In this document: one piece after another, positions 1-64,000 of the stretch
How the letters are laid out: each line of letters starts with the position of its first letter
Position numbering within the stretch: the first letter of the stretch is position 1
Source: Bacteroidota bacterium
Lineage (GTDB): Bacteria; Bacteroidota; Bacteroidia; UKL13-3
DNA: 64,000 bases
Reading direction: 5' to 3'
NCBI GenBank assembly: GCA_040388375.1
Contig: JAZKBU010000005.1
Location: forward strand, 1 to 64,000
The notes under the pieces: model-generated
The model's database searches: none
Told to the model about the DNA's origin: nothing
The model's input: the letters and a program-made list of their open reading frames with translations, nothing else
Translations under genes and position numbers: made by a program

Positions 1-3000
1 AAAGGTAAACAAGGTCGTTTCCGTCAAAACTTATTAGGTAAACGTGTGGATTATTCAGGTCGTTCGGTAATTGTGGTTGGACCTCAATTAAAATTACACG
101 AATGTGGTATTCCTAAAAACATGGCTGCTGAGTTGTTTAAACCATTTATCATTCGTAAATTACTAGAGCGTGGTATTGTAAAAACAGTAAAATCTGCTAA
201 GAAATTAGTGGATAGAAAAGAGCCGGTAATCTGGGATATTTTAGAGAATATTTTAAAAGGACATCCTATTTTATTAAACCGTGCTCCTACACTACATAGA
301 TTAGGTATTCAAGCTTTCCAACCAAAATTAATTGAAGGAAAAGCTATCCAGTTACATCCATTAGTTTGTACTGGTTTTAATGCGGATTTTGACGGGGATC
401 AAATGGCGGTACACGTACCACTAGGTAACGCTGCTATTTTAGAAGCTCAGTTATTGATGCTTGCTCCTCACAATATCTTAAACCCTGCTAATGGTGCTCC
501 AATTGCTGTACCTTCTCAGGACATGGTGTTGGGATTATATTACATCACTAAAGGACGTAAAAATTCAGATGTTCACCCTATTAAAGGTGAAGGTCTTAGA
601 TTCTACTCTCCTGAAGAAGCTATTATAGCTTACAATGAACGTAAAGTTGATTTACATGCTTTTGTTAAATGTAATGTTATACTTAAAGAAGGTGATGATT
701 TAGTTAAGCAAACTATTGAAACTACTGTTGGTAGAATATTATTCAACCAAGTAGTTCCAGCTGATTACGGTTATATCAATGAATTATTAACTAAGAAAAA
801 CTTAAGAGATATCATTGGTTCTGTTATTGCAGAATGTGGTATGGATAAGTGTGCTAAATTCTTGGATGATATTAAAGATATCGGATATCACTTTGCATTT
901 AAAGGTGGTTTATCATTTAACTTAAGTTATGTGATGATACCTGATGAGAAAGAGAAATTCGTAAAACAGGCACAAGCAGAAGTAGAAGAAATATGGAGTA
1001 ACTACGAACAAGGTTTTATTACCAATAACGAACGTTATAATCAGGTAATTGATATCTGGACGCGTATTAACTCACGTTTAGCTGATACTTTATTAACTCA
1101 GTTGAAAAACGATAACCAAGGATTTAACCCTATCTATATGATGTTGGATTCTGGAGCCCGTGGTTCTAAAGAGCAAATTCGTCAGTTAGGTGGTATGAGG
1201 GGATTGATGGCGAAACCACAAAAGAATTTAAGTGGTGGAACCGGAGAGATTATCGAGAATCCAATTCTTTCTAACTTTAAAGAAGGTTTATCAGTTATTG
1301 AGTACTTTATTTCAACCCACGGTGCACGTAAAGGTTTAGCGGATACAGCTTTAAAAACTGCGGATGCTGGTTACTTAACACGTAGGTTACATGATGTGGC
1401 TCAAGATATTGTTATCAATGAAGAAGATTGTGGTACCTTACGTGGTATTCCAATCAGTGCTTTAAAAGATAACGAAGAGGAAGTTGAAAGTTTATACGAA
1501 CGTATATTAGGAAGAACTAGTTTGCATGATGTATTTGATCCATTAAATGGTGAATTATATGTAAGTGCAGGTGAGCAAATAATAGAGAAAATAGCTGTTA
1601 AAATAGCTGCCAGCCCAATTGAAATAGTTGAGATTCGCTCTGCATTAACTTGCGAAACTCAATTAGGTATTTGTGCTAAATGTTATGGCAGAAATCTATC
1701 TACCGGCCGTATGGCTCAAAGAGGTGACTCTGTGGGTGTAATTGCAGCTCAGTCAATTGGTGAGCCGGGTACACAGTTAACGTTACGTACTTTCCACGTG
1801 GGTGGTACGGCTTCAAACATTGCTAATGAAAGCCAGATGAACGCTAAGTTTGCCGGTATATTAGAGTTTGAAGAAATCCGTACCGTTGAAATGGAAGTAG
1901 AAAGCGGTAAAGTTGATACTGTTTTAGGACGCCAGGGTGAGATTAGAATTTTAGATGAAGTAACACGTAATCCAATTATTACAGTTAACATTCCTTATGG
2001 TGCACATTTGTTTGTTAAAAACGGACAAAAAATAAACAAAGGTGAGGTTATCTGTTCATGGGATCCATACAATGCGGTAATCCTTTCAGAGTTTGCAGGT
2101 AAACTTCAATTCGAAAGTATTATTGAAAACATTACTTTTAAAGAAGAAAGTGATGAGCAAACAGGTCACAAGGAAAAAGTAATTATCGATTCGAAAGATA
2201 AAACCAAAACACCTTCAATTATTGTAACTGATAAAAAAGGAAATCCTTTAAAAGAGTACAATTTACCTGTGGGTGCACACATTATTGTTGACGATAAGAA
2301 AACAATTAATGCAGGTGATATTTTAGTGAAAATTCCTCGTGTAGCTAGTAAAACACGCGATATCACGGGAGGTTTACCTCGTGTTACTGAGTTGTTCGAA
2401 GCACGTAACCCAAGTAATCCTGCTGTAGTAACTGAGATTGATGGTGTTGTAAGCTTTGGTGGTATTAAACGTGGTAACAGAGAAATAATGGTAACTACAC
2501 GTGACGGTGAGAGCCGCAAGTACATGGTGCCATTGTCTAAACATATCTTAGTTCAGGAAAACGATTTCGTAAAAGCAGGCTCTCAATTATCTGATGGGTC
2601 AATAAGCCCTCAGGATATTTTAAGAATTGAAGGTCCTTTAGCTGTACAACGTTATATCTTAAATGGTATCCAAGAGGTATATCGTTTACAAGGGGTAAAA
2701 ATTTCAGATAAGCATATTGAAATTATTGTACGCCAAATGATGCAAAAACTAGAAGTAGTTGATGCAGGTGATACATTATTCCTAGAAGGCGAAGTAGTTG
2801 ACAGATTTAAATTTAAGAAAACTAACGACTGGATTTATGATAAGAAAGTAGTAACCGAACCAGGTGATTCTGCTAACTATAAAGCTGGTCAGATTATCAG
2901 TGTTCGTAAATTACGTGATGAAAACTCTCAATTGAAACGTAAAGATTTACGCACGGTTGAAGTTCGTGATGCGGAATCAGCAACAGCTGTTCAGGTTATC

Positions 3001-3246
3001 ATGGGTATCACTAAATCATCATTAGGAACACAAAGCTTTATGAGTGCTGCATCATTCCAGGAAACAACAAAAGTATTGAATGAAGCTGCTATCAATGGTA
3101 AAGTAGATAGAATGTTAGGATTGAAAGAAAACGTTATCGTTGGACACTTAATTCCTGCAGGTACCGGTATTCGTGATTACGAAAAACTAGTAGTAGGAAG
3201 CAGAGAAGAATACGAAGCATTACTTTCATCAAAAGATGACGAATAG
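1..3246 (+). CDS. rpoC: DNA-directed RNA polymerase subunit beta' (5' end outside window)
   Basis: This is the largest catalytic subunit of RNA polymerase. The frame is open from base 1, with the conserved [20 protein letters not shown] stretch, so the gene begins upstream of the window; the GTG at base 46 is internal. The Mg-binding catalytic loop [12 protein letters not shown] is at about 379-414. The second zinc-site cysteines are visible as a lone Cys near 1430 and CxxxxxxCxxC near 1650-1680, and the bridge-helix/trigger-loop motif [15 protein letters not shown] follows. The C-terminal end is complete. Codon choice (CGT for Arg, GGT, AAC, GCT) is that of a highly expressed gene. A strong terminator follows. 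Identification is certain. Confidence 0.98.
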
Positions 3247-3268
3247 ATATATTCTATAACTAATAAAT

Positions 3269-3305
3269 AAAAGCTACTTAGAAGTAATTCTAGGTAGCTT
3301 TTTTG
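3269..3305 (+). terminator. Rho-independent terminator of rpoC
   Basis: A 13-bp stem (AAGCTACTTAGAA with TTCTAGGTAGCTT, one G-T wobble), a GTAA tetraloop and a T run start about 20 nt after the rpoC stop codon. Confidence 0.9.
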
Positions 3306-3364
3306 TTACATTGCCGTTTGAGAATGGATAATTGTTTTGAACAATTTGATTTAAACAATACAAT

Positions 3365-5209
3365 ATGCGAAAAAGAGTAATACTTTTTATTGTAATAGTG
3401 CTTGGCATTTTTCATTTGCCAAAAGCATTAGGTCAAAAAAATGCCAAGGTTGACAGTTTACTAAACGAACTTAAAAAAACGCAGCCAGATACCTTAAAAA
3501 TTAAAGTATTAAATGGTTTAGCCAAAGCCTTAAGAAATACAGAAACAGCAAAGGCTTTGGAGTATGGAACGCAAGCCAATAAATTAGCTATGGAGCAAAA
3601 CTATGCTTCAGGAGTTGCTTATTCATCGGATATTTTAGGGGTTATTAGTTTGCATTTTGGCGATAGCAAAAAAGCTTTATACTATCATTTTATAGCGCTA
3701 CAAATTTTTAAAAAACTGCAAGACTTAAAAGGAGAATCGTTTGCCTTGAATAATATAGGTGCAGTGTATTCGCAGTTGAAAAATTATAAAAAGGCTGGTC
3801 AATACTACCAAATGTCGTTGAATATAAAAAAGCAATTAGGTCTTTTTAAAGAGGTAAGCAGTTCGCTGATTAACTTGGGTAATATTGAAATGAACAATAA
3901 AAATATTTCCAAGTGTATATCCTATTACTTGTTGGCTTTAAACAACTCCACTCAGTATAAAGATTCCAATAATATATCCATTGCCTTAATTAATTTAGGG
4001 GAGGCTTATATTGATATTAAAAATTATAGCAAAGCACTGTATTATTACAATCAGGCTTTACAATTAATTGAAAAAACAGGGGTTTTATTTCATAAAGCTC
4101 ATTCGCGTTATGCCATTGGTAAAATATATAGCAATATGGGTAACTATGTATTGGCCGAAAGTGAATTAAGCAAAGCGTTAGTACTGGCTACACAAATTGG
4201 TTCCAAAACGCTTCGTTTAAATATTTACAGGTACTCTTATCAATTGTTTAAGAAACAAAACAATTTTGAAAAGGCATTACATTTTAATGAATTGTATCTG
4301 GCTTTAAATGATAGTTTGTACAATCAGGAAAATGCGGAAAATATAAACGAAATGCAAGCCCGTTTTGATTTGCAGCAAAAGGAAGAACAAATAAAGAATT
4401 TAAACAACGAGCGGGAAATTATTGAGGCCAATAAATCGAAAGAAATTTTAATCAAAAACTTTTTAATTATAGTAGTAGTTTTTATCTCTATCATTACTTT
4501 TATAACCATTCGAATTATTATTATAAAGCAAAGAACAAACAAGATTTTAACGGTAAAGAATGGACAGATTCAAACACAACAAACGGAGATAGAAAAAATT
4601 AATACTGAGTTGGAAACTTACAATAAGGAGCTAATGAAAGAGAATGTGTCAGCCCGGTATGAAATATTAAAATCTAAGATAAACCCACACTTTTTATTTA
4701 ATAATTTAAGCACGCTTTCCTCGCTTATTATTTACGATCAAAAGCAGGCTTTATCTTTTGTAGCCAAGTTTGCCAAGCTATACCGTTCTATACTGGAGCT
4801 AAGCAATACACAAGTGATAAGCTTAAAAGAAGAGCTGGAAGTGGTAGATAGTTATTTGTATTTGTGTAAAATGAAATATACAGATAGCTTAACATTAAAC
4901 ATAGATAAGAAACTGCTGGTGATGGATTGTTTTATTCCGCCTTTCAGTATTCAGTTGTTGGTGGAGAATGCAGTAAAACATAATAATATTGATGTGAATA
5001 GTGTGATGATGATAGATGTTTATGCGGAAGAAGATTACATAGTAGTTAAAAATGTTTTTAACCCTAAAACTGACGAAGAAGCAAGCACCGGTTTGGGGCA
5101 AACAAATATTACCGAACGGTATAAGATAATTACTGATAAGTTGCCTTTATTTGAAAGCAAAGAAGGTTGGTATATAGCTAAAATTCCTTTTATTACTGAT
5201 AGAGCTTAA
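3365..5209 (+). CDS. TPR-containing LytS-type sensor histidine kinase
   Basis: A membrane sensor kinase that would phosphorylate the response regulator encoded 3 nt downstream. It has a signal peptide (cleavage near LGQ, residues 22-24), about six tetratricopeptide repeats (about 40-320) predicted outside the cytoplasm, a coiled coil, one transmembrane helix (about 362-384), a second coiled coil, and a His_kinase (PF06580) domain with the phosphoacceptor motif NPHFLFNN near 439-446. The ATPase N-box VENAVKHNN lies near 533, and a short G-box (TGLGQTNI) follows. This TPR-TM-LytS architecture is common in Bacteroidota. The signal sensed is unknown. The tight spacing to the LytTR gene indicates a two-gene operon. 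Confidence 0.92.
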   Translation: MRKRVILFIVIVLGIFHLPKALGQKNAKVDSLLNELKKTQPDTLKIKVLNGLAKALRNTETAKALEYGTQANKLAMEQNYASGVAYSSDILGVISLHFGDSKKALYYHFIALQIFKKLQDLKGESFALNNIGAVYSQLKNYKKAGQYYQMSLNIKKQLGLFKEVSSSLINLGNIEMNNKNISKCISYYLLALNNSTQYKDSNNISIALINLGEAYIDIKNYSKALYYYNQALQLIEKTGVLFHKAHSRYAIGKIYSNMGNYVLAESELSKALVLATQIGSKTLRLNIYRYSYQLFKKQNNFEKALHFNELYLALNDSLYNQENAENINEMQARFDLQQKEEQIKNLNNEREIIEANKSKEILIKNFLIIVVVFISIITFITIRIIIIKQRTNKILTVKNGQIQTQQTEIEKINTELETYNKELMKENVSARYEILKSKINPHFLFNNLSTLSSLIIYDQKQALSFVAKFAKLYRSILELSNTQVISLKEELEVVDSYLYLCKMKYTDSLTLNIDKKLLVMDCFIPPFSIQLLVENAVKHNNIDVNSVMMIDVYAEEDYIVVKNVFNPKTDEEASTGLGQTNITERYKIITDKLPLFESKEGWYIAKIPFITDRA

Positions 5210-5212
5210 TAT

Positions 5213-5947
5213 ATGAAATGTGTAATAATAGAAGATGAGCCACATGTAGCCAAACATTTAAACTACCTGTTGTTGGAGTGCGATAAACAAATACAGGTTT
5301 TAACGATACTGTCAACCGTTATTGATTCGGTAACATGGTTAAGGGAGAATGAGGTTGATTTAATTTTTATGGATATTCAACTGCTGGATGGAAACAGCTT
5401 TGAAATATTTGATTATATACAAATTAATACACCTATTGTATTTACTACCTCGTATAACTCCTTTGCAGTTGAAGCTTTTAAGCAAAACAGCATTGCTTAT
5501 TTATTAAAACCAATAGATATAGATGAGCTAAGGGTAGCACTTACTAAATATAAAAACTGGTTTGGTAAAAGCGAATCGTATAACAATTTAACCTTAATAG
5601 AATCAACTTACCAAAAGCGTTTACTTTTAAAAACTACTAATAATTTACATGCCTTAGATGTAACCGATATTGCATTTTTTTATGTTAAATACAAGCAGGT
5701 GTTTATAAAAGATAAAACAGGAAAAGCCTATCCGTTTGAAAACACTTTGGAGTTTATAGAAAAGAAACTGAACCCTGATTTTTTCTTTAGAATTAACAGG
5801 CAGTTTATTGTAAACCGGGACGCCATTAAAGAGATGTACAATGAAACAAGAGGACGTGTTAAAATTGTTACATCGCCTACTTTTCAAGAAGAAATGATTG
5901 TAAGCATTGATAGGGCTATTGAATTTAAAAAATGGCTAAATAATTAA
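5213..5947 (+). CDS. LytTR family response regulator transcription factor
   Basis: Receiver domain (about 1-120) followed by a LytTR DNA-binding domain (about 140-244). The acidic pocket is IEDE at the N-terminus, the phosphoacceptor is D54 in LIFMDIQL, and the conserved Lys is K99 in YLLKP. The LytTR part keeps the typical FFRINRQFIVN motif. It follows the kinase by 3 nt, so the two are translated together and form a cognate pair. The next genes downstream encode giant secreted T9SS proteins, which makes them candidate targets, but no operator could be recognised and this link is inference only. Confidence 0.93.
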   Translation: MKCVIIEDEPHVAKHLNYLLLECDKQIQVLTILSTVIDSVTWLRENEVDLIFMDIQLLDGNSFEIFDYIQINTPIVFTTSYNSFAVEAFKQNSIAYLLKPIDIDELRVALTKYKNWFGKSESYNNLTLIESTYQKRLLLKTTNNLHALDVTDIAFFYVKYKQVFIKDKTGKAYPFENTLEFIEKKLNPDFFFRINRQFIVNRDAIKEMYNETRGRVKIVTSPTFQEEMIVSIDRAIEFKKWLNN

Positions 5948-6052
5948 AAACAGCACTTTCGGTAGTCATTTAAACACCTTCGGTAGTTTATTACTTTATA
6001 AAATAAAATTTGCTGATTGAAGTAGCTAAATTTCGTATAAAACAAAGTTTAT

Positions 6053-9000
6053 ATGAAAAAAACAATAAAACAATTAATACTTATTTTTTGTGTTTTAGGT
6101 CTTTTAAAAGAAACAAATGCGCAAAATTGGGGATTTGAAGCAACACCATCCACACCTCCTAATACTTGGACAATTGTTACTGGCACATGGGTTACGAACA
6201 CGAATCCTACTTTTGTAAGAACTGGAACTCAATCAATGGGAATAACGGGACCAGTTACAACAGGTACTACAATCTATAATACATCTGCATCAGTAGTTGT
6301 GCCTACTAGTAGTACACACTTTTTAATTACTATGGCTTGGGCTAAAGCCAGTGATCCCAGCAATGGTGTTGGATATATAGGTTATAGAGGAACAACAACA
6401 GTATTGAATCCATCTACAGCTGCTGCCGGTCAACCGGCCAATATGAATAATACTTCATTTTCACGAATTATTTCTGTTTCAACAGCCACTGTGGCTGCAG
6501 GAAGTTATGGGCCGGCAATCAGGGCTTTTCAAACGGCTTCTGCTACTCCTGCCACAACTGTTTATACCGATGATTATATTGTTTATGCAAGTACCTCTAA
6601 TATTCCTGATACAGTATCTCCTAATGTGGTTACTTCCCCCGTTGCATACATTGGGTCTCCTTTTGCAATAACATGGACAAATGGATTAGATACAGCTGCA
6701 AATTCCTCTGGAAGAAAAGGAGTAATTGTACTTAGAACTACAGGAAGTGTTACTACTGCTCCACTGCTCAATAACCAAGCTACTTATCATCCTAGTGGTG
6801 GTGTATTTGGTACTTCATCATTTACTCAAGCGGGTAATATTTGGCAAGTAGTGGGGGCAACAACAGATTCGAGTGTAACTTATTTAAATGATACAAGTGC
6901 AGTCTCTTCAACTACGTATACTTATGCTGTATTGAACTATGACTATGCACACAATTATAGTGATGCTGTTTTAGTAACGCCTACTCCCGGGCCTTTGATG
7001 ACATATGTAAGTAGCAGTGTGAATAAGCTAACAGGAACTGTTCGTAATGGTGCAACATTTGTAATGAATAGATTTACCATTCAGACTACAGGCAATAATA
7101 GTCCCTTACGAGTTACTAAATTTAATTTATCTACATTAGGTAGCGCTAGCCCAACTACAGATATTTTACGAGCACGTATATTCAGTACAAAAGCATCAGG
7201 TGTTTTTGATTCAACAAGACTAGTAGGAACATTCAATTCACCTAATGGATCTTTTAGTATATCAGGAATTGATACCTTACTTCCCGGCTCCAATTTTTAT
7301 TGGTTAGTTTATGATATACCTACTGGAGCAATCAACTGTAATGTTGTAGATGCGGTGAGTGATAGCATAATTATTTCTGGTACACTCTACATACCTTCTG
7401 TTATTCCTTCAACAGGAAATGTGGTTGTTAGTTCTCAATTAAATGGTATTTATACAATCAATCCTACCTTACCTGCAGGATGCGGAACTAATAATTTTAT
7501 AAGTATTTTAAGTGCTGTAAATTATTTAAATGTTTATGGTGCATCCGGACCTGTAACTTTTAATGTTGCAGCGGGAAGTTCATACACGCATGCTCCCACC
7601 ATATTAAGTACAACAGGTACCTTAACCGCACCAATAGTATTTCAAAAAAGCGGAACTGGTGCCAATCCAATTGTATATGGAGTTAATGGTGTAGGGACTG
7701 CCGATGGACTTATTGTATTAAATGGAGTTAATTATATAACTTTTGATGGAATTGATTTAGTTGACAGTATTTCAAATACGTCTGCATTAAGAATGGACTT
7801 TGGCTATTTAATAAGAAATGCAAGTGCCACAACAGGTTCATCAAATAACATTATTCGTAATTGTAAAATTATACTTAACAGAGCCACTACAACCAGCTTT
7901 GGTATTCTTCAATCAGCGAGTACTACCGGTGGTGGTGTAGCTGCTACTAGTTTAACAGGAGCTAACCACAATAACCGTTACGAAAATGTAAAAATTGAAA
8001 ATACATATAAAGGAATTAGCTTAATAGGTACTGCAGGATTCCCTGACAGCAATTGCGTAGTAACGTCTGCAAATGGAGATACTACTATTGTTGGAGCTAA
8101 TACCGCTAACGATATTGGAAACGGAACGGCATTGGTGTATGGAATTAATGCAGCCGATCAGAAAAATGTAGAGATATCAAAATGCTGGGTACGTAATTTA
8201 ACCCATACCAGTACATCAACCATACAAGGTATATTTATTGATAACGGTTCTACTACGGTTGATTATGGAACAGCCAGGGTATGGGGAAATGTGGTTTATA
8301 ATATTAACCGTATTACCAGCACTTCAGCAACAGGAACAGTTCATGGTATTCGTATAGATGCTTCTACTACTGCAAATGCTATAGTTTATAACAATGTAGT
8401 ATATGCTGTTAGCAATACATCAACTGTTGCTACTGCTACAGCTAATCAAATGGTAAGAGGTATTTCGTTCGGAACAACTACAGGAACAGGAACAGCTTCA
8501 TTTTTCTATAATTCAGTTTCTATTAATAGTTCAGGATTAAGCAATTCAACTGCTGCTTTCTGGAAAGGTGGTGCCGGTAATACTGTAGTAAGAAATAACA
8601 TATTTTCAAATACATCACCTGCACAAACAGGTGTTTCAAAACATTATGCTTCGTATATAAGCGCAGGAACTATTGCAGCATCTAATAACGTTTATTGGGC
8701 TCCGGATGTTAATGGTTTTGTTGGATTTGCTACGACTGATAAAAGTTCGTTGGCTGCATTTGCAGCAGCACTTACTGCAACAAGCCCTGCTGATGGAAAT
8801 GAGTTGGGTAGTGCCAATGCCAATCCTAGTTTTGCCAGTGCTTCCAATTTAACATTAGCAGGAACAACTCCTGCCGTTCAAAGTGGAGTATCAATTGTTT
8901 CACCAGTGGCTATTACAACTGATATTTTAGGTAATGCCAGAAGTACAAGCAGCGCAACAACTATTGGTGCTTATGAGTCGACACAAATTTTATTAGATAG

Positions 9001-12000
9001 TGCTGCACCGGTTATTACTAATGTAGTTATTGTCAATTCAGCTTCACCAACTGTAACAGCCAATATAAGCGATAATGGTAATTCAGTAAGTGCGGGCGAT
9101 GTAAGGCTTTGGTACCGATTAGGAACAACAGGTGTATTTACTGCTATTGTACCTGATAGTATTCCAACAATAAACATGAATGGAACTTATAAATGGTCAA
9201 CTTCATTGTCATCATTACCATCAGGTGTTTATCAGTTTTATATTGCAGCAAGAGATGTGGCCGGTTTGGGACTTAACATTGCTGTGAACCCAATTCAAGC
9301 GACTACTTTTTCAGGCTTTAGTACAAGCGATCCGGTAAACTATTTAAACAACCCAGATGCAGGTGTTACTACACGCTCGTTTACGAAGACGGCTACTATT
9401 TCAAGTGGAACTTATGCAGTAGGGGCTTCAAGTTTCCCTTATTTAAAACTAACCGATGTGGCTAATGCCGTAAACGCTGGTCAGATAACAGGTGATTTAA
9501 TTTTTGAATTGCAAGCAAATTATGATGGTACAACAGGCGAAGTTTTCCCTATTACGTTTAATCCATTAAACACCATCGGTGGCAACTGGACGGTTACTAT
9601 TCGCCCGGCAACAGGTGTAACAGGCAGAGAAACTTCGGGCTATCCGGCTTCGGCAGTGCCTATTATTAACTTTGACGGTGCTGATAGAATAGTATTGGAC
9701 GGAAGACCAGGTGGAGTAGGAACAAGTAGCGAATGGACTATTAAAAGTAAACGTAGTACCGTATCAACCAATTCGCCATGCGTACAGTTTATAAACGGAG
9801 CACAAAGCGATAGTTTATTATACTTAAAATTAGAAAGTGGAAACACTACTACCACAAGTGGTACCGTTTTGTTTTCAACTACCAATGCATCGGCAGGTAA
9901 TAGTTATAATGTAATTAGTAATTGTGAAATACGTGATAGAAGTGATTCTGTGGGAGCTCCGGCAGTAGCTATTTACAGTGCAGGTACAGCAGGATTTCCC
10001 AATGATAGTATACGTATTTTAAATAACAATATTTTTAACTGGATAACTTCAGGTATTCAATCAACAGCAACAGGTAATGGAGCAGGATGGAAAATAAGCA
10101 ATAACCATTTTTATATGACCACTGCACAAACCACGGCTCAAACAGCTATCCGCTTTTTAAATGCATCGGTAAAAAATATAATCGAAAACAATTTTATAGG
10201 AGGCTCTGCTGTTAATGCAGGTGGTACAGCTTGGACTAATTCAGGTAGTATTGCATGGCGTGGCATTGTAGCCAATACCAGCCAAACAGATTCATCGTTT
10301 ATACGTAACAATACCATTCAGAATATAGCTTTAACGGGAACAAGTACTGGAACCTATGGAGGTATAGAATTGACAGGTGGTTTAAATAGTGTAAACAATA
10401 ACATTATAGGAAGCACTTCTGTTGCCAATAGTATTCAAAGCTCAATGTTAGGTACACACATATCGTTATGGAGTAATGGAACCACCAATGTTCCTAACTT
10501 TTATAATAACACGGTTGCCAATATTACATCAACAGGTAATACAACTGCGGTTGGTCATAACGGTATCAGGATTACTTCATCAGTTACAGCAGGTACTTTA
10601 ACCATTAAAGGCAATACCATTTTTGGTTTATCAGCAGCCAATCCTACAGCATCTATCAGTACAGCATCGTTAGTAGGTATTTTAACATTAAGTCCTTCCA
10701 CTTTACAAACCATTGCCAATAATGTAGTGTATGATTTAACTACATCAGGCGGGCCAACTAACAATGCCACAACGGCTATTGGTATTAATATAGACGATGC
10801 TGCTTCGGTAGGAAACATTTCTGCCAACAGGGTATATAATATTAAGAATATAAGTACCCATTTAGGTGCCAAAGTATTTGGTATTAATTTAACCAATGGT
10901 GGTACCTGGACGGTAGCCAATAATATGGTGTCATTAGGAAGCGATGTGGTAAACGATATTATTATAGTAGGTATTAACGATAGTATTACCGGTGCACTTA
11001 ACTTATACAATAACTCTGTTTTAATTAGTGGTGTAAACGGGACGGCTGTTGATACCAGTTCAGCATACAGAAGATTCAGAACCTCTAACGTAAACAGCAG
11101 AAACAATATATTCGGTAATATAAGAACAAGTGCCAGTATAAATTACGCATCGGCTATTTATACTGCCACACCAGCTACTACTTACAAAGCCAATTACAAT
11201 GCCTTGTATACCAACAGCAGCCAAATTGGTTTATGGTTGGGCGTAAGCAGAGATTTTTTAGATTGGAAAACAGTTACCCTGCACGATAGTAATTCCGTTA
11301 ACTTACCAACAGCTTTTGTAGCCAATACTAATTTGCATTTAACAAGCCCGACCATTGGAGATGTAACTTTTGCAGGCAGACCAATAGCAGGTGTTACAAC
11401 AGATTTTGACGGAGAGCCAAGAGACTTAGCTAAGCCATATATGGGTGCAGATGAAAACGTAAGCTCACCGCTTCCTGTAAAACTGGTTTTGTTTACTGCT
11501 AAAAAAGTAAATAACGATGTAGTAGTAGAATGGTCAACTTCGTCAGAAATAAATACCAACTTATTTGTGGTGGAAGCTTCGCATAATGGTAAAGACTTTT
11601 TTAAAGTAGCTACTGTAAAAGCTATGGGTAACTCAAGCAGCTTAGTAAACTATAGAAGCATGCATACCAACGCAAAACAAGCCATGGGTAATATAGCTTA
11701 TTACAGATTGCTGGCTATTGATAACGATCAGTTCACAGAAACATCAAACACTGTAAAAGTTGTTTTTGATGAAGCACAAGCAAGCATAGAATTGTACCCT
11801 AATCCGTTTACCGATGTAATACATATAAACTTTACCAATAGTACCAGTGAAGTTGTTAATGTAACTATAACAGATATAAATGGAAAGCAAATAATGGCTG
11901 AAAATTATAACCTGAAATCAGCAAAAGAAAATGTAGAGATAAAAAATTTAACCAACCTGAAAGCAGGAATTTATTTTGTACAGGTTACTACAGGCACTGA

Positions 12001-12028
12001 AACTAAAACAGTGAAAATGGTTAAATAA
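6053..12028 (+). CDS. Giant secreted beta-helix protein with T9SS type A sorting domain
   Basis: A 1991-residue cell-surface or secreted protein. It has a signal peptide (about 1-23, ending TNA), an N-terminal beta-sandwich-like region, and a BNR_assoc_N-like module (about 319-449, with the NFYWLVYDIP signature). Two long stretches of Asn/Thr/Ser-rich right-handed parallel beta-helix repeats (about 490-980 and 1105-1750; many NNxI/NNTI rungs) follow. Then comes a fibronectin-like module (about 1808-1905, beginning LPVKLVLFTAKKVNNDVVVEW) and a T9SS sorting tail (about 1912-1991, SIELYPNPF through GIYFVQVTTG). Known family behaviour is Sec export, outer-membrane passage by T9SS and surface anchoring. 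Adhesin or polysaccharide-binding roles are possible, but no catalytic residues are evident. It is related to the next gene. Confidence 0.9.
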   Translation: MKKTIKQLILIFCVLGLLKETNAQNWGFEATPSTPPNTWTIVTGTWVTNTNPTFVRTGTQSMGITGPVTTGTTIYNTSASVVVPTSSTHFLITMAWAKASDPSNGVGYIGYRGTTTVLNPSTAAAGQPANMNNTSFSRIISVSTATVAAGSYGPAIRAFQTASATPATTVYTDDYIVYASTSNIPDTVSPNVVTSPVAYIGSPFAITWTNGLDTAANSSGRKGVIVLRTTGSVTTAPLLNNQATYHPSGGVFGTSSFTQAGNIWQVVGATTDSSVTYLNDTSAVSSTTYTYAVLNYDYAHNYSDAVLVTPTPGPLMTYVSSSVNKLTGTVRNGATFVMNRFTIQTTGNNSPLRVTKFNLSTLGSASPTTDILRARIFSTKASGVFDSTRLVGTFNSPNGSFSISGIDTLLPGSNFYWLVYDIPTGAINCNVVDAVSDSIIISGTLYIPSVIPSTGNVVVSSQLNGIYTINPTLPAGCGTNNFISILSAVNYLNVYGASGPVTFNVAAGSSYTHAPTILSTTGTLTAPIVFQKSGTGANPIVYGVNGVGTADGLIVLNGVNYITFDGIDLVDSISNTSALRMDFGYLIRNASATTGSSNNIIRNCKIILNRATTTSFGILQSASTTGGGVAATSLTGANHNNRYENVKIENTYKGISLIGTAGFPDSNCVVTSANGDTTIVGANTANDIGNGTALVYGINAADQKNVEISKCWVRNLTHTSTSTIQGIFIDNGSTTVDYGTARVWGNVVYNINRITSTSATGTVHGIRIDASTTANAIVYNNVVYAVSNTSTVATATANQMVRGISFGTTTGTGTASFFYNSVSINSSGLSNSTAAFWKGGAGNTVVRNNIFSNTSPAQTGVSKHYASYISAGTIAASNNVYWAPDVNGFVGFATTDKSSLAAFAAALTATSPADGNELGSANANPSFASASNLTLAGTTPAVQSGVSIVSPVAITTDILGNARSTSSATTIGAYESTQILLDSAAPVITNVVIVNSASPTVTANISDNGNSVSAGDVRLWYRLGTTGVFTAIVPDSIPTINMNGTYKWSTSLSSLPSGVYQFYIAARDVAGLGLNIAVNPIQATTFSGFSTSDPVNYLNNPDAGVTTRSFTKTATISSGTYAVGASSFPYLKLTDVANAVNAGQITGDLIFELQANYDGTTGEVFPITFNPLNTIGGNWTVTIRPATGVTGRETSGYPASAVPIINFDGADRIVLDGRPGGVGTSSEWTIKSKRSTVSTNSPCVQFINGAQSDSLLYLKLESGNTTTTSGTVLFSTTNASAGNSYNVISNCEIRDRSDSVGAPAVAIYSAGTAGFPNDSIRILNNNIFNWITSGIQSTATGNGAGWKISNNHFYMTTAQTTAQTAIRFLNASVKNIIENNFIGGSAVNAGGTAWTNSGSIAWRGIVANTSQTDSSFIRNNTIQNIALTGTSTGTYGGIELTGGLNSVNNNIIGSTSVANSIQSSMLGTHISLWSNGTTNVPNFYNNTVANITSTGNTTAVGHNGIRITSSVTAGTLTIKGNTIFGLSAANPTASISTASLVGILTLSPSTLQTIANNVVYDLTTSGGPTNNATTAIGINIDDAASVGNISANRVYNIKNISTHLGAKVFGINLTNGGTWTVANNMVSLGSDVVNDIIIVGINDSITGALNLYNNSVLISGVNGTAVDTSSAYRRFRTSNVNSRNNIFGNIRTSASINYASAIYTATPATTYKANYNALYTNSSQIGLWLGVSRDFLDWKTVTLHDSNSVNLPTAFVANTNLHLTSPTIGDVTFAGRPIAGVTTDFDGEPRDLAKPYMGADENVSSPLPVKLVLFTAKKVNNDVVVEWSTSSEINTNLFVVEASHNGKDFFKVATVKAMGNSSSLVNYRSMHTNAKQAMGNIAYYRLLAIDNDQFTETSNTVKVVFDEAQASIELYPNPFTDVIHINFTNSTSEVVNVTITDINGKQIMAENYNLKSAKENVEIKNLTNLKAGIYFVQVTTGTETKTVKMVK

Positions 12029-12049
12029 AATTTAGTGTTTGGTGCATAT

Positions 12050-12086
12050 AAAAGCTATCCGGTTTTAGTCCCGGATAGCTTTTTGT
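12050..12086 (+). terminator. Rho-independent terminator after the first T9SS protein gene
   Basis: A perfect 12-bp stem (AAAGCTATCCGG with CCGGATAGCTTT), an 8-nt loop and a T run. Confidence 0.92.
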
Positions 12087-12172
12087 GCTTTATTAATAGG
12101 TTAAATAGTACATTGATTTAAAATTTTACACATACCCACAAATCAAAAATCAAATATTTATACTGTAAATCA

Positions 12173-12180
12173 TATATTTG
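12173..12180 (+). promoter_or_regulatory. Bacteroidota -7 promoter box
   Basis: TATATTTG matches TAnnTTTG and lies 23 nt before the start of the second T9SS protein gene. No convincing TTG -33 box is seen at the usual 19-21 nt spacing. The preceding gene ends in a strong terminator, so a promoter is expected here. Confidence 0.5.
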
Positions 12181-12203
12181 ATTTTCAATATAATTTATAG
12201 CGC

Positions 12204-15200
12204 ATGAAAAAAATTACTTTACTATTCGTATTATTTTTATTACAAGCAACGTATTTAATTGCACAAACAAATTACACCCTTACATTTACTTCCAATGGGG
12301 GTAATCCGGGTTCGCTTAATATCGATAACGATAATATTGTTACCGGTTGGACAAGTGTTTTAACAGCACCATTAAATGCCAATCAATGGTCGGCACCGGT
12401 GGCTTTACCATTTGCTTTTGATTATTATGGCCATGCCGTAACCTCGTTTAAAGCAAGTGCCAACGGCTTACTTACCTTTAATACAGCAAGTACTTTATTA
12501 CCCAATAACAATGAAAACCTGCCAAGCGCAGCCATACCCGATTCAACCATAGCTTGCTTTTGGGATGCTTTTACCAACTTACCTCCAACGGGTGGCGATG
12601 ACTCTATCGTATCACGCGTGTGGGGCACCGCACCCAACAGACAATTCTGGATTAAATGGGTATCGTTTGAAATGGGTTCACCTGCATTAACCAGCGGTGC
12701 TACTTTTAGTTGTGTATTAGAAGAAGGTACCAATAAAATTTATTTAGTAGAGGGTTTTGCAGGAGCAACACCAACGCTTTCAAGCACGGTAGGTTTACAA
12801 CTGAATGCAGGTAAAAGTTTACAGGATGGAAACAGGTTCAGACCACAATCGGTTAATTCATCGCAAACAGCGGCCGATAATGATTACTATACATTTACTC
12901 CTTTTTTAGAAGCTAATATGGCTTATGTGGGTTCAACTGCAGAGCAACCCATTGTTAATTTTGTTTCAAGAAACAATAGCAACGAAGCCATAGTACGTGT
13001 TGCCATACAAGCCAGTGGCGAATTATCGCCCATTAATGCAACCGACTTTAGTTTTAGTACCAATGGTACAACCAATGTAACGGATATTACCAATACCCGT
13101 TTGTTTTACACAGGAGCCGATAGTACGTTTAATACAAAAACGCAATTTGGTTCTACGGTAAATACGCCTACAGGTATATTTAATATTACAGGCTCACAAG
13201 CATTAACAAAAGGAACCAATTATTTTTGGTTAACCTATAGCATAAGCAATGTGGCATCAAGCGGAAATGTTATAGATGCAGAGCTGGTACAAATGACAGT
13301 GGGCGGTAATGTACACACACCTACCGTTTCTGCACCTAGCGGAAACAGAAGTATTAATATTGGTTTATCAGGATTGGTTACTGTAGGTAGCGGTTCAACG
13401 TATACTTATTTAAGCGATGTGTTTAAAGATATAAACGCAAATGGTTTGGTGGGTAATTTAGTGTTAAGCATTACTTCTGACATGGATGATACTGCACAAG
13501 TAGTTTTAAATTATAATTCAGGAGCCGATTATAAAATTAGTATTGTGCCGTCAGCTGATGTGTTAAGAAATATTACATCGCGCTTTACCTCATCATACAT
13601 TACGCTTGACGGAACTGAGAATTTTGTAATAGATGGCAAAGGTCCGGTTAGCGGAACAGGTAAGTATTTACGCTTTGTAAACAGAACAGATTCTGGTGCC
13701 ACATTTACTTTTATAAACGGAAGCAGGTTTGATACCATACGCAATTGTATTATAGAAGGAGCATGTACTTCACCGCTAAGAGGTGTTATTACATTAGCAA
13801 ACAGTACCAACGTTTCTACAGGTATTAGAGATTTATTGTTTGACAATAACGATATAAGAGATATAAGCGATTCAATGAAAATTCCTGCTAATTTAATTTA
13901 TTCAGCAAGCACATCAACCACCTTATTAAATAGCGATATTACTATTTCAAACAACAACCTGTTTAATTTTAGAAGAGCAGGTATTTTAGTAAGCAATACA
14001 GGTAACGCAGGCAATTGGAATATACTAAACAATAGTTTTTATTACAATGCACCTATTGCACCAAGTGGAGGCGATATAGTGCCTATTATTTTAGTGCCGG
14101 GCCAAGCAGGAGAAAACAACTTAATAAGCGGTAATTATATTGGCGGCCAGGCCCCTTTGTGTGGCGGAGCGCCATGGCTAAGTGCCAATGCAGTAAACTG
14201 GGTGGCTATGAATATAAATGCAGGTTTAGGTATAGGTACTTCTATACAAGGTAATACTATTCAGAACTTAAACATAACCACTACCGCTGGTATTGATTTT
14301 GTTGGTATTCGCTTAGAGTCAGGCAGAATGTTTGTAGGTACCTTAACGGGTAATACCATTGGGCATATAAGCAATGCCAATAGTATACAGAATGCGGCTA
14401 AGTTAACTTTGTGCATATATTCATACATAAGTAGTGCTGGAGATATGGTAATAGCCAATAATACTATTGCCAATATTACTGGAACCGGAACAGGAACCAC
14501 TTCAGGTGTTAGAGGTATTAGTATACAGGGTGGTGCATCAACGGCTATTATTAACCAAAATACCATTTATAATTTAAACTCATCTACTCCCAACACCAAT
14601 GCACAAACTGCGGCTGTACTGGGTATAGCTATTAATGGAAACGATGCAGATAATAATGTAATACGTAACAATACCATTTATAATATCAATGCAAACAATA
14701 CCACAATAGCTACCGTATCGTCAGGTATGATTTACGATGGAGGGGGAGTAAACTCCATTATAGAAAACAACAAAATTTCAAGGGTAAATAATATATCAAC
14801 AAGTACTACAGCAGCCATACATGGTTTATTGGTTTTAGGTAATATGAAAAACGGAACCATCCGTAACAATATGATTTCAATAAGCAATGGAACCAATACC
14901 AACGGAGTAATTATAAGAGGTATAACAGACAATGCTTCGGGTAATGTTTGCCAATATTTAAACAATAACGTTTTTGTTGGAGGTTCAGCAGCTTCAGGTG
15001 CCTTAAACTCTTATGCTTTTGAGCGCAGAAATACCGCTAACATAGGTATACGCAATAATATTTTTTACAACAAACGCACAGGCGGAACAGGCTTCCATGC
15101 AGCCATTGCAGCCGTTAATGCCTCGGCAGGTAATAACTGGAATCAAAACTCATCAGACTACAATTTATTGGTAGCAGCCAATGCTGCACAGATTGGTGTT

Positions 15201-16478
15201 TGGACAGCTTCGTTGCCACAAACATTTGCAAGCTGGCAAACAGTGGCATTGGGTGCCGACAGAAGAAGCTGGAGCGATAATACATTGAATATTCCTGCTA
15301 CATTATTTGTAGATACTTTATCGGCCGATTTGCGTATAGATTCAACACTGGCAAGCTGCTGGTATGCCAAAGGAAAAGGTATAGCCTTGGCCAATGTATC
15401 AACCGATATTCACGGACAGGCTCGCCCTACTGCTATTATAGTAAATGTAAGCGATATTGGAGCCGATGCTTTTACTACCACTACTACACCACCGGCATTA
15501 ACCCAAACAGGTAATATAGCCACCAACGATTCAACCGTACTAAGCTTTGCAGGCAGAGTATTAGGAAAAATATACTGGTTAGGAGGTACACAATATCCAA
15601 GTGCTATTAATGCAGCATATTATTCAACTATACCAAGCATTACTGCTTTGGGCGATCGCTTTAATACTTACTACAGCATTAGCCAAACAGGTACAGGTAA
15701 TTTATTTGATGCCATGGTTCAGTTGGCTTTTGATTCAGCTATAACAGGTTCGGTAACTAATAATGCAAACATTCAAATGGCTTATGGTTCATCGCCTACC
15801 AACTGGACATTATTACCTACATCAACCGTAAATACAAGTAACAGTACCTATACTTCATCGTGGTTAACACAAACTACTTTTACCAATTTATATACAGGTA
15901 CTTCATCAACCAATCCGTTACCGGTTAAGTTAAGCAGCTTTGCAGCACAGTATAATAAAAATGCTAAAACAGTACAGTTATATTGGAACACAGCGAGCGA
16001 AGTAAACAGCAACTATTTTGAAATACAACGCTCTGTAACAGGAACCGATTTTGAAAAAGCAGGACAGGTAAAAGCAGCCGGTAACAGCAATACCAATTTA
16101 TCATATCTGTTTAACGATACTAAACTTCCGGTATCAAACAAAGTGTATTACAGGCTTAAAATGGTAGACCGCGATGGTTCATTTGCTTACTCAAAAACAG
16201 TGGAAGTAAGCTTGTTGGATAACAGCAGCGAAACACCTGTATTGGTAGCTTATCCTAACCCGGTTGTTACAGATTTAACTATTGAGTTAGCACCTTCTGT
16301 TACACCAATTGATGTAAAAGTATACAATATAGTAGGTGAGCTGGTAAGCCAAAAAAGTATAGCCGCTACTGCCAATACCCAATTGCAATCAATAGCTATT
16401 GAAGGCAATAAAGGAATGTACTTTGTGGTAGTAAATACTGGTACTCAATCACAAACCATAAAAGTGGTTAAACAATAA
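12204..16478 (+). CDS. Large secreted beta-helix protein with T9SS type A sorting domain
   Basis: A 1424-residue relative of the preceding protein. It has a signal peptide (about 1-20, ending LIAQ), an N-terminal beta-sandwich (about 25-235), a BNR_assoc_N-like module (about 239-379, with the NYFWLTYSI signature), and a right-handed beta-helix built of NNTI-type rungs (about 410-1040). A linker, a fibronectin-like module (about 1240-1335, beginning LPVKLSSFAAQYN) and a T9SS sorting tail (about 1349-1424, with AYPNPV and GMYFVVV) complete it. It shares module order with its neighbour but has a different N-terminus and one helix block instead of two. No enzyme active site is recognised. Export by Sec plus T9SS is established for the family; the ligand is unknown. 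Confidence 0.9.
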   Translation: MKKITLLFVLFLLQATYLIAQTNYTLTFTSNGGNPGSLNIDNDNIVTGWTSVLTAPLNANQWSAPVALPFAFDYYGHAVTSFKASANGLLTFNTASTLLPNNNENLPSAAIPDSTIACFWDAFTNLPPTGGDDSIVSRVWGTAPNRQFWIKWVSFEMGSPALTSGATFSCVLEEGTNKIYLVEGFAGATPTLSSTVGLQLNAGKSLQDGNRFRPQSVNSSQTAADNDYYTFTPFLEANMAYVGSTAEQPIVNFVSRNNSNEAIVRVAIQASGELSPINATDFSFSTNGTTNVTDITNTRLFYTGADSTFNTKTQFGSTVNTPTGIFNITGSQALTKGTNYFWLTYSISNVASSGNVIDAELVQMTVGGNVHTPTVSAPSGNRSINIGLSGLVTVGSGSTYTYLSDVFKDINANGLVGNLVLSITSDMDDTAQVVLNYNSGADYKISIVPSADVLRNITSRFTSSYITLDGTENFVIDGKGPVSGTGKYLRFVNRTDSGATFTFINGSRFDTIRNCIIEGACTSPLRGVITLANSTNVSTGIRDLLFDNNDIRDISDSMKIPANLIYSASTSTTLLNSDITISNNNLFNFRRAGILVSNTGNAGNWNILNNSFYYNAPIAPSGGDIVPIILVPGQAGENNLISGNYIGGQAPLCGGAPWLSANAVNWVAMNINAGLGIGTSIQGNTIQNLNITTTAGIDFVGIRLESGRMFVGTLTGNTIGHISNANSIQNAAKLTLCIYSYISSAGDMVIANNTIANITGTGTGTTSGVRGISIQGGASTAIINQNTIYNLNSSTPNTNAQTAAVLGIAINGNDADNNVIRNNTIYNINANNTTIATVSSGMIYDGGGVNSIIENNKISRVNNISTSTTAAIHGLLVLGNMKNGTIRNNMISISNGTNTNGVIIRGITDNASGNVCQYLNNNVFVGGSAASGALNSYAFERRNTANIGIRNNIFYNKRTGGTGFHAAIAAVNASAGNNWNQNSSDYNLLVAANAAQIGVWTASLPQTFASWQTVALGADRRSWSDNTLNIPATLFVDTLSADLRIDSTLASCWYAKGKGIALANVSTDIHGQARPTAIIVNVSDIGADAFTTTTTPPALTQTGNIATNDSTVLSFAGRVLGKIYWLGGTQYPSAINAAYYSTIPSITALGDRFNTYYSISQTGTGNLFDAMVQLAFDSAITGSVTNNANIQMAYGSSPTNWTLLPTSTVNTSNSTYTSSWLTQTTFTNLYTGTSSTNPLPVKLSSFAAQYNKNAKTVQLYWNTASEVNSNYFEIQRSVTGTDFEKAGQVKAAGNSNTNLSYLFNDTKLPVSNKVYYRLKMVDRDGSFAYSKTVEVSLLDNSSETPVLVAYPNPVVTDLTIELAPSVTPIDVKVYNIVGELVSQKSIAATANTQLQSIAIEGNKGMYFVVVNTGTQSQTIKVVKQ

Positions 16479-16515
16479 TTGATTTAGCTATATTGGCGGC
16501 TTATTTTAATAAGCA

Positions 16516-18066
16516 ATGAAGTATCTTTTTTTAGTAGTGTATGCTACCTTTTGTTTTACAGGAATATTTGCACAGTCAAACCGTAACAATAACGTTTTAA
16601 GCAATCAGCCTCGTTTTGTTCAGGACTCTTTAGATAGTTATATAGAAAGAGAAATGAAACGCTGGCAGGTGCCGGGTTTAGCCATAGCCATTGTTAAAAA
16701 TGGAAAAGTAGTGGTGGCTAAAGGTTATGGTGTAAAGGAGTATGGCCGATCGGCCAAAGTAAATGAGTATACCTTATTTCAGATAGCCTCCAACAGCAAA
16801 GCCTTTACAGGTACTGCAGTGGCTTTACTCAACCAACAAAAACGTTTGTTGTTAGATGAAAAGGTAATACGTTATATGCCCGGTTTTAAGCTGTACGATG
16901 AAACAGCCACCCAATGGTGTACCGTGCGCGATTTACTTTGCCATAGAATAGGTTTGCAAACGTTTCAAGGCGATTTTTTAAACTGGGGGAGTAACTTAAC
17001 CCGAAAAGAAATTATAGAGCACATGCAGCTTACCAAGCCCGTTTATCCGTTCAGGTATAAATATGGTTACTGCAATGCAGCCTTTATTACAGCAGGCGAG
17101 TTAGTGAAAGCCGTTACCGATACTAGTTGGGACGATTATATCCGTTATCATTTTTTTGAGCCATTGCAAATGAAACATACCAATAGCTTTTACAATGATT
17201 TAATGACCGATGACAACGCTTGTATTCCACATACACTCGTACAAGGTAAAATAGTAAAAATGCCTTTTACCAATATTGATAATATGGGAGCTTCGGCTTG
17301 TATAAATTCATGCGCAAGCGATATGGCCAATTGGTTGTTGTTTCAGTTGGATAGTGGCCGTTTCAATGGCAAACAAATAGTTCCTTTCTCCGTATTGGCC
17401 GAAACACGCAAATCAAACATGGTGGTGAACGATGTAAACTCAAAAGTATTTACAAGTAAACATTTCAGTACCTATGGTCTTGGCTGGAGTAGCTACGATT
17501 ACGAGGGCAGGAGAGTATGGGAGCACAGTGGGGGAGCCAATGGTTTTGTGACCAAAACAGAGTTTATACCCGAAGAAAATTTGGGTGTGTTGGTATATAC
17601 CAATACCGATGCTAACTCCTTATACGATGCATTGGTTAAGCAAGTATTGGAAGCATATTTAAATGTGCCTTACCGTAACTTAAGCGAAAAATATTTTATA
17701 CCCACCAATGCCAATAACCAAAAAGAATGGTTAGCAACCGATAGCTTAAAAGCCGTAGTGGCTTTAAAAAATAAACCCAATATAGAGCTGGCTAAATTTA
17801 CCGGTACTTATACCAATGCCTTTTATGGTACGGTGGAGGTGAAGTTGGAAAAAGGAAAAATGACTTTGCATTTCAGTCACCATCCAAACAATATAGGCAA
17901 GTTGGAATACTTAAACGATAATCAGTTTTTATGTACCTATAGCGATGTTACCTGTGGTATACAAACATTGTCATTTAAAATAGAGAATAACGAAGTAACA
18001 GGCATCACCGTAAAAGTAAACGATTTTATTGATTACCATTCTTACGAGTTTACCAAGGTGAAGTAA
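16516..18066 (+). CDS. Secreted serine hydrolase, class C beta-lactamase fold (PF00144)
   Basis: A penicillin-binding-protein-like serine hydrolase with a signal peptide (about 1-20, ending IFAQ). The catalytic triad motifs are all present: SxxK at S92-K95 (SNSK), YxN at Y185-N187 (YCN), and HSG at 337-339. A C-terminal beta-barrel resembling DUF3471 (about 420-516) follows the catalytic domain. Families of this kind act as D-amino-acid peptidases, esterases or amidases rather than true beta-lactamases, and the substrate here cannot be told. The gene starts 37 nt after the T9SS protein gene with no terminator between, so read-through transcription is likely. Confidence 0.9.
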   Translation: MKYLFLVVYATFCFTGIFAQSNRNNNVLSNQPRFVQDSLDSYIEREMKRWQVPGLAIAIVKNGKVVVAKGYGVKEYGRSAKVNEYTLFQIASNSKAFTGTAVALLNQQKRLLLDEKVIRYMPGFKLYDETATQWCTVRDLLCHRIGLQTFQGDFLNWGSNLTRKEIIEHMQLTKPVYPFRYKYGYCNAAFITAGELVKAVTDTSWDDYIRYHFFEPLQMKHTNSFYNDLMTDDNACIPHTLVQGKIVKMPFTNIDNMGASACINSCASDMANWLLFQLDSGRFNGKQIVPFSVLAETRKSNMVVNDVNSKVFTSKHFSTYGLGWSSYDYEGRRVWEHSGGANGFVTKTEFIPEENLGVLVYTNTDANSLYDALVKQVLEAYLNVPYRNLSEKYFIPTNANNQKEWLATDSLKAVVALKNKPNIELAKFTGTYTNAFYGTVEVKLEKGKMTLHFSHHPNNIGKLEYLNDNQFLCTYSDVTCGIQTLSFKIENNEVTGITVKVNDFIDYHSYEFTKVK

Positions 18067-18089
18067 ATAACATCAACAGGCTATTCAAG

Positions 18090-18125
18090 CAAAAAGGCTG
18101 TCTTCAAAAGGCAGTCTTTTTGTTT
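18090..18125 (+). terminator. Rho-independent terminator after the serine hydrolase
   Basis: A stem of about 14 bp with two wobble pairs (AAAAAGGCTGTCTT with AAGGCAGTCTTTTT) followed by T residues. It closes the plus-strand block; the next gene converges from the other strand. Confidence 0.8.
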
Positions 18126-18258
18126 TGTGTTTATGCTATGCACCTGCTAGCATCTTTCGAGTGCGTGTTCACAAGGTGTTTCACCCTATTCAGTGCTGGT
18201 GTTTATATAGTTTTGAATTAAGTCCGCTCTGCATAAACAATATCATTTTTATGCCCAT

Positions 18259-21200
18259 TTAAACGTTTTTCTTTTCAAAATGTAATTCAGGTAAAACAAT
18301 CTTTACTTCAATTTTCTTGTCATCATCCGTCCAATATACAATGAAATTAACTTTGGCTTCTTTCAACTCAAAACCGTTTTTCTTTATTGTCGCCAATCTA
18401 TCAAGAAAGCTTTTTGAGAACTTTAAAATTAGTTCTCCTCTATCGTTTTTGCATCCTTCATCGGAAACCATAATTAAATCTCCACTTGCCAATGAGTTTA
18501 TTCGCCTCTGAACATATTCAAAGTACCCTAAATTTAAATCCTTGTGAGAAAGGTGCAGTGACAATCCACTTGGAGGTTGAAATATGTTATTATTTTCAAT
18601 CTTAACTAATTCTGCGGTTTTTAATTTGTCAAGATAATCTCCATTCATATGAATAGTCAATCTTTGCTTTGCTCTTGTCATTGCAACATAAAGTTGTCGC
18701 TTTTTTCCATCTTCTCTTGCATCAAAGTTTTCAAGAAGCAAAAACACATTGTCAAACTCTTTACCTTTTGCTTTATGAATGGTTGAAACAAAAATTGTTT
18801 CCCCATTTGTACTGATAAAGTCTTCCAGTTTTGATTCCCGGATGAAAACTTCAAAGTCAGATTTGTATTTCTTCTTTATATTTGTTCCTTCAAAATCTTT
18901 AATTAAATTGTTACAGACTTCAAGTTTTGAACTTGACTTGTACTTGTCAATCAAATTTCTTTTTGCATCTCCCCAAATATCATCGCTGATAGTAAATACA
19001 TTCTCATCTAATCTCAACTCATTCAAAAAGAAACGAACCTCTGCAAGGTTATACAAGCTAAAACCGTCATTGCTTTGAATCAATTTGGCTTGATGCCCGT
19101 TTTTGGTAAGAAGCCCTGCTACTTGAAAAGCTTCTTCGTTCTTATGTGTCAAAATACAAGTTGTTCCTGAAAGTCCAGTCGAAATTATGTCGTCAATTAA
19201 TGGTGTAATAAGATTTCCGTTTTTGTAATGGATAATTCTAATTTCGCCATTGTCGTGCTGATTAGCTTCAATAGGAATTTCTTTAAGGCGATTGTCAATC
19301 GTCTTTAAAAACTGGTTAGTGAATGATACTAAATTGCTTTTGCTTCTGTAGTTTTTTATGAGTTCGTATTTAGTTGCATTTTTCTCTGTAATAAAACTCA
19401 ATAGGTGTTTTGAATCTGCTCCGCGCCATTCGTAAATATTTTGGTCATCATCTCCAACTGCAATTACCCTCATTTCCTCATTCTTGTCCATCAGCACTTT
19501 TATTAATTCAAACTCTTCCTCGTCCATATCCTGTGCTTCGTCAATTACCAAAACTGTTTTTGTTATTCTACTGGTTTCAACCTCGTTGTTCTTTATTTTT
19601 TCTACTGTTGTTTTTATTATTGCATCTGCTCTATCAATTGTTCCTACTTTACCCAATAAGTCAAAGCAATAAGAGTGAAATGTTTTTATGTCAATGAAAT
19701 TAGCGGCATTTCCAATTAATTCAATCAATCGCTTTTTAAATTCAGTTGCTGCTGCTCTTGAAAAAGTTACCATGAGTAACTGCTCATGTTTAACATCTTC
19801 CATCAAAAGCAATGAAGCTAATTTGTGAACCAAAACTTTTGTCTTTCCGCTTCCTGGTCCTGCTGCTACAACAATGTATCTTGATTTTTTATCATCAATA
19901 ATTTTTCGCTGAACATCAGATAAAGAATCAAAAAGTTGTTTGTATTTCTGTGGCGTTATATTTCTTTTTATTTCAAACTCTCTATTGTCTTTGAAATATT
20001 TGCTTAAAAAGGAAGGGAAGTTTAATTGAAAATAGTCGTCAACAAATTTTAATGCACCTGAGTAATCGTCAATCATTTTCTTTGCATATTCACCAACAAT
20101 GTGAATTTGCTGAACTTTGTGGTCATAATACTGGCTTAGTTTCTGATAGTCCTGTTCCTTATACTGAACTCTGTTGTTCTGTTCTAGCCTATCAATAGTG
20201 AGTTTGTTGTAAACTACAAGAAATCCGCCTTCAATTTTTATCGCTTCAATTCGTGATAGATAAAATAGACTATCTTCAATGTCCTCAATAGATGCCCTTA
20301 CTTCAAACAATTGAACTTTCTTCCCAAATGCTTCTTGTAATTCAAGAACTGAAAATTCAACCAATACTTCTTCTTTTTCCGTTTCTCCTTCTTCAAGTAT
20401 TGTATTGCTCTTATCATATAGATAGCCAACAATGAACTCGGCTAAAATGTGTCGTTTTTCTAATCTTGTCTTTAATTCTTCTTTGGGTTGGCAGCTAATT
20501 GCCACAATGTGATTCTTTGAATAATCTTTATTATGGCGTTTAATCCAATTTTTAATTGCCCAGAAGTTGATAAGGGTTTTTATTTTGCTTGGAGAAACAT
20601 CCCTACATCCACTTTCTTCTGCTAGTTCGTTGAGCTCTTTAATGTGAAATGATTTTTCTTCCTCTTCAAACAATGGACAAAGAAAATTTTCTATTAGTCC
20701 GTAGTTTTGTGTAATTGCCAGAGAACGGTTTTTGTTTTCTCCCTTTTTTATGAATGCGGTTAAATCCTTTGCATCTGCCAATATTTTTTCATCTCTTAAT
20801 AGATTGACAACTGAAATCACATTTTTGATATCAAGCCCTAAACTATCAGAGATATAATCAACCCTTGATTCTGCTTCGTCAGATTTTGACTGCTTTCTGC
20901 TCTTACTTGAAAATAGATTTTTGATAATTCTTGTTGCAGTCTCTTTTTGTTCCTCACTAAATTTTTGAGAATTCCTGATTTTATCAATTGCTTCTTGTGC
21001 TGTCTTTGATAAAATACTGTTTGCAAACACTCTTGGCATGTTTTGCTTTCGTTTTACATAACCAGCTTCTTCTAATGCAGCAATTGCAGTAGTAACCCTA
21101 GTTTCAATTTCATTCAAATTGTCATCCCAACCAGCTACCCGGGCAATTTCTAATGCAGATTTTTGAACACTTGACTTGAATTTAGTAATGAATTTTATTG

Positions 21201-23094
21201 CATTCCAAATCTGTTTTATCTCATGTAAGTTCAATTTGGTTTGATTCAACAGAATGAAATGTTTACTGAGGTCTTCCTCGTTAAATAGAACATAACAGTC
21301 GGCAGTAATATTTTCATCGCGCCCAGCTCTTCCTGCCTCCTGAACATAGTTTTCAAGGGAATCGGAAATTTCATAATGAATTACCATGCCAACATCTTTC
21401 TTGTCAACACCCATACCAAAGGCAGAAGTGGCAACCATGATTTGAACTTCACCGGCAATGAAAGCATTTTGGTTTTCTGTTTTTTCCTGACTTTCCATTT
21501 TACCATGAAAGGCCCTTGTATTAAATCCGTCATCCTTTAATCTCTCTGCAAGTTCCTTGGCTCGTTTGGTTCTTGAAACATAAATAATAGTGGGGCAATC
21601 TTTCTCCTCTATTAAATCGCGAACTGTATTATACTTCTCTTCATCGCCTCCTTTTTCAAAAACCCTGTATTGCAGATTGGTTCTTGAAGCTTTAGATGGA
21701 AATATTTCTAATTTAATACTTAACTTCTCTTTGAAGTACGCACAAATATCTTCAATAACTTTTTGTTTTGCCGTTGCAGTAAAACAAGAAACGGGAATTT
21801 GTTCGTCAAGATTTTTTTTATTCTGAAGGGATTTAATGAAATCACCAATATATAAATAATCAACTCTGAAATCTTGCCCCCATGAAGAGAAGCAGTGTGC
21901 TTCATCAATTACAAAACGTACAATTTTTCTACCTAAGAGTAATTTTTCAGTTGTCTTTGAGCGAAGTGATTCCGGAGAAATGTAAAGAATAGATGCCCTG
22001 CCATCTTGAATTCTTTCAATAGATTTTGCTCTTTCAATAGGGTCAAGTAACCCGTTTATTGTAACCGCTTCCGTGATTTGAATTTTTTCAAGGTTGTCTA
22101 CTTGGTCCTTCATGAGAGATTGCAATGGTGAAATAACAACAGTCAGACCTTTTGCATTTTCACCCGCCATCAGTGCAGGGACTTGAAAAGTAATTGACTT
22201 GCCACCACCAGTCGGAAATACGGCCAATAAAGATTTGTTGTCAACTGCTGCCTGCACCGCACTTTCTTGCAATGGTTCTCCGGCATAAGTTCTGTAAACA
22301 TCAAAGCCGAAGTAATTTTTTAGTCCTTTGTGGATGTTTAATGCTTGGCTACAATAAACGCAACCTGTTATACATGGTTTACTTCTAAGAAGGAACATTA
22401 TCCTTTCAATCTTGGGGAAGTTTTTTAAAACCCAAGGTGGAGTTATTGAATATCTGTTATTGCAATTTATTAAAGCTAAGCAGTAAGCTAATTCTATCGG
22501 ATTCTCTATGGTTATTCTAGGAAGGTCTGCTTGCTCACAGATTACAGTATTGAATTTTTTACGAATGAGTCTTTCTATTGGTGTGTCACTGTATGTGTAT
22601 GCAATGAACCGAAAAAAGGAATTGAATTCTTTTTTGTCTTTCAATAGCAAATAAAAAATTTGCTTTAGTGTTTCGTCTGCTTGGTTGAAAACCGAAACCT
22701 CGTCAAAGAAAAGGTCTTTGGCTTTTATGGAATCATTAACAGGATTGTTAATTTCTTCAGTTTGTAGCTTATCATCCTTGAGCAAAGCATGATATGGCTT
22801 TGTAGGGAACAGAAGAGGAGAGAGATACAAAGTGTCAATGATGTTAGCCGAATTGATTTTCGCATCAATAATAGCTTCCTGAATATATTGTAAGTCGTGA
22901 TTTAATATGTTATGTCCGCAAATGAATAGTGTACCGTTAATAAACTCTATGAAATCAGTAATAGAGTTTGAATGAAAAGAATTACCGTCACTTTTAACAC
23001 ATCCAATATCAAGGACTTTTCGACTATTGGGCTCAATCTCTGTATCTATAAAAACAATTGAATTCATATTTTTCTGAAATAGTGATTTATACAT
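18259..23094 (-). CDS. DEDD exonuclease - RecQ helicase - UvrD helicase triple fusion
   Basis: A 1611-residue DNA-processing protein with three enzymatic modules. (1) About 10-130: DnaQ-like 3'-5' exonuclease, with FIDTE for the first acidic motif, GHNILNHD for the second and NDSIKAKD for the third. (2) A CxxxCxxC motif near 236-244, then a RecQ-type SF2 helicase (about 270-640) with FPTGGGKS near 293, DEAHCFSSWG near 396 and the RecQ C-motif QEAGRAGRD. (3) About 1060-1530: UvrD/PcrA-type SF1 helicase with AGPGSGKT near 1078, DEAQD near 1188, GDDDQNIYEWRG, HKAKGKEFD and YVAMTRAKQRL. GGAG lies 6 nt before the chosen ATG, unusual here and supporting this start, although a Met 9 codons later fits the exonuclease better. 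Role is inferred as DNA repair or anti-phage defence. Confidence 0.9.
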   Translation of the reverse strand: MYKSLFQKNMNSIVFIDTEIEPNSRKVLDIGCVKSDGNSFHSNSITDFIEFINGTLFICGHNILNHDLQYIQEAIIDAKINSANIIDTLYLSPLLFPTKPYHALLKDDKLQTEEINNPVNDSIKAKDLFFDEVSVFNQADETLKQIFYLLLKDKKEFNSFFRFIAYTYSDTPIERLIRKKFNTVICEQADLPRITIENPIELAYCLALINCNNRYSITPPWVLKNFPKIERIMFLLRSKPCITGCVYCSQALNIHKGLKNYFGFDVYRTYAGEPLQESAVQAAVDNKSLLAVFPTGGGKSITFQVPALMAGENAKGLTVVISPLQSLMKDQVDNLEKIQITEAVTINGLLDPIERAKSIERIQDGRASILYISPESLRSKTTEKLLLGRKIVRFVIDEAHCFSSWGQDFRVDYLYIGDFIKSLQNKKNLDEQIPVSCFTATAKQKVIEDICAYFKEKLSIKLEIFPSKASRTNLQYRVFEKGGDEEKYNTVRDLIEEKDCPTIIYVSRTKRAKELAERLKDDGFNTRAFHGKMESQEKTENQNAFIAGEVQIMVATSAFGMGVDKKDVGMVIHYEISDSLENYVQEAGRAGRDENITADCYVLFNEEDLSKHFILLNQTKLNLHEIKQIWNAIKFITKFKSSVQKSALEIARVAGWDDNLNEIETRVTTAIAALEEAGYVKRKQNMPRVFANSILSKTAQEAIDKIRNSQKFSEEQKETATRIIKNLFSSKSRKQSKSDEAESRVDYISDSLGLDIKNVISVVNLLRDEKILADAKDLTAFIKKGENKNRSLAITQNYGLIENFLCPLFEEEEKSFHIKELNELAEESGCRDVSPSKIKTLINFWAIKNWIKRHNKDYSKNHIVAISCQPKEELKTRLEKRHILAEFIVGYLYDKSNTILEEGETEKEEVLVEFSVLELQEAFGKKVQLFEVRASIEDIEDSLFYLSRIEAIKIEGGFLVVYNKLTIDRLEQNNRVQYKEQDYQKLSQYYDHKVQQIHIVGEYAKKMIDDYSGALKFVDDYFQLNFPSFLSKYFKDNREFEIKRNITPQKYKQLFDSLSDVQRKIIDDKKSRYIVVAAGPGSGKTKVLVHKLASLLLMEDVKHEQLLMVTFSRAAATEFKKRLIELIGNAANFIDIKTFHSYCFDLLGKVGTIDRADAIIKTTVEKIKNNEVETSRITKTVLVIDEAQDMDEEEFELIKVLMDKNEEMRVIAVGDDDQNIYEWRGADSKHLLSFITEKNATKYELIKNYRSKSNLVSFTNQFLKTIDNRLKEIPIEANQHDNGEIRIIHYKNGNLITPLIDDIISTGLSGTTCILTHKNEEAFQVAGLLTKNGHQAKLIQSNDGFSLYNLAEVRFFLNELRLDENVFTISDDIWGDAKRNLIDKYKSSSKLEVCNNLIKDFEGTNIKKKYKSDFEVFIRESKLEDFISTNGETIFVSTIHKAKGKEFDNVFLLLENFDAREDGKKRQLYVAMTRAKQRLTIHMNGDYLDKLKTAELVKIENNNIFQPPSGLSLHLSHKDLNLGYFEYVQRRINSLASGDLIMVSDEGCKNDRGELILKFSKSFLDRLATIKKNGFELKEAKVNFIVYWTDDDKKIEVKIVLPELHFEKKNV

Positions 23095-23253
23095 TTTTTA
23101 CTCCATTTAGAAGATCAGTAATTCCTGAATTCAAGTTGTTCTTATTTATTTGTTTGCTTGTCAAAATGATTGTGTTATACAGTTAGTGATATTACAATAC
23201 TTGTAAATCCTAACCATTGTTTTATATATAACCATTTGTGGTAAGATATGCAC

Positions 23254-23363
23254 TACTCGGTTAAGTTTATCATTACGAGTTTAAACTTTTTTATAAAATT
23301 ATCAAAAGGAAATAATACTCAGCTAGAGGCTTATGCATATGCTCACTCGCAAGATGCGAGCGT
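23254..23363. repeat. Dispersed intergenic element, copy A
   Basis: Most divergent of four related intergenic sequences (the others are near 27247, 30037 and 33742). Shared blocks are CATTACGAG, TTAAACTTTTTT, TTATCAAAAGGAAAT and AGAGGCTTATGCAT. It ends in the hairpin CTCGC-AAGAT-GCGAG at 23346-23360. It sits between a minus-strand gene start and the 3' end of the next minus-strand gene. No coding potential is seen, and the rest of the 274-nt gap is featureless AT-rich sequence. Confidence 0.75.
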
Positions 23364-23368
23364 GGTAA

Positions 23369-24232
23369 TTAGCGTTTACGCTTATTAATAGCCATCTTCT
23401 TTGTTGTATTAATTGTTATGCTATTATAAAAGGTTTCAAAGTCTTTGCTTGCCTCCTCATTATTTACAACTTCAAACAAGGTAGCATGCTTTTGAAAGTA
23501 TATCATTTGTCTGTATGGATCTGTTTTGTCGCTGCTTGTTAAAGTTACCCGAATGGCAGCAATGCCATTGAGCATTATATTTTCTCGTTGCTCCGTTACT
23601 TGTCCTTTGAAAGCATTTTTCTGTTCAGCAATTAAAGAGTCCATTGGTTCCGATATATTATGCATCCGGATGCACCACATCATGGAGTTTGTTGGACTAC
23701 CGTCCATTATAGGTGTTAATGATTGGCCTATGCATCTGCTGTTTTTAGTGCTCTTCTCCGCTGCCCAGTTGTTTGGATATTTAAAAGTTAAAATAAAACC
23801 AACATTTACCATTTCGCTAAATGTTGAATAACTGAAGTCAGTTAGAAAATCCAGCTCTCCTTGTTTTACATTCTTTGAATATTGCTGTTTTTTACCATCA
23901 TGGTCAGTAAATTTAATTATAACAATATTTTTATTATACAAAAGTTGAAGGTTCTCTTGCCTTAACTCAACTTGGGCTATATAAGATGCTGAAGTGCTTT
24001 TCCAGTTGTGTGTGTTTTTATTACACCATATTAATAGTTTCGTGAATTTTTCAGAATCAGGAGAGACTACTGTTGTTTTACTTTCAGTCAGTACGCTTTG
24101 GTCGTTGGGTTTATTTATGACTAAAGTGAATGGTAGCTGAAATTGAAAGTATTGCATGAAATTTACTTCCTTTGCATAACCTGTAATTGTTAATACAGTT
24201 ATCATAGTAAAAATAATACTTAGTCGTTTCAT
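23369..24232 (-). CDS. Secreted protein of unknown function
   Basis: 287 residues with a clear signal peptide (about 1-20, ending GYA). The mature part looks like a mixed alpha/beta periplasmic or surface protein, and no family was recognised. Two cysteines (in SRCIGQ and MMWCIRMH) could form a disulfide. The C-terminus is strongly basic (KKMAINKRKR). It is followed on the minus strand by intergenic repeat copy A and the helicase fusion, and preceded within 27 nt by the HD-domain gene, so the two may be co-transcribed. Confidence 0.75.
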   Translation of the reverse strand: MKRLSIIFTMITVLTITGYAKEVNFMQYFQFQLPFTLVINKPNDQSVLTESKTTVVSPDSEKFTKLLIWCNKNTHNWKSTSASYIAQVELRQENLQLLYNKNIVIIKFTDHDGKKQQYSKNVKQGELDFLTDFSYSTFSEMVNVGFILTFKYPNNWAAEKSTKNSRCIGQSLTPIMDGSPTNSMMWCIRMHNISEPMDSLIAEQKNAFKGQVTEQRENIMLNGIAAIRVTLTSSDKTDPYRQMIYFQKHATLFEVVNNEEASKDFETFYNSITINTTKKMAINKRKR

Positions 24233-24259
24233 GGTGTCTTTCTTTACGGTTTACACTAC

Positions 24260-24850
24260 TTATTTCGTTAAAAAACCTTTGTCTACACTTTCGTTAATTA
24301 AGCTTTCTGCATATTCCCAAATAGCTGTTGAACCATGTTGAATGTTTTTTTTCTTATCGTACACTTTTTCATAAGGAACATTAAACTCTTTCCAGGTACC
24401 GCCATTGTTGGTGGTATTTTGCAGTAACGGTTCAAAGCGGTCCATTGATTTGGCAAACTTGGCTTCATCAGTCAAGCCTTCTTCAAACTCTTGCCATATA
24501 GCAATAAATTCTGCTGCTTGCTCTGTTGGCAAAAGCCCGAATATACGTTTGGCTGCAATCAGTTCTTCATCTGTATTGATATGGTTTTTTTGTGTGTCGT
24601 AAAGGAAAGTATCGCCTGCATCAATCTCTACGATGTCGTGAATTAAAACCATTTTCAACACTTTCAATACATCAATCGGTTTGTTGGCGTGTTCGGCCAG
24701 TACAATGGTCATCATGGCTAAATGCCAGCTATGTTCCGCATCGTTTTCATTTCTGTCGCTGTTGAATAATTTGGTTTTGCGTTGAATGTATTTCAACTTA
24801 TCTATCTCTTTAATGAAACTAACCTGCTTTAATAAATTTTCTGTCTGCAT
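24260..24850 (-). CDS. HD domain phosphohydrolase (YfbR/HDDC2-like 5'-deoxynucleotidase)
   Basis: A 196-residue soluble HD-superfamily protein. The metal-binding residues are visible: H40 in NDAEHSWH, the H71-D72 doublet in LIHDIVEID, and a C-terminal Asp in KSMDRFEP. The ExDAGDTF segment after the HD doublet is typical of the HD_3 (PF13023) group, which hydrolyses deoxynucleoside 5'-monophosphates. It lies 2 nt from the end of the frameshifted lipoprotein upstream of it, consistent with one transcript. Substrate is inferred from family only. Confidence 0.85.
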   Translation of the reverse strand: MQTENLLKQVSFIKEIDKLKYIQRKTKLFNSDRNENDAEHSWHLAMMTIVLAEHANKPIDVLKVLKMVLIHDIVEIDAGDTFLYDTQKNHINTDEELIAAKRIFGLLPTEQAAEFIAIWQEFEEGLTDEAKFAKSMDRFEPLLQNTTNNGGTWKEFNVPYEKVYDKKKNIQHGSTAIWEYAESLINESVDKGFLTK

Positions 24851-24852
24851 TT

Positions 24853-25400
24853 TTATTGAAGGTTATTATATAGGTTAACAACAAAATCTGTTTGCGGATT
24901 TTTGTCCACTTTCGATACAATGGTAATCCTCACGCCATTTCCATATTTGGTTCCGTAAAGCGCAGTACGCTCCGCGGCATCATCTGCATATTCAGCCACT
25001 AAATATTTACCGGGATTTTCGGTTATAACTTTCGCTTCGAGTCCGGGTGAATTTTCCAGATACCATTTTGAATCCCACTCATAGAAAAGCCTGATAAATT
25101 CATTGCCGTCCAAGTTGCTTTTGTTAAATGACGATACGCCACGTGAGCCTTTAAATATAAACAGCTTTTGATCCAATGAATCGGAAAAAACATTGTCCCT
25201 GCTGTTCTGGTCAAATCCAATATGTCTCCATTGACCGGGTCAATCGTATAGCCGAAATCGCCTAAATAAGTGAAAGAGGTTGTTTTTGTATCAGGCTCAT
25301 ATTGGCAACGACTTAAAGAAGTGTATTGGGCTGGTTGCCTTGTTTTGCAAGACGTTATTACCAGTGACAGCAGTATGACTGTTAAATATTGTATTCTCAT
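24853..25400 (-). pseudogene. Lipoprotein gene interrupted by a frameshift
   Basis: Two overlapping frames read as one protein. The first part begins MRIQYLTVILL with a lipobox (LVITSC, Cys near residue 18) and runs to GDFGYTID. Its frame then degenerates. The second frame picks up with GQWRHIGFDQNSRDNV and runs without a good start codon to the stop. The switch is near 25235, where restoring one G in the CCGG run (minus strand) would join them. The start at 25400 is preferred to 25451 because a -7 box (TAGTTTTG, minus strand, 25439-25446) would lie inside the longer version. It may be a true pseudogene, a sequencing error or programmed slippage. Function of the intact form is unknown. Confidence 0.7.
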
Positions 25401-25494
25401 GTTAAAATTAATGACTGCTAATATATTGATATGGGTAACAAAACTATACAAAAATTTGTGTTTTTTGTGCCATTGAGCGTAGTCAAACTGACGG

Positions 25495-25980
25495 TTACTT
25501 TTCTCTAAACGTTTGCCCTAAGCTTACCTTTCTTAAAGTTTCGGCTATGCGTTCTACTTTGGTGGTATCCGTTTTGGCTGCGGCTATCCAGTCAATAAAC
25601 TCTTTGCGTTGTCCATCGGTAAAGCTTAAAAATATTTGATGCGTTTGTGGTTCATCTTGCAGGCAAAGCAATAAAGCTTCGGGAATTTCCATTTCACTAT
25701 CGTCTTTGTATAAAACTATGTGTACCCAATCACCTGCTTGCTTGCCAATCTTTTTTCTTATATCAGCTTTCACCGGTAAAAAAAGATATCCATTGCTCAT
25801 AGGCATCAGCTTATAGTTTTTAATGGCATAATCATCAATAGTGCCTTTTACCTGTACCCAACCAAAACGAGCCCGATGGTCTTTGGATATTTCGGGTATA
25901 ACAACATACGTCCACCCGCCTTTACCGGGATAACGTTCCAGTAAATACTTTTTGTTTACCAATGGTTTTTCAGTTGCCAT
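25495..25980 (-). CDS. DUF1905/YdeI-type (OmdA-like) protein
   Basis: 161 residues with an N-terminal DUF1905 beta-barrel (about 20-95; the ARFGWVQVKGTIDDY and LMPMSNGYLFLPV segments are typical) and a C-terminal helical YdeI/OmdA-like tail (about 110-161, RKEFIDWIAAAKTDTTKVER). Members of the latter group have been linked to protection against peptides and bacteriocins, but the biochemical role is not settled. A -7 box (TATATTTG, minus strand) lies 18 nt before the start at 25998-26005. Confidence 0.8.
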   Translation of the reverse strand: MATEKPLVNKKYLLERYPGKGGWTYVVIPEISKDHRARFGWVQVKGTIDDYAIKNYKLMPMSNGYLFLPVKADIRKKIGKQAGDWVHIVLYKDDSEMEIPEALLLCLQDEPQTHQIFLSFTDGQRKEFIDWIAAAKTDTTKVERIAETLRKVSLGQTFREK

Positions 25981-26068
25981 AACAGGTTATTTTTAAGCAA
26001 ATATAAAAGTATGTTTTGACAAGGGAGTGTCAAGGGTGGGGGAAATGGTTTTCAGTAAAAGTATAGTG

Positions 26069-26099
26069 TGCACTCGCTCGCATCTTACGGACGAGTGCA
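26069..26099. repeat. CACTCG/CGAGTG extragenic hairpin
   Basis: 8-bp perfect arms TGCACTCG and CGAGTGCA around a 15-nt loop. It belongs to the family of dispersed intergenic hairpins that share CACTCGC/GCGAGTG arms elsewhere in the 18-42 kb region. It lies just past the 3' end of the nuclease-like gene that reads toward it. Confidence 0.65.
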
Positions 26100-26112
26100 T
26101 GTTTTCAGTCGC

Positions 26113-27207
26113 TTATGCTGGTTGCTTCGATTTGTCGTAGCTTTCAACTGTATTTATTAATGTGTCTGCATACTTAAAGATGTCGTCAAGAGTTGAGATT
26201 TCATTTTTGATTTCTTTCTTTTGGTCATCAAAAATTCCGATACATTTTTTTGCTCCTAAATATAGTCGGCAAATTGTTTTACGGTTATTATCGTCCAGTA
26301 AGATTGCAAAATATGATTGTGCGTCCCTATGCGTTACTCTGTTTGCTTTAATTTTTTGTCGTAGGATTGTTTTTACAATCATAAATGCTTCCAGTTCTTC
26401 CTCCGTAGTTATAATCTTACTTTCTTCTGCTTTCATTTGGTCTGCTGCTACTTGAATAGCTTCTTGCTCTTTGATTGCTGTATCTTCTTTTGTCAAGGCA
26501 GTTTTTAATCGTTCCGTAATAAGGTCACTTATATTTTGTTGAATAGACTTTTTTGTCAAAGCAGTAAACTGTTCCAACACTTTGGCTGTAATTACACTTG
26601 GATAAACTTGTCTGGCAAAGTGCTTAACAAACTCAGGGCTGGGATTAGCAAACTCTGAATTAAGTAAAATCTTTAGTTCATTAGTATATTTTAAATCGCT
26701 TGCTGTATTTAAAATATTGTCAAAGTCATAATAAGCTTTATGAAATTTTTTAAGCTCTTCAATTTGATTGTCCTTAATTTCCGTGATATTAAAAACGAAA
26801 AATGGTTTTTCATCCATCTTGTTTGGTTCAACCAAGTCGGTATAAAAACGATATTCTATTCCATTTGTAAGAATGGAAAATCTTGCTTTTGTTGTATGAA
26901 AATATCTGAATAGCTGAGAAGCATTATTGACATTTAACGGTGCTCCGTGCCATTTACATTCAATTAAAATGATTGGTTCTCCATTACGCATAATTGCATA
27001 ATCAATTTTTTCACCTTGTTTCATTCCAATGTCTGCAACTAATTCAGGAGTCACTTCATTAGGATTAAAAACATCATATCCTAGTTCTCTAATGAAAGGC
27101 ATAATAAAAGCGTTCTTTGTTGCTTCTTCGGTATTTACTTGATCTTTGAGTTTAATTACTCTGTCTCCAAGAAGTTTGATTTGGTCTTTAAAGTCCATAT
27201 TTGTCAT
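26113..27207 (-). CDS. Standalone HsdR N-terminal-type (PD-(D/E)XK) nuclease-like protein
   Basis: 364 residues. The N-terminal half matches the HSDR_N family of type I restriction subunits: EEATKNAFIMPFIRELGYDV, then a PD-(D/E)XK core with D69 in KIDYAI and E83-C-K85 in LIECKW. After it comes the SQLFRYFHTTKARFSILTNG helix typical of the group. The SF2 motor domains of a real HsdR are absent, and there is no hsdM or hsdS nearby. The C-terminal part (about 200-364) is helical and ends in a small beta domain of unknown role. Such single proteins are frequent in prophage and defence regions. The function is not known. Intergenic repeat copy B and the 42-bp hairpin array lie directly upstream. 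Confidence 0.85.
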   Translation of the reverse strand: MTNMDFKDQIKLLGDRVIKLKDQVNTEEATKNAFIMPFIRELGYDVFNPNEVTPELVADIGMKQGEKIDYAIMRNGEPIILIECKWHGAPLNVNNASQLFRYFHTTKARFSILTNGIEYRFYTDLVEPNKMDEKPFFVFNITEIKDNQIEELKKFHKAYYDFDNILNTASDLKYTNELKILLNSEFANPSPEFVKHFARQVYPSVITAKVLEQFTALTKKSIQQNISDLITERLKTALTKEDTAIKEQEAIQVAADQMKAEESKIITTEEELEAFMIVKTILRQKIKANRVTHRDAQSYFAILLDDNNRKTICRLYLGAKKCIGIFDDQKKEIKNEISTLDDIFKYADTLINTVESYDKSKQPA

Positions 27208-27246
27208 ATTTATTTGGGGTTAGAATTTGCTATAACTTATATGCGT

Positions 27247-27314
27247 TACTCAGTAACGTTTTTTCATTACGAGGTTAAACTTTTTTCATAAGTTATCAAA
27301 AGAAAATTATGATG
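27247..27314. repeat. Dispersed intergenic element, copy B (shortened)
   Basis: Shares TACTCAGTAA, TTTTTTCATTACGAGG, TTAAACTTTTTT and CATAAGTTATCAAAAG with copy D near 33.75 kb. The terminal CACTCG hairpin is missing; the element ends where the 42-bp array begins. It lies 40 nt upstream of the HsdR-N-like gene. Confidence 0.75.
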
Positions 27315-27339
27315 TGGAGTAGAAGTCAAAAAAATATGT

Positions 27340-27700
27340 CATTCCCCGTTTTAGGAATGTATAAACTGAACTAATTTTATACATGTTCAGTTTCCAACAA
27401 GTAATAAATGAAATGTTTTTATATATGTTCAGTTTTGAACATGACATAATTGAAATGCTTTTATACTGTTCCGATTTTAAACATGACAAAAGTAAAGTGT
27501 TTTTATACATGTTCAGAATTGAATATGTAATAAATTAAATGCTTTTATATATGTTCAGTTTTGAACATACAGTAATTCAAATGCTTTTATACTGTTTCCC
27601 TTTCCAGCAAGTAATAAATAAAGTAATTTCCTACTGTATCAGTTTTGAACAAGTAATAAATGAGTTCATTTATTACTTGTTCTGTTTTCAACATAACATT
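27340..27700 (-). repeat. Tandem array of about 42-bp hairpin units (array 1)
   Basis: Nine units spaced mostly 41-43 bp, each a short palindrome with AAAACT-like core on the minus strand and AT-rich linkers (TAATAAATGAAATG-type). Examples: CATTCC/GGAATG at 27340-27359; ATGTTC, AGTTTT, GAACAT at 27425-27442; TATGTTC, AGTTTT, GAACATA at 27550-27569. Two units are also joined by a perfect 17-bp inverted repeat with a 2-nt loop, GAACAAGTAATAAATGA (27647-27663) with its complement (27666-27682). It is the same family as the array at 55.7-56.4 kb, in the opposite orientation. Short frames inside it are periodic by-products, not genes. Confidence 0.88.
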
Positions 27701-27738
27701 AATGAATTTTTAGAATAGTCCTTCGTTGCTTCCCGTTA

Positions 27739-28248
27739 TTATTTTTGAATTTTAGCTAAGTATGCATCTAATTGATTAAACGTTCCAGCAAAGCCTTGTG
27801 ACATGTTTTCAAACATAGAATTGTAAGTTGCTTCCTGTTCAGGTGTTGCATTAATCGGGTGTCCTGAAAGCGTTAAAATAGTAACGCCATTTTTTTCTTC
27901 TAATGTTAATTGATTAAATATTTCAAGTGGAAAATCAATAGGGAAGGGAGAGTTGCAAATGTTTCCGCTTTCATCAGAAAAAGAACTTACAAAGGCTAAT
28001 GAGTCAGGTCTGATAATGTTTTTATAATTAAAAACGCCCCACATAGTTTGGCCGTTACCTTCCATTTTGTAGTGAAGTTTGCCACCTTGTTTAAAGTCAA
28101 AATGCAATACGGTAACAGGCATTCCAACAGGGCCCCACCATTCAGCAAATGCTTCTGCCGTTGCAAAGGCATCAAATACCAACGCTTTTGGTGCATTAAA
28201 TTCACGCACTATTTTTAGCCCTTCTTTTTTGTCTGGTTGATTTTCCAT
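27739..28248 (-). CDS. SRPBCC (AHSA1-like) domain protein
   Basis: 169 residues forming one START/SRPBCC hydrophobic-cavity domain: REFNAPKALVFDAFATAEAFAEWWGPVG at the start is split over the first strand and helices, and a C-terminal helix (MFENMSQGFAGTFNQLDAYL) closes the fold. It is encoded 4 nt after an ArsR-type repressor, a pairing very common in bacteria, and the two share the operator-controlled promoter upstream of the repressor. The ligand is unknown. Confidence 0.9.
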   Translation of the reverse strand: MENQPDKKEGLKIVREFNAPKALVFDAFATAEAFAEWWGPVGMPVTVLHFDFKQGGKLHYKMEGNGQTMWGVFNYKNIIRPDSLAFVSSFSDESGNICNSPFPIDFPLEIFNQLTLEEKNGVTILTLSGHPINATPEQEATYNSMFENMSQGFAGTFNQLDAYLAKIQK

Positions 28249-28252
28249 ATTT

Positions 28253-28588
28253 CTATTTTTTTAATTTATTGTTTGATTGAACTTTACTTAAATACTTGTC
28301 AAGTGAATTGAATTTATCATTCCAAAACTGGCTGTATTGATTAACCCAGTCTGCTACTTCTTTCATTTTAGTGGGATTGAAATGGTAATATATTTCGCGT
28401 CCTTTTTGCTCTTGTCTTACCAATTGACACTCCGTTAAAATTTGAATATGCTTTGAAATGGTTTGCCTTGATGAATGAAAGTTTTCAGCGATGGCTCCCG
28501 GTGTCATGGCTTGCAGGGCCAATAAACTCAATATAGCTCTACGGGTCGGGTCGGCAATTGCCTGAAATATATCTCTTCGTGTTTCCAT
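28253..28588 (-). CDS. ArsR-family winged-helix repressor
   Basis: A 111-residue HTH_20/ArsR-fold regulator: [20 protein letters not shown], then [18 protein letters not shown] as recognition helix region, then the wing [14 protein letters not shown]. No metal-binding ELCV cysteine motif is present, so it is not a classical arsenic or zinc sensor. It fits the group paired with SRPBCC proteins. Two matching 16-bp palindromes flank the -7 box of its own promoter, so autorepression is well supported. The inducer is unknown. Confidence 0.92.
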
Positions 28589-28592
28589 TTAT

Positions 28593-28638
28593 GCAGTTAT
28601 TTGACTGCAAATATAGTGCAGCTATTTAACTGCGCAAA
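28593..28638 (-). promoter_or_regulatory. Promoter and twin operators of the ArsR/SRPBCC operon
   Basis: On the minus strand TTTG (28635-28638), a 19-nt spacer and TATATTTG (28608-28615) match the Bacteroidota -33/-7 consensus. Two 16-bp imperfect palindromes of the form GCAG-N8-CTGC lie at 28593-28608 (GCAGTTATTTGACTGC) and 28618-28633 (GCAGCTATTTAACTGC), 25 bp apart centre to centre. One is inside the spacer; the other covers the probable transcription start. Binding by the adjacent ArsR-type protein would block the promoter. Confidence 0.82.
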
Positions 28639-28700
28639 TTTATTGTGCAATTTTTTTTGAATAGTAAAGTTAAATAAGTGAAGATGCGAGTGTGAGAAGT

Positions 28701-29165
28701 TTATTTTAATTCGGGTGGAGGAGGAGGTATGTCATCATCGTCAGTCTCCTTGTTTTGTTTGTCAAGCGTGGCCTTATCTTTTACAATTACTTTTACCACT
28801 TTTGAGTTGGCATCACCTGCTGTAAAGTATAAGTCAATTAAAAAATAAACACCTCGGTTGGTATACCTGTAGCGGTAAATATTATAGCCTTCATCAAACA
28901 CTATCACATAACCGCCATCTGTTTTTTTGTAAATCTTTCTTATTTCAATTGATGCTTTTTTAAGCAATGCCTTATTGATTTTTTTTGAACAGTATTTCAT
29001 GGCAGCATCAACACTGTCAAGCTCCAGGTATTTAATTATTTTATCTGTTGTTGCTCCCTGCTCGCTTTGCACTTCTTTATTAAAATAGTCTTTGGGTACT
29101 TCCTGCCCAAAAGCCATGCTTGCCATAGCAAAAAATATAATTACGAGTATTGATTTTGTTTTCAT
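28701..29165 (-). CDS. Small secreted protein of unknown function
   Basis: 154 residues with a signal peptide (about 1-20, ending AFGQ). The mature domain is an alpha/beta unit with an EGYNIYRYRYTNRGVYF segment, ending in an acidic-proline tail (ETDDDDIPPPPPELK). No family was recognised. It lies 18 nt downstream of the arr gene in the same direction and is probably co-transcribed with it. Confidence 0.7.
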   Translation of the reverse strand: MKTKSILVIIFFAMASMAFGQEVPKDYFNKEVQSEQGATTDKIIKYLELDSVDAAMKYCSKKINKALLKKASIEIRKIYKKTDGGYVIVFDEGYNIYRYRYTNRGVYFLIDLYFTAGDANSKVVKVIVKDKATLDKQNKETDDDDIPPPPPELK

Positions 29166-29183
29166 TGTTTTGTTGTTATGCGA

Positions 29184-29636
29184 TTACATTTCATCGTTTA
29201 AGGAGTTAATGCCTTGTTCTTTTAATTTGGCTAATGCGTCTTGCATGGCCTTCACTTGTTCCGTTGGGTGTCCTTGCCAAATGCTCACTTCACCCACCAC
29301 TTTAAACGGCTGTGTAGAACGATAAGATTTTGTTGGATTACCCGGAAATTTTTTATCCGTCAAATCAGGATCATCTTCAATGGGTCCGGTTGGTTCTACC
29401 AAATAAATTCTTCCCGGCCCTTCTCCAATGGCAAGTTCTGCACCCCATATAGCAGCATCTAAGGTAGCCGACAGGAAAATGTATTTGGCATTTACTCTTT
29501 GCCCGAAGTTTGAGTTAAAACCAACGGCAATAAAATCTCCTACCTTAAGGTCGGCTTTTGTTCCGTGAAAATACGTCTGGGCAAAAGGTGTTGGATTGGG
29601 CTTATTAAGTTTATTGTCGTCTTTGTTTTGTTCCAT
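29184..29636 (-). CDS. arr: NAD(+)-rifampin ADP-ribosyltransferase
   Basis: 150 residues matching the Arr family end to end. Arr inactivates rifamycins by ADP-ribosylating the C23 hydroxyl with NAD. Conserved segments are TYFHGTKADL near residue 21, YIFLSATLDAAIWGAELA, GRIYLVEPTGPIEDDP, and DKKFPGNPTKSYRS, with the usual VVGEV strand after it. The length is normal and the frame is intact. No integrase, transposase or other resistance gene is adjacent. Whether it gives resistance in the host cannot be told. Its physiological role outside rifamycin exposure is unclear for most non-actinobacterial homologues. Confidence 0.93.
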   Translation of the reverse strand: MEQNKDDNKLNKPNPTPFAQTYFHGTKADLKVGDFIAVGFNSNFGQRVNAKYIFLSATLDAAIWGAELAIGEGPGRIYLVEPTGPIEDDPDLTDKKFPGNPTKSYRSTQPFKVVGEVSIWQGHPTEQVKAMQDALAKLKEQGINSLNDEM

Positions 29637-29672
29637 AGTCTTAACTGATGCTTGAGGTGTTTTCTTTTGCAG

Positions 29673-30041
29673 TTATTTATTTAGAGCCCTAATTACAAGA
29701 TTAATTATTATTCCAATACTACTTAAAAGGAAAATAAAAATAATAGACATCGTTATAGGTACAGATAATCCCCACCCTCGAAATAACCTTTCAAACGTAG
29801 GAATTTCAATAAAATAATTATTGGGTAAAAATAGCGCGATAAAAAGTGAACTAAAAATGTGTATTAATGCTAAGAAGGGTCTAACTTTTTCAATTCGCTC
29901 ATTATTTATATAATTAAATGCAAAATCTTTAGTTAGCCAGAAAGATAATGATACCAGAGCAGCTATCCCAAATAGGAAGGAATAAACAATGGAGTCGTAC
30001 TTCCCCGATATTGTTATGCCAAGTAGTATTGTTTCAAGCAT
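29673..30041 (-). CDS. Small membrane protein of unknown function
   Basis: 122 residues with about four hydrophobic segments (about 15-35, 55-75, 80-95 and 92-118), so probably an integral membrane protein. No family was recognised. The start codon lies at the edge of intergenic element copy C, so the element may supply or disturb its promoter. It lies 36 nt before arr. Confidence 0.6.
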   Translation of the reverse strand: MLETILLGITISGKYDSIVYSFLFGIAALVSLSFWLTKDFAFNYINNERIEKVRPFLALIHIFSSLFIALFLPNNYFIEIPTFERLFRGWGLSVPITMSIIFIFLLSSIGIIINLVIRALNK

Positions 30042-30140
30042 TTTCGTTACGACATTAAACTTTTTTTATAAGTTATCAAAAAGGAAATGATGTTAGCCAC
30101 AGGACTATTTATGCACTCGCCCGCCTTAGGCGAGCGAGTG
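30037..30140. repeat. Dispersed intergenic element, copy C
   Basis: Shares TTAAACTTTTTTTATAAG, TTATCAAAAAGGAAATGATG and TTAGCCA with copy D near 33.75 kb, over about 60 nearly identical bases. It ends in a long hairpin with CACTCGC (30114-30120) and GCGAGTG (30134-30140) arms that continue into CGCCT/AGGCG. It overlaps the first codon of the small membrane-protein gene. Confidence 0.8.
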
Positions 30141-30162
30141 AGTGTAGGAGTTGTGTTATTGG

Positions 30163-30807
30163 CTATGAGCCAAAATTCATCGTTTCAGGATAAAATACTA
30201 CTTCACCCGTTGTAATGTCGTGAGAGCCTCCAATAATTCCAATTTGTCCACTTTCAATCATTTCTTTTAAAATGGGGCTACGTTCCATTATTGCTTTAAC
30301 AGTCCGCTTAACATTAATGGTGGCTACATTTTCTACAAAAACAGCATTGCTGGCATTTCTATTTTCTTTCGTAGTTGTTTCTTCGTCTACTGCAGGTCTT
30401 ATTTTGGTTAATAGTGCCGTTAAGTTACCCATTTCAACATGATCGCAAGCACCCTTTACGGCTCCACATTTAGTGTGCCCTAACACCACAATAATTTTTG
30501 CACCTGCTACTTTGCATCCAAATTCCATACTGCCTAATATGTCTTCATTAATAATATTTCCGGCAATACGAACACTGAAAATGTCACCAAGTCCTTGGTC
30601 AAAAATTAATTCGGCAGAGGTTCTGCTGTCAATACAGCTAAGTATTACCGCAAAAGGATGTTGTCCGTCCGAGGTTTCATTGGCTTGCTGTAAAAGGTTT
30701 CGGTTAATTTTCAGGTTGTTTATAAACCTTTTGTTTCCCTCCTTTAATAATTCTAAAGCCGCAGCAGGGGTTATGGCTGCTTGCATTTCTTTGGTTAACG
30801 TTTTCAT
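30163..30807 (-). CDS. Beta-class carbonic anhydrase
   Basis: 214 residues; interconverts CO2 and bicarbonate with a zinc ion. Zinc ligands are C58 and D60-R62 dyad in SCIDSR, then H111 and C114 in LGHTKCGA. The GNIINEDILGSMEF segment is typical. There is no strong lipoprotein or export signal, so it acts in the cytoplasm. It is encoded 20 nt after a bestrophin-family channel gene in the same direction, behind one TetR-controlled promoter, suggesting joint handling of bicarbonate or another anion. Confidence 0.93.
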   Translation of the reverse strand: MKTLTKEMQAAITPAAALELLKEGNKRFINNLKINRNLLQQANETSDGQHPFAVILSCIDSRTSAELIFDQGLGDIFSVRIAGNIINEDILGSMEFGCKVAGAKIIVVLGHTKCGAVKGACDHVEMGNLTALLTKIRPAVDEETTTKENRNASNAVFVENVATINVKRTVKAIMERSPILKEMIESGQIGIIGGSHDITTGEVVFYPETMNFGS

Positions 30808-30827
30808 GTTGATATAGTTTTAGTGGA

Positions 30828-31721
30828 TTATAATAGATAGAAATTTTCTGGTTGATGTGGTTTAGGAATTTCTGTTTCTTTTAAAAGCTGCTTTATATTT
30901 ATTTCAATTGTTTTGGCAATAGCTGTTATTGCCGTATCTGTTGGTCTGTTCTCAAAAGGGTCTTGCATATGCGTTGCCGATTTTTCTAATAAAAAGAATG
31001 CCGATGAAATCAAAAGCAATAATGGTATTTCAAAAAAGCCGGCTACATCTCTTAATGAAATGGAGAGTGTAATGACGAACAAGTAAATGATTGCATGCAG
31101 AAACAATCGGTAGGTAACAGGAAATACAGTTGTTTTTATTCGCTCTGATTTTCCTTGTGCATCGCAAAGTCTTACAAGCGTATTGTCTAATTGTAGTTGC
31201 GAAAAAAGTTCTAATTGATTTTTTTCTTTAAGGTTTTTAATATCCCTTCCGTGTAATTGAAGCAATGCTAAAGGTTTGTTAAGGTGTTCTTGTATTTCTT
31301 CAAGGTCTTCAGTTGAAATAAATTTTTCTAAATTCTCAGTAGGGTTTAATCCTCTAAGCGACTGTCCTAAAGAATAGCACCAGGCAATTTGTCTGAATGC
31401 AATTTTCTTAATGATGGTTTCATTGCCTTTTGCCGTGAGTGTTTGTAACTGAATAACAAAACTGCGAGAGTCGTTAACAATAGCTCCCCATATTTTGCGG
31501 GCTTCCCACCAACGGTCGTATGATTGACTTAGTTTAAAGGAAAGTAGAATTGATATAGCAGTACCCAGAAAAGCAGGAATTGTTAAAGGCATTTCGGGTA
31601 GCAGTACTTTATACCTTTCCGTAATAAAAAGAACAAACAAGGATACAATTAGCACATAAACCAAGTTATATTTTACCTTGTTTAATATATAGTAAGTAGG
31701 TATTTGTTTATCGAGCAACAT
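30828..31721 (-). CDS. Bestrophin-family anion channel
   Basis: A 297-residue membrane protein of the bestrophin/UPF0187 family. The features are an N-terminal helix pair (VYVLIVSLFVLFITERY, IPAFLGTAISILLSFK), the signature SQSYDRWWEARKIWGAIVNDSR, a long cytoplasmic helical region, then a second membrane pair (about 205-245) and the DPFENRPTDTAITAIAKTIE motif that bacterial and animal bestrophins share. Family members are pentameric chloride or bicarbonate channels. It leads a two-gene unit with carbonic anhydrase and faces a divergent TetR gene across a shared control region. Confidence 0.9.
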   Translation of the reverse strand: MLLDKQIPTYYILNKVKYNLVYVLIVSLFVLFITERYKVLLPEMPLTIPAFLGTAISILLSFKLSQSYDRWWEARKIWGAIVNDSRSFVIQLQTLTAKGNETIIKKIAFRQIAWCYSLGQSLRGLNPTENLEKFISTEDLEEIQEHLNKPLALLQLHGRDIKNLKEKNQLELFSQLQLDNTLVRLCDAQGKSERIKTTVFPVTYRLFLHAIIYLFVITLSISLRDVAGFFEIPLLLLISSAFFLLEKSATHMQDPFENRPTDTAITAIAKTIEINIKQLLKETEIPKPHQPENFYLL

Positions 31722-31740
31722 AAATTCTTAAAGTTTTGGC

Positions 31741-31813
31741 AAAGATAGAAATAGTTTTCCAAATGATAGTAATACTATCATAAAAAATTGTAAAAATATT
31801 TTCCGTAGGTTTG
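31741..31813. promoter_or_regulatory. Divergent control region with TetR-type operator
   Basis: Three elements sit between the bestrophin and TetR genes. A minus-strand -7 box TATCTTTG (31741-31748) lies 20 nt before bestrophin. A plus-strand -7 box TAGGTTTG (31806-31813) lies 37 nt before the TetR start. Between them is a perfect inverted repeat TGATAGT-AAT-ACTATCA (31765-31781), placed where the bestrophin -33 region should be. Clear TTG -33 boxes are not visible. The palindrome is the natural operator for the adjacent TetR protein. Confidence 0.7.
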
Positions 31814-31849
31814 TTGCGTTGGTTAATAGCAGTAAAAAATATATCTACC

Positions 31850-32527
31850 ATGAAGTTACAGTTACAGATAAAAATGAATGAAGCCTTGTTTCTTCGTAAT
31901 CCCGAAGGTTCGGAGTTAGGAAAGAACATCCTTAAACACAGTATTGAGCTAATCCATAAAACAGGTTTTGAGGCATTTACTTTTAAGAAACTTGCAGAAG
32001 ATATTGGTTCAACGGAAGCAGGAGTTTATCGTTATTTTGAAAACAAGCATAAGTTGTTGGTTTACTTGGCCGCTTGGTATTGGGGTTGGCTTGAGTTTCA
32101 GATCAGTTTCCATACCAATAATATTAAGGATCCGGCTATTCGGTTAAAAAGGGTAATAAAACTTTTGGCAACAGCCGTTGAAGATGATGAGCAAACAAGC
32201 CATATAAACGAAAGTTTACTTCATCAAATTATTATTTCAGAAGGATCAAAGGCATATCTTACCAAACAAGTAGGAGAAGATAACAAACAGCAATTTTTTA
32301 AGCCATACAAAGACCTTTGTGCTGTTGTTAGTAATATTATTTTAGAATGTAACCCCAAATATAAATACCCAAAATCATTAGCGTCAACAATTATTGAAAT
32401 GGCACATTTTCAAAATTTCTTTATGAATAATCTGCCATCACTTACCGATTTCGGTAAAACCAAAGAGGAAAGCGAAATAAATTCTTTTTTAAATGATTTG
32501 GTCTTTAATAGCTTGAAGAAAAGTTAG
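31850..32527 (+). CDS. TetR-family transcriptional regulator
   Basis: About 225 residues. The N-terminal HTH is ILKHSIELIHKTGFEAFTFKK followed by a second helix pair ending GSTEAGVYRYFENKHKLLVYL, the TetR_N signature. The C-terminal part is a helical ligand and dimerisation domain. A longer frame exists from a TTG at 31811, but the plus-strand -7 box overlaps that codon, so the ATG at 31850 (or 31874) is preferred. It is divergent from bestrophin and carbonic anhydrase and is their likely regulator through the palindrome between them. The ligand is unknown. Confidence 0.88.
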   Translation: MKLQLQIKMNEALFLRNPEGSELGKNILKHSIELIHKTGFEAFTFKKLAEDIGSTEAGVYRYFENKHKLLVYLAAWYWGWLEFQISFHTNNIKDPAIRLKRVIKLLATAVEDDEQTSHINESLLHQIIISEGSKAYLTKQVGEDNKQQFFKPYKDLCAVVSNIILECNPKYKYPKSLASTIIEMAHFQNFFMNNLPSLTDFGKTKEESEINSFLNDLVFNSLKKS

Positions 32528-32614
32528 TGGTTGTATTTGTTATGTAGCGTTCTACATACACACTCGTAAGATGAAAGCCAGTAACACAAATTTTAGCATT
32601 AGACTTACTTCTCA

Positions 32615-33190
32615 TTAAGGTTGTAATTGTTTTACTATCCATTGCCCGTTTGTGAGTTCATACAATTTTCTGTCGTGAAAACGTGTTGGTTTAAACTCCA
32701 TGAATTCTATTCTTTTGGGTGCAATTAAATAGCCACCCCAATTATCCGGTCTTATTAATGGTTTGTTTAAAAAAGTGGCTTCAAGGGTTTCATATTTTTT
32801 AGTAAGCATTTCCATGTTATCTATTTCTTGCCCCTGTTCACTTACTATGGAAACTAGCTGACTATCCCTGTTTCGTTCCCCAAAATATTTATCAGCCAAT
32901 TGCTCTGTAATGGCTGTAGCATGGCCTTGTATTCTCACTTGTCTTTCGGTTTCTGTCCACCAAAAGGTTAAAGCAACCTGGTTGGTGTTGTTTATTTCAA
33001 TTCCTTTTCTTGCTGTTAAAGTTCCGGTTACAATAAAACCCGTTTCTACAACATCTTTGAATGAAACAAATCGAGCATTGGGGAAACCATCTATGCCTAT
33101 AGTGGAGAAGCAACAAGCATAAGGTAGCCTAACCTTTGTTAAGTTTAGCTCTTCCTTAAACCACTTGTTAAAAAGTTCAATAGGTGTCAT
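32615..33190 (-). CDS. pdxH: Pyridoxamine/pyridoxine 5'-phosphate oxidase family protein
   Basis: 191 residues; an FMN enzyme that makes pyridoxal 5'-phosphate, the last step of vitamin B6 salvage. FMN-binding split-barrel segments are ARFVSFKDVVETGF, FWWTETERQVRIQG and the C-terminal PdxH signature RPDNWGGYLIAPKRIEF with HDRKLYE. The C-terminus ends KQLQP, close to the usual RLxP end. The protein is shorter than E. coli PdxH at the N-terminus. Its start overlaps the end of the next upstream gene by 14 nt, indicating translational coupling. Confidence 0.87.
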   Translation of the reverse strand: MTPIELFNKWFKEELNLTKVRLPYACCFSTIGIDGFPNARFVSFKDVVETGFIVTGTLTARKGIEINNTNQVALTFWWTETERQVRIQGHATAITEQLADKYFGERNRDSQLVSIVSEQGQEIDNMEMLTKKYETLEATFLNKPLIRPDNWGGYLIAPKRIEFMEFKPTRFHDRKLYELTNGQWIVKQLQP

Positions 33191-33704
33191 TTTCTTTTGT
33201 TATTTGCCTGTTAATAAATGCTACAACTTGTTTACTATTTGTCATTAGTAAATAGCCTAAAACCGTTTTTACTAACTCGAAAAATATCCAACCTGATGTT
33301 GGACTTTCTCTAAAAACATTTTGTTGCTGGAAAAACACAAATGTCTGCTTACAAAGCTGTGGTAAACTGTCAACAAACATTAACCCACCAATAACAATTG
33401 TTGATACCGTCAATACTGTTGAAAGCGGAACATTAAGGTCTATTTTTTCTTCGTCAAAACCTTTGTCAAGATGCAGTTTATCAATGAGCCAAGCTGTCTT
33501 AAAAACAAAAAGCCGTAAAATGAAAATATAAATACCAATTGTCAAAAGTAAAAGAGCTACAGTCAAAGCAAAATTTTGTACTGTGTTGTTTGAGTCTGTG
33601 AAAAAGAGTGTAGAAAGAAACTGTGGTATAACTGTCACGCTGTCTAGCACTAACCAAACACCTAAAATTTTTATAAAGATTGTCCAAAAGGTTCTTATTG
33701 TCAT
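33177..33704 (-). CDS. Four-helix membrane protein of unknown function
   Basis: 175 residues with about four transmembrane segments (about 8-32, 43-68, 95-112 and 140-158). No family could be assigned with certainty; the general look is of a DUF2975-type small membrane protein. It is translationally coupled to the pdxH-like gene (14-nt overlap). Intergenic element copy D lies directly upstream. Confidence 0.65.
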   Translation of the reverse strand: MTIRTFWTIFIKILGVWLVLDSVTVIPQFLSTLFFTDSNNTVQNFALTVALLLLTIGIYIFILRLFVFKTAWLIDKLHLDKGFDEEKIDLNVPLSTVLTVSTIVIGGLMFVDSLPQLCKQTFVFFQQQNVFRESPTSGWIFFELVKTVLGYLLMTNSKQVVAFINRQITKENDTY

Positions 33705-33741
33705 TGTCGTGTCTTTTTAAAAGGGCTTATACATTATGAAA

Positions 33742-33856
33742 TACTCAGTAATGTTTTTTCATTACGAGGTTAAACTTTTTTTATAAGTTATCAAAAAGGA
33801 AATGATGTTTAGCCAGAGGCTTATTCATACACGCACTCGCAATATGCGAGCGAGTG
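33742..33856. repeat. Dispersed intergenic element, copy D (most complete)
   Basis: Contains every block found in the family: TACTCAGTAATG, TTTTTTCATTACGAGG, TTAAACTTTTTTTATAAG, TTATCAAAAAGGAAATGATG, TTTAGCCAGAGGCTTATTC and the terminal hairpin CACTCGC (33834-33840) with GCGAGTG (33850-33856). It lies 38 nt before the start of the minus-strand membrane-protein gene. Confidence 0.82.
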
Positions 33857-33887
33857 GGGAAGAGTGTAAGACTTGTTGTATACTAAA

Positions 33888-35507
33888 TTAATCTAATACA
33901 ACCAGCTTTTGTGTAACGGTATTGTTTTCAGTTGTTATTTTAAGGAAGTAGGAGCCTGCGGTTAAATTGCTTATAGCTATTGGTTGTGTATGACTTCCTG
34001 CCGTAAAATACTGATCCATTACCGTAGTAATTTCCTTACCTGTAACATCGTATAATATTGCGTTTACTATAGTCGCTTTTTCTAAATTAAACGGAATGGT
34101 AAACTGGTTTTTAAAAGGGTTGGGATATACTTTGCCAATTTCTTCATTCGCATTTTTGATGGTACCAATGCCTGTTCCTTCTTTTGGTGTTAGCACCAAT
34201 ATAATACTGCTGCTTTCGTCAGAACTGATAAATACTTTTCCATGTTTATCAATGGCTATGCCTACAGGTCTGCCCCAGAAAACCCTGTTAACCGTATCGG
34301 TTAAAAAGCCTGTACAAAAATCAGCTACATAGTCTACAGTGGTATCAAGGTCAGATGCTAAGTGACCATAAATTACTTTGAATCCTCTAAAGTTGTTAGG
34401 TGCCGTAGTATTCCACGAACCTCTCAATGCAGAGAGGAAACCATGTTGCATGGCGGTGTTTGACCTTGCATTCAGAAACTCAATAGCCATAGGAGCAGAG
34501 TGTGCCCGTATAAGTGCTGCCGGTTGTACCAAAGTAGCTGCCTTAGCCGAGTCAGTGGCCGTAATAGGTAAAAGAGCTGAGTAGTCAGTATGGGCATTAA
34601 AATTAAACCATACACCACTTCCGTATGCAAACGGATGTCCGTAAAAACCGCCATCACGCACTATATCTATCCATTCAGGTGGTGTTTCATTGCCCTGCTG
34701 ATCGCTTCCGTTATTGTTTGCCCAAAGCTTATTCGTTTTTGGGTGTAAAGTCATGCCAACAGGATTCCTTGTGCCTGTTACAAATACCCTGCGGCCTGTT
34801 CCGTCTTCATTGTATTGTTCAATAATAGCACGATGGTTTTCCCTGCAAACATTACACGATGAACCTACCGATACATATACTTTTGCATTGATCGAATCAA
34901 AAACAACAGTTCGGGTACTGTGTCCACCGGTTTCATTATTGCCTAAATTACTAATGAAAACTGTTTTGGTTTCATAAACACCATCGCCATTGGCGTCCAT
35001 ACATTTCCATATACGCGTAGGTTCTGTTACATACATGGCACCTTTATAAAACTTAACATCGTGGTTACCTGAAAAACCTGAAGCAGCTTGTATAAAACTA
35101 TCGGCAATACCATCTTTATTTTCATCAGGCATGGCCCATATTTTTCCTGCACTCATATCGGAAACATGCAATACGCCTGATGGACTGAATGACATAAACC
35201 TGGGTTTGGTCATTCCACCGGCATGGAAAATAGAAACCGTATAATCAGACTGTACACTGAGTGTTCTGCCTGCCGGGAAAGCTGCCGCATACTTGGTAGG
35301 TACACTAACCGTCACCGTATGCATACCTATATCCTTAACGGGTGTAAGTGTTGCTGATTGTGAATAAGCAAAGCCTGCATAAAATATAAACAACGCAGCC
35401 ACTATATTTTTTAAATAATGTTTGTGCGTAATGGTTTGAAATGATGGGTGCTTAATATAGTTAGCAGGTAATTTCAAACCGCGGCTGAAAAGTAATGGTG
35501 TTAACAT
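33888..35507 (-). CDS. Secreted sugar-dehydrogenase-like beta-propeller with T9SS tail
   Basis: 539 residues. The core (about 75-440) is a six-bladed NHL/PQQ-dependent glucose- or sorbosone-dehydrogenase-like propeller: GVLHVSDMSAGKIWAMPDEN, AMYVTEPTRIWKCMDANGDG, VYVSVGSSCNVC, RNPVGMTLHPKTNKLWANNN and KVFISSDESSSIILV. The C-terminus is a T9SS type A sorting domain (about 460-539, KVYPNPFKNQFT to GSYFLKITTE). A hydrophobic signal (NIVAALFIFYAGFAYSQ) sits unusually far in, at about residues 34-50, after a basic leader, so the true start may be further in. Cofactor and substrate are not known; the propeller could be non-catalytic. Confidence 0.85.
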   Translation of the reverse strand: MLTPLLFSRGLKLPANYIKHPSFQTITHKHYLKNIVAALFIFYAGFAYSQSATLTPVKDIGMHTVTVSVPTKYAAAFPAGRTLSVQSDYTVSIFHAGGMTKPRFMSFSPSGVLHVSDMSAGKIWAMPDENKDGIADSFIQAASGFSGNHDVKFYKGAMYVTEPTRIWKCMDANGDGVYETKTVFISNLGNNETGGHSTRTVVFDSINAKVYVSVGSSCNVCRENHRAIIEQYNEDGTGRRVFVTGTRNPVGMTLHPKTNKLWANNNGSDQQGNETPPEWIDIVRDGGFYGHPFAYGSGVWFNFNAHTDYSALLPITATDSAKAATLVQPAALIRAHSAPMAIEFLNARSNTAMQHGFLSALRGSWNTTAPNNFRGFKVIYGHLASDLDTTVDYVADFCTGFLTDTVNRVFWGRPVGIAIDKHGKVFISSDESSSIILVLTPKEGTGIGTIKNANEEIGKVYPNPFKNQFTIPFNLEKATIVNAILYDVTGKEITTVMDQYFTAGSHTQPIAISNLTAGSYFLKITTENNTVTQKLVVLD

Positions 35508-35579
35508 AGCTTACATTTTAAGGGTTAATATTTATGTTTTTTTTACTAATTTATATACTGTTGATATCTCAATGAAGTT

Positions 35580-36017
35580 TCATTGCTTTACACCCTCAAC
35601 CACTTCTTTCAAATTGTTTAATACCATCTTCCAGTTTTCGGTTGCGTGCTCCTTCTCTTTTTCCGAAGCAATATTATCCTGAGTCAGCGTTATAACTGTT
35701 TTATCGTTTTGCTCCTTTATTTTGTAGGTAACAGTATTATAATTCTCCGGCTTGTCTTCCTTTCCCGACATGGAACTCCAATAAGTGCTTTGGAATATTT
35801 TTTCAGTCTCCAGCTTTTTTATGACTCCTTTATCGTGGTACTTTTTACCTTGGTATTCGCCTTTATATTCAATGGCGCTTCCTACTTTCCAATCGGAAGT
35901 TACATCGGTGTCCATCAAATATTTTTTTATCAAAGCGGGTGTTGTTAATGCCCTCCAAACTTGGGCCGGACTTGCATGAACGCTTACCGATGTTTCAGCT
36001 ATGAGTGTACTTTTCAT
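35580..36017 (-). CDS. SRPBCC (AHSA1-like) domain protein
   Basis: About 145 residues making one SRPBCC fold: TSVSVHASPAQVWRALTTP, the YLMDTDVTSDWKVGS strand pair, YNTVTYKIKEQNDKTVITL and a long C-terminal helix (ATENWKMVLNNLKEVVEG). An alternative ATG at 36056 adds 13 residues outside the fold; the inner Met (MKSTLI) is preferred because the domain begins there. No ArsR partner is next to it, unlike the other SRPBCC gene in the window. Ligand unknown. Confidence 0.87.
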   Translation of the reverse strand: MKSTLIAETSVSVHASPAQVWRALTTPALIKKYLMDTDVTSDWKVGSAIEYKGEYQGKKYHDKGVIKKLETEKIFQSTYWSSMSGKEDKPENYNTVTYKIKEQNDKTVITLTQDNIASEKEKEHATENWKMVLNNLKEVVEGVKQ

Positions 36018-36148
36018 CTTAACTAATTTTTTAGAATTAGGTATGGTAAAGTTCATTTCTTATATAGTAAGAAGTGTTACACCGTTTTTTAAAATAATTG
36101 CATTATTTACAGGTGATTTGTAAAGTGTTCCATTATATAGAGTACACT

Positions 36149-36586
36149 TTATTGTTGCGCGTTTTTAATATAATTAGGCGATACACATTCTTGCCAATAT
36201 TCTACAATTTTTACAATAGTGCTTTTTAATTCGGCATACTTACTTGGTTTAACAAAGAATCCTTGAATAGACCTCGAATAAGCGTCAACTACATGTTTTT
36301 GCTCAGCACTGGTAGAAAAGAAAAGGTAAGGAATAGACTTTAATCTCAAATCTTCATTGTTGTGAATTTTTTCTCTTAATTCCATACCATTTAGTTTGGG
36401 CATATTGATGTCAGAAAGTACAAGGAAAGGTTCAGTGTCCGTATCTGTCAAATATTCCAACGCTTGCAGGCTGTCTTCAAAGAAAACAAGTTTATTGCTA
36501 TAATTGAGTTCTTGAAATATTTCAGTCAAAATCTCCTGGTCGTCCATGTCGTCTTCAATAATTATAATTGGCCCGCGTTTGTTCAT
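36149..36586 (-). CDS. Single-domain response regulator (CheY/Rcp1-like)
   Basis: A 145-residue receiver domain without an output domain. The acidic pair is in IIIIEDDMDD, the phosphoacceptor is D59 in LVLSDINMPKLNG, and the switch Thr/Ser and Lys are in FFSTSAEQ and K113 of FFVKPSKY. It lies 211 nt before the membrane PAS protein gene in the same direction, so it is a plausible partner of the PAS proteins here, either as phosphate acceptor or as an adaptor. Confidence 0.92.
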   Translation of the reverse strand: MNKRGPIIIIEDDMDDQEILTEIFQELNYSNKLVFFEDSLQALEYLTDTDTEPFLVLSDINMPKLNGMELREKIHNNEDLRLKSIPYLFFSTSAEQKHVVDAYSRSIQGFFVKPSKYAELKSTIVKIVEYWQECVSPNYIKNAQQ

Positions 36587-36797
36587 ATAAGTAAATTAAG
36601 TTGTTAGGTTAGGTCTTGTTTTTTTTAGTATATGACCCATTGAGTGCTGTATAACTTGTTTGTGCACCTGAAGCATAATAATATAGGTACCCTTTTTTAG
36701 GCAGATTACCCTGATAAGTGTACGGCTATATTTACAAAGCTATTTTTTTGTTTAACATATCCAAAGCTTACTGAGTTGGTAGGATAGATACCTTAAA

Positions 36798-38804
36798 TTA
36801 TTGGAATAAATAACTTCTTTTATCTATAGTCGATGAAATATCAATATTATGTTGTGTATTTTGTTTTTTTAGCTGGTAGTCGGTATTTAATTCATGAATA
36901 AACTTGTCCATTTCTTCGGATATATGATACAGTTTTTGCGATAAGTCCTTAATCTCATTTTCACTCAAATCGCCATCTATAATAAGCTTTGACAGACCTA
37001 ACATGGTAGAAACGGGTCTGCGCATAACATGGCTTATATCAAAAATAATCTGCTCAATGGATGCTAAATAATCAACAAGCGGTGTAATATCACTGGTGGA
37101 ACCATACCACAATGTTTTACCGTCCTTGTCTTTTTCGGGAACTGCCTGCATCCAACGCCATCTTATATTTCCATTTATAACTATTCGGTATTGAAAACTT
37201 ATCATTGACTCCGTTCGGTAAGCTTCCTTCATGGTATCATTGAATTTAACCTTATCATCCTCATGTAGTATTTCCCTTAATATTTCCGGCTTTTCTGAAA
37301 GTTCGTCAAAACCATAGTTATGGTTAACGGTATCAGTTCCACGACTAATAAAAAGTATTTTAGAATGTCCGCTTTCTTCAATTTCAAATAAATAAGTATT
37401 GCCGGGAACCTGGCTGGTAATTTTCTTTAACAACTGTTCGCTTTGCTTAATTTTATTATCAGCCTCTTTACGTTCGGTAATATCATAGTTAATAGAAAGG
37501 TATTGATATATTTTCCCGTTATCATCTACAAACGGAACAATTGTGGTGTCTACCCAATAGAGTGTTCCGTCTTTTGCCTTGTTACAAAATTCACCCCTGT
37601 ATGGTTTACCTCTTTGCAAGGCAATTTCTAATTCCTTAAAATATTCACGAGGATGGTAGCCCGACATAATAATACCATAGTTTTTACCCATCAATTCGGC
37701 TGAAGTATACTTGCTTGTTTTGCAAAAATTATCATTTACAAAAGTGAAGCATTCATCAGCCCCGGATATGCTCACCATGGAACCAATATCCAATGCATAT
37801 TTATAATCGTTTAACTCAGCTGTACGTTCTCTTCGCTCAAGGTTTATTTTAACCATTTCAGCTATCATGTTTATAAGGTTACGCTCTTCTTTCACAAATG
37901 GGCCTTCGTCCATGTCGGGTACTTGTTGCAAATAGACAACCTCTATATGCAGCATAGAACCACTATTGGTTTTTATTTCAGCATGCTGACTGTATGATGT
38001 TGGCTTGTAATTGTCCGTAGCATAAGTTGTTCCGGCAAAGCAAATACGGGCAGCAGTAATATCGGGGTATTGCCAGCCCGATGGAAGAATAGCAGCTATC
38101 TCCTGCAAAAGTTTTTTAACGGGCGTATTTTCATTCTGTAAAATATTACTTACTGCGTAAAGCGTTTTCTGTTCTTTTACACGCTCTCTAAGGTTATGCA
38201 CTGTTTGTTTTAATATTTTTTCTGCCTGCTCCCGCTTTTTTATTTCGCGTTGAAGTGCAATTAAACTGGTGCGAAGATGGTTAGTAGCATAATATTGCAA
38301 AGCAAGGATGGTACCAAAAGGAATAATAGCACCAATCCACCGGGTTAATGGGTTATGCGTAACCGTTGGAACGGGCAAATTACCTTTTACTTCTATGTAA
38401 GCCAGCCAAAAATCAGTGCCAATTGTTAGTAAACCAATAGCCAGTCCGCCACGCCAGCCCAATAAAAAACCGGCTGTTAGTATTACGCTCATTTGCGATA
38501 AAATACCCGGTGCCATAATACCGCCTGCCGAGTAGCAGGGTATGGTAATTAATAACCATATAGTACCTGTTAATATTATACTTGCCAGGCGTGAATACTT
38601 TAAGCTATTTATGGTAAGTGTAACAGCACCTATTAAGAAAGATACTACAATAAAAGTTAACCATCTTTGCCATAAAAGAGGAAAGTAAAAGAAGCCCATA
38701 GATACAGTACCGGAAATAACAAATGCCCACATAATGGCCAGCACATATACCATGTAGCTTTGGTAATTTTTTTCCTTATCGGGTACAGAAAAGAAGTTAA
38801 TCAT
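36798..38804 (-). CDS. Membrane PAS/GAF sensor with phosphoacceptor helix but no ATPase domain
   Basis: 668 residues. Six or so transmembrane helices (about 15-190) are followed by a coiled coil, a GAF-like domain (about 225-335), two PAS/PAC domains (about 340-465 and 475-590; YWVDTTIVPFVDDNG and YQYLSINYDITERK mark the first), and a C-terminal DHp-like hairpin with FDISHVMRRPVSTMLGLSKL as H-box. The protein ends about 60 residues after the His. No N, G1 or G2 box is present here or in the following 200 nt, so it cannot phosphorylate itself. It may be a phospho-relay or signalling scaffold. Confidence 0.85.
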   Translation of the reverse strand: MINFFSVPDKEKNYQSYMVYVLAIMWAFVISGTVSMGFFYFPLLWQRWLTFIVVSFLIGAVTLTINSLKYSRLASIILTGTIWLLITIPCYSAGGIMAPGILSQMSVILTAGFLLGWRGGLAIGLLTIGTDFWLAYIEVKGNLPVPTVTHNPLTRWIGAIIPFGTILALQYYATNHLRTSLIALQREIKKREQAEKILKQTVHNLRERVKEQKTLYAVSNILQNENTPVKKLLQEIAAILPSGWQYPDITAARICFAGTTYATDNYKPTSYSQHAEIKTNSGSMLHIEVVYLQQVPDMDEGPFVKEERNLINMIAEMVKINLERRERTAELNDYKYALDIGSMVSISGADECFTFVNDNFCKTSKYTSAELMGKNYGIIMSGYHPREYFKELEIALQRGKPYRGEFCNKAKDGTLYWVDTTIVPFVDDNGKIYQYLSINYDITERKEADNKIKQSEQLLKKITSQVPGNTYLFEIEESGHSKILFISRGTDTVNHNYGFDELSEKPEILREILHEDDKVKFNDTMKEAYRTESMISFQYRIVINGNIRWRWMQAVPEKDKDGKTLWYGSTSDITPLVDYLASIEQIIFDISHVMRRPVSTMLGLSKLIIDGDLSENEIKDLSQKLYHISEEMDKFIHELNTDYQLKKQNTQHNIDISSTIDKRSYLFQ

Positions 38805-38927
38805 AGGCGCTTTAGGGGTTATTAGTTTCTGTATTTCATTATTTATACCTGCAAAAATTATCTGTTCCTGTTTACTAAAATGTTTGCTTTCCCTCTTACC
38901 TGTTTCTTATAGCAATGTATTACTATT

Positions 38928-39455
38928 TTATAAATCACCAAACAGGTTTTTACCTCTTTGCTTTTTGCTATCAGGAATATTAATTATTCCACATCCGTCA
39001 ACTAACCATTTTCCATTTTCCTCTGCCATTTTCATGGTTAGTTTAAATGCTGGCCAGTCCTTTCCCTTTACCGTTATATAATGGGTATTTTCGTCAAACG
39101 TTTCCAGTTCAAAACCTTGATCCGGATAGTCTTGTGCGTCAAATATAGGGTCAGCGCCAAGCCCTAATTCAGGGTCTTGTTTATAGGCTTCATCCATTAT
39201 TCTTTTCAATTCGGCTTTAAAGCTTTTTGTTGTCAAACTATTTGAATTAGCCCATTCCATTATACCCATGGCTTTGTTCATTTTGTTTGCATTTTCAACG
39301 TAAGCATTAATGAATGCCAAAGCATTGTTTACTTTGTTTTCTTTTTCTGAAACAGGCTCTTGTGTTGTATGGGTGTTGTAAGTAGTATTTGTCTTGTCAC
39401 TATGCACGCATGAAGTAATAAAAACAAGTGTAAATATCAAAATTTGTTTGAGCAT
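38928..39455 (-). CDS. Lipoprotein of unknown function
   Basis: 175 residues with a lipobox (VFITSC, Cys near residue 16) after a short hydrophobic signal; Bacteroidota lipoproteins of this type usually go to the outer membrane or periplasm. The mature part has a helical N-terminal half and a C-terminal beta segment (FDENTHYITVKGKDW, EENGKWLVDGCGIINIP). No family was recognised. A -7 box (TATGTTTG, minus strand) is at 39487-39494. Confidence 0.75.
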   Translation of the reverse strand: MLKQILIFTLVFITSCVHSDKTNTTYNTHTTQEPVSEKENKVNNALAFINAYVENANKMNKAMGIMEWANSNSLTTKSFKAELKRIMDEAYKQDPELGLGADPIFDAQDYPDQGFELETFDENTHYITVKGKDWPAFKLTMKMAEENGKWLVDGCGIINIPDSKKQRGKNLFGDL

Positions 39456-39616
39456 GTGTTCCTTTTGTTTTAGGAAAATTATTTATCAAACATATCTATT
39501 TTTTATAAATTCAAATCGATAAATATTTTTTCTTAATAGCAAAAGGTGATAAGGAAATAGCAGTTTCTGAAACGAAAAAATAATAATAGCGCTTGTTAGC
39601 TGGCTTAATAGTAAAA

Positions 39617-40309
39617 CTATTCTTGTGGTGGAGTAAGCACAATACTGGGGTTATATTTTTTCTCTATATCATCCATAAATAACGTTAGTTCCTTAATAAA
39701 TACATCAAGTTCTAATGCGCTGGATTTTAAATGTGATACTATATATTGTAATTCTTCTTCAGTAATTACTGTATCATGTTCTACAAGTGCCATTAAACCT
39801 AAACATCTTGCTAAAGGAGATCGAACTCTATGAGATGTCATATGAAGCATTTCACGTAGTTTCTCTGTATAATCTTTTCTTTCTTCTTCAGCAATTTTCT
39901 TTTCAGTAATTAAAGTTCGCAGCGAAAGATAAAAAGTTGTTTTTCCCTCGGGTATACTCATTGGTATTATAACAGTGTCAACCCAATAAATGGTTCCATC
40001 TTTAGCCTTATTTTTAATTTCATCTTGCCAGGAGTTTCCACTTTTAATTGCTTCCCACATTTGTTTGAAAAACTCTTTTGTATGATATCCGGAATTAATT
40101 ATTCGGTGATTCTGTCCAATGAGTTCATCTCTTTTGTATTTTGATACTTCACAAAATTTATCATTTGCATAAAGAATTGTGCCGGTTTCATCAGTAATTG
40201 ATGAAATTATATTTACATCAATTGCCCTTTGATAAGCTTTAAGCAATTCTATTAGTTGCTCAGGATTATTTTTAACTAGATCTAAAATTATTGAATTATG
40301 AATACCCAT
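39617..40309 (-). CDS. Soluble PAS protein with phosphoacceptor helix but no ATPase domain
   Basis: 230 residues: one PAS/PAC domain (about 30-140) very similar to the first PAS of the 668-residue sensor nearby (both have FCxxSKY, GxNxxIIxSGYH and KAKDGTxYWVDT), then a coiled helix and a DHp-like hairpin with H160 in LHMTSHRVRSPLARCL. The protein ends about 70 residues after the His, again without an ATP-binding domain. The -7 box TACCTTTG (minus strand, 40318-40325) lies only 9 nt before the ATG, suggesting a very short leader. Confidence 0.85.
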   Translation of the reverse strand: MGIHNSIILDLVKNNPEQLIELLKAYQRAIDVNIISSITDETGTILYANDKFCEVSKYKRDELIGQNHRIINSGYHTKEFFKQMWEAIKSGNSWQDEIKNKAKDGTIYWVDTVIIPMSIPEGKTTFYLSLRTLITEKKIAEEERKDYTEKLREMLHMTSHRVRSPLARCLGLMALVEHDTVITEEELQYIVSHLKSSALELDVFIKELTLFMDDIEKKYNPSIVLTPPQE

Positions 40310-40410
40310 ATTGAAAACAAAGGTATTTACGCATCAAATGTTCATTTATGATAATAGTTAAGTTATAAAATGAGTTTTATAAGGGTCACTGCACTAAGTG
40401 CGCTCATCTG

Positions 40411-41016
40411 TCATTTCGTTTGTTCAATTAATTCAAGTCGTTTTACAATACTATTTTTTTCTAAAATGGTACCTGGTGATAAAACGGCATTGGCGCCAAT
40501 TTTTGAATGGTCGCCAATTAAAGAACCAAATTTCTCCGTTTTGGTGTCAATAATTTGGTTGTTATGTGTTATAAAAATTATTTTGTCTTGTCTTTCGTTA
40601 AGGTGATTTGCACAAATAGAGCCTGCTTCAAAATTAATGTGCTGTCCAACTATACTATTTCCAATATAATTGAAATGTGCTATTGCTGAATGGTCAAAGA
40701 TGATAGATTGTTTTATTTCTGAGCCCGGTCCAATTTTTACAGCGTTACTCAAAAAAATGGGTCCTCTCAAATAAGCGTTTGCACCTATAAAACAATTTTC
40801 AGCAATTATAATGGTTCCTTTTAAAACCACTCCTTGTTCAATAATTGCTGTTTTGTGTATGGCAATATTGTTTTCTATTTTATAATTACTGTCTAATGTT
40901 TTGATGCTTTGCAATAGTATATCGTCCAAATTGTCAATAATTTCCCAGGGCTGCAAGGTGCCCATTTGTGGAAACTTCATCCTGCTATTTTCTATATAAT
41001 TTTCAATGTCTATCAT
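40411..41016 (-). CDS. Left-handed beta-helix acyltransferase-like protein
   Basis: 201 residues. Hexapeptide repeats ([LIV]-G-x-x-x) cover about 50-190 and give a left-handed beta-helix, as in the C-terminal half of GlmU and in sugar acyltransferases: AIHKTAIIEQGVVLKGTIII, FIGANAYLRGPIFLS, IGDHSKIGANAVLSPGTIL. An HFNYIGNSIVGQHINFEAG segment matches the GlmU acetyltransferase loop in position. No nucleotidyltransferase domain is present. The acceptor sugar is unknown. It could be UDP-sugar related or simply a nucleotide-sugar-binding scaffold. Confidence 0.8.
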   Translation of the reverse strand: MIDIENYIENSRMKFPQMGTLQPWEIIDNLDDILLQSIKTLDSNYKIENNIAIHKTAIIEQGVVLKGTIIIAENCFIGANAYLRGPIFLSNAVKIGPGSEIKQSIIFDHSAIAHFNYIGNSIVGQHINFEAGSICANHLNERQDKIIFITHNNQIIDTKTEKFGSLIGDHSKIGANAVLSPGTILEKNSIVKRLELIEQTK

Positions 41017-41041
41017 ACTTCGTAAATCATTTCAGCATTCG

Positions 41042-41056
41042 CTCGCGTTTCGCGAG
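41042..41056. repeat. CTCGCG/CGCGAG extragenic hairpin
   Basis: A perfect 6-bp stem CTCGCG-TTT-CGCGAG. A second shorter one (CGCG-AAA-CGCG) is at 41089-41099 in the same 106-nt gap. Both belong to the dispersed CACTCG/CGAGTG family. Confidence 0.6.
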
Positions 41057-41122
41057 TGTTTGTTTGGAATTAGTAATGTAATTACTCGCGAAACGCGCCA
41101 TTTGTCAGGTTAGCATTAATGT

Positions 41123-41725
41123 TTATTTGAAGCCTAAAAGTTTCTGCCGCCATGAACGTTCCACTTTTGGCAATGTGCTGTTATGGCCAGACTCTAGTTC
41201 GATATTATTCTCTTTAATAAAGTATTCAATATCCTGTCTCCAAGTTGAATCTCCTTTCCAAAACTTTTGTTTGATTGGATGTTCGTAATTTAAATGAGGT
41301 CCTAATATGACAGCAACTAATTGTTTCTCGTACTCTTTTTCAGTTCGTAATTCTTTATACCAATCAAAATTGCCCGTCATAACAGATGAAAGCTCGTTTT
41401 CAAATAATTTAGCAAACCATATTAAATCTGTCTTTGGATATCCAAATTGTTTTGTGCCAATTTTAGAGACTTGATAATTATCTTCCGCTTGGTTTCCATA
41501 TAAATGTTTGTAAACCTGGAAAATTGCGAAGGTAAAATCATCATCTTTTTTCCCTAATTCTGAGTATAAATCACCTCTTTCAAATGAGAATGATATTTCA
41601 ACAAAGCTGTTAGAAAGTGTAACGTAACAGTCTTCACTTTGTTCAATAGCAAGATTGTATTTTTTGATAATTGTATCAAAAGCATTTAAAACGTCCTTTG
41701 GAAACTCTTTGTAACTATAACTCAT
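41123..41725 (-). CDS. Cytoplasmic protein of unknown function
   Basis: 200 residues, no signal peptide or membrane segment, strongly charged and aromatic (WFAKLFENEL, WYKELRTEKEYEKQL). No family was recognised. Size and composition resemble the small cytoplasmic immunity-like proteins common in Bacteroidota accessory regions, but no toxin gene lies beside it, so this is not a functional claim. It is flanked on both sides by CACTCG-type hairpins. Confidence 0.65.
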   Translation of the reverse strand: MSYSYKEFPKDVLNAFDTIIKKYNLAIEQSEDCYVTLSNSFVEISFSFERGDLYSELGKKDDDFTFAIFQVYKHLYGNQAEDNYQVSKIGTKQFGYPKTDLIWFAKLFENELSSVMTGNFDWYKELRTEKEYEKQLVAVILGPHLNYEHPIKQKFWKGDSTWRQDIEYFIKENNIELESGHNSTLPKVERSWRQKLLGFK

Positions 41726-41805
41726 ATTTGGCTTGCCTGTAACTTAATAAATGTGAATCTTTATTACACACAATTATAATCTGTTTACTGCAAATTACCC
41801 AGAGT

Positions 41806-41822
41806 ACTCGCTAAACGCGAGT
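41806..41822. repeat. ACTCGC/GCGAGT extragenic hairpin
   Basis: A perfect 6-bp stem ACTCGC, loop TAAAC, GCGAGT. The last member of the dispersed hairpin family, just before the tRNA pair. Confidence 0.6.
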
Positions 41823-41842
41823 GAATGATTTAAAAAGGCAAT

Positions 41843-41874
41843 AAAAAAACCGAATCAAAAACTTGATTCGGTTT
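41843..41874 (-). terminator. Terminator of tRNA-Leu
   Basis: On the minus strand, a perfect 12-bp stem (AAACCGAATCAA with TTGATTCGGTTT), a 4-nt loop and seven T residues, starting 3 nt after the tRNA. Confidence 0.9.
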
Positions 41875-41876
41875 AG

Positions 41877-41961
41877 TACCCGGGGCGGGACTTGAACCCG
41901 CACATCTTTAAAGGATACAGGATTTTAAGTCCTGCGTGTCTACCAATTCCACCACCCGGGC
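41877..41961 (-). tRNA. tRNA-Leu, anticodon TAA
   Basis: 85 nt with a full cloverleaf: acceptor GCCCGGG/CCCGGGT (first pair G-U), D arm TGGTGGAATTGGTAGACACG, anticodon arm CAGGA-CTTAAAA-TCCTG, a long variable arm typical of Leu, and T arm GCGGG-TTCAAGT-CCCGC. CCA is not encoded. Confidence 0.96.
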
Positions 41962-41999
41962 AAAAAAAAGAAGTTATTAATTTTCACTAATAACTTCTT
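41962..41999 (-). terminator. Terminator between tRNA-Gly and tRNA-Leu
   Basis: On the minus strand, a perfect 12-bp stem (AAGAAGTTATTA with TAATAACTTCTT) and a run of eight T residues after tRNA-Gly. It would end or attenuate transcription before tRNA-Leu, for which no separate promoter is visible in the 6-nt-plus gap. Confidence 0.82.
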
Positions 42000-42004
42000 A
42001 GTGG

Positions 42005-42077
42005 AGCGAAAGACGAGGTTCGAACTCGCGACCTCAACCTTGGCAAGGTTGCGCTCTACCAGCTGAGCTACTTTCGC
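42005..42077 (-). tRNA. tRNA-Gly, anticodon GCC
   Basis: 73 nt with a full cloverleaf: acceptor GCGAAAG/CTTTCGC, D arm GCTCAGCTGGTAGAGC, anticodon arm CAACC-TTGCCAA-GGTTG, T arm GCGAG-TTCGAAC-CTCGT. CCA is encoded in the genome (42002-42004), unlike in the neighbouring tRNA-Leu. Confidence 0.96.
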
Positions 42078-42092
42078 ATTGTTTAGGGAGTG

Positions 42093-42122
42093 CAAATGTA
42101 TAAAAACTTATAAAGTTGCCAA
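42093..42122 (-). promoter_or_regulatory. Promoter of the tRNA-Gly/tRNA-Leu unit
   Basis: On the minus strand TTG (42120-42122), a 19-nt spacer and TACATTTG (42093-42100) match the Bacteroidota -33/-7 consensus exactly. The start of transcription would be about 10 nt before tRNA-Gly. Confidence 0.78.
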
Positions 42123-42341
42123 GTGTAAAGTACATTTTTTTTCAAAAAAATATTTAAGTCCCTTAAAATCAATTTTACAATTTTTATAAAAGCCAATAAA
42201 AAGGCATTGTTTCGTGCATACAAAAAGTTTTTTGTAAAGCACAAAATGGTGGTTTGCTATGAAAGCTATCGGAATAAAAAAAGGGTAAATAGTATAAATA
42301 CGGGCAATAGCATTAGTTTTGCAGCCTAAATAAAGTTTAAA

Positions 42342-42593
42342 ATGACCAATAACGATATACTAAAAAAGCTCCGGGTAGCGCTGCATTTGCGCAATGATGA
42401 AATAATAGCTATTTGTAAATTGGTCGATTTTAATATTTCAGCCAGTGAATTGGGCGCTTTGTTCAGAAGCGAAGACCACCCCAAATTTATGCTTTGTGGC
42501 GACCAGATATTACGCAATTTTTTAAATGGTTTAATTATTCATAAAAGAGGCAAGCTGGAAGATAAAGCACCTGCCAAAGAAGAAAACCTTTAA
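42342..42593 (+). CDS. DUF1456 (YehS-like) single-repeat protein
   Basis: 83 residues. One DUF1456 helical repeat (about 1-66: MTNNDILKKLRVALHLRNDE, then KLVDFNISASELGALFRSED and LCGDQILRNFLNGL). E. coli YehS has two copies of this repeat; here there is one, with a charged tail. The role of the family is unknown. A -7 box TAGTTTTG (42314-42321) lies 20 nt upstream. It is followed 63 nt later by the helicase gene in the same direction. Confidence 0.85.
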   Translation: MTNNDILKKLRVALHLRNDEIIAICKLVDFNISASELGALFRSEDHPKFMLCGDQILRNFLNGLIIHKRGKLEDKAPAKEENL

Positions 42594-42656
42594 ATCAAAT
42601 CAGCTAGTTAGCCCTAGGTTAACAGCACACTATACTTTTAAGCACAATCCTTATCA

Positions 42657-43970
42657 ATGAATTATTCAACAATACTTAGCCATTTTAATATAGAAAAGCT
42701 AAACCCCATGCAAGAAGCTACCATAGATGCTATTGCAAACAATAACGATGTAAACCTAATATCGCCAACGGGTTCAGGTAAAACACTGGCTTTTTTATTG
42801 CCTTTGGTTACTTTGTTAGATAAAGACAACAATAATGTGCAGGCATTGATTATAGTGCCAACACGTGAGTTAGCCATACAGATAGAACAGGTGTTTAAGC
42901 AAATGAATACGGGTTTTAAAGTAAACTGTTGTTATGGCGGGCATGCGGTAAAAGTGGAAAAAAATAACTTACAGCAGCCACCTGCTGTTTTAATAGGTAC
43001 TCCGGGACGTATTGCGTATCATTTAAGAAAAGAGAATGTGATTTTAGACCAAACCCAAATATTGATTTTGGATGAGTTTGATAAATCATTGGAAGCGGGT
43101 TTTCAGGATGAAATGGGTTTTATTATTAAGCAGATGGCTACTTTACGAAAAAGAGTGTTAACCTCTGCTACCCAATTAAAAGAAATACCCGCATTTGTTG
43201 GCTTTAAGGATGAGTTTCAATTAAATTACGCCAATGCCAACAAACAAGTATTACCTAATTTAAAAGTAAAATCGGTACAAGTGGAAGGCGATGATAAGCT
43301 GGAAGCTTTGATGTTATTAATAGGCAAGCTAGGCGACCAAAGCAAGATAGTATTTTGTAACCACCGCGATGCGGTAAACCGAATAAGCGAACAATTAAAC
43401 TTACATCAGGTAGAGCATGGTTTTTACCACGGGGGCTTGGAACAAATAGACAGAGAAAAAACATTGATTAAATTACGCAATGGCAGCACCCGTTTATTGG
43501 TAACAACCGATTTAGCTGCACGTGGTTTGGATATTCCGGAAATAGAAGCGGTAATTCATTACCAGTTGCCATTAACCGAAGATGTAATGATACACAGAAA
43601 TGGGCGTACTGCCAGAATGCACGCAGAAGGTACGGCTTATTTTTTACTGGATATTGGCGATACCTTGCCACCATTTTTAAAAGAAACACCGGCAGCAGAA
43701 ACACTGCCCAATAGTTTTATAAAACCCAAGCCTAATGAGTGGACTACTTTATACATTGCTGCAGGCAAAAAGGATAAGATAAATAAAATGGATATTGTGG
43801 GTATGCTTTTGCAAAAAGGAAACTTACAAAAAGAGGAATTAGGCAAAATAGAAGTATTGGATTTCTCGGCTTACGTGGCTGTAAAAAGCAGTAAAATACG
43901 CAAGACATTGCAGCTGATAAAAGACGAAAAAATAAAAAACAAAAAAGTAAAAATGGAAATTGCCAGCTAG
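42657..43970 (+). CDS. DEAD-box-type RNA helicase, DbpA-like
   Basis: 437 residues of RNA-dependent ATPase. Order: Q-motif region FNIEKLNPMQEATI, Walker A PTGSGKT (37-43), PTRELA (68-73), GTPGR (115-119), DEFD in place of DEAD (139-142), SAT, then the second RecA lobe with DLAARGLDIPE and HRNGRTAR. The C-terminal segment (about 360-430, LYIAAGKKDKINKMDIVGML) fits the DbpA RNA-binding domain, which in E. coli DbpA recognises 23S rRNA, so a ribosome-assembly role is likely. The gene's end overlaps that of the convergent hydrolase gene by 4 nt. Confidence 0.92.
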   Translation: MNYSTILSHFNIEKLNPMQEATIDAIANNNDVNLISPTGSGKTLAFLLPLVTLLDKDNNNVQALIIVPTRELAIQIEQVFKQMNTGFKVNCCYGGHAVKVEKNNLQQPPAVLIGTPGRIAYHLRKENVILDQTQILILDEFDKSLEAGFQDEMGFIIKQMATLRKRVLTSATQLKEIPAFVGFKDEFQLNYANANKQVLPNLKVKSVQVEGDDKLEALMLLIGKLGDQSKIVFCNHRDAVNRISEQLNLHQVEHGFYHGGLEQIDREKTLIKLRNGSTRLLVTTDLAARGLDIPEIEAVIHYQLPLTEDVMIHRNGRTARMHAEGTAYFLLDIGDTLPPFLKETPAAETLPNSFIKPKPNEWTTLYIAAGKKDKINKMDIVGMLLQKGNLQKEELGKIEVLDFSAYVAVKSSKIRKTLQLIKDEKIKNKKVKMEIAS

Positions 43971-44734
43971 TTTTGTAAGAACTGTAATACCTGTTTCGAA
44001 AAAGCTTTTGGATTATCCGCGTGCAGCCAATGGCCTGCATCTTCAATAGTTATTATTTGCGACTGAATAAAATACTCAATAATCTCTGTTTCGTCCTGTT
44101 TGGTAATATAGTTTGATAATTCGCCCCTTAAAAACAAAGCCGGTTTGGTAAACACGCCATCGTATGCAATCGGTTTAATAATTTCTTCGTAATCAGCCTC
44201 CAATACAGGTAGGTTAACACGCCAGGCATATTTACCCTCCGGTGTGCTGATTAAGTTTTTCAATAAAAATTGTCGGGTGCCAAAGTCAGGTACCAAATGC
44301 ATCATTAGCCCTTCCGCTTCTTTACGCTTGGTAATCGTATTAAAATCTACCGCATGCAATGCTTCAAAAATGGTATCATGCCCACGTTTATATTGTCGAG
44401 GGGCAATATCAGCTACAATTAATTTATCCGTTTTATGCGTATAGTTAAAGGCAAATTGCATGGCTACTTTGCCACCCATGCTGTGGCCCAAAATGTATGC
44501 AGATGGAATGTTTTGCTGGTCCATAAACTCCGCTATATCTTCCACCATTAAAGGTATGGAGTAATGGTCCGTATGGGGTGATTTGCCATGGTTACGAAGA
44601 TCAACTGTATAAACAGTATAAAAAGCCGACCATTCTGTAGCTAAGGTGTGCCAGTTATCAAGCGAGCCTAAAAAGCCATGTAAAATAATAAGCACCTCAT
44701 TGCTGCTGCCATATTTTTTAAAATTAAGTTGCAT
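43967..44734 (-). CDS. Alpha/beta hydrolase, YbfF-like esterase
   Basis: 255 residues of alpha/beta hydrolase fold. Oxyanion loop LHGFLGSLDNW (19-29), nucleophile elbow GHSMGG with S85, and catalytic His in DAGHWLHADNP near 235. The DLRNHGKSP segment after the third strand is typical of the YbfF group of short-chain acyl esterases. It starts 1 nt after the ftsE stop, so it is the last gene of the small-protein/ftsE/hydrolase operon. The natural ester is unknown. Confidence 0.9.
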   Translation of the reverse strand: MQLNFKKYGSSNEVLIILHGFLGSLDNWHTLATEWSAFYTVYTVDLRNHGKSPHTDHYSIPLMVEDIAEFMDQQNIPSAYILGHSMGGKVAMQFAFNYTHKTDKLIVADIAPRQYKRGHDTIFEALHAVDFNTITKRKEAEGLMMHLVPDFGTRQFLLKNLISTPEGKYAWRVNLPVLEADYEEIIKPIAYDGVFTKPALFLRGELSNYITKQDETEIIEYFIQSQIITIEDAGHWLHADNPKAFSKQVLQFLQN

Positions 44735-44735
44735 A

Positions 44736-45437
44736 CTAGTGTCCTTTTAATCTTTCCTCCAGCATAGCCAGCTCACTGATAGAACCTTTTTCAGAACGGA
44801 TTATACGACCCGGGAATTTATCAATCAATCTGTAATCGTGTGTGGCCATTAAAACCGAAGTGCCATTTTTTGAAATCTGGTGCAATAGTTCCATAATGCC
44901 ATTGCTGGTTTCTGGGTCTAAGTTTCCTGTCGGTTCATCCGCCAATATAATAGCAGGTTTGTTTAACAAAGCACGTGCTATTACCAAACGTTGTTGCTCT
45001 CCACCGCTTAACTCAAAAGGCATTTTAAAGCTTTTGGTATCCAATCCTACCATTTCCAGTACCTCGTTAATACGGGTGTCCATTTCCGCTTTGTTTTTCC
45101 AATCGGTTGCCTGTAATACAAAATACAGGTTTTCATATACGCTTCTGTCCGTTAACAGTTGAAAGTCCTGAAAAACAATACCTATCTTTCTTCTTAAAAA
45201 AGGAATTTCTTTGTTTTTAAGTTGGGCTAAGTTAAAGCCCGCTACATTTCCTTCGCCTTTGTTTAATAATAATTCGCCATAAAGCGCTTTTAATAAGGTT
45301 GATTTTCCGCTACCCGTTTGGCCTATTAAATAAACAAATTCGCTCTCGTTAACGGAAAGGTTTACATCGGATAAAATCAATGTATTTTGCTGAAAAATGC
45401 TTGCATTGTTAAGTATTATAACTGGTGTATTGCTCAT
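44736..45437 (-). CDS. ftsE: Cell division ATP-binding protein FtsE
   Basis: 233-residue ABC ATPase. Walker A GQTGSGKST (39-47), Q-loop VFQDFQLL, signature LSGGEQQRLVIARAL, Walker B ILADEPTGNLDPETS and the H-loop ATHDYRL. The tight match of the FRRKIGIVFQDFQLL-type segment and DEPTGNLD marks the FtsE/LolD/MacB group; length and context favour FtsE, which with FtsX controls cell-wall hydrolases at the septum. ftsX is not in this window. LolD is the main alternative. Confidence 0.85.
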   Translation of the reverse strand: MSNTPVIILNNASIFQQNTLILSDVNLSVNESEFVYLIGQTGSGKSTLLKALYGELLLNKGEGNVAGFNLAQLKNKEIPFLRRKIGIVFQDFQLLTDRSVYENLYFVLQATDWKNKAEMDTRINEVLEMVGLDTKSFKMPFELSGGEQQRLVIARALLNKPAIILADEPTGNLDPETSNGIMELLHQISKNGTSVLMATHDYRLIDKFPGRIIRSEKGSISELAMLEERLKGH

Positions 45438-45463
45438 GTTAAAATGATTTTTTAGTTAAGTTT

Positions 45464-45667
45464 TTAAAGTGTTAAAGGGGTTACTTGTCCAAAAGGAATG
45501 GCATTCATTAATTCTTTAATTTTTTCAATATGGTTGCCAAGTCCACATTTTTCAAGGGCTTTCTCCGGTCGGTCAGTCCTTGTATAGCAAATAAGCGTAA
45601 AGTTGTCGTCTCGTACCTGTAAGTAATCCGGAATTTTTGCTACCCCTTTAATTTTTACTATATACAT
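45464..45667 (-). CDS. Small conserved-looking protein of unknown function
   Basis: 67 residues, soluble, with one alpha/beta unit (YIVKIKGVAKIPDYLQVRDD, then LICYTRTDRPEKAL and a C-terminal helix). It lies 26 nt before ftsE on the same strand and probably shares its transcript. A candidate -7 box (TAGTTTTG, minus strand) is at 45720-45727. No family was recognised. Confidence 0.7.
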   Translation of the reverse strand: MYIVKIKGVAKIPDYLQVRDDNFTLICYTRTDRPEKALEKCGLGNHIEKIKELMNAIPFGQVTPLTL

Positions 45668-45736
45668 TGTTTTAAAATTTGTTACCTAATATTATTTAAA
45701 ATAATTATACTTGCGCCTACAAAACTATAAAATAAT

Positions 45737-47464
45737 ATGAGAGATAAGAGACAAGTTATTCTCGCAGTATCATGCCTAAGTATTTTTGCTGCATGTAGCG
45801 TACCGAACAACTTTAGTAAAAACAATTACACAGTTACTCCCAATCCTTTAGAGTTAAAAGGTGATAGTGTTGAAATTAGCATCAATGCAACTGTACCTGC
45901 CAATTCAATTAACCCTAAGGCTGTAGTTACCTTTTCACCTTTTATTAAATGTGAAGACGGTTCAGTTATTAACTTAAAGGAAACTACTGTAAAAGGTACT
46001 AAAGCCAAAGGCAGTGCTGACCAAACTATTGATACCAAAACAGGTGGAAGTGTTAGCTATGCAACAAAAATTGCTTATACTCCTAGTATGAAACGCGCTC
46101 AGTTAATGCCTAAATTTACAGCTGCCGGTGTGGTAGTTCCTGTAACTGTTGGTGCATTGGCAGAGGGTACTATTACTACTCCTTTATTAGTAAATAATAA
46201 TGACATAGCTATTTTTACCAGCGATGATTATAAAGTAGAAACCGTTAACAAAACAGTAAATATTTATTTCCCTGTTGATGTTGATAAATTCAACCCTAAC
46301 TTTAAAGTAGGTAAAAGCTTAAGTAACAAAGCACAAATTGATGAATTACGTAACTTGTTAAAAGCTGATAAAAACTTTGTAGCACGTGGTATTGCCATCA
46401 ATGCATATGCTTCGCCTGATGGAGAGTTAGATAGAAATACTAACTTATCAAAAGGACGTGAAGAGTCAACTTTCAAATTCTTTAAAAAAGAGTTGAAAAA
46501 ATTAGGCTTTGCTGAAGTAAACGATGAAAACTTTACACGTGGTTATACTTTAGCTGAAGACTGGTTAGGTTTTGAAAAAGCTATTGTTGCTTCTGATTTT
46601 AAAGAAAAAGAAGAAATTTTAGCGGTAGTTAGAAACAAATCAATTAGCGATGAAGAACGTGAAGGTTTAATTATCCGTCAGTTCCCTAAAGTAAGAGCTA
46701 AAATCAGAGAAAATATTTTACCTACATTACGTAGATCGGAGTTAGTTATTAAAGGAGCTAACCCTATGAAAACGGATGATGAGTTAAAAACTTTCTACGG
46801 TATGTACGATAAGTTAACCCCAAAAGAATTATTCCACTTACAAGTTATTACTTCTGATGCTGCTAAAAAAGCAGAAGTATTAAATGCTTACCAAGCAGTA
46901 GAAACTAACGACTGGAGAAGTTTTAACGACTTAGCGGTTACTCAAATTAACCAAGCTAACTACGATGGTGCTAAAGCTAATTTAGAAAAAGCATTAACTA
47001 TTAGTGCCGAAAACCCTACAGTATTAGCTAACTTAGGTGTTGTTTACAAAATGCAAGGTAACTATGTTGAAGCTGCTAAATACTACAACATGGCTGGTAC
47101 TAAAGGTGCTGATGTAAGCTACAACTTAGGTTTATTAGCTATTAAAAATGGTAAATACGCTGAAGCTTCTGCTGCTTTCAAACAAAGTGGTATCAAAGAT
47201 TTCAACGCTGCTTTAGCTGAATTGTTAAACGGTAATACCAACGGTTGCAAAGCAATTATTGATGGTATGAACCCTGACGAGTTAAAATGGAACCATTACT
47301 ACTTACGTGCTATTGCTGCTGCCCGTGCTTCTAATTTAGAAGATGTAGCTGCAAACTTAACCAAAGCGGTAAGTCTTAACGGTGACGTTAGAAATATGGC
47401 TAAAAGCGATATGGAATTTGGTAAATTGTTTAGCAATCCATTGTTCCAAGGAGCTATCAGATAG
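45737..47464 (+). CDS. Abundant-looking lipoprotein with OmpA-like and TPR regions
   Basis: 575 residues. Lipobox SIFAAC with Cys at 20; beta-rich N-terminal region (about 30-180); a segment near 215-260 (AINAYASPDGELDRN, LSKGREEST) that resembles the OmpA C-terminal peptidoglycan-binding motif; then a helical part with TPR-like repeats (about 390-500, e.g. NYDGAKANLEKALTIS, GNYVEAAKYYNMAG). Codon choice is strongly biased, like rpoC and unlike most neighbours, so high expression is likely. It probably sits on the inner face of the outer membrane. A near-consensus -7 box TATACTTG lies at 45706-45713. Exact role unknown. Confidence 0.82.
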   Translation: MRDKRQVILAVSCLSIFAACSVPNNFSKNNYTVTPNPLELKGDSVEISINATVPANSINPKAVVTFSPFIKCEDGSVINLKETTVKGTKAKGSADQTIDTKTGGSVSYATKIAYTPSMKRAQLMPKFTAAGVVVPVTVGALAEGTITTPLLVNNNDIAIFTSDDYKVETVNKTVNIYFPVDVDKFNPNFKVGKSLSNKAQIDELRNLLKADKNFVARGIAINAYASPDGELDRNTNLSKGREESTFKFFKKELKKLGFAEVNDENFTRGYTLAEDWLGFEKAIVASDFKEKEEILAVVRNKSISDEEREGLIIRQFPKVRAKIRENILPTLRRSELVIKGANPMKTDDELKTFYGMYDKLTPKELFHLQVITSDAAKKAEVLNAYQAVETNDWRSFNDLAVTQINQANYDGAKANLEKALTISAENPTVLANLGVVYKMQGNYVEAAKYYNMAGTKGADVSYNLGLLAIKNGKYAEASAAFKQSGIKDFNAALAELLNGNTNGCKAIIDGMNPDELKWNHYYLRAIAAARASNLEDVAANLTKAVSLNGDVRNMAKSDMEFGKLFSNPLFQGAIR

Positions 47465-47484
47465 TTAACTGAAAATTATTATAC

Positions 47485-47519
47485 AAAAAAGGCCGTTCCA
47501 TTTGGAACGGCCTTTTTTT
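47485..47519 (+). terminator. Rho-independent terminator after the OmpA/TPR lipoprotein
   Basis: A perfect 16-bp stem (10 GC-rich pairs GGCCGTTCCA/TGGAACGGCC plus an A/T base) with a 2-nt loop and a T run. It is near symmetric and should also work on the other strand. Confidence 0.95.
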
Positions 47520-47673
47520 ATTGGTTGGTGGGGACTCCAACCATGGACAATTTAACAGTCTCAACAATCAATAAGCCGAAACCAACTTATTAACCTTATC
47601 AACTCCATAAACCTATAAACCGCTACCTCAATTTTCTTAATCTAGTTCATCGTTTTTAAATTTTGAACGTACG

Positions 47674-47681
47674 TAACTTTG
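47674..47681 (+). promoter_or_regulatory. Bacteroidota -7 promoter box
   Basis: TAACTTTG matches TAnnTTTG and lies 20 nt before the pirin start codon. No good -33 box at normal spacing. Confidence 0.5.
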
Positions 47682-47701
47682 TGTGCATAATACAATAGGT
47701 T

Positions 47702-48574
47702 ATGGACAGAAAAGATTTTTTAAAGAAAGGATTTATGGGCACCAGTTTATTTGTTGCCTCAACTGCCATTGGCAATATTGCTAAAAACGATATTGACGAA
47801 TTGAAAGAATTAGATATTGTAGGATTTAATCATATACCGAATACAACAACAAAAATTATGGAAAATACAGTTATTCATAAAGCCGAAACCCGTGGCGATG
47901 CAAACCATGGCTGGCTAAAAAGTAAACACTCATTTAGCTTTGCTAATTATTATAATCCGGATAGAATGCACTTTGGTGTATTAAGGGTTTTAAACGATGA
48001 CAGTGTAGAAGGAGGGATGGGTTTTGGAAGTCATCCGCACGACAATATGGAAATTATTAGCATTCCGCTGGAGGGAGATTTGGAACACAAAGACAGCATG
48101 AACAATGTGGCTGTTATTAAAAGTGGCGATATACAGGTAATGAGTGCAGGCTCGGGTATATACCACAGCGAGTATAACAAAAGCAAAGAGAAACCGGTTA
48201 AGTTTTTACAAATTTGGGTATTCCCCAATAAACGCAATGTTACTCCGCGTTACGACCAGATAACTTTAAACTTAGCCGACAGGCATAATAAATTACAGCA
48301 AATACTATCGCCTAATCAAGATGATGAAGGTGTTTGGATTCACCAGGATGCATGGTTCCATTTAGGTAAGTTTGATAAAGGTGTTGCAACCGAATACCAC
48401 TTTAAAAAACAAGGCAATGGTTTGTATTTGTTTAACCTGAACGGTACGTTAAAAGTAAACGGACAAACCATTGAAACCCGCGATGGATTTGGTATTTGGG
48501 ATACCGATAAAATAAGCATACAGGCAGAAACGGATGCAGAGTTTTTGTTAATGGAAATACCGATGAGCGTATAA
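47702..48574 (+). CDS. Pirin-family cupin with N-terminal export-like leader
   Basis: 290 residues. The core (about 55-288) is a bicupin pirin, related to YhhW-type quercetin 2,3-dioxygenase. The metal site is in the first cupin: GFGSHPHDNMEIISI gives two His and a Glu, and AGSGIYHSEYN a further His. Ahead of it is a leader DRKDFLKKGFMGTSLFVAST that looks like a Tat signal with RK for RR, followed by a linker. Ordinary pirins are cytoplasmic and lack this. An inner Met (MENTVIH, about residue 52) could give the normal pirin, so two forms are possible. Substrate unknown. Confidence 0.88.
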   Translation: MDRKDFLKKGFMGTSLFVASTAIGNIAKNDIDELKELDIVGFNHIPNTTTKIMENTVIHKAETRGDANHGWLKSKHSFSFANYYNPDRMHFGVLRVLNDDSVEGGMGFGSHPHDNMEIISIPLEGDLEHKDSMNNVAVIKSGDIQVMSAGSGIYHSEYNKSKEKPVKFLQIWVFPNKRNVTPRYDQITLNLADRHNKLQQILSPNQDDEGVWIHQDAWFHLGKFDKGVATEYHFKKQGNGLYLFNLNGTLKVNGQTIETRDGFGIWDTDKISIQAETDAEFLLMEIPMSV

Positions 48575-48726
48575 TTAAAAAATGGATAACTATTTGTTTT
48601 AACGAAGTCAAAAACTCGAGTTTTCGGCTCCGCTCAAACTCCCCTTCGCTCAAATTGACAATTTTGATACTTTCCTACAAATAGGTGGTACTCAATAAAA
48701 CACTTGTCAACGCTTTTAGAAAAATG

Positions 48727-48760
48727 GAAAACGCTACCGTTCAATGGTGGCGTTTTTTTA
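48727..48760 (+). terminator. Terminator after the pirin gene
   Basis: Stem AAAACGCTACC with GGTGGCGTTTT (one wobble), 7-nt loop, T run. The remaining 150 nt of the gap before it contains no gene. Confidence 0.85.
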
Positions 48761-48792
48761 TGTTTATATATTCCCCACATTCTTTTTGTTTA

Positions 48793-48800
48793 TAGTTTTG
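48793..48800 (+). promoter_or_regulatory. Bacteroidota -7 promoter box
   Basis: TAGTTTTG matches TAnnTTTG, 35 nt before the rarA start and just after the preceding terminator. Confidence 0.5.
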
Positions 48801-48835
48801 GTAAGCTAATATTGTAAAAAAAGTTTCTCTTACTC

Positions 48836-50113
48836 ATGAATCAACCTGACCTTAAAAAGCCATTAGCCGAGCGCGTTCGTCCACAAAATTTAGATGAATA
48901 TATTGGGCAGGAGCATATAGTAGGCAAGGGGGCAGCCTTGCGCCAGGCCATTATCAATAAAACAGTTCCTTCCTTATTGTTTTGGGGCTCACCGGGAGTA
49001 GGTAAAACTACGCTGGCTAAAATTATATGCAATGAGTTGGGCTTACATTTTTACCAGCTTAGTGCTATTAGTGCAGGGGTGGCCGAAGTACGAAAGGTTA
49101 TTGAAGAAGCCAAAAAAATAGGCAAAGTATTATTGTTTTTAGATGAGATACACCGCTTTAATAAAAGCCAGCAGGATGCATTGTTAGGTGCGGTAGAAAA
49201 CGGCAGCATTATACTGATTGGTGCTACTACCGAAAACCCAAGCTTTGAAGTAAACAATGCATTGCTATCGCGTTGTCAGGTTTATATACTAAACGATTTA
49301 AGTGCCGATGATTTATTGGCTATTGCACAAGATGCTATTAAGCGTGATGAGTATTTGCAAAAGCGGGTGATTACGTTTAAAGAAACTGATGCACTGTTTG
49401 TGCAAAGTCAGGGCGATGCACGCAAGCTGTTGAACTTACTGGAAATGTTGGTGAACCATTTTAAGCCAAACGAAGAAGTTGTAATTGATAATGATATAGT
49501 AGAAAAAGTACTGCAACGTAAAATTGCGGTGTACGATAAAGATGGCGAAACCCATTACAATATTATATCTGCCTTTATTAAATCCATACGCGGCAGCGAC
49601 CCTAACGCAGCGGTGTATTGGTTAGCCCGCATGATAGATGCTGGTGAAACAGTTGAGTTTATAGCCAGACGTATGCTTATACTCTCGAGCGAAGATATAG
49701 GCAATGCCAACCCCAATGCTTTGTTAATAGCTACCAATTGTTTTCAGGCAGTGCAAATGATAGGCATGCCCGAAAGCCGCATTATATTATCGCAGTGTGT
49801 TATATATTTGGCTACCTCGGTAAAAAGCAATGCCAGCTATATGGCTATAGACGAAGCTTTGGCCCATGTACGCAAACAAGGCAACTTACCCGTGCCATTA
49901 CACTTGCGTAATGCACCTACCAAGCTGATGAAAGATATAGGTTATGGTACGGATTATAAATATGCGCATGTGTACGACAATAATTTTGTAGAGCAGGAGT
50001 TTTTACCCGAAGCCATTAGCGGACTTAAGTTTTACGAGCCCGGTAATAACCCGAGAGAAAAAGAGCTGAGGGCTTTTTTAAAGCAACGCTGGAAAGAAAA
50101 ATACGGCTATTAG
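48836..50113 (+). CDS. rarA: Replication-associated recombination protein A (AAA+ ATPase)
   Basis: 425 residues of the RarA/MgsA/WRNIP1 family, which acts at stalled replication forks. N-terminal PLAERVRPQNLDEYIGQEH, Walker A GSPGVGKTT (51-59), Walker B LLFLDEIHRFNKSQQDALL, sensor 1 ATTENPSFEVN, arginine-finger segment ALLSRCQVY, and the C-terminal MgsA domain with RMILSSEDIGNANP-like RRMLILSSEDIG and the end KQRWKEKYGY. Length and frame are normal. A copy of its last 12 codons is found downstream at 50927-50962. Confidence 0.95.
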   Translation: MNQPDLKKPLAERVRPQNLDEYIGQEHIVGKGAALRQAIINKTVPSLLFWGSPGVGKTTLAKIICNELGLHFYQLSAISAGVAEVRKVIEEAKKIGKVLLFLDEIHRFNKSQQDALLGAVENGSIILIGATTENPSFEVNNALLSRCQVYILNDLSADDLLAIAQDAIKRDEYLQKRVITFKETDALFVQSQGDARKLLNLLEMLVNHFKPNEEVVIDNDIVEKVLQRKIAVYDKDGETHYNIISAFIKSIRGSDPNAAVYWLARMIDAGETVEFIARRMLILSSEDIGNANPNALLIATNCFQAVQMIGMPESRIILSQCVIYLATSVKSNASYMAIDEALAHVRKQGNLPVPLHLRNAPTKLMKDIGYGTDYKYAHVYDNNFVEQEFLPEAISGLKFYEPGNNPREKELRAFLKQRWKEKYGY

Positions 50114-50114
50114 C

Positions 50115-50783
50115 CTATGGCGTTAAGCTATCTTTCTTTTTACCGAAAACATATTTAATACCAAGGGTTAAGCTGCTTTGAAAAGCCAGTACCGAGAAGC
50201 TATGGCGCTCATTATTATTGGAACTGGGACTGCCCGGGTAATTAGAATAATTAATAAAATTGGTTTGTGCTTCAATAGCCAAATTAGGCCTTACAAAATA
50301 CACGGCACCAACATTAAGCATAGCTGAACTGTACCAATAGTTTGTATTATAGGTAGTGGTGCGGTTATCATTGGTGTTACTCGCATTTTCCTCTGCGTAA
50401 GTAGAAGCCAGCTGGGGCGATACCGTAAACCCTATTTGAGGGCTGGCAAACCAATATTTTTTTAACAGGATATTTAAACTATAAGTTTGTCTGTAATTGT
50501 CGGACTTATAAGAATAAGGAATGAGCGTGTATTCAGTGTATTCACTGTTGCTAAACTGAAAACTACTGTTAACAGCAGCCCCTAAACTTAGGTTGTTGGC
50601 AATAAAATATTCAAAAACGGGTTGTGCGCTTATTCTAAAAGAATTGTTCGACTGATATTTATCGGAGTCATAGGTAAAGCCTAAGCCTGCATTTAAACCT
50701 AAGGCAATGCTGCCTTTTTCAATTTGTGCTTTACTGCTTGTAAATGCAAGCACACTCATTAATACAATAATTGTTTTTTTCAT
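50115..50783 (-). CDS. Outer-membrane beta-barrel protein, duplicate 1
   Basis: 222 residues with a signal peptide (about 1-19, ending SKAQ) and an eight-strand-like small barrel of the OmpW/OprF-like porin group: ALGLNAGLGFTYDSDKYQ, NLSLGAAVNSSFQFS, LLKKYWFASPQIGFTVSPQ, AVYFVRPNLAIEAQTNF, FSVLAFQSSLTLGIKYVFG. It is paralogous to the next gene upstream (same strand); identity is high along the full length. It converges on rarA, 1 nt away. Role unknown. Confidence 0.88.
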   Translation of the reverse strand: MKKTIIVLMSVLAFTSSKAQIEKGSIALGLNAGLGFTYDSDKYQSNNSFRISAQPVFEYFIANNLSLGAAVNSSFQFSNSEYTEYTLIPYSYKSDNYRQTYSLNILLKKYWFASPQIGFTVSPQLASTYAEENASNTNDNRTTTYNTNYWYSSAMLNVGAVYFVRPNLAIEAQTNFINYSNYPGSPSSNNNERHSFSVLAFQSSLTLGIKYVFGKKKDSLTP

Positions 50784-50926
50784 AGTTTAAGTTTAATAGG
50801 TTTTGCCGTAACTATTTGTTCGGGTTTGTGCTACACAAATAAAACAAATTGAAGCATATTTAAATAAGCACGCTTATATTATTTTTAAACCTTTCCAGTT
50901 GTAAACCCATTACAATAAATAGGTCC

Positions 50927-50962
50927 TTAAAACAAAGCTGGAAAGAAAAGTATGGTTACTAG
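50927..50962 (+). pseudogene. Duplicated remnant of the rarA 3' end
   Basis: Reads LKQSWKEKYGY-stop, against LKQRWKEKYGY-stop at the end of the real rarA. It directly abuts the stop codon of the second beta-barrel gene, exactly as rarA abuts the first. It shows that the duplicated segment included the tail of rarA. Confidence 0.85.
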
Positions 50963-51622
50963 TTAAGGTGTTAAGCTGGGTTTATTGTTACCCAAAATAA
51001 ATTTAACACCCACCATTAAGCTGCTTTGAAAAGCCAGTACCGAAAATACATGGCGCTCATTATTGTTATAGCTTGGGCTGCCGGGGTAATATGAATAGTT
51101 AACAAAATTGGTTTGTGCTTCAATAGCTATATTGGATTTTACAAAATACACGGCCCCAAAATTAAGCATGGCAGAGTGGTACCAATAGTTGTAATTGTAA
51201 GTATTGGTGTTGGTGGTGTACTCGGTGGAGTTATTGTATTCATAGTAAGTAGAAGACAGTTGAGGCGATAATGTAAGCCCTATCTGTGGGTTCATAAACC
51301 AATACTTTTTTAACTGGAGGCTTAAACCATAGGTTTGTGCATAACTGTTGGCTTTATAAGAATAAGGACTCACTTTGTAATCATCGTTGCCAAACTGGAA
51401 GCCACCATTTATGCCGGCACCCAGGCTTAAGTTACGGGCAATAAAATGTTCAAATACGGGTTGCACATTTATTCTAAATAAATTGTTTGACTGGTTAGGA
51501 TCGCTGGCCCGGTTAAAGCCCAGCCCCGCATTAATAGTAATGGCGTTGCTGCCTTTTTCAATCTGGGCTTGGCTGCTTGTAAATGCAAGCAGGCATAGTA
51601 AGGTAATAATTGTTTGTTTCAT
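50963..51622 (-). CDS. Outer-membrane beta-barrel protein, duplicate 2
   Basis: 219 residues, signal peptide (about 1-19, ending SQAQ), same barrel family as the gene 180 nt downstream on this strand: AITINAGLGFNRASDPNQ, QLKKYWFMNPQIGLTLSPQ, AVYFVKSNIAIEAQTNFVNY, VLAFQSSLMVGVKFILG. The extracellular loops (for instance around 130-145) differ more than the strands. The pair arose by tandem duplication. Intact frame, no sign of decay. Ligand or transport role unknown. Confidence 0.88.
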   Translation of the reverse strand: MKQTIITLLCLLAFTSSQAQIEKGSNAITINAGLGFNRASDPNQSNNLFRINVQPVFEHFIARNLSLGAGINGGFQFGNDDYKVSPYSYKANSYAQTYGLSLQLKKYWFMNPQIGLTLSPQLSSTYYEYNNSTEYTTNTNTYNYNYWYHSAMLNFGAVYFVKSNIAIEAQTNFVNYSYYPGSPSYNNNERHVFSVLAFQSSLMVGVKFILGNNKPSLTP

Positions 51623-51690
51623 GGTTTTGGTGTTTTAGTTTAAGAAATATACTATTTAATGCACACTTAAACGGTAGGCCGCTTGTTTTA

Positions 51691-52233
51691 TTATCCTATT
51701 ATTTTCTTAATATGTAAAAGCATCACCATATACTCCGCATCTACGTATTGTCCATTTATTTTTAAATCGTTCTTTACCCGTGTTCCCTGACTTTCAAAGC
51801 CACACTCTCTGTAAAAGTTAGCAGCCGAGGTTGAGTCCTCTGCATGCAATACCCATAAGTGAATTTGTTCCAGTCCGCTTAGCTTCTCCGCTTTTTCCAG
51901 CAAGGCCGTCATCAGTTTTTCACCCCATCCTTTGTTTCTAAAATCAGGGTCTATGTACATGGCATGTATCATTGCTTTGTGTCGTGCCTTTAAGCGCAAA
52001 TCTCTGCGAAACTTTACAAAGCCAATCAACTCCTCCAGTTCGGTAAACATACCTAATACAAAACACTCCGGAGGTTCTCCAATGGTTTTTAACTCAGTTA
52101 TAAAATCATCTTCTGTTTTCTCTATTTCATCCTCGTAACTTTCACTAAAGGACAATGGATTGGTCTGGTAACTTTTTAACCTGAGTTGCGTGTAGAGTGC
52201 AACATCTTTTTCTTTTAATATTCTTGTATACAT
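51691..52233 (-). CDS. GNAT-family N-acetyltransferase
   Basis: 180 residues with the GNAT acetyl-CoA fold. The motif-A region is AMIHAMYIDPDFRNKGWGEKLM, with RNKGWG standing for the R/Q-x-x-G-x-G pyrophosphate loop, and the C-terminal strand is NFYRECGFESQGTR. The acceptor substrate is unknown. It lies 13 nt from the DUF1801 gene, so they are likely co-transcribed. Confidence 0.9.
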   Translation of the reverse strand: MYTRILKEKDVALYTQLRLKSYQTNPLSFSESYEDEIEKTEDDFITELKTIGEPPECFVLGMFTELEELIGFVKFRRDLRLKARHKAMIHAMYIDPDFRNKGWGEKLMTALLEKAEKLSGLEQIHLWVLHAEDSTSAANFYRECGFESQGTRVKNDLKINGQYVDAEYMVMLLHIKKIIG

Positions 52234-52245
52234 TTTAAAAGTAGC

Positions 52246-52680
52246 TTATAAAGTATCTGCTTTTTTAAACGATGAATCAATCATTCCTTGCAGTACTTTC
52301 AAATCAACATTATCTAACTTATTTATGTAAAGACAGCCTCCACCTGTTTTATGCTTTCCCAGTTTTTCAAGGGCCTCTGTTTGGTGATCCATACCCACAG
52401 CAATGTATAAAGTAAGGTTGGCTTTGCGGGGTGCAAAACCAATTTTAAACCAATCAACCTCGCGGCCGGTAGCAGGACTTTTATACCGTTTATGGCCAAA
52501 ACCTATAATGGAACTGCCCCATAATACAGGCTCTTCTCCCGTAGTTTTTTGCATCATTTCCATCAACACAAAACTATCTTTCCGCTTTTGCTCATCTGTT
52601 ATATTATTCATGTAATCTGTTACATTTATTTCAGTTGGCTTGGTTTTTATGTCTGCCAGTTTCGATTTCTTTTCCGCCAT
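52246..52680 (-). CDS. DUF1801 (YdhG-like) domain protein
   Basis: 144 residues with the DUF1801 fold covering most of the chain: VLMEMMQKTTGEEPVLWGSS, IIGFGHKRYKSPATGREVDW, FKIGFAPRKANLTLYI and KHKTGGGCLYINKL with a lysine-rich N-terminus. The structure family resembles frataxin-like/phage-type small domains; no biochemical role is settled. Confidence 0.88.
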   Translation of the reverse strand: MAEKKSKLADIKTKPTEINVTDYMNNITDEQKRKDSFVLMEMMQKTTGEEPVLWGSSIIGFGHKRYKSPATGREVDWFKIGFAPRKANLTLYIAVGMDHQTEALEKLGKHKTGGGCLYINKLDNVDLKVLQGMIDSSFKKADTL

Positions 52681-52749
52681 GTGGATTGTTGTTTTGTTTG
52701 TTCTATTCAGTACCGATAGTGTTTATTATTTTGCCATGCATGTATCCAT

Positions 52750-53325
52750 TTACCTGCATTTTTTTGCTACCCGTGCTGCAAAGTCGTTCAGCTTATCTTT
52801 TTGTTGTTTAGTACATTCAGTGCAGCTTTTTAACATTTTATTTTTTATAAGGCCGGCTTCTTCCTTTTCATGTCCTTCGGCACATATTTTAATTTCGCCA
52901 ACTACCGTTTTTACCCATTCGTTATAGTATTTTGCTGTTATCAATGGCTCATTCATGGTATAGTTTAAAAACTCCCTTGTTCTTGTTTCTACAAAGCTTC
53001 TTGCCATTACGCCCAATGCTTCCGCATACGCTCCATCCGCTTTGTGCATGGTTTGGGTAACGGTTAAAAAATAAAAAGCTTTGGTTTCATCGTTAAGGGT
53101 AAACATACTATCCATTAAAGCCAATATATCCTTGTCGGGCGATGGTTCCCGTTTTTTAGCATAAATATCTTTACACACCTGCGAAATTTGTGGGTGTGCC
53201 AGGTAAAATGAAATGGGTTTACCCCGCAGCATTAAATCATTGTCTGTTGTACCAGTTGGTGTAAAACTGCTTGCTAAAAATACCGCCAGCAAAATAAAAA
53301 GGATATGTTTTAAAGGTGTTGTCAT
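52750..53325 (-). CDS. Secreted protein of unknown function, C-terminal Cys motif
   Basis: 191 residues. Signal peptide (about 1-19, hydrophobic IILFILLAVFLASSF-like). Mostly helical mature part. Four cysteines: one near 50 (QVCKDIY), one near 150 (IKICAEG), and CTECTKQ near 167-172 plus a C-terminal KKCR. The CxxC could hold a disulfide or metal, but no heme CxxCH is present. No family recognised. Confidence 0.72.
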   Translation of the reverse strand: MTTPLKHILFILLAVFLASSFTPTGTTDNDLMLRGKPISFYLAHPQISQVCKDIYAKKREPSPDKDILALMDSMFTLNDETKAFYFLTVTQTMHKADGAYAEALGVMARSFVETRTREFLNYTMNEPLITAKYYNEWVKTVVGEIKICAEGHEKEEAGLIKNKMLKSCTECTKQQKDKLNDFAARVAKKCR

Positions 53326-53430
53326 AATAATGGGGCTAATATAAATACGAATAAATAATTAAATGTTACATAATTATTGGTATTTATTCCTTGCACTTGC
53401 CCGCATTTTTGCAAATGAGTGTATGTATTT

Positions 53431-53458
53431 GTAAAGACGTTGCATGCAACGTCTCTAC
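53431..53458. repeat. Dispersed palindrome, copy 1
   Basis: Contains the perfect 20-bp palindrome AGACGTTGCATGCAACGTCT within GTA..TAC ends. An identical 35-nt stretch (53428-53462) recurs 2.2 kb away at 55652-55686. Sequences of this kind are known as dispersed palindromes in cyanobacteria and Bacteroidota. Confidence 0.85.
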
Positions 53459-53519
53459 GCATCTCGACACGTTAGCATCTTACCGCTGTGTGCAGGTAAA
53501 CTGTTTTGCAAATGTGTTA

Positions 53520-54542
53520 TCAGGCTGTATTTTTCTTAGCTGTTGCGTATTCGTATAGCATTAATACAAATGGGAAAATAACAAATACACTCCAAATAGC
53601 CAGGTGTCTGGGTAGTATTTGGTAATGGTAATTTAAGAAGAAAACAAGGCCTGTTATAAGCACACAAAACAGCGAGTGTAAACTACTCACCTGCCTGTCC
53701 GAATACCTTTTAATATGGTTACTTTTCAATTCCTTCAAATCGCGGTAGTATTGCCCGTTAAACATAGTGCCCTTACCGGGTAAGAAACCCGCCAGCATAG
53801 TAAAATTCTGAACAATATAAATGCTTGCAATGCCCAATAAAAAAAACTGCAATCCAATATAAAGTCCGTGGCTGATGTCGGCTGTGTTTTCTATTTGTTC
53901 ATTTTGGTAAACCCTGTAAATATTGTCAGCGGCAAAAAGCAACATAATAATAGAGCTCCAAATGCTCAATGTTAACCTGCCGGAGCGCGATAAAACAGTA
54001 TTGGTAAAAGCATGGAATACCGAATAAAGCGCAAGCACAAAGCCAACCAGCATTAATACCATTATAAAGAAATTAGTAGTTTCAATAAAGCCATAATCTA
54101 TTACCCAATAAATAACCGCTATAGATTGCAGCAGGGTAATACCTTCCGTTAGCTTTGGAATTACTTTGTCGCCATGAAAAGCAATGGAGAAAATGGTAAA
54201 CATAACCACAAAGGCATAAGGCCATATTTCAATATGGTTTTCCAATTGGTAGCTGTACTCCTTTTTACCCGGAATAAAAGCAACAAAGCTAAAAGCAAAA
54301 GCCCCCAATGCTATCCATAAAATGGTAGACCACTTTTCGGTAATGCGCCTGCTTTCAAAAAACAACCCTGCTATTAATGCCAATACACTGATGGGTATTA
54401 AATGTTTGGTGGAGCTATGTATGCGAAAACCAACAGAAATGGTAATGGCCAGTAGCATCAGCCCAATGCCAATCATATAGGGTTTCAGGTCAAAAGCTTT
54501 GCCTGCTTTGCGTTTGGTGGGTGTGGTCTTTTTTGTTGCCAA
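53520..54542 (-). CDS. Polytopic membrane protein of unknown function
   Basis: 340 residues with about nine or ten transmembrane helices (from about 22 to 335), basic soluble N-terminus (KKTTPTKRKAGKAF), and a longer hydrophilic loop near 255-285 (YYRDLKELKSNHIKRYSDRQ). The start is TTG; no ATG is available close by in frame. No family recognised. It could be a transporter-like or enzyme-less membrane protein; nothing in the neighbourhood hints at a substrate. Confidence 0.7.
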   Translation of the reverse strand: MATKKTTPTKRKAGKAFDLKPYMIGIGLMLLAITISVGFRIHSSTKHLIPISVLALIAGLFFESRRITEKWSTILWIALGAFAFSFVAFIPGKKEYSYQLENHIEIWPYAFVVMFTIFSIAFHGDKVIPKLTEGITLLQSIAVIYWVIDYGFIETTNFFIMVLMLVGFVLALYSVFHAFTNTVLSRSGRLTLSIWSSIIMLLFAADNIYRVYQNEQIENTADISHGLYIGLQFFLLGIASIYIVQNFTMLAGFLPGKGTMFNGQYYRDLKELKSNHIKRYSDRQVSSLHSLFCVLITGLVFFLNYHYQILPRHLAIWSVFVIFPFVLMLYEYATAKKNTA

Positions 54543-54570
54543 TGGTATGTTGTTGTTTATAAAAATATAC

Positions 54571-54990
54571 TTATCCTTTTATTAAATCATCAATGAATGC
54601 ATCCGTCAATTTTCGTTCTTTTATTTGTGCCCAACTACCGTTTGTCGCTGGAAAAGCATTTCTACAATAACCTGCTTTATTTTCAAAATCAAATAGTGCA
54701 TGATAGTAGTTATTAATAGATAAAAAAGCTTTCGTAAAATCAGGTGTCCATAAAATTTTGATGGTGGATGTTTTGTGTTTGTCCGTTACACTTGCTACAT
54801 CATAAATATGAAGAGCATCTAGTATAGTTTGGTTGTTATTGTTATCAATAGCATAAAAATAACCGGTTTCCCCGTCATCCTCAAATGCTACAGCATAACC
54901 ATTGTCTGTAATACTATCTATAAAAGTATCATCACCTACATTAAATAGCTGTTCTTTGTAAATGAGTAATGTTGGTTTGTTACTAAACAT
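54571..54990 (-). CDS. DUF2251-like small protein
   Basis: 139 residues, soluble. The segment YAVAFEDDGETGYFYAID (about 32-49) is typical of DUF2251, and the rest fits its length (ILWTPDFTKAFLSINNYYHALFDFENKAGYCRNAFP). Such proteins often occur beside polymorphic toxin genes as immunity-like proteins, but no toxin is seen here. Confidence 0.75.
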   Translation of the reverse strand: MFSNKPTLLIYKEQLFNVGDDTFIDSITDNGYAVAFEDDGETGYFYAIDNNNNQTILDALHIYDVASVTDKHKTSTIKILWTPDFTKAFLSINNYYHALFDFENKAGYCRNAFPATNGSWAQIKERKLTDAFIDDLIKG

Positions 54991-55012
54991 GGTGGTTTAA
55001 AGAATTTCGTTG

Positions 55013-55573
55013 TTAAAACTTTATTTTATCTCGTTTGCAAAAGTATTTTGCGTCAATGGCTGAAGTCATACAACTATTGCCATAATAAATTTTATTGTTA
55101 TAAGGTGTAACGGTGGTATCACCTTTACTATCAATATTCCGAAAAACTTTTGCACTATTCCATCCATAAATAATAGAGATAGTTTGATCATGCTTATTAC
55201 ATTTTGGACAAATCGTTTTGCCAAAATGTTTTTTGTAATCTTTGGGTATTTTAAAGGTCAATAAAATAGTGTCCTTATCCGTTGGTTTTATTGTTTGCAT
55301 ATAGGTAGCTTTTGTAGCTATGTCACTATAGTAAATGTCAAATGCTGTTTCCGCGTTTGCAGAAATGCTAAATGTTCCATCCTCATCAATAATATCTTGT
55401 CCAATAACCAATGTGTCAACCATGAATTCAATGGAGAGCCCCCAAACAGTATTTTTATTATCTGTAATAACTTTTCCTAAGAAAATAGTTTCCTTTTTTG
55501 GTGTTGCAAAACCCAAACATAAAAAGGTCAATATAGTTAGTGTAAGTATTTTGTATTTGTTTTCTTTGGTCAT
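55013..55573 (-). CDS. Secreted protein of unknown function with CxxC motif
   Basis: 186 residues. Signal peptide (about 1-23, LTILTFLCLGFATP). An all-beta transthyretin-like N-terminal half (GKVITDNKNTVWG, VDTLVIGQDIIDEDGTFSIS), as in carboxypeptidase-regulatory-like domains, then CPKCNKHD near 125 and two more C-terminal cysteines (NSCMT, YFCKR). Function unknown. It is 22 nt upstream of the DUF2251-like gene. Confidence 0.72.
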   Translation of the reverse strand: MTKENKYKILTLTILTFLCLGFATPKKETIFLGKVITDNKNTVWGLSIEFMVDTLVIGQDIIDEDGTFSISANAETAFDIYYSDIATKATYMQTIKPTDKDTILLTFKIPKDYKKHFGKTICPKCNKHDQTISIIYGWNSAKVFRNIDSKGDTTVTPYNNKIYYGNSCMTSAIDAKYFCKRDKIKF

Positions 55574-55654
55574 GAACTATTGCTAAAGTCGTTTTTGCTA
55601 TGTTACGCAGCCTTGGAAACGAAGATAAAAATAAAATTGAAAACGAAAGGCTTT

Positions 55655-55682
55655 GTAAAGACGTTGCATGCAACGTCTCTAC
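55655..55682. repeat. Dispersed palindrome, copy 2
   Basis: Identical to the copy at 53431-53458. It lies 24 nt before the start of the 42-bp hairpin array, in the same 795-nt non-coding gap. Confidence 0.85.
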
Positions 55683-55706
55683 GCATTCCGCATTTCATTG
55701 CCTTTA

Positions 55707-56377
55707 AAAATGAAGGAGTACTAAATGACTTAATTTACTACACCTCCAAAACTAAAGGAGCATAAAACTATTTAATTTAGTGCTCCTTGAAAGCCGAAGG
55801 AGTATAAAAGCACTTCATTTATTACTACCTAAAAACCGAAGGTGTATAAAACTATTTAATTTAGTGCTCCTTCAAAACTGAAGGAGCATAAAAGCATTTA
55901 ATTTATGGCAGGGTAAAAACTGAACCTGCCACCAAAAAGTATTTTACATATAGGGTAAAAACTGAGACAGTATGGAAAAACTATTTTTACTATATGTTAG
56001 AAACTGAACATGCCATAAAAAAGTATTTTACTACATGTACAAAACTGAACATGCCACCAAAAAGTATTTTACATATAGGGTAAAAACCGGGACAGTATGA
56101 AAAAACTATTTTTACTATATGGTAAAAACTGAACATGCCACTCAAAAGTATTTTACATGCATGTATAAAACTGAACATATATGAAAAACATGTTTTAGAT
56201 ACACATTAGAAATTGAACATATACCAAAAAAGTATTTTATATACATGTATAAAACTGAACATATATGAAAAACATGTTTTTGGTACACATTAGAAATTGA
56301 ACATATACCAAAAAACTATTTTAAGTATATGGTAAAAACTGAGCCTGTCACCCAAAAGGTTTGTCTTATTAAATTGA
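55707..56377 (+). repeat. Tandem array of 42-bp hairpin units (array 2)
   Basis: Sixteen units. Starts are at 55707, 55749, 55791, 55833, 55875, 55917, 55959, 56001, 56042, 56084, 56126, 56168, 56210, 56252, 56294 and 56336: spacing 42 bp throughout, 41 once. Each begins AAACTGAA-like and has an AT-rich linker (TATAAAAGCATTTAATTTAT or AAAAGTATTTTAC types). Arms flanking the AAAACT core are complementary but differ between units: TGCTCCTTC/GAAGGAGCA (55865-55888), CTCCTT/AAGGAG (55783-55802), TGGCAGG/CCTGCCA (55906-55931), ACCT/AGGT (55827-55843). The first five units use GGAG stems, later ones mostly GAACAT. The last unit touches the 3' end of the putAbiC gene. Confidence 0.93.
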
Positions 56378-57388
56378 TATAAACTTAAAAGTATTTTTAG
56401 TTTTTGGATAATATTCAATATGCTTAGGATCTAAAAGTAAACTTGGTTGGAGATTTTTAAATAAATGATAATAATCTAAATTTTCTTTGAATTTATAATC
56501 ATTAGTTTTATCAATTCCAAGTGGACTTATACAGTTATAGAATAGGACTATCAATTGAGAATTTGAAAGTTGTGCTTGGATTAAATTAATATAATATTTT
56601 TCGTCTTTATATATTTCTTTTCGTTCTTGTATTGCAAACTCAATTGTATTATTAATGTATCTAAAAAAGTGTCCTAATTCACTATTAGTCTCTAAAAAGA
56701 ATTCTCTGAATAGATAGCCAACATATTCTTGTTCATTTAGAATATCTCTCCGTAACCATAGCTTTAAATCTTTATGGAATTGACCCTCACCATGCGCTAA
56801 ACTATATTCACTATAAAACTCTTGAATTGTTTCAATTGTAATATCCTTTTTGTCTTTATTAAATACATCTTTATGATTATTTATTATTGGTAGAATAGCT
56901 CTGTTTTGAAGTTGATAGTTTCTTTCCATTTGCTGAAATGAGACATGTTCTACATCAGTGTTATCTAGTTCAAATACGGCATTGTAGAAAGGTTTCATGT
57001 TTATGATCAATCCAGTAAAAAAGTTTTTATTATTAATATCTTTAAAATCTTTACTTAAACTATGTATCATATCTAACATTTTAAAAAAGGTAGACTCAAA
57101 TTGTTGCTTATGCAAATAACTTTGTTGTAGTTCCAGTTGCTCTCGTGTTTTCTTTAATTCAATTTCCTGTAAGTCATAAGTTTTTCTTATATATATAAGG
57201 GCAATAGTCGCAACAAGAGTTCCAATAATACCTCCAATAAAACCACCTAGTCCTCCAATTGAGCCAAATATATCTTCATGAGGATTTATAATTTTTATAG
57301 TCAAAACTATTTGAACTATTATGATTGTTATAATTATACCAAGGGCTATTAGTATTTTATCAAGAGGGTTTTCATGTTTGTTTTTCAT
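56369..57388 (-). CDS. Putative phage abortive infection protein (putAbiC family)
   Basis: 339 residues. Two transmembrane helices at the N-terminus (about 12-34 and 42-66), a coiled coil (LQEIELKKTREQLELQQSYL), then the putAbiC (PF16872) domain: QFESTFFKMLDMIHSLS, LGHFFRYINNTIEFAI and INLIQAQLSNSQLIVLFYNC are the conserved blocks. Family proteins are predicted membrane-anchored abortive-infection factors; the mechanism is not established. It has its own consensus promoter. Its 3' end runs into the hairpin array, so the array would be at the end of its transcript, as reverse complement. Confidence 0.85.
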   Translation of the reverse strand: MKNKHENPLDKILIALGIIITIIIVQIVLTIKIINPHEDIFGSIGGLGGFIGGIIGTLVATIALIYIRKTYDLQEIELKKTREQLELQQSYLHKQQFESTFFKMLDMIHSLSKDFKDINNKNFFTGLIINMKPFYNAVFELDNTDVEHVSFQQMERNYQLQNRAILPIINNHKDVFNKDKKDITIETIQEFYSEYSLAHGEGQFHKDLKLWLRRDILNEQEYVGYLFREFFLETNSELGHFFRYINNTIEFAIQERKEIYKDEKYYINLIQAQLSNSQLIVLFYNCISPLGIDKTNDYKFKENLDYYHLFKNLQPSLLLDPKHIEYYPKTKNTFKFISI

Positions 57389-57410
57389 AAGTTAATTTCA
57401 AGGCTTATAA

Positions 57411-57440
57411 CAAATATATACTTAGCAATTCCTCTGGCAA
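57411..57440 (-). promoter_or_regulatory. Promoter of the putAbiC gene
   Basis: On the minus strand TTG (57438-57440), a 19-nt spacer and TATATTTG (57411-57418) match the Bacteroidota consensus exactly. Start of transcription would be about 17 nt before the ATG. Confidence 0.78.
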
Positions 57441-57543
57441 GAGCAGAAACACTCTTTTTTATCAATCTAAATATTTAAAGTTTAGCTAATTTTCTTAGCA
57501 GAAATTTCCCTTACAAAATAAATTTTTAAAGTATCATTGCTAC

Positions 57544-60500
57544 ATGGTAAAAAACAAAGAATCATTTACCGATTTATTAGCCAAACTCAATACGCAGCAA
57601 GCCGAAGCCGTTCAGCAGATAGAAGGTCCTATGCTGGTAATAGCCGGGCCGGGAACGGGTAAAACCCAGATACTGGCTACCCGTATAGCCAATATACTGG
57701 AGCAAACGGATGCGCATGCAGAAAGTATATTGTGCTTAACTTATACCGATGCCGGTACCATAGCCATGCGCAAGCGCCTGTTAGATATTATAGGCACCGA
57801 TGCCTACCGCATAGATATATTTACCTTCCATGCTTTTTGCAATACCGTTATACAAGATAACCTGGAATATTTTGGGGTACGCAGCTTAGATGCCATCAGC
57901 GAGCTGGAACAGATAAAATTTGTACAGGATATAATAGACGATTTTGCAGCCGACAATCCGTTAAAAAGATATACAGGCGAAATATATTACGAGACCAAAC
58001 GCCTGCTTAACCTGTACCAGGTAATGAAGCGCGAAAACTGGTCGGCAGAACTGATTATAGTTAAAATAGAGGAGTACCTGAACGAGCTGCCAACCCGCGA
58101 TGAATTTATATACAAACGCAATGGCAAAGGCTACAAGGCTGGCGATATAAAACAAGCCGCTTACGATAAGGAAGTACAGAAAATGAATGCCCTGCGTGCC
58201 GCAGCGCTTACCTTTAATACCTACCAGGCCAAGCTAAAAACGCATAACCGCTACGACTTTGCCGACATGATTCTGTGGGTGATAAACGCCTTTAAAAACG
58301 AGCCCAACATGTTGGCCCAATACCAGGAAAAATACCTGTACTTTTTGGTTGATGAATACCAAGATACGAGTGGAGCGCAAAACGATTTATTGTTTTTATT
58401 GCTCAATAATATAGAGCAGCCCAATGTATTTGCCGTAGGCGATGACGACCAGTCCATATTCCGTTTTCAGGGAGCCAACGTAGAAAACATAAGCAACTAT
58501 ATTAATAAATATAACCGGCAAGGTTTAGCCACAGTTACGCTTACCCAAAACTACCGCAGCAGCCAGCTTATATTAAATGCAGCCAAAGCTATTATAAGCC
58601 AGAACGAGTTGCGTTTGGATAGTGATAAGCTGTTGGTGGCAAGCAACCCAACTTATGCCGACTTGGCCATAAACCCTGCCATCTATGCGTATTACAATGC
58701 TGCCCACGAAAGCACCCATATAGCCGAACAAATAAAAGCCCTGCAAGATGAAGGTGTATTGTTAAGCGAAATAGCCGTATTGTACCATAAGCATGCGCAA
58801 GCCGATGATTTAATAACATGGTTGCAACACCACCAAATACCCATAAATACCCGCAGGCATGCCAATGCTTTTGACGAAGTGCTGGTGAAAAAAATAGTAA
58901 CTATTTTACGTTATATCCATGCCGAATTAAACCGCCCCAACAGTGGTGAGCATTTGTTATTTGAAATATTGCATTACCAGTTTTTTAATATACCACCTAT
59001 TGAAATAGCCAGACTGGCCAATACCATTACCCTTAAAAACAATACAGGCGATTACGATAAACCAAAGCTGCAATGGCGCGATGCATTGGTGAATACCTTT
59101 GTAAAAGCCAAAGTAGATTTACTCACCGAAAACAAAAAGACGATAGAAGCATTTACCAATGCATCTAACCAAATAGAAAAGTGGATAGGCAATGCCGTAA
59201 ACTTAACCTTACAGCAGTTGGTAAAAGAAATTATAAACGACAGTGGCTTGCTGTTTGAAGCCCTGCAAAGCGAAGAGCGCACTTACAATATGCAGTTGTT
59301 GCATACCTTTTTCGATTTTGTAAAAAGCGAGTGCGCCCGCAATACCAAGCTTGCCTTAAAACAACTGGTTGAAACCATTGACCTGATGGAAAATGAAAGC
59401 GTAAGCCTGCCTACGCAAAAGCTGGTATACAACCCCAATGGCGTTAATTTTATTACCACACACTCCTCCAAAGGTTTGGAGTTTGAGTATGTTTTTATTA
59501 TAGGCGCCAATGCCAACGTATGGGAAAAGGCCCGCAAAATGAGCACCTATTCCTTACCCGATACTTTGTTTGAAATATCGAAAGAGAACGATATAGAAGA
59601 GAAAAGGCGCTTGTTTTATGTAGCCATGACCCGTGCCAAAAAACAATTATCCATCAGCTATCTACTGCACGATAACAATGGCAAAGAATTAGAAAAAAGC
59701 CAGTTTGTAGCCGAGCTGGAAGAGTATGGAAACATACCCACCACCAGCTATACCGCCTCAGCCGAAGCCCTTACCCAATTTGAATTAACGGTATGGCAAA
59801 ACCAGCAAATAGCTGCCCACAACGATTTATTTGCCAACGATTTTGTAGATGAGTTGCTCGATAAATACTCGTTAAGCGTTACCCATTTAAGCAGCTATTT
59901 AAAATGCCCTACCGCTTTTTATTTTAACAGCTTAATAAAAGTACCCGCTCCTTTAAGTGCCAGCATGACCTTTGGTAGTGCTGTGCATCATGCCTTAGAG
60001 CAATTGTTCCGTAAAATGAATGCCAGTGAGGAAAAACATTTTGCGGCCATTGAAGACATGGTAAAAGACTTTAACTGGTATATGCGCAGGTACGAGCAAA
60101 ACTTTACCGCTAAAGAATACAAATTACGCAAAGAGTATGGCGATCAGTTTTTACCCAAATACTATAACCACTATATTAAAGACTGGAATAAAATAACGAG
60201 CGTGGAGCGAAGCTTGCGCAATGTGGTAGTAAACAATGTTCCTTTAAATGGTAAGCTGGATAAGCTGGAGTTTGACGGTAAAATAGTAAACGTGGTAGAT
60301 TACAAAACGGGCAACTACGAAAATGCCAACGATAAGTTTAAGCTGCCCAATGCAGCCCAGGTAGCTACCGATGAAACACAAGGCAAAGAACCCAAGTTTG
60401 AAGATAAATACGGTGGCGATTACTGGCGACAAGCGGTGTTTTATAAAATACTAATGGATTATGATCAGTCGCCACAAACCAAAGACTGGCAAATGCGCAC

Positions 60501-60759
60501 AGCTGAGTTCGACTTTGTAGAGCCCAACAAAAAAACAGGCGAGTTTAAAAAGATACGTGTCGCCATTACCCCGCAGGATATTGAAATGGTAATAGGGCAG
60601 ATAGAATATGCGTATGCCAAAATAAAAGCCAAGCAGTTTAGCCAGGGTTGCGGCAAAGAAGATTGCCATTGGTGTACCTTTACCACAAACTACTATACCA
60701 ATAAAAACAAAGTAATTGATTTAAGTACTGCTCACGAGGCCGCTGAGGAGGAAGGTTAA
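57544..60759 (+). CDS. UvrD-family helicase fused to AddB-type PD-(D/E)XK nuclease
   Basis: 1071 residues. SF1A helicase: Walker A GPGTGKT (35-41), DEYQDTS, GDDDQSIFRFQGAN, QNYRSS, THSSKGLEFEYVFI and RRLFYVAMTRAKKQL. From about 775 a RecB/AddB-like nuclease (PDDEXK_1) follows: SSYLKCPTAFYF, FGSAVHHALEQLF, GKLDKLEF (metal Asp), VVDYKTGNY (D-x-K near 917) and QAVFYKIL. Four cysteines (in LKCP and the C-terminal CGKEDCHWC at about 1035-1043) fit the AddB-type iron-sulfur staple. A single-chain double-strand-break resection enzyme is likely. Codons are richer in G+C than in the adjoining putAbiC gene. No partner subunit is nearby. Confidence 0.92.
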   Translation: MVKNKESFTDLLAKLNTQQAEAVQQIEGPMLVIAGPGTGKTQILATRIANILEQTDAHAESILCLTYTDAGTIAMRKRLLDIIGTDAYRIDIFTFHAFCNTVIQDNLEYFGVRSLDAISELEQIKFVQDIIDDFAADNPLKRYTGEIYYETKRLLNLYQVMKRENWSAELIIVKIEEYLNELPTRDEFIYKRNGKGYKAGDIKQAAYDKEVQKMNALRAAALTFNTYQAKLKTHNRYDFADMILWVINAFKNEPNMLAQYQEKYLYFLVDEYQDTSGAQNDLLFLLLNNIEQPNVFAVGDDDQSIFRFQGANVENISNYINKYNRQGLATVTLTQNYRSSQLILNAAKAIISQNELRLDSDKLLVASNPTYADLAINPAIYAYYNAAHESTHIAEQIKALQDEGVLLSEIAVLYHKHAQADDLITWLQHHQIPINTRRHANAFDEVLVKKIVTILRYIHAELNRPNSGEHLLFEILHYQFFNIPPIEIARLANTITLKNNTGDYDKPKLQWRDALVNTFVKAKVDLLTENKKTIEAFTNASNQIEKWIGNAVNLTLQQLVKEIINDSGLLFEALQSEERTYNMQLLHTFFDFVKSECARNTKLALKQLVETIDLMENESVSLPTQKLVYNPNGVNFITTHSSKGLEFEYVFIIGANANVWEKARKMSTYSLPDTLFEISKENDIEEKRRLFYVAMTRAKKQLSISYLLHDNNGKELEKSQFVAELEEYGNIPTTSYTASAEALTQFELTVWQNQQIAAHNDLFANDFVDELLDKYSLSVTHLSSYLKCPTAFYFNSLIKVPAPLSASMTFGSAVHHALEQLFRKMNASEEKHFAAIEDMVKDFNWYMRRYEQNFTAKEYKLRKEYGDQFLPKYYNHYIKDWNKITSVERSLRNVVVNNVPLNGKLDKLEFDGKIVNVVDYKTGNYENANDKFKLPNAAQVATDETQGKEPKFEDKYGGDYWRQAVFYKILMDYDQSPQTKDWQMRTAEFDFVEPNKKTGEFKKIRVAITPQDIEMVIGQIEYAYAKIKAKQFSQGCGKEDCHWCTFTTNYYTNKNKVIDLSTAHEAAEEEG

Positions 60760-61139
60760 TTGGTTGATATTGTTGAATGGTTATATTGTTAGTACTGAAT
60801 TATAGTTAGGAGGTGTGCGTTGGCCCGACAAAAAAGCGAGCCGCGCATCAGGCCCTGCGCGCAGAAGCATTTTTTTGTCTAGACTTTTTGCTTACTTTTT
60901 TGTCAATGAAAAAAGTAAGATATTAAAAAACGTTATGAAGCTATCGGAACAATCCTTTTGATAATAATAGGGAAAGGCAAGTGATTGAAATGGCTTCACT
61001 GCGTTCGCCATAACGTATGTTGAGCGTAGCCGAAACATATTTTTTGTGTTCTCTTCCGATAGCTCCCGATAACTATCGGGACGGAATTCGCTCGAACTGA
61101 CTAATAATTAAAAATTTTATTGATACAATAAGTGCTAAA
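60760..61139. other. Non-coding gap with small inverted repeats
   Basis: No gene is seen. It holds the perfect hairpin CCCGATA-AC-TATCGGG (61065-61080) and an inverted pair GCTATCGGAA (60940-60949) and TTCCGATAGC (61054-61063) that share the ATCGG core, plus a short GC-rich patch (60826-60870) that stands out from the AT-rich surroundings. Confidence 0.6.
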
Positions 61140-62093
61140 CTAAAACACTTTACTGGCTATGGCTTTGGTTGTTTCAGCCAAACCCATGGTATAATAATGC
61201 AATACAGGCGTACCTGCCGCTTTCAACTCTTTCGATTGTTGAATAGCCCATTCAATACCCACTTGTTTTACCGCTTTGTCGTCCTTGCATTTTTCCACTT
61301 CGTTGGTCAATGCTTCCGGTAAATCAATATGGAATACTTTAGGTAAAATAGACATTTGCTTTTTAGTAGTCAGTGGTTTTAAGCCCGGAATAATTGGTAC
61401 CGTAATACCCATATCGCGTACCGTTTTTACAAAGTCTAAAAACTTCTCATTGTTAAAAAACATTTGCGTAACAATGTACTCAGCCCCTGCATCTACTTTG
61501 GCTTTTAACCATTTTAAATCAGAGCTCATATTAGGCGCTTCGTAATGTTTTTCAGGATAACCCGATACCGATATACAAAAGTTAGACTGACTGGCATTTT
61601 CCAAATCAGGGTCTAAGTATATGCCGTTGTTCATGTTCTTCACCTGGTGCAACAGCTCCAACGAAGTTTTGTTGCCATCAGGCTCAGGCGTAAAGTTGGG
61701 TTCGTTTTTAATATTATCCCCACGCAATACCAATACATTGTCAACGCCCAAAAAGTTCAATTCAATTAAAGCATTTTCGGTTTCCTCTTTGCTAAAGCCG
61801 CCACAAATTAAATGAGGTACTGTATCTATTTTGTATTTATTCATTAAAGCCGCACAAATAGCTACCGTTCCCGGGCGTTTGCGGGTATATACCTTATCAA
61901 ATCCACCATCGCTTCTTTTGCGCAATACATACTCTTCGCGGTGGTAAGTTACATCAATAAAAGCAGGCTTAAACTCCATCAGCGGGTCAATACCGTTGAA
62001 AACAGAATTAATATCTTTACCCTTTAAAGGCGGTAATATTTCAATGGAAAATAAAGTGCTTTTAGCGTTGTTGATGATATCGGTAACTCTCAT
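61140..62093 (-). CDS. metF: 5,10-methylenetetrahydrofolate reductase
   Basis: 317 residues; reduces 5,10-methylene-THF to 5-methyl-THF with FAD for methionine synthesis. TIM-barrel blocks: FSIEILPPLKGKDI (catalytic Glu), FIDVTYHREEY, TVPHLICGGFSKEE, NVLVLRGDNIKNEP (the RGD folate/FAD motif), ISVSGYPEKHYEAP, AGAEYIVTQMFFNNEKFLDF and VPIIPGLKPLTTKKQ. Normal length. The -7 box TACATTTG (minus strand) lies 19 nt upstream. Confidence 0.96.
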   Translation of the reverse strand: MRVTDIINNAKSTLFSIEILPPLKGKDINSVFNGIDPLMEFKPAFIDVTYHREEYVLRKRSDGGFDKVYTRKRPGTVAICAALMNKYKIDTVPHLICGGFSKEETENALIELNFLGVDNVLVLRGDNIKNEPNFTPEPDGNKTSLELLHQVKNMNNGIYLDPDLENASQSNFCISVSGYPEKHYEAPNMSSDLKWLKAKVDAGAEYIVTQMFFNNEKFLDFVKTVRDMGITVPIIPGLKPLTTKKQMSILPKVFHIDLPEALTNEVEKCKDDKAVKQVGIEWAIQQSKELKAAGTPVLHYYTMGLAETTKAIASKVF

Positions 62094-62111
62094 GAAAGGG
62101 GATTAATTGGA

Positions 62112-62119
62112 CAAATGTA
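62112..62119 (-). promoter_or_regulatory. Bacteroidota -7 promoter box of metF
   Basis: TACATTTG on the minus strand, 19 nt before the metF ATG. The -33 position reads CTGG rather than TTG. The rest of the gap up to 62451 shows no gene; two overlapping short frames there have no start context or recognisable protein character. Confidence 0.55.
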
Positions 62120-62451
62120 TAATTACTTCACTTATATACCAGTAAATTTTATAGCAATAGGTTTTTTATATTGATAGATAGCTTGTTTTGTTATGAAAAG
62201 GGGTGGGGAAGGGGGCTCGAACTCAAAGGTCAATTTGAGCGGAGTTGCTTTCCGTGGTAATGTCTTCTGAGCAAGGGCTGTGTTTGGTGTTGTTGAAGGC
62301 CGTATTGTTTTCTATAATTACTACCAACTTTATGCTCGCGGACTTATGCAGTTGCCAATTACGGAACGAAAATCTGTCAACCAAGATAAAAAATAATGCA
62401 AAACTAAATGCTGAATTTAAGAGTGATAACGGCAACTGCGCAAGATTGCTG

Positions 62452-63084
62452 TTAGCTGCTGGTTTTTCTTTCAAATTTCAAGTCTGCCGCTTTTAATAAT
62501 TGTAAAAAACGTCCAATTTCTGTTGATTCTACTGCGGTATTACTAGGGTCATTTTGTATGGTTGTAATTATAGTTTCTAATGTAAGAAATTCAATTTTTA
62601 CTTTAAATCCTTCTTCTCCGCTCAAACTGTCAAGAAAAAGTTGGTTGTTACAAAAGTCATTTACATATCTGCTATTGTTTAATTTTGTCACAGCTATAAT
62701 ATAGTTAAATTGTTTTTGTTTTGTCTCTTCGAATATTTTGTTTCTAAACGCTTTTGACCAAATAGGGTCAGTCAATTCACGAAAAGATTTCCAAACTTCT
62801 CGCCCACTTACTTTTGTCGAGTGCTTCTCAGGGTCAGATAACCAATGCAAATGTTTCTCAACATTAAAACCACCCTGCCAAGATTTGCAAGTAACAACAT
62901 TAGTTGTCTTTTTTTGTAAGTTGACCGAGAGAATGTCAATGTCTGAGTGAACACTATATTTGTTTTTTTCTTCTTTTTTTATTGAGCTTTGGTCAGGCCG
63001 ATATTTTACATTGTGTTTTGTAAAAGTTGCAACTTGTCTTAAAAAGTAGCCGTCAATTAATTGTTCTAATATGTCTTCTTTCAT
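62452..63084 (-). CDS. PD-(D/E)XK-like protein of unknown function, altered active site
   Basis: 210 residues, soluble. The region VHSDIDILSVNLQKKTTNVV-TCKSWQGG has the layout of a restriction-type nuclease core (D48/D50, a hairpin, then x-x-K67), but the Glu normally two residues before the Lys is Thr65. The remaining chain contains a long loop (HLHWLSDPEKHSTKVSGREV) and a C-terminal helix. It may be an inactive nuclease fold or a protein with shifted catalytic residues; the family is not firmly identified. Confidence 0.65.
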   Translation of the reverse strand: MKEDILEQLIDGYFLRQVATFTKHNVKYRPDQSSIKKEEKNKYSVHSDIDILSVNLQKKTTNVVTCKSWQGGFNVEKHLHWLSDPEKHSTKVSGREVWKSFRELTDPIWSKAFRNKIFEETKQKQFNYIIAVTKLNNSRYVNDFCNNQLFLDSLSGEEGFKVKIEFLTLETIITTIQNDPSNTAVESTEIGRFLQLLKAADLKFERKTSS

Positions 63085-63215
63085 TTTTCGTGTCGTGTTT
63101 AAACTTGGAGCTGCATCTACCCGAAGGGTGGGATTTATACCACAAAACTATCTTTGGAACACGAAACCCCACCTTTTTGGTAGGCGCTGTTGCGCGTTCG
63201 TATTACTTTCACCTG

Positions 63216-63500
63216 CTAAGACTGTCGTTCCATTGATGCAGAAATATCATTTAAAATGTCTGACATTTCTTGAAGGCCTATTCTGTCTCTTTGTATGCAT
63301 GCACGAATTAACAATGTCATATCTTCAATTGGAATTTCGCTCGAACCATGAGGACTGAATTTGCCCTCTTCATTATAAACTGCTCTTCTAATAGATTCAG
63401 TTTGCTCGTCTACTGGATTATTTTCTGTCCAAGTAGAAACTCCTATTTGAATTTCGTGATTATCAAGACTAGGATGTGGAAATGCTTCTCTTACTTTCAT
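63216..63500 (-). CDS. Small protein of unknown function
   Basis: 94 residues, soluble: a beta N-terminus (EIQIGVSTWTENNP), then SIRRAVYNEEGKFSPHGSSE and a helical C-terminus (IEDMTLLIRACIQRDRIGLQ). The pattern suggests a small adaptor or immunity-like protein; no family recognised. It is 131 nt from the PD-(D/E)XK-like gene with a GGTGGG/CCCACC inverted repeat (63127-63132, 63168-63173) between, so co-transcription is uncertain. Confidence 0.6.
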   Translation of the reverse strand: MKVREAFPHPSLDNHEIQIGVSTWTENNPVDEQTESIRRAVYNEEGKFSPHGSSEIPIEDMTLLIRACIQRDRIGLQEMSDILNDISASMERQS

Positions 63501-63812
63501 AGAATTTTATTTTTTAAATTAATATTGTTATTGCAATCTTTGTGTTCGTGTTACTTTGACTATAATGCGGTGCAGTGACAAGTCAGTACATCTTGTGTAT
63601 TATTTTAGCTTTGTGTAACTTCTATTGCAAATCTTGCATTATATGCTTTACAAATACAAGAGTATAAATACCCTTTTTTCGTAGTATAAATACTCTTTTT
63701 TTATACCCGTTGTTATGAAACAAATAGGTGTTTGACTTTTATCCTATTTGTTTTCAGTCATTTAAAGCCACATAGGTACAAGCAGTTCTATTTAGCCAGG
63801 CAAAGCGGGTTC

Positions 63813-63843
63813 TTGTTTAAATATATTTATATATATAGGTTTG
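63813..63843 (+). promoter_or_regulatory. Promoter of the terminal secreted-protein gene
   Basis: TTG (63813-63815), a 20-nt spacer and TAGGTTTG (63836-63843) match the Bacteroidota consensus, 32 nt before the ATG. Upstream in the 375-nt gap, a direct repeat of AGTATAAATAC followed by T runs (63660-63703) is the only other feature. Confidence 0.72.
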
Positions 63844-63875
63844 GGGATAATTGTTCTATACAATCATTAGATATA

Positions 63876-64000
63876 ATGAAGAAAATAACTTTAATCTTAG
63901 TAGCAATAACTTTAACAGCCGCGTTTGGTATGGCGACTGTTTACCTGCGGACAAGCAATGCGAAACAATTGCAGAATGACCCAATTGAACAAATTGCAAC
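63876..64000 (+). CDS. Secreted protein, 5' part only (cut by window end)
   Basis: 41 codons are visible: MKKITLILVAITLTAAFGMA, then TVYLRTSNAKQLQNDPIEQI, still open at the last base. A basic start and hydrophobic core fit a signal peptide or N-terminal anchor. The consensus promoter directly upstream supports a real gene. Function cannot be told. Confidence 0.65.
   Translation, partial: MKKITLILVAITLTAAFGMATVYLRTSNAKQLQNDPIEQIA

Follow-up and report, generated by a model that had tools for sequence, protein, structure and literature searches.

In the ParR/parC and Rep/iteron systems, a helix-phased array of sites lies in the control region of the gene for the very protein that binds it; such loci serve segregation or replication, and their iterons are short. 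In the REP/RAYT systems, a Y1 (HUH) transposase is encoded beside extragenic palindromes. The REPs themselves are described as palindromic repeats of 20-40 bp that fall mostly into two superfamilies (PMC3733652). In the type III toxin-antitoxin systems (ToxIN, CptIN, TenpIN), diverging tandem repeats of near-fixed length stand directly upstream of one protein gene. For these, PMC5086642 gives repeats of 34-36 nt in three examples, with 2.8-5.5 copies, and describes a terminator before the toxin gene and toxins that belong to three sequence families.

The arrays described here resemble each of these systems in part. Directly upstream of one protein gene are tandem repeats whose length is nearly fixed and whose sequence diverges, as in the type III systems; extragenic palindromes occur at several sites in the genome, some beside a dedicated gene, as with REP/BIME elements and RAYTs; and helix-phased repeats of 42 or 41 bp lie upstream of the gene for a candidate binding protein, as in ParR/parC and iteron loci. 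However, our arrays have repeats of 41-43 bp in up to 16 units, tend towards dyad symmetry and also occur alone, and their protein has no convincing toxin match, all unlike the type III systems. They differ from REP/RAYT in being long and of fixed pitch and in having a protein without a convincing transposase match, and from ParR/parC and iterons in lying on chromosomal contigs, in multiple copies and with alternating dyads. The initial annotation of this DNA knew of no named element with this pattern, and this holds within the open-access literature searched (titles and abstracts, using repeat and type III terms), where no such element is named. Since the protein family and the array type match nothing searched, we call them new; experiment may bring them into a known kind.

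The array from which we started, W55, lies in the window, a 64,000-nt stretch of DNA that was analysed as a whole. Arrays that adjoin a gene for the ~230-aa protein discussed below are called linked, and the others solo. W55 is solo, and its surroundings are as follows:

55690..56360, plus strand: array W55, 16 units of 42 bp, the first decayed (TRF, weight matrix).
55858..55899, plus strand: the unit with the highest score in the genome census (48.5 bits), with arms that flank an AAAACT core.
55906..55931, plus strand: unit-specific hairpin TGGCAGG/CCTGCCA (sequence inspection).
55013..55573, minus strand: 186-aa gene of unknown function, 5' end toward W55, in the orientation seen at the five linked arrays.
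56369..57388, minus strand: putAbiC (putative phage abortive infection; PF16872, E=4.3e-12), with the gene end adjoining W55.

TRF covered 55701-56342 in rows of 42, 84 and 125 bp, and a weight-matrix pass placed 16 consecutive units starting at window position 55690. Fifteen of these (55732-56360) score at least 23 bits, and the decayed first unit (55690-55731) scores 5.5 bits. The steps are 42 bp throughout with a single exception of 41 bp (55984 to 56025), and the 16-unit, 42-bp array with one off-pitch step that had been annotated is confirmed. The arm pairs quoted at the time are also present: TGCTCCTTC at 55865-55873 with GAAGGAGCA at 55880-55888 around the AAAACT core, and TGGCAGG at 55906-55912 with CCTGCCA at 55925-55931. 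The description of W55 as sixteen hairpins was right in that palindromes are present but overstated their number: strict palindromes (7/8 arm pairs) number 4, compared with 1.6 ± 1.2 in Markov shuffles. Over columns 9-15, arm pairing is 63% within units and 50% between the arms of non-neighbouring units. The units are dyad-symmetric to differing degrees, and not every one is a good hairpin. An Rfam 15 scan of the window at gathering score returned two tRNAs only, and no match for the array.

A genome census that combined DNA, protein and covariance-model searches yielded ten arrays and a lone unit (C2:55385-55426); the covariance model scored the best 150 of 7115 first-look candidates, and the ten arrays may be an incomplete count. 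For an ungapped 42-column alignment, 83 of the 87 units were kept, the three units below 20 bits and the lone unit being dropped. Five arrays adjoin paralogous genes for the ~230-aa protein and five, W55 among them, are solo. The unit sequence looks lineage-specific, because the same covariance model finds no unit match in nine congeneric genomes (E<=0.01, best 150 candidates each). As to a wider occurrence of the unit, the answer is therefore negative for the congeners by sequence model but positive in another form, since arrays of other sequence lie upstream of the homologous genes in two genomes of the same taxonomic family (G036 and G051). One further solo array lies in the window:

27359..27708, minus strand: solo array W27, eight units (one weak) at 42-bp pitch (TRF, weight matrix, period scan).
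26113..27207, minus strand: HSDR_N-type restriction gene (domain match), 5' end ~150 bp from W27.

W27 belongs to the array family of W55 and is on the opposite strand. The five solo arrays (W55, W27, C5_225, C2_54 and C7_27) are ~100-490 bp upstream of the 5' ends of, respectively, the 186-aa gene, the HSDR_N gene, a gene that we take from its sequence to be recG, a gene for a MORN-repeat protein and a histidine kinase gene. Four of the five have the orientation relative to the gene that is seen in linked arrays, the exception being W27. Searches for remnants of the array-linked protein were negative in the window and in three other loci (L042, L044 and L047; best E 0.17). The placements at recG and at the 186-aa gene look recent, because none of the recG orthologues found in eight of the nine congeners has a 42-bp array within 1.4-1.5 kb, and the 186-aa gene has no match in the nine.

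Defence-like genes were found at 6/10 array loci among neighbours picked by hand. At solo loci these are putAbiC (W55), the HSDR_N gene (W27) and PD-T7-4 (C5_225, E=1.4e-83); elsewhere they are a type II methylase with a restriction enzyme (C1_88), AbiLi (C7_351, 3.9e-79) and GmrSD_N (C9_66). Among the proteins examined there was no defence-like match at C7_490, C6_226 or C7_27, and at C2_54 only a weak JetC-like one. In a control with 25 window proteins (the three longest of 28 omitted), the best E was 7.6e-28 among the best 25 of 55 PADLOC families. Because the neighbours were hand-picked and the control is small, we claim no enrichment in defence islands and treat the observation as a lead only.

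The five paralogous genes are all that a search of the genome found, and 5/5 have an upstream array, which ends 59-100 bp before the start codon taken. Each is transcribed away from its array, and the relative orientation of gene and array is identical in all five. The protein copies are 69-91% identical to the first copy. Searches of Pfam, NCBIfam, PHROGs, PADLOC and PDB sequences gave no convincing match for the family, and no DNA-binding domain was found in the same libraries. For the ToxN/CptN/TenpN toxin families there was no convincing match in Pfam, NCBIfam or PADLOC; Y1 (HUH) transposase models were absent among the matches, one family member having a weak IS66 match (E=0.048); and there was no convincing match to a known centromere-binding or replication protein, one member having a weak KorB_C match (E=0.15) and none a PDB sequence match. 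A weak Pfam match to 'TDH' (best E 0.014, below the cut-off where a score was shown) was treated as chance. AlphaFold modelled three sequences as all-helical, with low confidence (mean pLDDT 62 and 44), and a Foldseek search with the better model returned nothing at E<=0.001. On the strength of these models the protein is probably helical, and we claim no fold because of the low pLDDT and the empty Foldseek search. The first ~210 residues of the protein have an acidic pI (4.6-5.8) in 9/10 class-level members analysed and a basic one (8.4-9.8) in 5/15 of all members analysed.

Four of the five copies resemble one another in DNA as far as ~60-75 bp beyond the stop codon, where the similarity ends. 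These four (L018, L020, L022 and L023) share a terminator-like hairpin (AAAAGCCCTTGTA..TACAAGGGCTTTT) at most ~70 bp downstream of the stop; similar DNA is also present at another place, in L043. A gene of ~100 aa (103 aa), of unknown function, follows the array-linked gene at L018:889-1200 and L020:873-1178; it was rejected as a general partner, as only these two copies occur in the genome. At L048:6677-9454 a gene for an LRR-Roc-COR protein is convergent with the array-linked protein gene. The Bacteroidota promoter motif TAnnTTTG has one match within the arrays (8220 bases) and seven outside (11907 bases), too few to place promoters.

The protein is patchily distributed. In 64 genomes of the taxonomic family, two others besides our own have full homologues (G036 and G051), one has a fragment (G050) and one a weak interrupted match (G040); the nine congeners have one full copy and one weak interrupted match. 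A class sample gave a homologue in 17/395 genomes, many of the proteins being longer (~320 aa), and a phylum sample in 2/395 (our own and G245, of the same class). Copy number is high in places, with 14, 11 and 8 matches in G066, G148 and G239. Named records with a homologue comprise two Bacteroidetes MAGs (L056 and L057), an uncultured Cytophagales MAG (L058) and a MAG labelled Chitinophaga pinensis (L059, a fragment).

Upstream of these genes the array recurs. The upstream autocorrelation peaks at 42 bp in all five of our own copies, and 42 bp is the top upstream period in L056 and L057, which hold the full homologues of the family (0.42 and 0.38; next best 0.33 and 0.34). Autocorrelation found no upstream array at the Cytophagales homologue; a long near-perfect palindrome (TTCAAATTCAAACATATAATAAA..) lies upstream of that gene, at L058:3828-3879. 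For the class, 26 loci were fetched besides our own, and three were set aside (L061 and L064, with <180 bp upstream, and L076, a weak match whose gene was not placed). An upstream array is present in 22/23 assessable loci, at 42 bp in 19 (including L069, with two units only) and at 41 bp in three (L070, L079 and L085). The exception, L082, has a 41-bp array on the 3' (downstream) side of the gene. G148 has three more copies: L110 with a 42-bp array, L100 with a 43-bp one, and L111, where the 42-bp signal is weak (score 18) and the palindromes differ in sequence (4, compared with 0.4 expected). Overall the pitch is mostly 42 bp, 41 bp in some loci and 43 bp in one, at a G+C content anywhere from 25% to 56%, and units from different genera, read side by side, look unrelated in sequence.

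A prediction fixed beforehand was then applied to further loci in the taxonomic family of G148; of its seven genomes six had already been matched in the class search, and the test covers new gene copies more than new genomes. Of 44 matches, 30 have loci; 11 of these were already known and 19 were new, three with short upstream DNA (L154, L156 and L158). A 41- or 42-bp upstream array is present in 14/16 of the remaining new loci (score >=28; composition shuffles <=8), which are partly dependent, since at least three pairs (L151/L153, L159/L167 and L169/L170) look like near-duplicates and L150 resembles the known L147. The other two, L159 and L167, have a 21-bp period (score 20) and miss the prediction as worded. 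Downstream of the same genes, 0/13 loci with sufficient sequence have an array, and no period scores above 11.

A scan for periods of 20-80 bp in 494 kb (the window and 31 loci, picked for arrays or homologues) called 28 arrays of 41/42 bp and four of 21 bp, one further call being a masked-base artefact. At the threshold used, nothing was called in L039, L040, L058, L100 or L111, where arrays are diverged or lacking. Exact 21-bp tandem arrays, half the 42-bp pitch, lie 0.5 to 6.7 kb from 42-bp arrays at L104:12477-12784, L107:11794-12041, L109:10696-10860 and L092:7583-7713.

The evidence that array and protein gene are paired across the Bacteroidia is strong. The exact phasing to which attention had first been drawn in W55 is supported more firmly than was noted then, since homologous genes have the 42-bp pitch upstream (41 in some cases, 43 in one) even where the array sequences are unrelated. 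Pitch and symmetry persist after the sequence itself has diverged.

In our own units a dyad axis lies in the AAAACT core, and pairing is also seen across the A/T spacer, exactly 21 bp away. As a second axis at the half-period follows from whole-unit symmetry, it was examined locally with disjoint bases. The half-unit second axis ranks first in 9/28 arrays, compared with 14/1120 column-shuffled arrays. In a set of 42 gene-linked arrays, which omits L069, L111, L153, L159, L167 and L170 (short, weak, duplicate-like or 21-bp) and the five solo arrays, the best local axis exceeds column shuffles at p<0.05 in 26 and fails to do so in 16, and the half-unit axis is among the top three ranks in 19. 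Only two of our five linked arrays pass this dyad test alone (L020 and L022). Dyads are general in tendency, not universal.

The initial annotation had also seen the two arms of a unit change together. In the 83 units of the ten arrays, 70.7% of cells are paired (62.1 in shuffles), the covariation score is 0.401 (0.247 ± 0.015 in shuffles; <=0.183 with slid partners), and cells with a change on both sides number 132 (60 in shuffles); all three values lie above all 500 shuffles. However, pairs changed on both sides (9, compared with 8.7 shuffled) and further pair types (21, compared with 22.8) show no excess, and these two measures are, according to the tool, those least misled by relatedness. 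As the units are related, covariation counts are not probabilities. Within single arrays (ten, uncorrected; columns 9-15), the arms of a unit beat shuffled arms at p<0.05 only in W55 (p=0.017), and pairing across the spacer reaches this level in C7_351 alone (p=0.011). Widening the columns to 8-16 adds C1_88 (p=0.035, core) and C6_226 (p=0.0035, for the better of the two axes). Shuffling arms within an array keeps most of the pairing, and every array has its own palindromic arm type. Co-variation of the arms around a conserved core thus stands on three of five measures, mostly as a difference between arrays, but not on the two that kinship misleads least. Arm types do not track the protein tree; for example, the L018 and L022 copies, with 91% identical proteins, differ in their arms. 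Drifting DNA sites of the dimer type would also leave such between-array covariation, and RNA pairing would not be required.

We propose, with roughly even confidence and from sequence comparison, that W55 is an orphan array from a two-part Bacteroidia module not described so far, in which the arrays would serve as a double-stranded DNA lattice for the neighbouring protein. One part would be the dyad-tending units at a pitch of 42 bp (41-43), often with a second dyad two helical turns away, and the other the gene downstream, which encodes an uncharacterised and probably helical protein. This protein, acting as a dimer or in a larger assembly, would bind double-stranded array DNA on one face of the helix, coat the array and so control its own promoter. 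Solo arrays such as W55 could then give one of the five paralogues additional sites, whether for docking, for regulation or as decoys. The arm type differs from one array to the next, as though every protein-array pair used a private address. Of the roles first suggested for the array, a protein-binding scaffold fits best; a recombination substrate, another of these, may also apply. Several observations count against the DNA lattice: the mostly acidic N-terminal ~210 residues and the failure to find a DNA-binding domain; the 16/42 arrays that fail the dyad test, the two null covariation measures and the arm types that depart from the protein tree; the 3'-side array of L082, the array-less L058 and the weak signal of L111; and a mismatch bias on the gene-sense strand (p=0.0135, below) that is unlike plain double-stranded sites.

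A bolder version, possible in our view but rather doubtful, is a self-addressing system. Each paralogue would recognise the geometry of its own array, a lattice with a dyad every two helical turns, and the arm sequence would drift freely as a private address. Paralogues within a cell would then read different arrays and could be sent to remote solo arrays such as W55. If true, this would be a new kind of nucleic-acid/protein partnership, with one array-protein pair per locus. The conserved pairing of arrays of fixed helical geometry and free sequence with a protein family that no library searched names raises a tractable question: which factor recognises the geometry instead of the sequence, and to what end. 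Because both genes and arrays are short and one genome contains several copies, paralogues can be compared directly for binding specificity. A role in silencing, organising, defending or mobilising DNA would amount to a new mechanism in a large class of bacteria, and an RNA-based module would add a new relative to the repeat-RNA toxin systems.

That the array acts as RNA together with the adjoining protein, by analogy with type III toxin-antitoxin systems, seems to us unlikely. The position upstream of one gene would suit it, and in 7/29 loci a separate promoter would hardly fit, the array ending no more than 50 bp from the start taken. Type III antitoxins likewise keep repeat length despite diverging sequence (PMC5086642). 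RNA hairpins on the gene-sense strand should leave more G-T than A-C mismatches, and the reverse is observed. On that strand, 28 arrays have 110 G-T and 174 A-C mismatches; among well-supported pairs in the 42 arrays there are 101 A-C and 56 G-T, with A-C in excess in 24 arrays versus 9, with 9 ties (p=0.0135). The A-C excess also appears relative to shifted axes, a control for composition (19 arrays versus 9). On the array strand of our own 83 units the two counts hardly differ (62 G-T, 54 A-C). An A-C excess would not be expected of plain double-stranded sites either; RNA from the other strand, in which these mismatches would be G-U, or strand-biased mutation may account for it. Array RNA folds better than shuffles both ways (median z -2.3 sense, -2.4 antisense), but folding energy gives no consistent preference of strand (25 versus 16 of 42 arrays, p=0.17), and W55 itself has the more stable fold on the minus strand (z -6.3; plus strand z -4.3). 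Taken with the lack of wobble enrichment, this does not bear out the structured RNA that the initial annotation had offered as one role. The RNA reading also has to contend with the absence of an Rfam family, with the solo arrays, and with a four-turn phasing that has no reason in RNA.

We think it quite unlikely that the module is a mobile or selfish element, in which the arrays would be the cis substrate, the protein a mobility factor and the solo arrays non-autonomous copies, as with REPs and their transposase. The multi-copy, patchy distribution (five copies here) and the recent look of the solo array beside recG (0/8 congener orthologues) are what such an element might give, and the common limit of similarity past the stop codon in 4/5 copies could mark its end. 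However, that limit coincides with the terminator-like hairpin AAAAGCCCTTGTA/TACAAGGGCTTTT, an ordinary place for similarity to stop, and the protein has no convincing transposase match. Two family members had no match in phage or plasmid records, nor in two scans of viral contigs; a phage or plasmid origin was rejected for these reasons.

Binding by an unrelated host transcription factor, with the protein gene as a mere regulated target, is very unlikely. It could explain why five solo arrays stand upstream of other genes, four of them in the linked orientation, and a dyad site is typical of dimeric regulators; but a single specificity leaves the differing arm types within one genome unexplained, and the association is kept across the class despite wholly different sequences. 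The DNA lattice for the neighbouring protein remains our preferred reading over all of these.

A neutral minisatellite or coding repeat, to which block structure in the arrays (as slippage gives) and open frames spanning many of them might point, is highly improbable given the same pitch with unrelated sequence upstream of homologous genes and the arm covariation, and a coding repeat was rejected because a 41-bp period cannot hold a reading frame and open frames on either strand are expected, 42 being divisible by 3. The claim that W55 reflects more than neutral satellite decay is accordingly upheld by the kept pitch and the covariation.

Other repeats occur near some of the arrays. Short tandem repeats of ~22 bp (AAAAAGAGTATTTATACTACT-like) lie at L019:2474-2516, L020:5347-5433 and L022:2667-2729, ~20, 2600 and 140 bp from three arrays, and repeats of 81, 24 and 16 bp (TAACCATTCAACCAAT-like) lie between the solo array and recG at L019:3080-3400. 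A dispersed element of ~110 bp is present in the window at 60807-60921, with copies of 84-85% identity to it at L042:1665-1773 and L044:1016-1129. A second dispersed element, of ~40 bp with copies ~87-97% identical, is found near several arrays, at 63661-63701 in the window and at L042:9473-9513, L043:5859-5901, L047:9617-9659 and L048:3326-3369.
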